Of a DNA stretch of 34,171 bases, positions 1 through 34,171 are shown piece by piece. Below the pieces are notes generated by a model. The model was not told the DNA's origin. It searched no databases and was given only the letters and a program-made list of their open reading frames with translations. The stretch comes from Rhodocyclaceae bacterium (GTDB taxonomy: Bacteria; Pseudomonadota; Gammaproteobacteria; Burkholderiales; Rhodocyclaceae): NCBI GenBank assembly GCA_024709955.1, contig JANJVS010000168.1, forward strand, positions 1-34,171, in the 5' to 3' direction. How positions within the stretch are numbered: the stretch's first letter is position 1; each line of letters begins with the position of its first letter. The position numbers and the translations under genes are program-made.

Positions 1-1
1 T

Positions 2-190
2 GGCCAGGACCGCTATACGACGGAAATCCACGCCGACGAGATGAAGATGCTCGGCAAGCGCGAGGGCATGGGCGACGCGCCGCCGCGCGAAAGCGGCGGC
101 GGCCGCCCGGCGGCGCGACCCCAGGCGCAGGGGGCGCCGGCCCCGATGGGCGGCGGCTTCGGCGACGTCGAGGACGACATCCCGTTCTGA
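2..190 (+). CDS. ssb: Single-stranded DNA-binding protein, C-terminal part
   Basis: This is the last 62 codons of a gene that begins upstream of the window. The fragment starts with the end of the OB-fold (GQDRYTTEI, then HADEMKMLG), the usual closing strand of bacterial SSB. A low-complexity Gly/Ala/Pro/Arg linker follows, and the protein ends in the acidic tip DVEDDIPF. In the SSB family this tip recruits replication and repair partners. The oligonucleotide-binding core is outside the window. The next gene on the same strand starts 40 bp downstream. The identification rests on the conserved tail and linker and is firm. Confidence 0.93.
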   Translation, partial: GQDRYTTEIHADEMKMLGKREGMGDAPPRESGGGRPAARPQAQGAPAPMGGGFGDVEDDIPF

Positions 191-230
191 GGCCGGCGGG
201 CGTGCCGCCGCAGCGCGCGCCCGATGCCGC

Positions 231-1577
231 ATGAAAGCCCGCCTGCCGCGTCGCCTGCGCGAATATTCGCCGCGCGATCTACTGATCGTCGGCTTGCCGC
301 TGCTGCTGCTCGTCGCCGCCGGCTTCTGGCTGGCCTCGCGCTACATCAAGCCGGCGCCGCCGGACACCCTGATTCTGGCGACCGGCGCGGGGGGGGGCGG
401 CTACCAGCGCTACGGCGCGGCCTACAAGGACGTACTGGCGCGCTACGGCATCCAGGTCGTCGAGCAGCCGACGGCCGGCTCCACCGAGAATCTCGCGCGC
501 CTGCGCGACGCCGAGCGCTCGGTGGACGCCGCCTTCGTGCAGGGCGGTGCCGCGCGGGCGCAGGACGACGACGCGCTGTTCTCGCTCGGCGACCTCTACT
601 ACGAGCCGCTCTGGATCTTCTACCGCGCCGAGCTGGCGGATGCCGGCGGCGCGCTCGATCGGCTGACGCAGCTCAGGGGACGGCGCATCGCCGTCGGCGG
701 CATCGGCAGCGGCACCCGCCATCTCGCCATCGAGCTGCTGGAGGCGAACCAGATCGATGCGCGCAACGCGCGCCTGATCGACCGGGGCGGTCCCGCCCTG
801 GCGCGGGACTTTGCCGCCGGGCGCATCGACGCCGCCTTCGTCGTCGGACCGGCGCAGTCGGCGACGGTCTGGACCCTGCTGCACACGCCGGGGCTGCGGC
901 TGATGAGCCTCGCCCATGCCGAGGCCTATGCGCGACGCCTGCCGCATCTGACCCGGCTGGTGCTGCCGCGCGGCGCCATCGACGTCGCCGCTGACCTGCC
1001 GCCGCGCGACATCGGCATGCTTGCCGCTACCGCGACCCTGCTGGTGCGCGAGGATACCCATCCGGCCCTGATCGACCTCTTGATGCAGGCACTGAGCGAG
1101 GTGCATGGCGGGCCGGGCATCTTCCAGCGTCCGGGTGAATTTCCGCGCGCCACGGGCGCGAGCGGAGCCGATTTCCCGCTATCTCCCGAGGCGCAACGCT
1201 ACTACACGTCGGGGCGCCCCTTCCTGCAGCGCTACTTGCCTTTCTGGGCGGCCACGCTGATCGACCGCATGGTGGTGATGCTGATCCCGCTGTTCGCCGT
1301 GCTGATTCCGGTGATGCGCGTCGCGCCGGGGCTCTACGATTGGCGCATCAAGACGCGCATCTACCGGCGCTACGGCGAGCTCAAGTTCATCGAGGCCGAG
1401 GTGGAGGCCGAGCCCGGACATCTCACGCGCGCGGAATGGCTGGCGCGCGTGGATGCCATCGAGCGCGACGCCAACCGCCTGCCGGTGCCGCTCGCCTTCG
1501 CCAACATGGTCTATACGCTGCGCGGCCATATCGAACTGGTGCGCGCGACCATCGAGAGGAAGACTAGAGAGCCCTGA
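231..1577 (+). CDS. Membrane-anchored TAXI-family (TRAP-type) solute-binding protein
   Basis: The protein has 448 residues. A basic N-terminus precedes a membrane helix at about residues 17-36. Next comes the TAXI-type binding fold, with the glycine-rich signature TGAGGGGYQRYG near residue 51, the GSTENL stretch, and GGIGSGTRH further on. A second hydrophobic helix lies at about 344-362, followed by a basic, charged tail of about 85 residues that is probably cytoplasmic. TAXI proteins normally deliver organic acids or amino acids to TRAP permeases, but no DctQ/DctM permease gene is visible here. The binding domain should sit in the periplasm, tethered at both ends. The substrate is unknown. 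Its 3' end overlaps the convergent rfaE2 gene by 14 bp. Confidence 0.8.
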   Translation: MKARLPRRLREYSPRDLLIVGLPLLLLVAAGFWLASRYIKPAPPDTLILATGAGGGGYQRYGAAYKDVLARYGIQVVEQPTAGSTENLARLRDAERSVDAAFVQGGAARAQDDDALFSLGDLYYEPLWIFYRAELADAGGALDRLTQLRGRRIAVGGIGSGTRHLAIELLEANQIDARNARLIDRGGPALARDFAAGRIDAAFVVGPAQSATVWTLLHTPGLRLMSLAHAEAYARRLPHLTRLVLPRGAIDVAADLPPRDIGMLAATATLLVREDTHPALIDLLMQALSEVHGGPGIFQRPGEFPRATGASGADFPLSPEAQRYYTSGRPFLQRYLPFWAATLIDRMVVMLIPLFAVLIPVMRVAPGLYDWRIKTRIYRRYGELKFIEAEVEAEPGHLTRAEWLARVDAIERDANRLPVPLAFANMVYTLRGHIELVRATIERKTREP

Positions 1578-2052
1578 TCTTGTCCAGCAGTGCGGTGGTG
1601 GAGCGCTGGTGGATGAAGGGAATCGAATGCACCTGGCCGCCCCAGCCGCGTACCTCGGCGGCACCGACGATCTGGTCTACCGGCCAGTCACCGCCCTTGA
1701 CGAGGATGTCGGGGCGACAGTCGAGGATGCGCGCGAGGGGCGTGTCCTCGTCGAACCAAGTCACCAGCGACACGCATTCGAGCGCGGCGAGCACCGCCAT
1801 GCGATCCGCGAGGGCGTTCACCGGCCGGTCGGCGCCCTTGCCGAGACGCTTGACCGAGGCATCGGAGTTCGCCGCGACGATCAGGCTGGCGCCGAGCGCG
1901 CGCGCCTGGGCGAGGTAGGTGACATGGCCGCGGTGCAGGATGTCGAAGCAGCCGTTGGTGAACACCAGCGGGCGCGGCAGCGCCGCCGCGCGCGCCGCCA
2001 GCTCGGCCGGCGCGCTGCACTTGGCCTCGAAGGCCGGCGCGGCGTAGCTCAC
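1564..2052 (-). CDS. rfaE2: D-glycero-beta-D-manno-heptose 1-phosphate adenylyltransferase
   Basis: This 162-residue protein corresponds to the C-terminal half of E. coli HldE, made here as a stand-alone protein (RfaE2/HldC type). It carries the nucleotidyltransferase signature FTNGCFDILHRGH, with HRGH at residues 40-43, and KGGDW at 119-123. The family transfers AMP from ATP to heptose 1-phosphate to give ADP-heptose for the LPS inner core. The start ATG overlaps the dolP stop as ATGA, so the two are probably translationally coupled. gmhA, which makes the first intermediate of the pathway, is two genes upstream in the same operon. The heptose-7-phosphate kinase and the phosphatase are not in the window. 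Confidence 0.92.
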   Translation of the reverse strand: MSYAAPAFEAKCSAPAELAARAAALPRPLVFTNGCFDILHRGHVTYLAQARALGASLIVAANSDASVKRLGKGADRPVNALADRMAVLAALECVSLVTWFDEDTPLARILDCRPDILVKGGDWPVDQIVGAAEVRGWGGQVHSIPFIHQRSTTALLDKIRAL

Positions 2053-2681
2053 GGCGTGGGCTGGGCGGCGGGCTTGTTGGCGGTCGGCTGCGGGTCGAGG
2101 CGACGGGCCTCGGCGTCGCTGATGAGCTCGAAGACGCGCACTACCTTGCGCACGCCGCCGGTGGTGCGGGCGATCTGCACCGCCGCGTCGACCTCGCGCT
2201 GGGTCGCCAGGCCGAGCAGGTAAACGACGCCGTTCTCGGTGACCACCTTGACGTTGTTGGCGGAGAACTGGCTGGCGTCGATGAAGCGCGCCTTGACCTT
2301 GGAGGTCAGATAGACGTCGTTGCTGCGGTTCGACAGGGTGCTGACCGGCCCGATCTGCAGCTCGTTGCTGATCGACTTGAGATTGGGAACGGCGGCAACC
2401 AGTTTCTCGACCTCGGCCCGGGCGGCGGCGTCCGGCACCTCGCCGGTCAGCAGGGCCATGCGGTTGTAGCTGGTCACATTGACATGGACGCGGTCGCCGA
2501 AGCGTTCGTTGATGCGGCCGGCGGCGCGCAGCTCGATGCCCTCGTCGGTGACGATGGTTTCCGGCATGCGGCGGTCGGTGAACATCAGCGCACCGGCGCC
2601 CACGCCGACGGCGGCGGCACCGACGCAGCCGGCGAGGACGGGAACGAGGGCGGCGAGCAGGATCAGGGTGCGGCGGTTCAT
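2049..2681 (-). CDS. dolP: Outer-membrane BON-domain lipoprotein (DolP/YraP-like)
   Basis: The protein has 210 residues. I chose the ATG at 2681 because it opens a clear lipoprotein signal, [19 protein letters not shown], with the lipidated cysteine at 19. It also gives a 4-bp ATGA overlap with the gmhA stop. The longer reading frame upstream has no signal sequence. Two BON domains follow, at about residues 48-112 and 130-195 (for example [16 protein letters not shown] and [15 protein letters not shown]), then a Pro/Thr-rich tail. DolP in E. coli supports outer-membrane integrity and the BAM complex, and it lies next to diaA and yraN there as well. Assignment as the ortholog is inferred from domains plus context. 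Confidence 0.87.
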
Positions 2682-3271
2682 GGGGCTTCTCCGAGGATGA
2701 GGGCGTCGATGCCGTCGCACAGGCAGTGGATGGTCAGCAGGTGAACCTCCTGGATGCGCGCAGTGCGGTCGGCGGGGACGCAAAGATGAATGTCGTCGGA
2801 CCGCAGCAGCCCGGCGATGGTTCCGCCGCCCTTGCCGGTGAGCGCGACGACGCGCACGCCGCGCGCGTGGGCGGCGGCGATGGCGGCGGCGACGTTGGGC
2901 GAGTTGCCCGAGGTCGAGATCGCCAGCAGCACGTCGCCGGCGCGGCCGAGGCCCTGCACCTGCTTGGCGAAGACCTGGTCGTAGGCATAGTCGTTGGCGA
3001 TCGAGGTCAGCGTCGAGGTGTCGGTGGTGAGCGCGATCGCCGCCAGCGGCGGGCGCTCCTTTTCGAAGCGGTTGAGCAGTTCGGCGGCGAAGTGCTGCGA
3101 ATCGGCGGCCGAGCCGCCGTTGCCGCAGGCCATCACCTTGCCGCCGGCGCGCAGGCTGTCGGCCATCAGCCGGATCGCCGCCTCGATGGGGGCGGCCATG
3201 GCGTCGAGGGCGCGCGCCTTGACGGCGACGCTGTCCTCGAATTGCTGTCGGATGCGGGATTGGATAGTCAT
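2678..3271 (-). CDS. gmhA: SIS-domain phosphoheptose isomerase (GmhA/DiaA family)
   Basis: The protein has 197 residues and is a SIS-fold sugar isomerase. [13 protein letters not shown] (from residue 49) and ISTSGNSPN (from 118) form the phosphosugar site. Glu64 (in FAAEL) and His177 (in RIQEVH) match the catalytic Glu65 and His180 of E. coli GmhA. The backbone otherwise resembles DiaA ([23 protein letters not shown]). GmhA converts sedoheptulose 7-phosphate to D-glycero-D-manno-heptose 7-phosphate in the cytoplasm, whereas DiaA binds DnaA. With both catalytic residues present and rfaE2 nearby, isomerase activity is likely; a DnaA-related role cannot be excluded. A TAGAAT -10 box ends 7 nt before the ATG. 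Confidence 0.88.
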
Positions 3272-3278
3272 GGCCGCG

Positions 3279-3284
3279 ATTCTA
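3279..3284 (-). promoter_or_regulatory. -10 box of gmhA, near-leaderless
   Basis: TAGAAT on the - strand lies 7 nt upstream of the gmhA ATG, so transcription would begin at or next to the start codon. No convincing -35 box was seen. Confidence 0.5.
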
Positions 3285-3319
3285 CCAACCGGCCGGGCGC
3301 GGGCCGGGACGAGTGTGTT

Positions 3320-3685
3320 TCAAAGCATGACGAATATCTCGATGCGCAGCCGGCGCCAGGGATTGCGGTCGGCGACCAGGGCGGCGATGCGCGCCGAAAC
3401 GCGCTCGCCGCGGTCCATGGCGGCGGCCACCGCCTCGTTCTCGGCGCGCGGCAGATAACCGAGCTGGATGCCCTGCCAGTCGACGCGCACGGCACGGGCG
3501 TCGTGGGGATTGTCCGGCTCGCGTACCAGCTGCAGGGCGTCGCCGACGCGCAGCCGCTCCCAGAGATGTGGGCCGGCGTGGTACTCGAAGCCGGCCAGCG
3601 GCGAACTCTGCACGAGGATCTTCACCTCCTGCGCCTGGGCCGCGAGGCTGGTGAGCCAGAGCAGGCTAATCAGGACGAAACGCAT
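3320..3685 (-). CDS. Exported HIRAN-domain protein
   Basis: The protein has 121 residues. It begins with a short signal peptide (hydrophobic core FVLISLLWLTSLAAQA, likely cut after AQA near residue 18). The rest is a HIRAN domain: GFEYHAG near 32-38, LREPDNPHD-like VREPDNPHD at 54-62, and LGYLPRAEN at 75-83. HIRAN domains are known from SWI/SNF helicases such as HLTF, where they bind DNA ends, and small stand-alone versions are common in bacteria. Here the signal peptide places the domain outside the cytoplasm, so its ligand is unknown. The gene overlaps the end of yraN by 20 bp and sits 48 bp before gmhA. In the E. coli version of this locus I recall no HIRAN gene. Confidence 0.78.
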   Translation of the reverse strand: MRFVLISLLWLTSLAAQAQEVKILVQSSPLAGFEYHAGPHLWERLRVGDALQLVREPDNPHDARAVRVDWQGIQLGYLPRAENEAVAAAMDRGERVSARIAALVADRNPWRRLRIEIFVML

Positions 3686-4025
3686 CTTTGAGCCAGATCA
3701 GGCGCTCGCCGTCGATCAGCACGCAATCGAAGCGGCAGGGCGTCTCGCCTTGCTGGGCGAGCCAGTGGCGCGCGGCGAGGATCAAACGCCGCTGCTTGGC
3801 CGGGCCGATGCTGGCCGCCGCACCGCCGAAGCCGCTGCCGGCGCGGCGGCGCACCTCGACGAAAACGGTGGTCGCGCCGTCGCGGCAGACCAGATCGATC
3901 TCGCCGCCCTTGACGCGGAAGTTGCGCGCCAGCAGCCTGAGCCCCTGGGCGGCGAGATGCCGCGCGGCGGTCTCTTCGCCGGCCGAGCCGATCTCCTGAC
4001 GAGTGTGCGGGATAATGGGCGCCAT
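3666..4025 (-). CDS. yraN: YraN/UPF0102 family endonuclease-like protein
   Basis: The protein has 119 residues with the UPF0102 signature: GSAGEETAARHLAAQG at the N-terminus, then GGEIDLVCRDG (40-50) and TTVFVEVRRR (52-61). Asp44, Glu57 and Arg59 occupy the places of the PD-(D/E)xK nuclease core. The C-terminus has the usual ending WLKDAF. The cellular role of the family is still unclear. I chose the ATG at 4025, which begins MAPIIPHTRQEIG; longer versions of the frame add sequence unlike the family. This ATG shares the palindrome CATG with the rsmI start on the other strand. The rsmI-yraN-gmhA/diaA-dolP neighbourhood matches that of other proteobacteria. Confidence 0.87.
   Translation of the reverse strand: MAPIIPHTRQEIGSAGEETAARHLAAQGLRLLARNFRVKGGEIDLVCRDGATTVFVEVRRRAGSGFGGAAASIGPAKQRRLILAARHWLAQQGETPCRFDCVLIDGERLIWLKDAFRPD
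4011..4016 (+). promoter_or_regulatory. -10 box of rsmI, near-leaderless
   Basis: GATAAT ends 7 nt before the rsmI ATG at 4024, so the transcript would begin at about the start codon. No good -35 box was seen. Confidence 0.4.
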
Positions 4026-4896
4026 GAACGAAGCCACGAAAGAAACCGCGAAGCCCGCATTGTCCATCGTCGCCACCCCGATCGGCAACCTCGGCGACAT
4101 TACCCTGCGTGCGCTCGAAACCCTGCGCCAGGCGGATGTGATCGCTTGCGAGGACACGCGTCACGCGCGCCACCTGCTCGACCACCACGGCATCCGCGCC
4201 CAACTGCTGGCGCTGCACGAGCATAACGAGCAGGCGGCGGCGGAGAAGCTGCTCGGCCTGCTCGCGGCGGGCAAGCGCGTCGCGCTGATTTCCGACGCCG
4301 GCACGCCGGGAGTTTCCGATCCGGGCGCGCGCGCCGTCGCCGCGGTGCGCGCGGCCGGCCATGCGGTGACGCCGCTGCCGGGCCCGAACGCGGCGGTCGC
4401 GGCGCTCTCCGCCGCCGGGCTCGACGCTCCGGCCTTCCTATTCGTCGGTTTCCTGCCGGCAAAAGTCGGCGCTCGCAGGACGGTGATCGAGGGCCTCAAG
4501 CCGATCGCCGCGACGCTGGCGTTCTACGAGGCGCCCCACCGCATCGCGGAAACCGTCGCCGACCTGGCCGATCTGCTGGAACCGGAGCGCGAGATCGTCG
4601 TCGCCCGCGAGCTGACCAAGCTGTTCGAGCAGATCGTGCGCCTGCCGCTGCCCGCCGCGCCGGCCTGGCTCGCGGCGGACGACAACCATCGGCGCGGCGA
4701 ATTCGTCCTGCTGGTTTCCGCGCCGCCGCCGCGCGTCGGCATCGACGCGGAAAGCGAGCGCGTACTCAAGTTGTTGCTCGCCGAATTGCCGGTCAAGCAG
4801 GCGGCCAGGCTCGCCAGCGAGATCACCGGCGCGGCCAAGAACGAGCTCTACCGCAAGGCGCTCGAAATCAGGGCCGCCACCGCCGGGGGCGGCTAA
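4024..4896 (+). CDS. rsmI: 16S rRNA (cytidine1402-2'-O)-methyltransferase
   Basis: The protein has 290 residues of the tetrapyrrole-methylase fold. VATPIGNLGDITLRALE (from residue 17), ACEDTRHAR, ALHEHNEQ, ISDAGTPGVSDPG and PLPGPNAA are all RsmI signatures. The enzyme 2'-O-methylates C1402 in the decoding centre of 16S rRNA using SAM. I chose the ATG at 4024, which gives the usual N-terminal length. A GTG at 4003 would add seven residues but would place the start upstream of the likely -10 box. Residues 146-154 (AKVGARRTV) are encoded by a copy of the dispersed T motif, where E. coli RsmI has AKSKGRRDA, so the repeat is accommodated without breaking the fold. Confidence 0.95.
   Translation: MNEATKETAKPALSIVATPIGNLGDITLRALETLRQADVIACEDTRHARHLLDHHGIRAQLLALHEHNEQAAAEKLLGLLAAGKRVALISDAGTPGVSDPGARAVAAVRAAGHAVTPLPGPNAAVAALSAAGLDAPAFLFVGFLPAKVGARRTVIEGLKPIAATLAFYEAPHRIAETVADLADLLEPEREIVVARELTKLFEQIVRLPLPAAPAWLAADDNHRRGEFVLLVSAPPPRVGIDAESERVLKLLLAELPVKQAARLASEITGAAKNELYRKALEIRAATAGGG
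4460..4485 (+). repeat. T motif copy 1 (inside rsmI)
   Basis: It matches the perfect reference copy (18594-18619) at 24 of 26 positions. It is read in frame as AKVGARRTV, and the match extends 3' as GTGATCG, shared with the murG copy. Confidence 0.75.
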
Positions 4897-4899
4897 AAT
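4894..4899 (+). promoter_or_regulatory. -10 box of pyrC, leaderless
   Basis: TAAAAT overlaps the rsmI stop region and ends 6 nt before the pyrC ATG, so initiation at the A of the ATG is likely. Confidence 0.5.
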
Positions 4900-4905
4900 C
4901 GCGCC

Positions 4906-5940
4906 ATGCAAACCTTGACCCTCACCCGCCCCGACGACTGGCACCTGCACCTGCGCGACGGCGCCACGTTGCAGGCCGTGTTGCCCGATACCGCGCGCCG
5001 CTTCGCCCGCGCCATCGTCATGCCCAACCTCAAGCCGCCGGTGACGACGGTGGCCCAGGCCGCCGCCTACCGTGAGCGCATCCTGGCCGCCCTGCCGCAG
5101 GGCATGGCCTTCGAGCCTTTGATGACGCTCTACCTGACGGACAACCTGCCCGCCGACGAGATCGACCGGGCCAAGGCGAGCGGTTTCGTCCATGCGGTCA
5201 AGCTCTATCCGGCCGGAGCGACGACCAACTCGGACGCCGGCGTCACCGACCTGGCGAAGTGCCGGGCCACGCTCGCGCGCATGGAAAAGCTCGGCCTGCC
5301 GCTGCTCGTGCATGGCGAGGTCACCGATCCGGCGGTGGATATCTTCGACCGCGAGGCAGTGTTCATCGACACGGTGCTGATGCCGCTGCTCAAGGACTTC
5401 CCTGACCTCAAGACGGTGCTGGAGCATATCACCACGCGCGACGGCGCCCAGTTCGTCCAGTCGGCCGGCGCCAACGTCGCCGCGACCATCACCGCTCACC
5501 ACCTGCTGCTCAACCGCAACGCGATCTTCGCCGGCGGCCTGCGCCCGCACCATTACTGCCTGCCGGTGCTCAAGCGCGAGACCCATCGCCAGGCCCTGGT
5601 CACCGCCGCGATCTCGGGCAGCCCCAAGTTCTTCCTCGGCACCGATTCGGCTCCCCATGCGAAAAGTACCAAGGAGGCCGCCTACGGCTGCGCCGGTTGC
5701 TACACCGCCCATGCCGGTATCGAGCTCTATGCCGAAGCCTTCGAGGCGGCCGGTGCCCTCGACCGGCTCGAAGCCTTCGCGAGCTTTCATGGCCCCGATT
5801 TCTATGGCCTGCCCCGCAACACGGAAAAGATCACCCTGGCGCGCGCCGCCTGGACCGTGCCGGCTGCCCAGCCGCTGCTCGACGGGGATCCGCTGGTGCC
5901 GCTGCGCGCCGGCGAGGCGGTGGCCTGGCGCCTGACCTGA
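4906..5940 (+). CDS. pyrC: Dihydroorotase (class II)
   Basis: The protein has 344 residues, the normal length for E. coli-type PyrC. The metal site is complete: His13 and His15 in DWHLHLRDG, the lysine that is carboxylated at Lys99 (AVKLYPAG), His136 (VHGEV), His174 (LEHITT) and the catalytic Asp247 (LGTDSAPH). These correspond to E. coli His16/18, Lys102, His139, His177 and Asp250 with a constant offset of three. The enzyme cyclises N-carbamoyl-aspartate to dihydroorotate in pyrimidine synthesis. It lies 9 bp after rsmI with its own likely -10 box and no clear Shine-Dalgarno sequence, consistent with a leaderless message. Confidence 0.96.
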
Positions 5941-5956
5941 CCCTGGAGTTTCCACG

Positions 5957-6409
5957 ATGAAAGCGCGTTTCCTGCTGCCGATCCTGCTGGCCATGCCGCT
6001 CCTGGCGGGCTGCGAAATCGAGCCGGCGGCCTATCTCATCGACGGCGGCAACCACTCGCTGACCGTGGAACGCAGGAAACCCTATTTCTGGAGCAGTGGC
6101 TGGGAACTCGATCTGGTGGTCGCGCGCTTTCCCGACTGCCAGCGCCGCTACGCGCTCAAGAAGGCCGGGGAGAAGGTGTTCGTCTATCTCTTTCGCGCCG
6201 AGCCTGGCGTCTTCATCCTCAAGCAGGGCAAGCGCTGGTACGTGGCGGAAACCCGGGAGTGTCGTTTCCAGCAGTACGAGCAGGAGCCGCCGCTGCCCGG
6301 CGAACTGCTGGGTTCTTTCCGGCTGAAGAACGGGGCGTTCGGCTTCGTGCCCGCGGAAGACGTTTCCAAGGAAGCCAGCGACAAGGCCAAGAAGGCGAGC
6401 GAGGAGTAA
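5957..6409 (+). CDS. Small lipoprotein of unknown function
   Basis: The protein has 150 residues. It starts with a lipoprotein signal, MKARFLLPILLAMPLLAGC, with Cys19 as the acylation site. The mature part is Trp/Tyr/Phe-rich and probably beta-structured (KPYFWSSGWELDLVVARFPDCQRRY, RWYVAETRECRFQ), with two further cysteines, in PDCQ and RECR, that could pair. The tail is charged and helical (DVSKEASDKAKKASEE). I do not recognise the family. A Shine-Dalgarno-like TGGAG precedes the ATG, and it may be cotranscribed with pyrC 16 bp upstream. It ends 20 nt before the RNase P RNA. Confidence 0.75.
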   Translation: MKARFLLPILLAMPLLAGCEIEPAAYLIDGGNHSLTVERRKPYFWSSGWELDLVVARFPDCQRRYALKKAGEKVFVYLFRAEPGVFILKQGKRWYVAETRECRFQQYEQEPPLPGELLGSFRLKNGAFGFVPAEDVSKEASDKAKKASEE

Positions 6410-6416
6410 CGGCGCC

Positions 6417-6422
6417 TATAAT
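6417..6422 (+). promoter_or_regulatory. -10 box of rnpB
   Basis: A perfect TATAAT, 6 nt before the predicted 5' end of the RNase P RNA at about 6429. The -35 region falls within the end of the lipoprotein gene and is not consensus. Confidence 0.6.
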
Positions 6423-6428
6423 GGCGGT

Positions 6429-6889
6429 GGAAGTCCGCCAGGCAGCCGCGGCACGGCAACGTGTCGAGGAAAGTCCGGGCCCCATAGAGCAGGATGCCGG
6501 CTAACGGCCGGGCGCCGCGAGGCGACAGACAGTGCAACAGAAACATACCGCCGATGGCCGCCCCGACTTTGACGCCGCAAGGCGGCAGAGCCTCGCTCTT
6601 GAGTGAGCAGGGACGGATCAGGCAAGGGTGAAATCGTGGCCTGTCGAAAGACAGGACAAGTCGCGAAAGCGATTTGCGGTAAGAGCGCACGGTCGTACTG
6701 GCGACAGCTACGACGGGCAAACCTCATCCGGGGCAAGGCCAAATAGGGGAGCATCGACGTGGCTCGCGTCGCTCCCGGGTAGGCTGCTACAGCCTGTCGG
6801 CGACGGCAGGCGACGAGGCCGCCAGCAATGGTGGTCCCAGAGGAATGGCTGCCCACGACAGAACCCGGCTTATCGGCGGACTTCCCCCC
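6429..6889 (+). ncRNA. rnpB: RNase P RNA (type A), enlarged
   Basis: The conserved core is plain: GAGGAAAGTCCGGGC (6464 on), ATAGAGCAGGATGCCGG, CAGTGCAACAGAAA, GGTAAGAGCGCAC, GGCAAGGCCAAATAGGGG, and CCACGACAGAACCCGGCTTATCG. The ends are fixed by a perfect 11-bp P1 helix between 6429-6439 and 6875-6885. At about 460 nt it is longer than the 377-nt E. coli RNA. Two places account for the excess: an expanded arm at about 6555-6615 with hairpins at 6574-6586 and near 6591-6606, and a 38-nt insertion at about 6639-6676. That insertion splits the 5' strand of the helix before GGTAAGAG and holds two GAAA-capped hairpins (6640-6655 and 6661-6672). The RNA processes the 5' ends of tRNA precursors. No clear terminator follows. 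Confidence 0.95.
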
Positions 6890-7083
6890 CCATCCCTTTT
6901 CCCATGATTGATTCCCGGTGCGATGGCGCCGTGGCCCCACTTCGCTGTTTCCGGCGAGAATCCTAACAAGTTACTTTCGATATCGTTTTGCGATTATTGA
7001 TTTTTAAAGATAATTCTTTATTGAACTTTCTCTAAAGTTAAGCCTAAGTCATTGTCTCGCCTCGGAAAATACCGTTTTTGCCC
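6890..7083 (+). other. AT-rich intergenic segment between rnpB and the mraZ promoter
   Basis: No gene is seen here. From about 6960 to 7080 the sequence is much richer in A+T than anything else in the window. It holds the palindrome CGATATCG (6978-6985) and two small perfect inverted repeats (TAAAGA/TCTTTA, 7005-7020; AACTTT/AAAGTT, 7024-7039). It lies just upstream of the mraZ -35 box, so it could be a UP element or a binding region for a global regulator. This is inference. Confidence 0.45.
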
Positions 7084-7112
7084 TTGACGTTGGTAAAATG
7101 GTGGAATAAAGT
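7084..7112 (+). promoter_or_regulatory. Promoter of the dcw cluster (Pmra-like)
   Basis: -35 TTGACG (7084-7089), 17-nt spacer, -10 TAAAGT (7107-7112). The expected start of transcription is about 7119, leaving a leader of about 60 nt before mraZ. The -10 and start region overlap the MraZ boxes, which would allow repression by occlusion. Confidence 0.65.
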
Positions 7113-7136
7113 GGGGGCAAGTGGGGATTGGTGGGG
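7102..7136 (+). promoter_or_regulatory. MraZ operator: TGGGG boxes at 10-bp spacing
   Basis: Three identical TGGGG boxes lie at 7112, 7122 and 7132, separated by exactly 5 nt (10-bp period). A degenerate fourth, TGGAA, lies at 7102 in the same phase. E. coli MraZ is known to bind TGGGN repeats with 5-nt spacers upstream of its own gene, so autorepression of the cluster is likely. Confidence 0.8.
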
Positions 7137-7180
7137 AATTCTTGTGCCATGGGTTCCCCCAACGACAAAGCGGGAGCGGG

Positions 7181-7627
7181 ATGTTCCAAGGGGCGGCGCA
7201 ACTCAATCTGGATGCAAAAGGGCGGTTGGCGATTCCCGCCCGGCATCGTGACGCCCTGGCCCAGGCCGGCGAGCGCCTGGTGCTGACCGCCCATCCGCAC
7301 CGCTGTCTGCTGCTCTATCCCGAGCCCGCCTGGGAACCGATCCGCGACAAGATCCTCGCCGCACCCAGCTTCGATCCGCGTTCCGCAGCCGCCAAGCGCG
7401 TCCTGGTGGGCAATGCGCGCAGCGAGGAACTGGACGGCGCCGGCCGCATCCTGGTCGCCCCCGAGCTGCGCGATTACGCCGGCCTGGAGAAGCAGGTGTG
7501 GCTGGTCGGCATGGGCTCGCATTTCGAGATATGGAGCGACGCCGGCTGGCGCCGCCAGCATGAAACCGCCTTCGAGGCCCTGTCCGGCGACGAGCCGCCG
7601 CCGGGATTCGAGGGCATTTCCCTGTGA
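7181..7627 (+). CDS. mraZ: Transcriptional regulator MraZ
   Basis: The protein has 148 residues and two SpoVT/AbrB-like halves. Each carries the family signature: LDAKGRLAIPARHR (DAKGR at 11-15) and LDGAGRILVAPELRDYA (DGAGR at 85-89). MraZ forms a ring-shaped oligomer that binds TGGGN repeats and represses the dcw promoter, and the matching operator lies just upstream. I chose the ATG at 7181, with the purine-rich GGGAGCGGG before it, because the family begins at MFQG; the longer frame from 7121 runs back through the operator. rsmH follows after 9 bp. Confidence 0.95.
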   Translation: MFQGAAQLNLDAKGRLAIPARHRDALAQAGERLVLTAHPHRCLLLYPEPAWEPIRDKILAAPSFDPRSAAAKRVLVGNARSEELDGAGRILVAPELRDYAGLEKQVWLVGMGSHFEIWSDAGWRRQHETAFEALSGDEPPPGFEGISL

Positions 7628-7636
7628 TCGCGCGCC

Positions 7637-8569
7637 GTGAGCGCTGCCGTTTCCGTCGCACACCAGCCGGTGTTGCTTGCCGAGGCCGTTGCCGCGCTGG
7701 CGGTGAGGCCGGATGGGCTCTATGTGGACTGCACCTTCGGTCGCGGCGGACACAGTCGCGCCATCCTGGCGCGGCTCGGTGCGGCGGGGCGATTGATCGC
7801 GCTGGATCGCGACCCGACGGCGATCGCCGCGGGTGCGCTGATAAACGATGTGCGCTTTACCCTGGTTCATGCGGCCTTCAGCCGGCTGGACGAGGTGCTA
7901 ACCGAGCAGGGTATCGCGCAGGTGGATGGAATTTTGCTGGACGTGGGCGTGTCGTCGCCGCAACTGGACGACCCGGCCCGCGGCATGAGTTTTCGTTTCG
8001 ATGCGCCGCTGGACATGCGCATGGACACGACGCAAGGGGAGACCGCGGCGGATTTTCTGGCGCGGGCGGAACAACGTGAAATCGAGGAGGTGATTCGTGA
8101 GTATGGCGAAGAACGGTTTGCTCATGCGCTTGCAAAGGCGCTTGTTACTGCTCGGCAGCAACAACGTATTTCATCCACAGGACAGCTTGCCGCGCTCGTG
8201 GCGGCGGTCGTCCGCACGCGCGAGCCAGGGCAGCACCCGGCGACGCGCACCTTCCAGGCTCTACGGATTCACGTCAATCGGGAGCTTGAGGAGCTGTCGC
8301 TGACCCTGCCGCAGGCCCTGGGCAGGTTGAAACCCGGCGGCAGACTGGCCGTGATCAGCTTCCATTCCCTCGAAGACCGCATCGTCAAGCGCTTCCTGCG
8401 CGACGCGGCGACGCCGCCGCAGCCGCCCAAGGGCGTGCCGGTGCGCGCCGCCGACCTGCCGGCGCCGACGATGCGTTTGGTGGGCAAGCCGGTGCGGGCG
8501 GGCGCGGACGAGGTCGCGGCCAACCCGCGCGCACGCAGCGCGGTGATGCGCGTGGCGGAGCGGATCTGA
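7637..8569 (+). CDS. rsmH: 16S rRNA (cytosine1402-N4)-methyltransferase
   Basis: The protein has 310 residues and starts at a GTG. SAM-binding motif [16 protein letters not shown] (from about residue 31), [13 protein letters not shown], the GMSFR...DMRMD block, and the C-terminal [13 protein letters not shown] and NPRARSA blocks are all typical. It N4-methylates C1402 in 16S rRNA, the same nucleotide that RsmI 2'-O-methylates; both genes are in this window. Codon use shifts within the gene: about 8070-8190 uses CGT, ATT, GCT, CTT, GTT, ACT and TCA, rare in its neighbours. The protein sequence itself looks normal there. Confidence 0.96.
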
Positions 8570-8571
8570 TC

Positions 8572-8832
8572 ATGGCGCGCTTGAACCTGATCCTGCTCGC
8601 GGCGGTGCTGGTCAGCGCCCTGGCGGCGGTTTCCACCAGCCATCGCGCGCGCAAGCTGTTCATGGAGTTCGAGCGCGAGCAGCAGCGCATGCGCGCGCTG
8701 GAAGTCGAATGGGGACAGCTGCAGCTCGAACAGAGCACCTGGGCCACCCATGCGCGCGTCGAGCAGATCGCCCGCGACAGGCTCGGCATGCACGCGCCGC
8801 GCCCGGCGCAGATCGTCACGGCGGAACCCTGA
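8572..8832 (+). CDS. ftsL: Cell division protein FtsL
   Basis: The protein has 86 residues. A very short cytoplasmic start precedes one membrane helix (about residues 4-21, LNLILLAAVLVSALAAVS). A coiled coil with regular hydrophobic spacing follows (about 28-55, FMEFEREQQRMRALEVEWGQ). The C-terminal ARDRLGMHAP motif is common in FtsL. It forms the FtsQLB complex that activates FtsWI. It starts 2 bp after rsmH and is followed 4 bp later by ftsI, the standard order. Confidence 0.93.
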   Translation: MARLNLILLAAVLVSALAAVSTSHRARKLFMEFEREQQRMRALEVEWGQLQLEQSTWATHARVEQIARDRLGMHAPRPAQIVTAEP

Positions 8833-8836
8833 AGCC

Positions 8837-10561
8837 ATGAAGCTGAGTCGCAGCCCTCTACTCGACGAACGCCTGCCGGCCTGGCGCGCGCATTTCGTCA
8901 TGGGCGTGCTGATGCTCGGCTCGGTGGCCCTGGTGGCGCGCTCCTTCTACCTGCAGGGCGTGAACAAGGACTTCCTGATCGGCAAGGGCGAGTCGCGCTA
9001 CGAGCGCGTCATCGAACTGCCGGCGACGCGCGGGCGTATCCTCGACCGCCATGGCGACGTGCTGGCGATGTCCACGCCCGTGAAGTCGGTCTGGGCGATT
9101 CCGGAGGATGCCAAGCTGACGCCGGCGCAGGCGCGCGAACTGGCGAGTCTGCTGGAAACCGACGCGCGTGAGCTCGGCCGCAAGCTCGCCGGCGAACGCG
9201 ACTTCGTCTATCTCAAGCGCCAGATCGCGCCGGACGTCGCGGAGCGCATCGCCCAGCTCAAGCTGCCCGGCATCCACCTCCAGAACGAGTTCCGCCGCTA
9301 CTATCCGGCCGGCGAGGTCACGGCTCACATGCTCGGTTTCACCGGCAACGAGGACATCGGCCAGGAGGGCATCGAGCTGGCGCTGAACGGGCAGCTGGCG
9401 GGCAAGGCCGGCAGCCGGCGCGTCATCAAGGACCGGCGCGGCCAGATCGTCGAGGATGTCGAATCGATCCAGGTGCCGCAGGAAGGCAAGGACGCGCTGC
9501 TTGCCCTCGATGCCAAGCTGCAATACCTGGCCTATTCGCGCCTCAAGCAGGCGATCGCCGACCACAAGGCCAAGGCCGGTGGCATCGTCGTCCTCGACGC
9601 CAAGAGCGGCGAGGTGCTGGCGCTCGCCAACCTGCCGACCTACAACCCGAATAACCGCAGCAAGCTTTCCGGCGCGCAGCTGCGCAACCGCGCCTTCACC
9701 GACACCTTCGAGCCGGGCTCGACCTTCAAGCCCTTCACCGTCGCCCTCGCCCTGGAAAAAGGCAACGTGCGCTTCGACACGCCGATCCAGACCGCGCCGG
9801 GACGGCTCACCATCGGCCCGGCGACGATTTCCGACGCCCACCCGCACGGCGTGCTCTCGGTGGCCCAGGTGATCCAGAAGTCCTCCAACGTCGGGGCGGC
9901 GAAGATGGCCTTGGCGCTGCCCTCCGAGGACATGTGGAAGATGTTCGACAGCCTCGGCTTCGGCCAGCCGCTCAAGCTCGGCTTCCCCGGCGAGGCCGGC
10001 GGCCGCCTGCGGCCTTGGAAGCGCTGGCGGCCGATCGAGCAGGCGACCATGTCCTACGGCCACGGCATTTCGGTGACCCTGATCCAGCTGGCGCGCGCCT
10101 ACCAGGCCTTCGCGCGCGACGGCGACCTGCTGCCGTTGTCGCTGCTGCGCGCCGAGGGCACGCCGACCGTCGGCGCGCGCGTGTTTTCCCAGCAGACCGC
10201 GCGCGAGGTGCGCGCCATGCTCGAAATGGCCGTGCAGCCGGGCGGCACCGCGCCCAAGGCCCAGGTGGCGGGCTATCGCGTCGCCGGCAAGACCGGCACG
10301 GCGCACAAGCTCGAAGGCGGCAGCTACGCGAACAAGTACGTCTCGTCCTTTGTCGGCTTCGCGCCGGTGTCCGACCCGCGCCTGATCGTCGCCGTGATGA
10401 TCGACGAGCCCTCCGGCGGCAAGTATTACGGCGGCGAAGTCGCCGCGCCGGTGTTCGCCGGCGTCATGGCCGGCGCCCTGCGCACCCTCGGCGTCGCCCC
10501 CGACGACACACCGACGCCGCTCCAGGTGGCGACGGTCGCGCCCGCCAAGGAGGAAATGTGA
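8837..10561 (+). CDS. ftsI: Peptidoglycan transpeptidase FtsI (PBP3)
   Basis: The protein has 574 residues. It has a short cytoplasmic tail and one membrane helix (about 18-38), then the PBP dimerisation domain (RGRILDRHGDVLAMS) and a transpeptidase domain. All three active-site motifs are present: SxxK at Ser295-Lys298 (GSTFKP), SSN at 349-351 and KTG at 485-487. It crosslinks septal peptidoglycan in the periplasm together with FtsW. I chose the ATG at 8837, 4 bp after ftsL; the longer frame overlaps ftsL and lacks a family-like N-terminus. Its stop overlaps the murE GTG. Confidence 0.96.
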   Translation: MKLSRSPLLDERLPAWRAHFVMGVLMLGSVALVARSFYLQGVNKDFLIGKGESRYERVIELPATRGRILDRHGDVLAMSTPVKSVWAIPEDAKLTPAQARELASLLETDARELGRKLAGERDFVYLKRQIAPDVAERIAQLKLPGIHLQNEFRRYYPAGEVTAHMLGFTGNEDIGQEGIELALNGQLAGKAGSRRVIKDRRGQIVEDVESIQVPQEGKDALLALDAKLQYLAYSRLKQAIADHKAKAGGIVVLDAKSGEVLALANLPTYNPNNRSKLSGAQLRNRAFTDTFEPGSTFKPFTVALALEKGNVRFDTPIQTAPGRLTIGPATISDAHPHGVLSVAQVIQKSSNVGAAKMALALPSEDMWKMFDSLGFGQPLKLGFPGEAGGRLRPWKRWRPIEQATMSYGHGISVTLIQLARAYQAFARDGDLLPLSLLRAEGTPTVGARVFSQQTAREVRAMLEMAVQPGGTAPKAQVAGYRVAGKTGTAHKLEGGSYANKYVSSFVGFAPVSDPRLIVAVMIDEPSGGKYYGGEVAAPVFAGVMAGALRTLGVAPDDTPTPLQVATVAPAKEEM

Positions 10562-12039
10562 GCGTGGCCGCAACGATCCTCGCCGAGCTCGGGGCGCGCG
10601 GCGTGAGCGCCAGCCGCCTGGTGGTCGATTCGCGCCGCGTGCAGCCGGGCGACGTCTTCGTCGCCCTGCCGGGCGCGCACGTCGACGGCCGCGCCTTCAT
10701 CGCCGACGCGATCGCGCGCGGCGCCGCCGCCGTGCTCGCCGAGGCCGGAGCAAAAGTCGGCGCTGATGACACGGTGCCGGTGCTGGAAGTGAGCAAGCTC
10801 GCGGCGCATGCCGGCGAGCTCGCCCATCTCGTCTATGGCCGCCCCTCCGAGCGGCTCTGGCTGTGCGGCGTGACCGGCACCAACGGCAAGACCTCGGTGT
10901 CGCAATGGATCGCGCAGGCGATGAACGCGCTCGATTGCAAGTGCGGCGTGATCGGCACCCTCGGCAACGGTTTCCCGCCCGATCTCGACGCCAGCCCGAA
11001 CACCACGCCCGACGCGGTGAGCCTGCACGCCACGCTGGCGCGCTTCGTGCGCGAGGGCGCGGTGGCCTGCGCGATGGAGGTTTCCTCGATCGGCCTCGAC
11101 CAGGGGCGCGCCAACGGCGCGCATTTCGACGCCGCCGTGTTCACCAACCTGACGCGCGATCACCTCGAATACCACGGCAGCATGGAGGCCTACGGTGCCG
11201 CCAAGGCGAAGCTGTTCGAACTGCCCGGCCTGAATGCCGCCGTGCTCAACCTCGACGATCCCTTCGGCGCGGCGCTCGCCGCCCGTCTCCGGGGGCGCGT
11301 GCCCACCATCGGCTACACGCTGGCCGGCGCCGGCGGCGCCGACCGCGTGCTGCGCGCGGAGGGCTTGACGCAGACGGACGCTGGCACCGCCTTCGAGGTG
11401 GATGGCGTGCGCTACGCGGCGCCGGTGGTCGGCCGTTTCAACGCCGCCAATCTGCTCGCCGTGATCGGTGCGCTGCTGGCCGGCGACGAGACGCCGGCGG
11501 ACATCGCCGCCGTGCTGCCGCGGCTGACGCCGCCGCCGGGGCGCATGCAGACGCTCGGCGGCGCTGATGCGCCGCTCGTGGTGGTGGACTATGCCCACTC
11601 GCCCGACGCGCTGGAAAAAGTGCTGACGACGCTGCGCGAGACCGCGGCAGCGCGCGGCGGCAAGCTCGTCTGCGTGTTTGGCTGCGGCGGCGAGCGCGAC
11701 GCCGGCAAGCGCCCGCTGATGGGCGCCATCGCCGAGCGGCTCGCTGACCGCGTCGTGGTCACCAGCGACAATCCGCGCGGCGAGGAGCCGATGGCGATCA
11801 TCGCGGCGATCCGCGCCGGCATGCGCGCTGGCGCCGAGATCGAGGCCGATCGCGCCGCCGCCATCCAGGCCGCGTTGACACGCGCCGACGCGCGCGACGT
11901 GGTGCTGATCGCCGGCAAGGGCCACGAGCCATACCAGGAGATCGCCGGCACGCGCCAGCCGTTTTCGGACATCGGGACCGCGCAACAAGCGCTCGCGGCA
12001 AGAAGCGCGCGGTCCAACAGGGAGCCAGAGCCATGCTGA
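10558..12039 (+). CDS. murE: UDP-MurNAc-L-Ala-D-Glu:meso-DAP ligase
   Basis: The protein has 493 residues in the usual three Mur-ligase domains. P-loop GVTGTNGKT lies at 104-112 and the DNPR motif at 404-407, which marks enzymes that add meso-diaminopimelate. Further signatures are SSIGLDQGR, FTNLTRDHLEYHG and GKGHEPYQE. The likely start is the GTG at 10558, overlapping the ftsI stop (GTGA) and preceded by AAGGAGG; a GTG two codons later is an alternative with longer spacing. Residues 65-73 (AKVGADDTV) are encoded by a T motif. The gene overlaps murF by 7 bp. Confidence 0.95.
   Translation: MSVAATILAELGARGVSASRLVVDSRRVQPGDVFVALPGAHVDGRAFIADAIARGAAAVLAEAGAKVGADDTVPVLEVSKLAAHAGELAHLVYGRPSERLWLCGVTGTNGKTSVSQWIAQAMNALDCKCGVIGTLGNGFPPDLDASPNTTPDAVSLHATLARFVREGAVACAMEVSSIGLDQGRANGAHFDAAVFTNLTRDHLEYHGSMEAYGAAKAKLFELPGLNAAVLNLDDPFGAALAARLRGRVPTIGYTLAGAGGADRVLRAEGLTQTDAGTAFEVDGVRYAAPVVGRFNAANLLAVIGALLAGDETPADIAAVLPRLTPPPGRMQTLGGADAPLVVVDYAHSPDALEKVLTTLRETAAARGGKLVCVFGCGGERDAGKRPLMGAIAERLADRVVVTSDNPRGEEPMAIIAAIRAGMRAGAEIEADRAAAIQAALTRADARDVVLIAGKGHEPYQEIAGTRQPFSDIGTAQQALAARSARSNREPEPC
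10751..10776 (+). repeat. T motif copy 2 (inside murE)
   Basis: 22 of 26 matches, with the first 15 positions identical to the reference copy. It is read in the same frame as the rsmI and aldolase copies, giving AKVGADDTV. Confidence 0.6.
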
Positions 12040-13409
12040 CACTTGCGCGCACCGCGGAGGTGCTGGGCGGCGGCCACTACGGCCGCGATCTCGAATTCAC
12101 CAGCGTCGGCAGCGATTCGCGCGCCGTCATGCCGGGCATGCTGTTCGTCGCGCTCAAAGGCGAACGTTTCGACGGCCACGACTTCGTGCGCGATGTCCTG
12201 ACGCAAGGCGCCGCCGGCGCGCTGGTGGAACCCGCCTGGGCGCGGGCCAATCCCGAGCTCCCGCTGGTCGCCGTGTCCGACCCGCGTCTCGCCCTCGGCG
12301 CCCTGGCCGCGTACTGGCGCGCGCGCTTCGAGCTGCCGCTGATCGGCATCACCGGCAGCAACGGCAAGACGACGGTCAAGGAAATGTGCGCCGCGATCCT
12401 GCGCGCCCATTTCGGCCAGCATGCGGTGCTTGCCACGGGCGGCAACCTCAACAACGACATCGGCCTGCCGCTCACCCTGCTCAAGCTGCGCGCCGAACAT
12501 CATGGCGCCGCGATCGAGATGGGCATGAACCATCCGGGCGAGATCGCCTACCTGACGCGCATCGCGCGGCCCAGCGTCGCCGTGGTGAACAACGCCCAGC
12601 GCGCCCACCTCGCCGGCCTCGGCAGCGTGGCGGAGGTGGCGCGCGCCAAGGGCGAGATCTTCGTGGGGCTCGCGGCGGACGGCGTCGCGGTGATCAACGC
12701 CGACGACCCGCATGCGCCGCTCTGGCGCGAACTGGCCGACGGGCGGCGCTGCCTCGGCTTCGGTTTCGGCAAGGGCGCCGAGGTGCGCGGTCACTGGCAG
12801 CCCGGCCATGCCCAGACGGGCTTCGGCGGCGAGTTGTTCCTGTCCACCCCGCAGGGCGAGACCACCGTCCAGCTGGCGGTGCCGGGCGAGCACAACGCCA
12901 GGAACGCCCTGGCCGCCGCCGCCGCCTGCCTCGCCGCCGGCCTGCCGCTGGCGCCGGTGGTGCGCGGCCTGGCCGGCTACGGCGGCGTCAAGGGGCGGCT
13001 GCAGCGCAAGCCGGGCTGCAATGGCGCGACGGTGATCGACGACAGCTACAACGCCAACCCCGACTCGATGCGCGCGGCGATCGACGTGTTGGCGGGCCTG
13101 CCCGGCCGGCGCATCTTCGTCATGGGCGACATGGGCGAGGTCGGCGCGGCGGCGGGCCAGATGCACGACGAGATCGGCGGCTACGCCAAGAGCCAGGGCA
13201 TCGACCTGCTGTTCGCCCTCGGCGAGAAAAGCGCGGCGGCGGTGCACAACTTCGATGGCGGCGGCCGCCATTTCGCCAGTGTCGAGGCGCTGGTGGCGGA
13301 ACTGACGCCCCTCATGGACAAGAACGCGACCGTGCTCGTCAAGGGCTCGCGCTTCATGCGCATGGAGCGGGTGGTCGAAGCGATTCTGGAGCAGTCCGAT
13401 GCTTCTTGA
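12033..13409 (+). CDS. murF: UDP-MurNAc-tripeptide:D-Ala-D-Ala ligase
   Basis: The protein has 458 residues. The N-terminal domain ([29 protein letters not shown]) is the MurF substrate-recognition fold. P-loop [14 protein letters not shown] has its lysine at 112, and [16 protein letters not shown] and the C-terminal [16 protein letters not shown] block are MurF signatures. It completes the UDP-MurNAc-pentapeptide in the cytoplasm. The first codons overlap murE by 7 bp and the last overlap mraY by 11 bp. Confidence 0.96.
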
Positions 13410-14568
13410 ACTCTTCCAATGGCTGGCGCAGGACATCCGTGCCTTCAACGTCTTCAACTACATCACGCTGCGCGCGGTGCTGGCGACCATGACGGCGCTG
13501 ACCATCTCCTTCGTGCTCGGTCCGGCGGTGATTCGCTGGCTGGCGGCCAAGAAGATCGGCCAGGCGGTGCGCAGCGACGGCCCACAGACCCATCTGGTCA
13601 AGTCGGGCACGCCGACCATGGGCGGCGCGCTGATCCTGCTGTCCCTCGGCATCTCGACGCTGCTGTGGGCCGACCTCTCCAACCGCTTCGTCTGGATCGT
13701 GCTGATCGTCACCCTCGGCTACGGCGCGGTCGGCTGGGTGGACGACTGGCGCAAGGTGGTTTACCGCAACCCGAAGGGGCTGTCCGCCAAGGCCAAGTTC
13801 TTCTGGCAGACGCTGATCGGCGTGGTCGCGGCGATCTACATCGCCTTCTCGATCTCGGCGCCGAACAACGAGAAGGTGCTCGAACTGTTCTTCAGCTGGG
13901 TGGCGAGCGGCTTCACCCTCGAACTGCCGACCAAGACCGACCTGATCGTGCCCTTCTTCAAGAGCGTCTCCTATCCGCTCGGCATCTTCGGCTTCATGAT
14001 CCTTACCTACCTGGTCATCGTCGGCAGCAGCAACGCGGTGAACCTCACCGACGGCCTCGACGGCCTGGCGATCCTGCCGACGGTGATGGTCGGCGCGGCG
14101 CTCGGCATCTTCGCCTATGTCGCCGGCCACGCCGGCTTCTCGAAATACCTGCTGCTGCCTTACATCCCGGGGGCCGGCGAGCTCACGGTGTTCTGCGGCG
14201 CGCTTGCCGGCGCGGGCCTCGGCTTCCTCTGGTTCAACGCCTACCCGGCCGAGGTGTTCATGGGCGACGTCGGCGCACTGGCGCTCGGCGCCGCGCTCGG
14301 CACCGTGGCGGTGATCACGCGCCAGGAGATCGTGCTGTTCATAATGGGCGGCGTGTTCGTCGCCGAGACGCTCTCGGTGATGCTGCAGGTTTCCTATTTC
14401 AAATACACCAAGGCGCGCTACGGGGAAGGCCGGCGCATCCTGCGCATGGCGCCGCTGCATCACCACTTCGAGCAGACCGGCTGGAAGGAAACCCAGGTCG
14501 TGGTGCGCTTCTGGATCATCACCATCCTGCTGGTGCTGTTCGGCTTATCGACGTTGAAGATCCGATGA
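13399..14568 (+). CDS. mraY: Phospho-MurNAc-pentapeptide translocase (lipid I synthase)
   Basis: The protein has 389 residues with about ten membrane helices. It carries the catalytic Asp115-Asp116 (WVDDWRK), the [10 protein letters not shown] block at 215-224, Asp290 in [11 protein letters not shown] and the HHH cluster at 354-356 (PLHHHFE). MraY transfers phospho-MurNAc-pentapeptide to undecaprenyl phosphate at the inner face of the membrane. The length is somewhat above the E. coli 360, because of an extended loop around residues 145-175 ([20 protein letters not shown] and on). That loop is common in betaproteobacteria as far as I recall. Its stop overlaps the murD start (ATGA). Confidence 0.96.
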
Positions 14569-15968
14569 ATCTGGCGGAAAAACACGTCCTCGTCCTCGGC
14601 CTCGGCGAATCCGGGCTGGCCTGCGCGCGCTGGTGCGCGCGCAACGGCGCGCGCGTGCGCGTCGCCGACACGCGCGCCGCGCCGCCCTACCTCGACGCGC
14701 TGCGCCAGCGTGTCGCCAGCGCCGAGTTTTGCGTCGCGCGCTTCGACGAGCAGTTCGACAAGGCGCTGCTGGCCGGCATCGACCTGCTGGTGCTGTCGCC
14801 CGGCCTGTCCGGCGGACTGATGGCCGTGATCCACGCGCGCGCGCGGGGCATCCCGGTGGTCGGCGAGATCGAACTGTTCGCCCAGGGCCTGCGCGCGCTG
14901 GAACAGCGCGTGCCGGTGCTGGCGATCACCGGCACCAACGGCAAGACGACAACGACCGCGCTCACCGGCCATCTGGTCGCCGCGACGGGACGCAGTGTCG
15001 GCGTGGCCGGCAACATTTCGCCGGCCGCGCTGACGGCGCTGATGGAATGCCAGGACGCCGGCGCGCTGCCCCAGGCCTGGGTACTCGAACTGTCGAGCTT
15101 CCAGCTCGAAACCACCGAATCGCTGGGCGCGGCGGCCGCCACCGTGCTCAACATCTCCGACGACCATCTCGACCGCTACATCGACCTGGCCGACTACGCC
15201 AGCGCCAAGGCGCGCATCTTCCTCGGCGAAGGCGCGCAGGTGCTCAACCGCCAGGACGAGCGCGTCAAGCGCATGGCGATTCCCGGCCGGCCGCTGATTA
15301 CCTTCGGCCTCGACGCGCCGGCCGACGAACGGGATTTCGGCCTGCGCGAGAACCGCGGCGAGCCCTGGCTGGTGCAGGGCGAGCGCTTCCTGCTGCCGGT
15401 GCGCGAGCTGCCGGTCGCCGGCCTGCACAATGCCGCCAACGCCATGGCCGCGCTGGCGCTGTGCGCCGCCATCGGCCTCGACGCCGTCCAGCTGCTGCCG
15501 GCGCTGCGCGCCTTCAAGGGGTTGCCGCATCGCGTCGAGAAGGTCGCCGAGATCGGCGGCGTGCATTATTACGACGACTCGAAGGGCACCAACGTCGGCG
15601 CCACCGTCGCGGCCCTGGAGGGACTCGGCGGCGTCGGCCGCAAGTCGGTGGTGATCCTCGGCGGCGACGGCAAGGGACAGGATTTTTCTCCGCTCAAGGA
15701 CGCCGTGGCGCGCCATGGGCGCGGCGCGGTGCTGCTCGGCCGCGACGGCCCGAAGATCCGCGCCGCCATCGCCGGCTGCGGCGTGCCGCTGCTCGACGCC
15801 GCCACCATGGAAGCGGCGGTGCGCGCGGCCGCCACGCAGGCGCGCGCGGGCGACGCGGTGCTGCTCTCGCCGGCCTGCGCGAGCTTCGACATGTTCCGCA
15901 ACTACGAGCATCGCGCCGAGGTCTTCAAGGCGGCGGTCGCCGCCTTGGCGGCAGGAGCTCAGCCATGA
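14565..15968 (+). CDS. murD: UDP-MurNAc-L-alanine:D-glutamate ligase
   Basis: The protein has 467 residues. Domain 1 has a Rossmann-like start ([16 protein letters not shown]). P-loop [14 protein letters not shown] has its lysine at 127, then [34 protein letters not shown] and [18 protein letters not shown] are MurD signatures. I chose the ATG at 14565 because it overlaps the mraY stop and begins like the family; the much longer frame runs back through mraY. The region encoding VASAEFCV contains a T motif on the opposite strand. The stop overlaps the ftsW start as ATGA. Confidence 0.96.
14706..14731 (-). repeat. T motif copy 3 (inside murD)
   Basis: 22 of 26 matches, of the C variant (AAAACTCGGCGC). 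On the coding strand it is read as QRVASAEFC. This is one of the two weakest copies and could be chance. Confidence 0.5.
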
Positions 15969-17146
15969 TCGCCGCCAGCCTGACGCGCCGCTTCGGCAAT
16001 TCCGCCGCTGGCGCGGCGACCGCCGAGATCGACCCGCTGCTGCTCTGGCCGCCGGTGGCGCTGCTGCTGACGGGGCTGGTGATGGTCTATTCGGCCTCGA
16101 TCGCCACCGCCGAGGGCAGCGCGTTCACGGGCCACCAGCCGGCTTATTTCCTCGTGCGCCACGCGGTCTACCTGACGGTCGGCCTGGTTGCGGCGCTGAT
16201 CGCCTTCCAGGTGCCGCTGCGCTTCTGGCAGCGCAGCGCGCCCTGGCTGTTCCTCGCCGGCGTCGTGTTGCTGGTGGTGGTGCTGCTGCCGGTGATCGGC
16301 CGCTCGGTGAATGGCGCGCAGCGCTGGATCGGCCTTGGCCCGATCAACCTGCAGCCCTCGGAGCTGATGAAGCTGTTCGCCGTGCTCTACGCCGCCGACT
16401 ACACGACGCGCAAGCTGGCGGAGATGGACAGCTTCCGGCGCGGCTTCGTGCCGATGGCGGCGGTGATGGTGCTGGTCGGCGGCCTGCTGCTGCGCGAGCC
16501 GGACTTCGGCGCCTTCGTCGTCATCGTCAGCATCGCCATGGGCGTCCTGTTCCTCGGTGGCATCAACGGCCGCCTGTTCGCGGTGTTGATCGGCGTCATG
16601 GTGGTTGCCTTCGTCGCCCTGATCTGGTCGTCCCCCTACCGGCTGGAGCGCATCACCAGCTACATGGATCCGTGGCAGAACGCCTTCGGCAAGGGCTACC
16701 AGCTCTCCCACGCGCTGATCGCCTTCGGCCGCGGCGAATGGTTCGGCGTCGGCCTCGGTGCCAGCGTCGAGAAGCTGTTCTACCTGCCCGAGGCGCACAC
16801 CGACTTCCTGCTCGCCGTCATCGCCGAGGAACTCGGTTTCGCCGGCGTGGTCGCCGTGGTCGGCCTGTTCGCGCTCCTGGTGCAGCGCTGCTTCGCCGTC
16901 GGCCGCCAGGCGCTGCGGCTCGACCGCGTTTTCTCGGGGCTGGTGGCCCAGGGCATCGGCATCTGGTTCGGCCTGCAATCCTTCATCAACATGGGGGTGA
17001 ACATGGGCCTGCTGCCGACCAAGGGCCTGACCCTGCCGCTGATGAGCTTCGGCGGCTCGGGCATCGTCGCCAACTGCCTGGCGATCGCGGTGTTGCTGCG
17101 CGTGGACTATGAAAACAGAAGACTCATGCGGGGGTTGCCCGCATGA
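15965..17146 (+). CDS. ftsW: Septal peptidoglycan glycosyltransferase FtsW
   Basis: The protein has 393 residues and about ten membrane helices of the SEDS family. Signatures include [79 protein letters not shown] and [17 protein letters not shown]. FtsW polymerises lipid II at the septum with FtsI. I chose the ATG at 15965, overlapping murD. The last eleven codons ([11 protein letters not shown], stop) are odd. They use AGA and CTC, rare in the window, lie in a perfect palindrome, and are repeated with different synonymous codons 104 bp downstream, directly before murG. Confidence 0.95.
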
Positions 17147-17157
17147 GTCTTCTGTTT
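17113..17157. repeat. Perfect inverted repeat over the ftsW stop codon
   Basis: The arms 17113-17132 and 17138-17157 are 20 bp each with no mismatch and a 5-nt loop (GGTTG). The left arm encodes NRRLMR of FtsW; the stop codon is in the right arm. No T-run follows, so it is not a classical terminator, but the transcript would fold strongly. Confidence 0.85.
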
Positions 17158-17215
17158 CGGCGCAGGCTAACTTCGCGCAGCGAAGTTAAGCGAGCACAAG
17201 CGAGCGGCCGGAGGC
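17155..17215 (+). repeat. H element copy A (ftsW-murG spacer)
   Basis: It has flank TTTCGGCGCAGGCTAAC, hairpin with arms 17168-17176 and 17180-17188 (TAACTTCGC / GCGAAGTTA, loop GCA), then GTTAAGCG and CGGCCGGAGGC. Flanks are shared with copies B and C; the stem sequence is different but fully paired. It ends at a CAAAA that leads into the second ftsW tail, where the T motif would be expected. Confidence 0.7.
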
Positions 17216-17250
17216 AAAATCGTCGCCTGATGAGAGGGTTGCCGGCATGA
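17216..17250 (+). pseudogene. Residual second copy of the ftsW 3' end
   Basis: Read from 17218, this stretch encodes [10 protein letters not shown] and a stop, exactly the C-terminus of FtsW, but six of the ten codons differ from the copy at 17114-17146. Its TGA overlaps the murG ATG as ATGA, the arrangement seen at neighbouring junctions. It is therefore probably the ancestral ftsW end, cut off by a 104-bp insertion. It now serves only as the murG leader (GAGAGGG as Shine-Dalgarno). Confidence 0.8.
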
Positions 17251-18305
17251 GCAAAACCATCGTCATCATGGCGGGCGGCACCGGCGGCCACATCATGCCC
17301 GGACTGGCGGTGGCCGACGAGCTCCACCGCCACGGCTGGAAGGTGGTCTGGATGGGCAACCCGGACGGCATGGAGGCGAAGCTGGTGCCCGAGCGCGGCT
17401 ACGAGATGGCCTGGGTGCGTTTCGCCGCGCTGCGCGGCAAGGGCCTGCTGCGCAAGCTGTTGCTGCCCTTCAATCTGCTGCGCGGCTTCTCCCAGGCCCT
17501 GGCACACTTCAAGCACATCCAGCCGGACGTGGTGCTCGGCATGGGCGGCTTCATCAGCTTCCCCGGTGGCATGATGGCGGCGCTCAAGGGCATTCCGCTG
17601 GTGCTGCACGAGCAGAACTCGGTGCCCGGCCTCGCCAACAAGGTGCTGGCGCGGGTGGCCGACCGCGTGCTGACGGGTTTCCCCGATGTTTTCAAGAAGG
17701 GGGCGTGGGTCGGCAATCCGGTGCGCCATCCGATCACCGTCCTGCCAGCGCCGAGTTTGCGCTATGGCGAGCGCACGGGGAAGCTGCGCCTGCTGGTGAT
17801 CGGCGGCAGCCTTGGCGCCCGGGCGCTCAACGAGACGGTGCCGCGCGCGCTGGCCCTGCTGCCGCCGGAGGAGCGGCCCGAGGTGGTGCATCAGGCCGGC
17901 GAAAAGCACATCGAGGCGCTGCGCGCCGCCTATGCGGCGGAGGGCGTCGAAGCCCATGCGACGGCCTTCATCGAGGACATGGCGGGGGCCTACGGCTGGG
18001 CCGACCTGGTGATCTGCCGTGCGGGCGCGCTGACCGTCGCGGAGCTGGCGGCCGTCGGCGTGGCAAGCATCCTGGTGCCCTTCCCCCATGCGGTGGACGA
18101 CCACCAGACTTCGAATGCGCGCTTCCTCGTCCACGCCGGTGCCGCCATGCTGCTGCCGCAGACGGAGCTGACGGTGGAGCGCCTGGCGCTGATTCGCAAC
18201 CTGACGCGCGCGCAGTTGCTCGAAATGGCCGAAAAGGCGCGCGAGCTGGCGCGACTCGAGGCGACTGAGACGGTGGCGAAGGCTTGCCGGGAGATTTGCA
18301 AATGA
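17247..18305 (+). CDS. murG: Lipid II synthase (UDP-GlcNAc transferase) MurG
   Basis: The protein has 352 residues of the GT-B fold. The N-terminal glycine loop MAGGTGGHIMPG (10-15 GGTGGH), GMGGFISFPGG, HEQNSVPGLANK, GGSLGARALNE, CRAGALTVAELAAVG and PFPHAVDDHQTSNA are MurG signatures. It adds GlcNAc to lipid I on the cytoplasmic side of the membrane. The start overlaps the duplicated ftsW tail, 104 bp away from the stop that FtsW now uses, so coupling to ftsW translation may be lost. The stretch encoding TVLPAPSLR contains a T motif on the other strand. Confidence 0.96.
   Translation: MSKTIVIMAGGTGGHIMPGLAVADELHRHGWKVVWMGNPDGMEAKLVPERGYEMAWVRFAALRGKGLLRKLLLPFNLLRGFSQALAHFKHIQPDVVLGMGGFISFPGGMMAALKGIPLVLHEQNSVPGLANKVLARVADRVLTGFPDVFKKGAWVGNPVRHPITVLPAPSLRYGERTGKLRLLVIGGSLGARALNETVPRALALLPPEERPEVVHQAGEKHIEALRAAYAAEGVEAHATAFIEDMAGAYGWADLVICRAGALTVAELAAVGVASILVPFPHAVDDHQTSNARFLVHAGAAMLLPQTELTVERLALIRNLTRAQLLEMAEKARELARLEATETVAKACREICK
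17735..17759 (-). repeat. T motif copy 4 (inside murG)
   Basis: 23 of 26 positions match, with one A missing from the A-run. The match continues 3' as GTGATCGG, as in rsmI. On the coding strand it encodes TVLPAPSL. Confidence 0.65.
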
Positions 18306-18343
18306 ACAGGCATTGCCCATCCACTTGGCCCGACCACCCCCAG

Positions 18344-18363
18344 CCCCTCCTTCGCAGGAGGGG
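18344..18363. repeat. Perfect 8-bp inverted repeat after murG
   Basis: CCCCTCCT and AGGAGGGG are separated by TCGC. It could form an RNA hairpin shortly after the murG stop; no T-run follows within 8 nt apart from CTTT. Confidence 0.6.
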
Positions 18364-18494
18364 AGACTTTGTGCGCGCTGCGCGCGTCCATTACGGGGCG
18401 CGTCCGTTCGGCGTGGGGGCGGGTTGCGCCTGGCGGTGCGTGCCGTTTCGCCCTGGGCGGCCCGGCGGCGAAACTGCTTGGGCCGTGGTTTTAA

Positions 18495-18520
18495 CACCAT
18501 CCCACCGGCGCCGACTTTTG
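18495..18520 (-). repeat. T motif copy 6 (adjacent to H copy C)
   Basis: 23 of 26 matches. On the - strand it directly follows the 3' end of H copy C, the same arrangement as in mtnA. Confidence 0.75.
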
Positions 18521-18575
18521 GTTACGGCCGCTGCGCTTAACCGACTGGCGCCGGTTAGCCTTCACCGAAAGTCGG
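18511..18575 (-). repeat. H element copy C (murG-murC spacer)
   Basis: On the - strand it reads TTTCGGTGAAGGCTAAC, then a 7-bp stem (AACCGGC / GTCGGTT, one G-U pair), then GTTAAGCG and CGGCCGTAACC. The outer arms 18511-18522 and 18564-18575 pair over 12 positions with one wobble or mismatch, so the whole element can fold as one arm with an inner hairpin. It overlaps the first bases of T motif copy 6. Confidence 0.72.
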
Positions 18576-18593
18576 AACAGGCATCGGAACGCG

Positions 18594-18619
18594 CACCGTC
18601 CCGCCAGCGCCGACTTTTG
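18594..18619 (-). repeat. T motif copy 5 (murG-murC spacer, reference copy)
   Basis: This copy is used as the reference: the - strand begins CAAAAGTCGGCGCTGG, then CGGGACGGTG. It stands alone, without an H element next to its 5' side. Confidence 0.8.
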
Positions 18620-18648
18620 GCCCGCTCGTCCCGGGCCGGAGACAAGTC

Positions 18649-20040
18649 ATGAAGCATAAAGTCAAGCGGATTCACTTCGTCGGCGTCGGCGGCGCCGGCA
18701 TGAGCGGCATCGCCGAGGTGCTGGCCAACCAGGGCTTCGAGGTCAGCGGCTCCGACTTGGCGGCCTCGGCGACCACCCAGCGCCTCGCCCAGCAGGGGGT
18801 GCGCGTCGCCATCGGCCATGCGGCCGAGAACGTGCGCGACGCCGACGCCGTGGTCGTATCGACGGCGGTGAAGGAGGACAACCCGGAGGTGGTCGCGGCG
18901 CGCGAGCGCCACGTACCGATCGTGCCGCGCGCCCAGATGCTCGCCGAGCTGATGCGCCTCAAGCAGGGCATCGCCATCGCCGGCACCCACGGCAAGACCA
19001 CCACCACCAGCCTGGTCGCCAGCTGCCTCGCCGAAGGCGGCTTCGACCCGACCTTCGTGATCGGCGGCCGGCTGATCTCGGCGGGCGCCAACGCGCGCCT
19101 CGGCCAGGGCGACTACCTGGTCGCCGAGGCCGACGAGTCCGACGCCTCCTTCCTGTTCCTCTCGCCGGTGATCTCGGTCGTCACCAACATCGACCAGGAC
19201 CACATGGATACCTACGGCCAGGACTTTGGCCGGCTCAAGCAGGCCTTCGTCGATTTCGTCCAGCGCCTGCCCTTCTATGGCGTCGCGGTGATGTGCCTCG
19301 ACGACCCGCACGTGCGCGAGATCCTGCCGGCCGTCGCCAAGCAGGTGGTGACCTATGGCTACGGCGAGGGCGCCAACATCCGCGCCGAGAACGTGCGCGC
19401 CGATGCCGGCCGCATGCACTTCGACTGCGTGCGCACCAACGGCTCGGTGTCGCGCTTTCCGGTCACGCTCAACCTTCCCGGCGAGCACAACGTGCGCAAC
19501 GCGCTGGCGGCGATCGCCGTGGCGACGGAGGTGGGCGCCGACGACGCGGCGATCCAGCGCGCGCTGGCGGAATTCCACGGCGTCGGCCGGCGCTTCCAGC
19601 GCCATGGCGAGATCGCCCTGGCCGGCGGCGGCAGCTTCACGTTGATCGACGACTACGGCCACCATCCGGCCGAGATGGCGGCTACCCTTGCCGCCGCGCG
19701 CGGCGCCTTCCCCGGCCGGCGCATCGTGCTCGCCTTCCAGCCGCACCGCTACACGCGCACCCGCGACTGCTTCGAGGACTTCGTCAAGGTGCTCTCGGCC
19801 GCCGACGCGGTGCTGCTGGCCGAGGTCTATGCGGCGGGCGAGGCGCCCATCGTCGCCGCCGACGGCCGTTCCCTCGCCCGTGCCCTGCGCGTCGCCGGCA
19901 AGGTCGAGCCGATCTTCGTCGAGGACATCGCCGCCATGCCCCAGGCCATTCGCGACGCCGCCCATGACGGCGACGTCGTGATCACCCTCGGCGCCGGCTC
20001 GATCGGCGCGGTGCCCGGCAAGCTGGCGGAGGCGCGCTGA
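18649..20040 (+). CDS. murC: UDP-MurNAc:L-alanine ligase
   Basis: The protein has 463 residues. It begins with [17 protein letters not shown], the UDP-MurNAc-binding glycine loop. P-loop [13 protein letters not shown] has its lysine at 116, and [51 protein letters not shown] and [11 protein letters not shown] are all MurC signatures. It attaches the first peptide residue, L-alanine, in the cytoplasm. The start codon follows the repeat-filled spacer, with GGAG about 9 nt upstream. It overlaps murB by one base (TGATG). Confidence 0.96.
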
Positions 20041-20915
20041 TGGAAATCCGCGCCGACGAGCCGATGGCGCGCCATGTCACCTGGCGCGCGGGCGGCAAGG
20101 TCGCCAAGGCCTGCTTCCCCGCCGGCATCGAGGACCTCGCCGCCTTCATGCGCACGCTGCGCCTGGACGAGCCGCTGCTCATGGTCGGGCTGGGGTCGAA
20201 CCTGCTGATCCGCGATGGCGGCTTCGACGGCACGGCGGTCTTCACCCACGGCGCCCTCAACCGGCTGCGGCTGGAGGCGGACGGCGCGATCTACGCGGAG
20301 GCCGGCGTGGCCTCGCCCAAGGTGGCGCGCTTCGCCGCCAATCGCGACTTCTCCGGCGCCGAATTCCTCGCCGGCATTCCCGGCACCCTCGGCGGGGCGC
20401 TGGCGATGAACGCGGGTTGCCACGGCGGCGAGATATGGTCTTTCGTCGAGCGCGTGCTGATGCTAAATCGCGCGGGCGACTTGATCGAGCGGACCCCGCA
20501 GGATTTCGCCATCGGCTACCGCCACGTCGGTCTCAAGGCGAGCAGCGGCGAGATCTTCGTCGCCGCCTGGTTGCGCTTCCCGCCCGGCGACGCGGCGACC
20601 GCGCGCACGCGCATCAGGGAGCTGCTGGAACAGCGCATCGCCACCCAGCCGCTTTCGCTGCCGAACGCCGGTTCGGTGTTCCGCAATCCCCCCGGCGACC
20701 ATGCCGCGCGCCTGATCGAGGCGGCCGGGCTGAAGGGAATGGAAATCGATGGCGCGCGGGTGTCCGAAAAGCATTCGAATTTCATCGTTAATCCGGCCGG
20801 CAAGGCGTCGGCCGGCGCGATAGAAAGCTTAATCGGCCGAATCCAGGCCGAGGTGCGTGAGAAATTCGGGGTCGAACTGGTGCGCGAGGTGCGCATCCTC
20901 GGGGCAAGAACTTGA
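20040..20915 (+). CDS. murB: UDP-N-acetylenolpyruvoylglucosamine reductase
   Basis: The protein has 291 residues, in the shorter MurB class. FAD-binding sequences include GLGSNLLIRDGGF and IPGTLGGALAMNAG. The catalytic serine is Ser212 in PNAGSVFRNP, and the C-terminal KHSNFIVN block is present. It reduces the enolpyruvyl group with NADPH to give UDP-MurNAc. It overlaps murC by one base and ddl by four. The stretch 20770-20850 is a little richer in A+T than its surroundings but the protein is normal. Confidence 0.95.
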   Translation: MEIRADEPMARHVTWRAGGKVAKACFPAGIEDLAAFMRTLRLDEPLLMVGLGSNLLIRDGGFDGTAVFTHGALNRLRLEADGAIYAEAGVASPKVARFAANRDFSGAEFLAGIPGTLGGALAMNAGCHGGEIWSFVERVLMLNRAGDLIERTPQDFAIGYRHVGLKASSGEIFVAAWLRFPPGDAATARTRIRELLEQRIATQPLSLPNAGSVFRNPPGDHAARLIEAAGLKGMEIDGARVSEKHSNFIVNPAGKASAGAIESLIGRIQAEVREKFGVELVREVRILGART

Positions 20916-21841
20916 AAGCAAAAGAGTTTGGCAGAGTCGCGGTGTTGCTCGGCGGAGCGTCGGCCGAGCGCGAGATTTCGCTGATTTCCGGCGCGGCGGT
21001 GCTCGCCGCCCTGCAGCGGGTGGGCGTCGACGCCCACCCCTTCGATCCGGCCGAACGGCCGATCTGGGCGCTCGCCGACGCAAAGGTCGCGCGCGTCTTC
21101 AACATCCTGCATGGCGGCGCCGGCGAGGACGGCACGGTGCAGGGCGCCCTCGACCTGATGGGGATTCCCTACACCGGCAGCGGCGTGCTGGCCTCGGCGC
21201 TGGCGATGGACAAGATCCGCACCAAGTGGGTCTGGCAGGCGGCGGGCGTGCCGACGCCACGCTCGCGCCGCGTGCATTCCGCTGACGACGGCGCGGCGGC
21301 GATCGCCGAGCTCGGCCTGCCGCTGATCGTCAAGCCGGTGCGCGAGGGCTCGTCGATCGGCCTGACCAAGGTGACGCGCGCCGACGAGTTTCCCGCCGCC
21401 TTCGCCGCCGCCGCCACGCTGGCCGATGGCCGCCGCGAGGAGGTGATGGCCGAGGAATTCCTCGCCGGCACCGAGTACACCGCCGCCGTGCTGGGGCGCC
21501 AGGTGCTGCCGCTGGTGCGCATCGAGGCGCCGGAAGGCCGCTACGACTACCAGAACAAATACTTCACCGACGCCGTGCAGTACCACTGCCCGGCCGGCCT
21601 GGCCGCCGACGCCGAGGCGGAAATCGGCAAGACCGTGCTGGCCGCCTTCGATGCGCTCGGCTGCCGGGGCTGGGGGCGCGCCGACCTGATCCTGCGCGCC
21701 GACGGCAGCTACGGCCTGCTGGAAATGAACACCAACCCGGGCATGACCGGGCATTCGCTGGTGCCGATGGCGGCGCGCGCCGCCGGCATCGACTTCGACG
21801 CGCTGGTGCTGCGCATCCTGGCGGAGGCCCGCCGTGGCTAA
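20912..21841 (+). CDS. ddl: D-alanine--D-alanine ligase
   Basis: The protein has 309 residues and starts at TTG, overlapping the murB stop as TTGA. The ATP-grasp fold is clear: VLLGGASAEREISLISG at the N-terminus, LHGGAGEDGTVQGALD, YTGSGVLASALAMDK, the P-loop-like PVREGSSIGL, and EMNTNPGMTGHSLVP at the metal site. It supplies the dipeptide used by MurF. No good ATG lies nearby, so TTG plus coupling to murB is the most economical start. Confidence 0.95.
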   Translation: MKAKEFGRVAVLLGGASAEREISLISGAAVLAALQRVGVDAHPFDPAERPIWALADAKVARVFNILHGGAGEDGTVQGALDLMGIPYTGSGVLASALAMDKIRTKWVWQAAGVPTPRSRRVHSADDGAAAIAELGLPLIVKPVREGSSIGLTKVTRADEFPAAFAAAATLADGRREEVMAEEFLAGTEYTAAVLGRQVLPLVRIEAPEGRYDYQNKYFTDAVQYHCPAGLAADAEAEIGKTVLAAFDALGCRGWGRADLILRADGSYGLLEMNTNPGMTGHSLVPMAARAAGIDFDALVLRILAEARRG

Positions 21842-22658
21842 ACCGCGCGCCAGCGGCCGCAATGCGCAGAACGCCGATCCAGGCGGACTCTGGCACCAGC
21901 CCGCGCTGATGAATCTGCTCGCCGACGTGCTGATCGTCGTGGCGGTGGCGGGCATCAGCTGGGCGGCGCTGACGGCGCTGCAGCGGCTGCCGGTGTTTCC
22001 GCTGCGCGAACTGGTGCTGACCGGCATGCCCAGGCAGGTTTCCGTCGAGCAGATCGAGCACGCGGCGCGTGGCGCCGTGACCGGTAACTTCTTCACGGTG
22101 GATCTGGAGGCGGCGCGCGCCGCCTTCGAGAAGCTGCCCTGGGTACGCAAGGCCGCGCTGCGGCGCCAGTGGCCCGACGGCCTGAGCCTGACGCTGGAAG
22201 AGCACGAGGCGGTGGCGCGTTGGCGCCATCTGAACGGCGATCTGGCGCTGGTGAATCGGCAGGGCGAGGTATTCAGCGCCGAGCGTCCAGCGGGGACGGC
22301 GCAGCTGCCGCTGCTTTCCGGACCCGAAGGCAGCGCGCCGGAAATCCTCGCGCGCCACGCCGAATTCAGCGGCGTGCTGGCCGGCATCGGCCGCCGCGTC
22401 GAGGTGATGGCGCTGACGCCGCGCCGCGCCTGGCAGCTGCGGCTGGACGACGGTGTGGCGATCGAACTCGGGCGCGACCAGGACCGCCACCCCCTCGGCG
22501 AGCGGCTGGCGCGCTTCGTCGCCCACTACGATGGGCTGCGCCAGCGCTTCGGCGCGCTCCGCGTGGCGGACATGCGCTATCCAAATGGTTTTGTGCTGAG
22601 CGGACTGGAGCATGCCCTCCGCCCGGCCGGCAAGGAATCCGCAGGACGCAAGTCATGA
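21834..22658 (+). CDS. ftsQ: Cell division protein FtsQ
   Basis: The protein has 274 residues and starts at GTG, with GGAGG upstream inside ddl. It has a short basic cytoplasmic segment and one membrane helix (about 26-46). A POTRA domain follows (about 53-122: FPLRELVLTGMPRQVSVEQIEHA ... LPWVRKAALRRQWPDGLSLTLEEHEAVARW), then the beta domain that binds FtsL/FtsB. The WVRKA...WPD...L...EHEAVARW pattern is typical. It overlaps ddl by 8 bp and ftsA by 4 bp. Confidence 0.94.
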   Translation: MAKPRASGRNAQNADPGGLWHQPALMNLLADVLIVVAVAGISWAALTALQRLPVFPLRELVLTGMPRQVSVEQIEHAARGAVTGNFFTVDLEAARAAFEKLPWVRKAALRRQWPDGLSLTLEEHEAVARWRHLNGDLALVNRQGEVFSAERPAGTAQLPLLSGPEGSAPEILARHAEFSGVLAGIGRRVEVMALTPRRAWQLRLDDGVAIELGRDQDRHPLGERLARFVAHYDGLRQRFGALRVADMRYPNGFVLSGLEHALRPAGKESAGRKS

Positions 22659-23896
22659 GCAAGGACAAGAACCGCGACCTGATCGTCGGCCTGGACATCG
22701 GCACCTCGAAGATCGTCGCCATCGTCGCCGAACTGAATCAGGAGGGCCAGCTCGGCATCCTCGGCATCGGCACGCAGGACACCCAGGAATCGCGCGGCCT
22801 CAAGAAGGGCGTGGTCGTGAATATCGAGGCGACCGTCAACAGCATCTCCAAGGCGATCGCCGAGGTGGAAATGATGGCCGGCTGCAAGGTACGCGAGGTG
22901 TATACCGGCATCGCCGGCGGCCACATCAAGAGCAAGGACTCGAACGGCATGGCGGTGGTGCGCGACAAGGAGGTGACGCAGTACGACGTCGCGCGCGCCA
23001 TCGAGGCGGCCAACGCCACGCCGATCTCGGCGGACGACCAGATCCTCCACACGCTGGTGCAGGAGTTCATCGTCGACGGCCAGGACGGCGTCAAGGAACC
23101 GATCGGCATGGATGCGCGGCGGCTGGAGGTCAAGGTGCACCTCGTCACCGGCGCCGTCACCGCCGTGCAGAACATCGTCAAGTGCGTGCGCCGCTGCGGC
23201 CTGGAGGTCGTGGACCTGGTGCTGCAGCCGCTCGCCTCGGGCAACGCGGTGCTCACCGACGACGAGAAGGACGTCGGCGTTTGCCTGGTCGACATCGGCG
23301 GTGGCACGACGGACGTCGCCGTCTTCAGCCAGGGCGCGATCCGTCACACGGCGGTGATCCCGATCGCCGGCGACCAGATCACCGCCGACATCGGCATCGC
23401 GCTGCGCACCTCGACCCAGGATGCCGAGGAGATCAAGTTGCGTTACGGGGTCGCGCTGCAGCAGCTCGCCGATCCCGAGGAGATGCTCGAGGTGCCGGGC
23501 GTCGGCGAGCGGCCGGCGAGCAATCTGTCGCGCCAGACCCTGGCTGGCTTCATCCAGCCGCGCGTCGAGGAGATCTTCCAGAAGGTGCAGGACGAGCTGG
23601 TGCGCAGCGGTTACGCGCGCCTGCTGCGCGCCGGCATCGTGCTGACCGGCGGCACGGCGCAGATGCCGGGCATGACCCAGCTCGGCGAGGAGATTTTCCA
23701 CAACACGGTGAAGGTGGGCATGCCGCACTACGCGGGGAATTTGCGCGATTTCGTGAAGAACCCGCGCTATGCGACGGCGATGGGACTGCTGCTGGAAGGC
23801 GTGGCGCAGAGGCAACGCGGGCTCAAGGATCAGGGCCCGATGACGATGGGGCAGGTGGTGGCGCGCATGCGCGCCTGGTTTGCGCGGAATCTTTGA
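22655..23896 (+). CDS. ftsA: Cell division protein FtsA
   Basis: The protein has 413 residues and an actin-like ATPase fold. The phosphate-1 loop IVGLDIGTSKIVAIVAE is at the N-terminus, VDIGGGTTDVAVF is the phosphate-2 loop, and LTGGTAQMPGM is the adenosine motif. The SHS2 (1C) insertion lies between. The protein ends in an amphipathic helix (QVVARMRAWFARNL) that anchors it and FtsZ to the membrane. It overlaps ftsQ by four bases; ftsZ follows after 28 bp with its own Shine-Dalgarno sequence. Confidence 0.96.
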   Translation: MSKDKNRDLIVGLDIGTSKIVAIVAELNQEGQLGILGIGTQDTQESRGLKKGVVVNIEATVNSISKAIAEVEMMAGCKVREVYTGIAGGHIKSKDSNGMAVVRDKEVTQYDVARAIEAANATPISADDQILHTLVQEFIVDGQDGVKEPIGMDARRLEVKVHLVTGAVTAVQNIVKCVRRCGLEVVDLVLQPLASGNAVLTDDEKDVGVCLVDIGGGTTDVAVFSQGAIRHTAVIPIAGDQITADIGIALRTSTQDAEEIKLRYGVALQQLADPEEMLEVPGVGERPASNLSRQTLAGFIQPRVEEIFQKVQDELVRSGYARLLRAGIVLTGGTAQMPGMTQLGEEIFHNTVKVGMPHYAGNLRDFVKNPRYATAMGLLLEGVAQRQRGLKDQGPMTMGQVVARMRAWFARNL

Positions 23897-23924
23897 TCAT
23901 TGCAACACGGAAGGAGAGGCGAAA

Positions 23925-25115
23925 ATGTTTGAAATCATCGACAGGGACCCGAACGCGACGGTCATCAAGGTGATCGGTGTCGGGGGCGCCGGCGGCAATG
24001 CCGTCGAGCACATGATCCGCGAGGGCGTCGGCGGCGTGGAATTCATCTGCTGCAACACCGATGCCCAGGCGCTCAAGCACTCGTCCGCGGGCGTCAAGCT
24101 GCAGCTTGGCCCGGGGCTCGGCGCGGGCGGCAAGCCGGAAAAGGCGCGCGAGCACGCCCAGAGCGACCGCGAGCGGATTTCCGAGGCGCTTAGCGGCGCG
24201 CACATGGTGTTCATCACCGCCGGCATGGGCGGCGGCACCGGCACGGGCGCCGCGCCGATCGTCGCCGAGGTGGCGCGCGAACTGGGCATCCTGACCGTGG
24301 CCGTGGTCACCAAGCCCTTCGAATTCGAGGGCCGGCGCACCAAGCTCGCCGAGGAAGGACTGGCCGAGCTCGGCCAGCATGTCGATTCGCTGATCGTCAT
24401 CCTCAACGAGAAGCTCATGGAAGTGCTCGGCGAGGACGTCAGCATGCTCGATGCCTTCAAGTCGGCCGACAACGTACTGAAGAACGCCGTCGGCGGCATC
24501 GCCGAGATCATCAACGTGCCGGGCCTGGTCAACGTGGACTTCGAGGACGTGCGCACGGTGATGGGCGAGATGGGCAAGGCGATGATGGGTTCGGCTACCG
24601 CCGCCGGCGTCGACCGCGCGCGCATCGCCGCCGAGGCCGCCGTCGCCAGTCCGCTGCTGGAAGGCATCGAGCTCTCCGGCGCGCGCGGCGTGCTGGTGAA
24701 CATCACCGCCAGCGGTTCGCTCGGCCTCAAGGAGTACAAGGAGGTCATGGCCACCATCCGCAACTACACGGCGCCGGACGCGACCGTGATCTGCGGCGCG
24801 GTGTTCGACGACGGCATGGAGGACCAGCTGCGCGTCACCGTGGTCGCCACCGGCCTCGGCTCCGCCGCGCTGGCGCGGCGCAAGCCAGAGCTGCGCACCT
24901 ACGTCAACGAAGGCGCGGGGCTGCGCACCGGCACCGACAACCTGCCGCTCGGCGCTGGCGCGTCGGCCGCGGCGGCGGGAGCCACCGGCAGCCTCGACCT
25001 CGACGGCATGTTCACCAGCAACCGCGGCAGCCGCGACAGTCGCGCCCAGGCCATGTCCGATACCGGCATGGACAAGTACGACATCCCGGCCTTCCTGCGC
25101 AAGCAGGCCGACTAG
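23925..25115 (+). CDS. ftsZ: Cell division GTPase FtsZ
   Basis: The protein has 396 residues. The tubulin-type GTP loop GMGGGTGTGAAPI, the N-terminal IKVIGVGGAGGNAVEHM, the T7-loop region (NVDFEDVRTVMGE) and a poorly conserved Ala/Gly linker are all present. The C-terminal peptide KYDIPAFLRKQ binds FtsA, ZipA and MinC. The ATG at 23925 is preceded by AAGGAG with ideal spacing, the strongest ribosome site of the cluster, fitting the high level of FtsZ. A terminator follows the gene. Confidence 0.97.
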   Translation: MFEIIDRDPNATVIKVIGVGGAGGNAVEHMIREGVGGVEFICCNTDAQALKHSSAGVKLQLGPGLGAGGKPEKAREHAQSDRERISEALSGAHMVFITAGMGGGTGTGAAPIVAEVARELGILTVAVVTKPFEFEGRRTKLAEEGLAELGQHVDSLIVILNEKLMEVLGEDVSMLDAFKSADNVLKNAVGGIAEIINVPGLVNVDFEDVRTVMGEMGKAMMGSATAAGVDRARIAAEAAVASPLLEGIELSGARGVLVNITASGSLGLKEYKEVMATIRNYTAPDATVICGAVFDDGMEDQLRVTVVATGLGSAALARRKPELRTYVNEGAGLRTGTDNLPLGAGASAAAAGATGSLDLDGMFTSNRGSRDSRAQAMSDTGMDKYDIPAFLRKQAD

Positions 25116-25137
25116 GTTTTCGCGCGGCAGGCAGTCA

Positions 25138-25175
25138 CGCCCGGGGGAATCGCCTCCCCCCGGGCGTTGTCGTTT
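25138..25175 (+). terminator. Intrinsic terminator after ftsZ
   Basis: Arms 25138-25147 and 25157-25166 (CGCCCGGGGG / CCCCCGGGCG) pair perfectly over 10 bp and are followed by TTGTCGTTT. It marks the end of the dcw transcript. Confidence 0.85.
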
Positions 25176-25181
25176 CCGAGT

Positions 25182-25187
25182 TAAAAT
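25182..25187 (+). promoter_or_regulatory. -10 box of lpxC
   Basis: TAAAAT just after the ftsZ terminator. Transcription would start at about 25194, giving a leader of about 20 nt to the ATG at 25215. Confidence 0.5.
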
Positions 25188-25214
25188 AAATACTTGAATA
25201 TCGACAGACCGATC

Positions 25215-26135
25215 ATGCTCAAGCAACGCACCCTCAAGACCCTGGTCCGCGCCACCGGCGTCGGCCTGCATTCCGGAGAAAAGGTGACGCTGGTGCTGCG
25301 CCCTGCCGCGCCGGGAACGGGCATCGTCTTCCGGCGGGTGGACCTGACGCCGCCGGTCGAGCTGAAGGCCGATCCCTACGGCGTGGGCGATACGCGCATG
25401 GCTTCCTGTCTGGAAAAGGACGGCGCCAAGCTCGGCACGGTCGAGCATCTGATGTCGGCGCTGGCCGGCTTGGGCATCGACAACCTCTACGTCGATGTGG
25501 ATGCCGAGGAAATCCCGATCATGGACGGCTCGGCGGCGCCCTTCGTCTTCCTGCTGCAGTCCGCCGGCATCGTCGAGCAGGAGGCACCCAAGCGCTTCCT
25601 GCGGGTCAAGAAGACCGTCGAGGTACGCGAGGGCGACAAGTGGGCGCGGCTCTCGCCCTACGAGGGCTTCCGCCTCGAATTCTCGATTCAGTTCAATCAT
25701 CCGGCGGTGGATCGCAGCGGCACGCGTGTCGTCGTCGATTTCGCCGACCAGTCCTACATGCGCGACGTCGCGCGTGCGCGCACTTTCGGCTTCACCCAGG
25801 ACGTCGAGGCGATGCGCGCCCAGGGGCTGGCCCTCGGCGGCAGCCTGGAAAACGCCATCGTGATGGACGAGTACCGCGTGCTCAACGCCGACGGGTTGCG
25901 TCTGCCGGACGAGTTCGTGCGCCACAAGGTGCTCGACGCCATCGGCGACCTCTATCTGGTCGGGGCTCCGCTGCTGGCCGCCTTCGCCGCCCACAAGTCG
26001 GGCCATGCGATGAACAACCGCCTGCTGCGCGCCCTGCTGGCCGATGCCGAAGCATGGGAATGGGCCACCTTCGAGCGTCCCGAGACGACGCCGGCGCCCG
26101 TGGCCCGCCTCTACCCCGACTTGCAGTTCGCCTGA
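25215..26135 (+). CDS. lpxC: UDP-3-O-acyl-GlcNAc deacetylase LpxC
   Basis: The protein has 306 residues. Zinc ligands His78 (TVEHL), His237 and Asp241 ([10 protein letters not shown]), the base Glu77 and His264 (KSGHAMNN) all match E. coli positions with an offset of one. It performs the committed step of lipid A synthesis. I chose the ATG at 25215 because MLKQRTLK matches the family. A TTG at 25194 lies exactly at the predicted transcript start and would add seven residues; that seems less likely. No strong Shine-Dalgarno sequence is visible for the ATG. Confidence 0.96.
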
Positions 26136-26178
26136 GGTCGCGGGCACGCCGGCGGTCGCCAGCCAAGGGGAAAACACC

Positions 26179-26364
26179 ATGCTGTTGCTGCGCATCGTCG
26201 GCATCCTGACCGCCTTCGCGATCGGCGCCGGCATCGTCGCCTACCTGCTTACCGGTCGGCGCGACTATCTGCTGCTGGCCGGGCGGATTGCCAAGTTCGC
26301 CCTGATCTTCGCCCTCGTGCTGTTCGCCTTGCTGGCCTTCGAGCGCCTGATCGTCATGGTCTGA
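26179..26364 (+). CDS. Small membrane protein with two helices
   Basis: The protein has 61 residues with two predicted membrane helices (about 3-25, MLLLRIVGILTAFAIGAGIVAY, and about 36-58, IAKFALIFALVLFALLAFERLI), joined by a short loop LLTGRRDYLLLAG. AAGGGGA lies 8 nt before the ATG. I chose this start because the upstream extension of the frame overlaps lpxC and has no hydrophobic character. Its function is unknown; similar short ORFs after lpxC occur in related bacteria as far as I recall. A T motif begins two bases after its stop. Confidence 0.72.
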   Translation: MLLLRIVGILTAFAIGAGIVAYLLTGRRDYLLLAGRIAKFALIFALVLFALLAFERLIVMV

Positions 26365-26365
26365 T

Positions 26366-26391
26366 CACCGTCCCGCCCGCGCCGAGTTTTC
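26366..26391 (-). repeat. T motif copy 7 (between two convergent genes)
   Basis: 23 of 26 matches, of the C variant, extending as GTGATCAG. It fills most of the gap between the small membrane protein gene and the dciA stop. Confidence 0.7.
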
Positions 26392-26403
26392 GCGGCGCGG
26401 CGC

Positions 26404-26889
26404 TCAGGTGTTGCGCAGCAGCTTTTCGAGCGCGCGGCGGACCGGGGAATCCTCTTCCAAGCCGCTGGCCAGCGATGCGAGCGCCAGCTTTGGCCTGCTG
26501 CCGATAGTTTTAGGCGAGGCAGGACGCATCCCTGCCAATGGGCGGCGGCGCGCTTGCACGCGCACCTCTATTCCGGTAACCTCCTGCCCCTGTTGGATAA
26601 AACTCTCGGCAAGCCGGGGCGCCAATTGCCTGAGCTTGACCGCGACCGCGCCGCTGTCGGCGTGGATAACAACCTTGCCCCGCTTGAGATTCGCGATGCG
26701 GGTACCCGGTAACAGATAGGCTGGCAACGCGGCATCGAGCAGGACTTGCAGGCGTTGCAGCCGGCTGGCCTGCTCGGCGATGCGAGCGAAGGCGTCGGCT
26801 GCGGCGAGATGGTCCCCCACCGTGCCGCGACTGCGTGGAGATGCGCCGGCTGGTTTGCGCGCTGTTGTTCTCGTTTTATTGGACGACAT
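26404..26889 (-). CDS. dciA: DUF721/DciA-like protein
   Basis: The protein has 161 residues. A basic, disordered start (SSNKTRTTARKPAGASPRSRG) precedes a DUF721-like domain: LQRLQVLLDAALPAYLLPGTRIANLKRGKVVIHADSGAVAVKLRQLAPRL, with the KRGKVVIHADSGAVA strand pattern typical of the family. DciA proteins help load the replicative helicase DnaB in bacteria without DnaC. Position between lpxC and secA is the common one for this family. The start ATG shares a CATG with an ATG on the other strand. TAATAT on the - strand (26934-26939) could be its -10 box. Confidence 0.78.
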   Translation of the reverse strand: MSSNKTRTTARKPAGASPRSRGTVGDHLAAADAFARIAEQASRLQRLQVLLDAALPAYLLPGTRIANLKRGKVVIHADSGAVAVKLRQLAPRLAESFIQQGQEVTGIEVRVQARRRPLAGMRPASPKTIGSRPKLALASLASGLEEDSPVRRALEKLLRNT

Positions 26890-26929
26890 GTCGGCAAACC
26901 TGTGGTTGGCGAGAAAAGGGAGAAAGCGC

Positions 26930-27883
26930 GTGCATATTATTCTGGTCTCCGATCGACTGGCAACCGCCCGCACCATCACTTTGAGTGGCGGGCATCTGGC
27001 CCTGATTGCCAGCGCATTGGTCGTCGTGGTGCTGGCGTTGTCCTCGATGATGTCCTATTTCACCGTGCGGCACGCCGCCGAGATCCGACTCCCCTTCCTG
27101 CAGGAACTGCTGCGCAGCATCAGCCTGGAGGAAGCGAGCAAGACCCGCGAGCTGGTGCGCGAGAACCTGGCGACCATGGCCGCCCGCCTTGGCCAGATGC
27201 AGGGACAGTTGATGCAGCTCGATTCCCTCGGCGAGCGTCTCGCCGGACTGGCCGGCGTCAAGCCGGCCGACGCCAAGAACGCCGCGGCCCAGAAGGCCGC
27301 CGGCAACGCGGGGCGCGGCGGCCCCCTGCTGCGCCCCGACAACCTGACCACGCACGATTTGCAAAACGCCCTCGACGAACTGGCGCGCCAGGTCGAGGTG
27401 CGCAGCGACACGCTGGCGGCGCTGGAGCACAGCATTTTCGAGGAACGCATCCGCAAGCACCTGCTGCCCACCGCGCTGCCGGTGATCGAAGGGGTTCACA
27501 TGTCGTCGAATTTCGGCTGGCGCCTCGATCCCTTCACCGGCCAGACGGCGATGCACGAAGGCATCGACTTCATCGCCGAGCCCGGCACGCCGATCCTCGC
27601 GGCGGCCGCGGGCATCGTCAAGACGGCCGAGCTCCATCCCCAGTACGGCAACATGGTGGAGATCGACCACGGCAACGACCTGATCACCCGCTATGCCCAT
27701 GCCAGGGAACTCAACGTCAAGGTCGGCGAATTCGTCAAACGCGGCCAGCGCATCGCCGCCGTGGGCTCGACCGGCCGCTCCACCGGCCCGCATCTGCATT
27801 TCGAGGTGCGCATCGGCGGTGCCGCGCAGAATCCCTCGCGCTTCCTCGAACAAGGCAATTCCCGGCTGGCGCGCCGCAACTGA
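26930..27883 (+). CDS. M23-family (LytM) metallopeptidase
   Basis: The protein has 317 residues from a GTG start with a good Shine-Dalgarno sequence (AAGGGAG, 7 nt away). One membrane helix lies at about 22-42. A helical region follows (about 55-120, 165-190). The LytM domain is at the C-terminus: NFGWRLDPFTGQ, His209 and Asp213 in HEGIDF, and His288/His290 in HLHFEV. The zinc site is therefore complete, and the enzyme should cut peptide crosslinks in the periplasm. An ATG at 26888 in the same frame would add 14 residues (SANLWLARKGRKRV), but it lies at or before the likely transcript start. Divergent from dciA; secA follows. Confidence 0.88.
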   Translation: MHIILVSDRLATARTITLSGGHLALIASALVVVVLALSSMMSYFTVRHAAEIRLPFLQELLRSISLEEASKTRELVRENLATMAARLGQMQGQLMQLDSLGERLAGLAGVKPADAKNAAAQKAAGNAGRGGPLLRPDNLTTHDLQNALDELARQVEVRSDTLAALEHSIFEERIRKHLLPTALPVIEGVHMSSNFGWRLDPFTGQTAMHEGIDFIAEPGTPILAAAAGIVKTAELHPQYGNMVEIDHGNDLITRYAHARELNVKVGEFVKRGQRIAAVGSTGRSTGPHLHFEVRIGGAAQNPSRFLEQGNSRLARRN

Positions 27884-27903
27884 CCGATCGCCCCCGGCGG
27901 CCA

Positions 27904-27922
27904 CGGGATCTTCCCGGTTTTT
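27904..27922 (+). terminator. Weak intrinsic terminator after the M23 gene
   Basis: CGGGA / TCCCG with a 3-nt loop, then GTTTTT. The stem is only 5 bp, so efficiency may be modest. Confidence 0.5.
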
Positions 27923-27942
27923 CCTAGGCGCAGGTCAAGGCA

Positions 27943-28086
27943 GGGGGGCTATCCCCCCATGCTAGAATTTTTCCCTTTGGCGCTGCCTGTTTAGGCGTGA
28001 CTTTCCATGATTCCCGGTTTTGGCGCAGCCGGACGTCCGCTGCGCGGATCCGTCTGGCACCGAAACCGGCCACCGAGCGGTAAAAA
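27943..28086 (+). promoter_or_regulatory. secA promoter and structured leader
   Basis: An extended -10, TGCTAGAAT (box 27963-27968), follows a G6/C6 hairpin (27943-27958). From the likely start at about 27975 the leader runs about 112 nt. It can fold with an outer stem (28014-28020 with 28063-28069, CCGGTTT / AAACCGG) around an inner arm (28023-28029 with 28039-28045, GCGCAGC / GCTGCGC). No SecM-like reading frame with a stalling motif is seen in it. Confidence 0.5.
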
Positions 28087-30818
<2,732 letters not shown>

Positions 30819-30819
<1 letters not shown>

Positions 30820-31895
30820 TGGTGCTGACCACCATCGCGGCGGAGCGGGATGCGGCCGGGCGCTGCGTGCGCATCCTCGATCAGACGCGCCTGCCGCTTG
30901 AAACCGTCTTCGTGCGGCTGGCGACGCTGGAGGACGCCGCCCACGCGATCCGCGTCATGCAGGTGCGCGGCGCGCCGCTGATCGGCGCCACCGCCGCCTA
31001 CGGCGTCGCCCTCGGCCTCCAGCAGGGACTGCCGCTCGACACGGTCGTCGCGACCCTCGCGGCGACGCGTCCGACGGCGGTCAACCTGCACTGGGCGCTC
31101 GCGCGCATGCGCCGCGCGCTGGAAAGCGAAGCTTCGGCGGAGGCTAACATCGGCGGAGCCGATGTTGAGTCGCAAGGCGACGGCCGAAGCCAAAACTCGG
31201 CGCTGGCGGAACGGTGCGCGGCCGCCTGGAACGAGGCGGATGCCATCGCCCACGAGGACGCGGCGGCCAACGCCGCCATCGGCCGCCACGGCTTGGAACT
31301 CCTCAAGCCCATCGCCGCGCGCAAGGGCCGCGTCGCTGTCATGACCCACTGCAACGCCGGCTGGCTCGCCACCGTCGCCCACGGCACGGCGCTTGCCCCG
31401 ATCTACGCGGCCCAGGCCGCCGGCCTGGACGTGCATGTCTGGGTCTCCGAGACGCGGCCGCGCAACCAGGGCCAGCTGACGGCCTGGGAGCTGCGCGAGG
31501 CCGGCGTACCCCATACCTTCATCGCCGACAACGCCGCCGGCCTGCTGCTGATGCAGGGCAAGGTGGACTGCGTGATCGTCGGCGCCGACCGTATCGCCGC
31601 CAACGGCGACACCGCCAACAAGATCGGTACCTATCTGAAAGCGCTGGCGGCACGGGCGCACGGCGTGCCCTTCTACGTCGCCGCGCCGCTATCCACCATC
31701 GACTTCGCCTGTCCCGCCGGCGCGCAGATCCCCATCGAGGAGCGCGCGGCCGAGGAAGTGCTCGCCGGCCCGCTGGCCGGCTTCGCCGCCGTCGCCAATC
31801 CGGCCTTCGACGTCACGCCCGCCGGTCTGATCGCCGGCATCGTCACCGAGCACGGGGTCTTTCCCGCCGCCGGCCTGCGAGCCGCGCAAGGATAA
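30819..31895 (+). CDS. mtnA: S-methyl-5-thioribose-1-phosphate isomerase
   Basis: The protein has 358 residues of the eIF2B-like isomerase family. RGAPLIGATAAYG, the catalytic Cys178 in MTHCNAG and Asp257 in GADRIAANGD, and NKIGTYLKALAA are typical. It converts methylthioribose 1-phosphate, and in some bacteria 5-deoxyribose 1-phosphate, to the ribulose form. Residues 105-133 are a hydrophilic insert with no counterpart I can recall in the family. It is encoded by H element copy B (20 codons) and a T motif, in frame, between two helices of the N-terminal domain. The active site is intact, so the enzyme is probably functional. Confidence 0.94.
31131..31190 (+). repeat. H element copy B (inside mtnA)
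   Basis: It is exactly 60 bp, so it keeps frame. Outer arms 31131-31138 and 31183-31190 (GCTTCGGC / GCCGAAGC) enclose a 9-bp hairpin 31146-31154/31158-31166 (AACATCGGC / GCCGATGTT, loop GGA) and a 5-bp hairpin 31169-31173/31177-31181 (loop AAG). All stems are perfect; the RNA would be a three-way junction. Confidence 0.75.
31191..31216 (+). repeat. T motif copy 8 (inside mtnA)
   Basis: 24 of 26 matches, C variant. It directly follows H copy B and is read as QNSALAERC, a frame different from that in rsmI, murE and the aldolase. Confidence 0.8.
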
Positions 31896-31897
31896 CC

Positions 31898-32536
31898 ATG
31901 CACGCCGCCGTGCTCGCCACCGCGCGCGCCATGAACGCCAGCGGCATCAACCGCGGCGCCGCCGGCAACGTCAGCGCGCGCTGCGCCGGCGGCTTCGTCA
32001 TCACGCCGACCGGCATGCCCTACGACGAATGCGTGGCGGCCGACATGGTAAAAGTCGGCGCCGACGGGACGGTGAGCGGTCGCCGCGCGCCGTCGTCGGA
32101 ATGGCGCTTCCACCGCGACATCTACGTCGCGCGGCCCGAGGCCGGCGCGGTGATTCACGCCCACTCGCCGTTCGCCACCACCCTGGCCTGCCAGGAACTG
32201 GGCATCCCGCCCTTCCACTACATGATCGCGCGCTTCGGCGGCGACACGGTGCGCTGCGCCGCCTACGCGACCTTCGGCACCCAGGAGCTCTCCGATGCGA
32301 TGCTCGCCGCCCTAGTGGAACGGCGTGCCTGCCTGATGGCGCATCACGGCATGGTGGTGTTCGGCCGCGATCTCAAGGAGGCGCTGGCGCTGGCGGTCGA
32401 GCTCGAAACCCTCTGCGAGCAGTACTGGCGCGTGCTGCAGCTCGGCGCGCCGAAGCTGCTGCCGGCCGAGGAGATGGCGCGCGTCATCGAGAAGTTCGCC
32501 GGCTACGGCCAGCAGCCGGCGCCCGCCGCGGAATAG
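31898..32536 (+). CDS. FucA-like class II aldolase, probably methylthio/deoxyribulose-1-phosphate aldolase
   Basis: The protein has 212 residues and closely follows E. coli FucA: SSEWRFH (Glu68), HAH (His87, His89), HYMIARFGGD, AAYATFGTQELS and MAHHGMVVFG (His149-His150) supply the zinc and base residues. FucA splits fuculose 1-phosphate to DHAP and lactaldehyde. Directly after mtnA, the likelier substrates are methylthioribulose or 5-deoxyribulose 1-phosphate, as in the published Ald2 DHAP shunt; MtnB dehydratase is a related alternative but lacks the FucA-type SSEWRFH context. Residues 51-59 (VKVGADGTV) are encoded by a T motif. It starts 2 bp after the mtnA stop. Confidence 0.85.
   Translation: MHAAVLATARAMNASGINRGAAGNVSARCAGGFVITPTGMPYDECVAADMVKVGADGTVSGRRAPSSEWRFHRDIYVARPEAGAVIHAHSPFATTLACQELGIPPFHYMIARFGGDTVRCAAYATFGTQELSDAMLAALVERRACLMAHHGMVVFGRDLKEALALAVELETLCEQYWRVLQLGAPKLLPAEEMARVIEKFAGYGQQPAPAAE
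32049..32074 (+). repeat. T motif copy 9 (inside the aldolase gene)
   Basis: 23 of 26 matches. It is read as VKVGADGTV, in the same frame as the rsmI and murE copies. Part of the similarity could be natural protein sequence. Confidence 0.6.
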
Positions 32537-32558
32537 CCGGGGCGCGGCGGCGTAGCGC

Positions 32559-33188
32559 ATGGAACTGCTTCCGCTCGCCATCGCCTGGTGCGCCTATGCG
32601 GCCCTGCATTCGCTGCTGGCCGCCTTCGCCGTCAAGCGGCGCATCGCCGCGCGCTGGCCCGGCCTGATGCCCGGCTATCGTCTCGGCTACAACCTGGTGG
32701 CCGTTGTCACGGCGCTGCCGCTGGTCTGGCTGATCCATGCGACGCCGGGCGACTGGCTGTGGCGCTGGACGGGCTTGGCGGCCTGGCTCGCCAACGGCCT
32801 CGCGCTGGCGGCCATCGGCGTGCTGTTCCTGTCGTCGCGTCATTACGACATGGACGAATTCCTCGGCCTGCGCCAACTCCGCGAAGACTCGCCGCGACCC
32901 GACCGGCCGGGCGGCTTCAGCCTCTCGCCCTTCCACCGCTTCGTGCGCCACCCCTGGTATTGCTGCGGCCTCGTGCTGGTGTGGACGCGCGACATGAATC
33001 CGGCGCTGCTGCTCTCGGCGCTGGCGATCACGCTGTATTTCGTCGTCGGTTCGCGGCTGGAGGAACGCAAACTGATCGCGCTGCACGGCGAGCGCTACCG
33101 CCGCTACATGGCGCGCGTGCCGGGACTCTTGCCGCTGCCTTGGAAGTATCTGCGCCGCGCCGAGGCGCGGGAATTGACCGGCGGTTAG
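32559..33188 (+). CDS. ICMT/PEMT-like membrane methyltransferase family protein
   Basis: The protein has 209 residues with about five membrane helices (about 4-24, 45-66, 74-95, 131-146, 150-166). The C-terminal half carries the phospholipid/isoprenylcysteine methyltransferase pattern: RFVRHPWYCCGLVLVW, then GSRLEERKLIALHGERYRRYMARVPGLLP, where RHPxY and EExxL...Y/F..Y bind SAM and the substrate in the family. The actual substrate cannot be told; lipid or small-molecule methylation is possible, and related proteins are annotated NnrU-like. It lies 22 bp after the aldolase, is probably cotranscribed, and overlaps the convergent apaG by 4 bp. Confidence 0.72.
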   Translation: MELLPLAIAWCAYAALHSLLAAFAVKRRIAARWPGLMPGYRLGYNLVAVVTALPLVWLIHATPGDWLWRWTGLAAWLANGLALAAIGVLFLSSRHYDMDEFLGLRQLREDSPRPDRPGGFSLSPFHRFVRHPWYCCGLVLVWTRDMNPALLLSALAITLYFVVGSRLEERKLIALHGERYRRYMARVPGLLPLPWKYLRRAEARELTGG

Positions 33189-33568
33189 TGCAGCGTGCGC
33201 GGCATCGCCAGCATGAACTCGGGGATCGGCGCCTCGAAGCGCGTGCCGTCCTCGGCGACCATCTGGTAGCTGCCGCTCATGGTGCCCACCGGCGAGGCCA
33301 GCGGGCAGCCGCTGGTGTATTCGAAGGATTCGCCCGGCTTCAGCAGCGGCTGGTGGCCGACCACGCCGAGGCCGCGCACCTCCTCCTTCTTGCCTTCCGC
33401 GTCGGTGATGATCCAGTGGCGGGAGATCAACTGGGCCGCCACCGAGCCGCTGTTGGTGACGGTGATGGTGTAGGCGAAGAAATAGCGCTCCGCGTCTGGA
33501 TCGGACTGCTCCGGCAGGTATTGGGTCGTCACCTCGATCGCGATTTCGTATTTTTTCGACTCGGCCAT
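33185..33568 (-). CDS. apaG: ApaG protein
   Basis: The protein has 127 residues of the ApaG fold: IEVTTQYLPEQS, RYFFAYTITVTNSG, LISRHWIITDAEGKKEEVRGLGVVGHQPLLKPGESFEYTSGCPL, and GTMSGSYQM are all conserved. The function of ApaG is not settled; mutants in enterobacteria affect Co2+ tolerance and Ap4A-related traits. I chose the ATG at 33568; the frame extends to 33595 but that start lies upstream of the likely -10 box (TATAAG on the - strand, 33582-33587). It is divergent from rpe. Confidence 0.95.
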   Translation of the reverse strand: MAESKKYEIAIEVTTQYLPEQSDPDAERYFFAYTITVTNSGSVAAQLISRHWIITDAEGKKEEVRGLGVVGHQPLLKPGESFEYTSGCPLASPVGTMSGSYQMVAEDGTRFEAPIPEFMLAMPRTLH

Positions 33569-33581
33569 TGCGGGGTCCCTG

Positions 33582-33637
33582 CTTATAGCTGCCATCAGAA
33601 AGTCTTAGCCGGCCTGATGGGCGGGCGCGGCTAGAAT
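33582..33637. promoter_or_regulatory. Divergent apaG/rpe promoter region
   Basis: TATAAG on the - strand (33582-33587) would start apaG only about 7 nt before its ATG. TAGAAT on the + strand (33632-33637) would start rpe near 33644. A strong GAGGAGGG Shine-Dalgarno sequence (33657-33664) precedes rpe. Confidence 0.5.
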
Positions 33638-33670
33638 CGGACCATTCTAATTCAACGAGGAGGGTTCTCC

Positions 33671-34171
33671 ATGCAGTACCGCATCGCCCCGTCCATCCTG
33701 TCCGCCAACTTCGCCCGCCTCGGCGAGGAAGTGGACGACGTGCTCGCTTCCGGCGCCGACATCGTGCATTTCGACGTGATGGACAACCATTACGTGCCCA
33801 ACCTCACCATCGGCCCGCTGGTCTGCGAGGCGCTGCGCAAGCACGGCGTGACCGCGCCGATCGACGTGCACCTGATGGTCAAGCCGGTCGATCGCATCAT
33901 CCCCGACTTCGCCAAGGCCGGCGCCACCTACATCACCTTCCATCCGGAGGCCTCCGAGCACATCGATCGCACCATCGGCCTCATCAAGGAAAGCGGCTGC
34001 AAGGCCGGCCTGGTGTTCAACCCGGCCACGCCGCTCGACGTGCTCGAATACACCCTCGACAAGCTCGACATGGTGCTGCTGATGTCGGTGAACCCCGGCT
34101 TCGGCGGCCAGAAGTTCATTCCCTACGTGCTCGACAAGGCGAAGAAGGTGCGCCAGATGATCGACGCGCGT
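33671..34171 (+). CDS. rpe: Ribulose-phosphate 3-epimerase, N-terminal part
   Basis: The first 167 codons are present; the gene runs off the end of the window. [56 protein letters not shown] and [14 protein letters not shown] are standard Rpe sequences, with the metal-binding His and Asp of HFDVMD and the His of DVHLMV present. It interconverts ribulose 5-phosphate and xylulose 5-phosphate. Only the last strands of the barrel are missing. Confidence 0.96.

What the first reader, a model, noticed from the sequence alone, without database searches (positions are those of the whole stretch)
17111..17250. A 104-bp insertion splits the ftsW/murG overlap and leaves two differently coded copies of the FtsW C-terminus
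Seen directly: codons 17114-17146 and 17218-17250 both encode [10 protein letters not shown] plus stop, exactly 104 bp apart with no indel. Six of ten codons differ (AAC/AAT, AGA/CGT, AGA/CGC, CTC/CTG, CGG/AGA, CCC/CCG). The second copy restores the ATGA overlap with murG that neighbouring junctions show, so it looks ancestral, while the copy in use has AGA/CTC codons that are rare here. Between them lies H element copy A. Either an element arrived carrying a recoded ftsW end, as some mobile elements do to spare their target, or recombination with a diverged ftsW allele left a duplicated junction. A simple target duplication would not explain the many synonymous differences.
Basis: partly seen in the sequence, partly recalled or inferred. 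Interest (0 to 1): 0.82.

Follow-up and report, generated by a model that had tools for sequence, protein, structure and literature searches.

The report
Repeat insertion bridged by tiny ORF
A small hairpin repeat of this bacterial group sits between two overlapping cell-wall genes together with a second copy of the first gene's end, and the gap it makes is kept as a tiny open reading frame that probably carries ribosomes from one gene to the next.

Summary
The insert is one of about 46 copies in this genome of a hairpin repeat ("H") without an Rfam match. H recurs at the ftsW/murG junction of relatives. In the 13 units examined the order is X1-n-x'-H-X2: X1 is the tail in use, x' pairs with it as a hairpin, X2 is a second tail copy.

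The new point: at ftsW/murG junctions with a spacer, H or other repeats alike, an ORF starts in the ftsW stop overlap and ends in the murG start overlap. Of 40 species-deduplicated spacers 38 are in phase and 37 also open (not corrected for ancestry). Gaps of about 20 nt nearly abolish coupling in published reporters, so spacers probably survive as coupled bridging ORFs; X2 is the end of this one.

The recoding is only partly explained: X1-X2 differences concentrate in the 12 nt that pair with x'. Which copy is ancestral is unresolved. No Y1 transposase or reverse transcriptase domain was found in this genome.

The parts
15965..17146 (+). ftsW, ending in copy 1 of the tail
   Evidence: TIGR02614
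17114..17146 (+). X1, tail copy in use ([10 protein letters not shown])
   Evidence: 17113-17132 is also the left arm of hairpin P1
17113..17157 (+). hairpin P1: 17113-17132 paired with x' (17138-17157), 20 bp, loop GGTTG
   Evidence: over 13 ftsW units pairing is specific to the own locus, 0 of 20000 permutations
17155..17219 (+). H core, repeat element with its own hairpin, 3' end AAAA
   Evidence: R1 80.6 bits; 46 matches at E<=0.1 in the genome, 44 of them below 0.001
17218..17250 (+). X2, second tail copy, carrying the ATGA overlap with murG
17143..17250 (+). bridging [38 protein letters not shown], from the ftsW stop overlap to the murG start overlap
17247..18305 (+). murG
   Evidence: TIGR01133
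18302..18652 (+). second bridging ORF, 116 codons, from the murG stop overlap to the murC start overlap, spanning another H copy
18516..18570 (-). H copy of the T class between murG and murC
31132..31195 (+). H copy inside the mtnA reading frame (30819-31895)

Best explanation
The 104 bp are an insertion of a small non-autonomous hairpin repeat (H) at an AAAA site in the last codons of ftsW, with the target tail present on both sides. The upstream copy (X1) ends FtsW and is folded with x' into a hairpin; the downstream copy (X2) keeps murG's start overlap. The insert is retained because it is an open frame from ATGA to ATGA: ribosomes ending ftsW restart, translate a 35-codon peptide across H and X2, end in the murG overlap and restart on murG. 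X1 and X2 differ mainly where X1 pairs with x', perhaps because copies with identical starts are lost or corrected. Shown: the repeat family, the architecture, the own-locus pairing, the recurrence at this junction, the bridging ORFs. Inferred: retention through translational coupling, the cause of the recoding, and any transposition mechanism.
For: 46 H matches at E<=0.1 in the genome. In 80 ftsW loci of named records (465 kb, E<=0.01) all 10 H matches, in 9 loci, lie at the ftsW/murG junction. 13 ftsW units: X1 pairs own x' at 8.92 of 10 positions, other species' x' at 6.69, 0 of 20000 permutations. 31 hand-picked units elsewhere: x' pairs own upstream sequence with mean score 10.65 versus 3.70 for others, 0 of 20000. 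First junction set: 125 loci given, 124 kept, 123 with a murG motif, 86 direct NTGA overlaps, 4 CTGA without spacer, 33 spacers, of which 29 exact bridging ORFs, 2 ORFs overlapping the murG start, 1 relay of two ORFs, 1 failure. Second set: 60 loci, 13 spacers, 12 exact (3 of them species already seen), 1 interrupted by N. Deduplicated: 38 of 40 in phase, 37 in phase and open; chance for phase 1/3. H frame leading into X2 open in 16 of 16 junction units versus 61 of 121 other copies, Fisher 6e-5. PMC10666635 (abstract and section list seen): about 20 nt of intergenic distance nearly abolished coupling in three E. coli and three Haloferax pairs.
Against: G079 (L091) has a junction H without a bridging ORF: closed after 10 codons and out of phase, although its H frame alone is open. 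The bridging statistics are not corrected for shared ancestry. GC-rich spacers are often open by chance (46 of 72 other forward frames, 50 of 108 reverse frames), so phase carries the signal. The second copy also looks coding-like where I read no bridging ORF by eye (gyrB-like end in G008: 7 synonymous, 0 nonsynonymous), which coupling does not explain. At murG/murC 2 of 11 longer junctions are not bridged. That spacers other than H belong to unrelated repeats was judged by eye from their peptides. No expression data.
Confidence: 0.65

Rival explanations
1. Homing cassette: the mobile unit is X1-n-x'-H, carrying a recoded gene end from a donor, inserted before the native tail X2.
For: x' matches X1 better than X2 (8.92 versus 5.46 of 10); in L211 X2 is the native-like copy (first 12 nt: 1 nt from a 93.1% identical relative, X1 4 nt); L235 carries two units in tandem with differently coded tails.
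Against: The last 21 nt of X1 and X2 agree within a genome (2.50 versus 6.69 differences across species, 0 of 20000 permutations); some copies have identical X1 and X2 (L058, L063, L069); in L247 X1 is the native-like copy.
Confidence: 0.2
2. Allelic recombination: H and its duplicated target are older, and exchange with other lineages on the ftsW side or the murG side gave the two copies different synonymous histories.
For: 71 synonymous versus 20 nonsynonymous changed codons in 19 selected pairs; window ftsW is 87-89% identical to G012 at 16201-17100 but murG 75-80% at 17401-18300; ccmE-like tails in G004 have different ends in their two copies.
Against: Predicts even divergence along the tail, but only the first 12 nt are at the between-species level; x' would first match the replaced copy. 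Identity to G012 is uneven elsewhere too (78% at 15901-16200, 85% at 17101-17400), so the breakpoint is not sharp.
Confidence: 0.25
3. Plain target duplication followed by neutral drift of the untranslated copy.
For: Identical copies exist (L058, L063, L069); some second copies look degraded (L247; dnaB- and pilT-like ends).
Against: Window 0 nonsynonymous of 6 changed codons; pooled half-drift model mean 39.8 nonsynonymous codons, observed 20, 0 of 4000 simulations (several degraded copies were left out of that count).
Confidence: 0.1
4. Assembly error at the palindrome.
For: The window is one contig of a 237-contig assembly; a 20-bp hairpin is hard to assemble.
Against: Same architecture at the same junction in other assemblies.
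Confidence: 0.02

Closest known systems
Translational coupling by termination-reinitiation at ATGA overlaps (PMC10666635, abstract and section list seen; PMC6728339, listing with the start of its abstract)
   Same: stop-start overlaps at both ends of each bridging ORF; strong dependence on distance
   Different: here the overlap seems to be preserved across inserted repeats by making the insert itself an ORF
Rickettsia palindromic elements and other small translated repeats (PMC2229807, abstract and section list seen)
   Same: small palindromic repeats found in reading frames (H inside mtnA, 31132-31195)
   Different: many H copies sit at gene ends with a target-specific hairpin arm and a second target copy
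REP / IS200-IS605 type hairpin elements (PMC2817692, listing with the start of its abstract; guide mechanism recalled)
   Same: hairpin next to a short stretch that pairs with a flanking site
   Different: pairing up to 21 nt here; no Y1 transposase domain found in this genome
Phages and integrases that restore a gene end on insertion (recalled)
   Same: host gene end kept intact after insertion
   Different: about 100 bp, no room for an integrase, many different target genes

Membership tests
REP/RAYT or IS200/IS605 element | Y1 transposase in the genome | tested here: not met
   PF01797: 0 matches in G000 and in G002 (42 and 35 H matches); 5 of 19 genus genomes have it, among them G007 with 27 and G009 with 16 H matches; a transposase lost, diverged, or missing from an incomplete assembly is not excluded
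REP/RAYT or IS200/IS605 element | hairpin with an adjacent stretch pairing to a flanking site | tested here: met
   x' pairs own X1 in 13 ftsW units, 0 of 20000 permutations; in 31 hand-picked units it pairs own upstream sequence, 0 of 20000
Retroposed element (SINE-like, target-primed) | reverse transcriptase available | tested here: not met
   PF00078: 0 matches in G000 and G002; 7 of 19 genus genomes have it, G007, G009, G015 and G017 among the carriers of H
Retroposed element (SINE-like, target-primed) | A-rich 3' end and variable-length target duplication starting in A | tested here: met
   H ends in AAAA or similar; identical copies of 38 nt (L069), 79 nt or more (L063) and 88 nt (L058) begin AAAA
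Classical MITE | terminal inverted repeats with a short fixed target duplication | tested here: not met
   by eye no common terminal repeats in the gene-end copies; duplicated stretches vary in length
Described structured RNA | match to an Rfam family | tested here: not met
   no match over H in the window at gathering threshold nor at E<=1 in five loci
Translationally coupled gene pair | stop-start overlap | tested here: met
   NTGA at both ends of the bridging ORF in 29 of 33 spacers and 12 of 13
Translationally coupled gene pair | measured dependence of downstream translation on upstream translation | not testable with these tools
   needs reporters or ribosome profiling

The most novel reading that the evidence does not exclude
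H is a self-tailoring element: on insertion it copies the first bases of the target tail in reverse complement (x'), so each copy builds its own hairpin against its host gene; at gene overlaps it then persists only as an in-frame bridging gene, while the two tail copies are driven apart where they pair. This would be a general route by which inserted repeats become new small translated genes inside essential operons.
Probability: 0.25. Interest if true: 0.82.

Novelty: new variant of a known kind. Interest (0 to 1): 0.62.

Why it matters
It offers a natural experiment on how strictly ftsW-murG translation is coupled: in the junctions sampled, insertions of different sequence are nearly always kept in a form that links the two overlaps by an ORF. 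It also suggests a route from selfish repeats to small translated genes (4 to 117 codons in the ftsW/murG sample).

Tried and rejected
Intrinsic terminator: P1 is followed by only three T and lies inside a cell-wall operon; not pursued. attC-like site: GTTAAGC resembles the integron box GTTRRRY (recalled), but the box order and the 65-nt length do not fit. Y1 transposase and reverse transcriptase as local mobilisers: absent from the two genomes richest in H, present in some other carriers. Rfam: no match at H. Seven paper searches listed no title or abstract that describes this repeat, bridging ORFs across inserts, or ftsW/murG coupling; an eighth found the general coupling papers. Only listings were seen except PMC10666635 and PMC2229807 (abstracts and section lists).

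Rows dropped or chosen. One search used 19 chosen pairs that align in whole codons, frames and gene names read by eye: dnaB-, pilT- and hisE-like ends, L057, L222, L071, L154, L124, L126 and identical pairs were left out, which favours conserved copies; L235 entered twice. One search dropped a 3-nt insertion in L222 X2, used the last copy for L235, and left H-like loci out of the H-free set by a pattern plus three by hand. One search left out same-species repeats (L264, L204; L284, L285, L305, judged by identical peptides) and L330 (N gap); it counts L097, whose ORF runs 13 nt past the murG start, as in phase and open, and L260, whose ORF meets murG by a 1-nt overlap, as not open. One search used 31 units picked after seeing the sequences; in several the partner of x' is a local arm and not X1. 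The marks 'H' come from a crude pattern and include false ones; I used R1 matches for counts. The class-wide search used strict filters that found only 19 of the window genome's 46 copies.

Corrected on the way: I first took X2 as simply native; G012 and L247 contradict that. I misread L210 as out of frame; one search shows it open.

Full report
Observation. The two tails are as described: 17114-17146 and 17218-17250, both [10 protein letters not shown], 104 bp apart, 9 nt differences in 6 of 10 codons, all synonymous. What lies between is more than a spacer: X1 is in the left arm of a 20-bp hairpin whose right arm (x', 17138-17157) leads into a repeat core, H (17155-17219).

The repeat. A covariance model of seven copies (R1) finds 46 matches at E<=0.1 in this 3.5-Mb genome, 44 of them below 0.001. 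In 41 genomes (the own one, 18 of its genus, and relatives of its family and order) 20 have matches at E<=1e-4, including two genomes of other families of the same order. Class-wide, with strict filters, 2 of 274 genomes match at E<=1e-6, the own one and one of the same order. Named ftsW relatives are mostly titled Rhodocyclaceae or Rhodocyclales. In the own genome 31 of 46 copies are followed by a second repeat motif, (AAAA)GTCGGCGC (T class). Others sit at gene ends read by eye as dnaB, pilT and hisE, and in relatives at ends read as gyrB, ccmE and queF; these names were not tested by a family search.

Architecture. At these gene ends the order is X1-n-x'-H-X2: X1 is the gene's tail, x' the reverse complement of its first bases, X2 a second copy starting at H's terminal A run. 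For 13 ftsW units X1 pairs its own x' at 8.92 of 10 positions against 6.69 for other species' x' (0 of 20000 permutations); three units pair weakly (L111 and L210 7, L203 6). X2 pairs own x' at 5.46, below the 6.22 of other species (19890 of 20000 permutations reach the observed value), so X2 tends to avoid x'. For 31 hand-picked units at other sites x' matches own upstream sequence with mean score 10.65 against 3.70 (0 of 20000). Two species, G004 and G005, have the ccmE-like insertion at the same place; within each genome the two copies agree over at least about 45 nt but differ between the species, and x' follows X1.

Recoding. In 19 selected pairs 71 changed codons are synonymous and 20 are not; a model in which half the changes are unconstrained gives 39.8 nonsynonymous on average and never 20 or fewer in 4000 simulations. 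For 12 ftsW pairs the first 12 nt of X1 and X2 are about as different within a genome (4.00) as between species (4.21), while the remaining 21 nt are much closer within a genome (2.50 versus 6.69, 0 of 20000 permutations). So the recoding is concentrated where X1 pairs with x'. Polarity is mixed: in the window X1 is close to the nearest sister G012 (3 nt; X2 9 nt) while 10 of 17 other genus tails use CGN CGN like X2; in L211 X2 is native-like; in L247 X1 is. Window ftsW and murG also differ in affinity to G012, though not sharply. I take this as a mixture of target duplication, templated or selected change in the pairing segment, and exchange between lineages; no single cause is proved.

Recurrence. 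Of the first 30 family loci viewed, the window included, 4 have H at the junction (by eye). Of 80 named loci 9 do, and all 10 H matches in those 465 kb are there. Of the 60 loci of the second set 5 do, two of them species already seen. Among 18 genus ftsW loci only the window shows it (by eye).

Bridging ORFs. In the window an ORF starts at the ATG overlapping the ftsW stop, runs through x', H and X2, and stops in the ATGA overlapping murG (17143-17250). The same holds for 11 of 12 ftsW loci with H (window included), for the second unit of L235, for both ccmE-like loci, and for L069; G079 is the exception. I then tested ftsW loci regardless of H: 125 given, 124 kept, 123 with a murG motif, same species not removed. 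86 have a direct NTGA overlap, 4 have CTGA with the start just downstream, 33 have a spacer. In 29 of 33 an ORF starts in the ftsW stop overlap and ends exactly in the murG start overlap, 2 more overlap the murG start (L097, L260), L235 is a relay of two such ORFs, and G079 fails. By eye the spacers belong to several unrelated repeats, so this looks like a property of the junction and not of H. In a second set of 60 loci, fetched to test the prediction, 42 are direct overlaps, 3 have no spacer, 1 ends with its contig, 1 has no recognised murG motif, and of 13 spacers 12 are exact, up to 351 nt; the last has an N gap. Three of the 12 repeat species of the first set. After removing repeated species 38 of 40 are in phase and 37 in phase and open; chance for phase is 1/3, binomial 2.6e-16 without correction for ancestry, and other frames are open in 46 of 72 cases. 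H itself is open in the frame leading into X2 in 16 of 16 junction units (G079's included) and in 61 of 121 other copies (Fisher 6e-5). At murG/murC, in 81 loci of which 74 could be judged, 47 are direct overlaps and 16 have the murC motif within 60 nt; of the other 11, 5 are exact bridges (the window's has 116 codons and spans another H copy), 4 overlap the start and 2 are not bridged.

Mechanism. Published reporter work finds that about 20 nt of intergenic distance nearly abolishes termination-reinitiation in the six pairs tested (PMC10666635, abstract). A non-coding gap of about 100 nt between ftsW and murG should therefore uncouple murG. The simplest reading is that insertions survive here as translated bridges. 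X2 supplies the end of that bridge and the overlap with murG; X1 ends FtsW. This is inference until murG translation is measured. How H moves is unknown: no Y1 transposase or reverse transcriptase domain was found in this genome or in G002, the two richest in H of the 41 searched.

Novelty. Coupling at overlaps and translated small repeats are both known kinds. Their combination, with a target-specific hairpin arm and the bridging rule, did not appear in the listings of seven searches of the open library, which lacks most subscription papers.

Noticed in passing
window 31132-31216: H plus the T motif lies in frame inside mtnA (TIGR00512), coding ASAEANIGGADVESQGDGRSQNSALAER.
   Followed up: partly
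window 17731-17758, 14706-14733 and other copies of D3/D9: Solo copies of the T motif occur at several sites; by position the first lies in murG and the second in the murD region.
   Followed up: no
window 18302-18652: The murG-murC spacer, which holds a T-H-T repeat, is one open frame from ATGA to ATGA.
   Followed up: yes
L127, L116, L134, L118, L136, L139: H sits in partial tRNA gene copies, by eye at the anticodon loop; except in L116 a further copy of at least the tRNA 5' half follows, and in L136 Rfam finds a whole tRNA there. P1 here looks like a simple self-hairpin.
   Followed up: partly
L058 (G002): Five H copies about 145 bp apart in tandem at a gene end read as queF, with a copy of the gene tail in each unit.
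   Followed up: partly
L059, L077, L078; L060, L079: H occurs inside larger MITE-like elements, by eye with inverted ends near GAGCTTGTGAAAAATTC in the first three and with different ends in the other two.
   Followed up: no
L321, L330: Further long junction spacers: L321 has a bridging ORF of 117 codons with repeated peptide stretches; L330 has three H matches and an N gap.
   Followed up: partly
window 6430-6888: RNase P class A RNA (RF00010).
   Followed up: no
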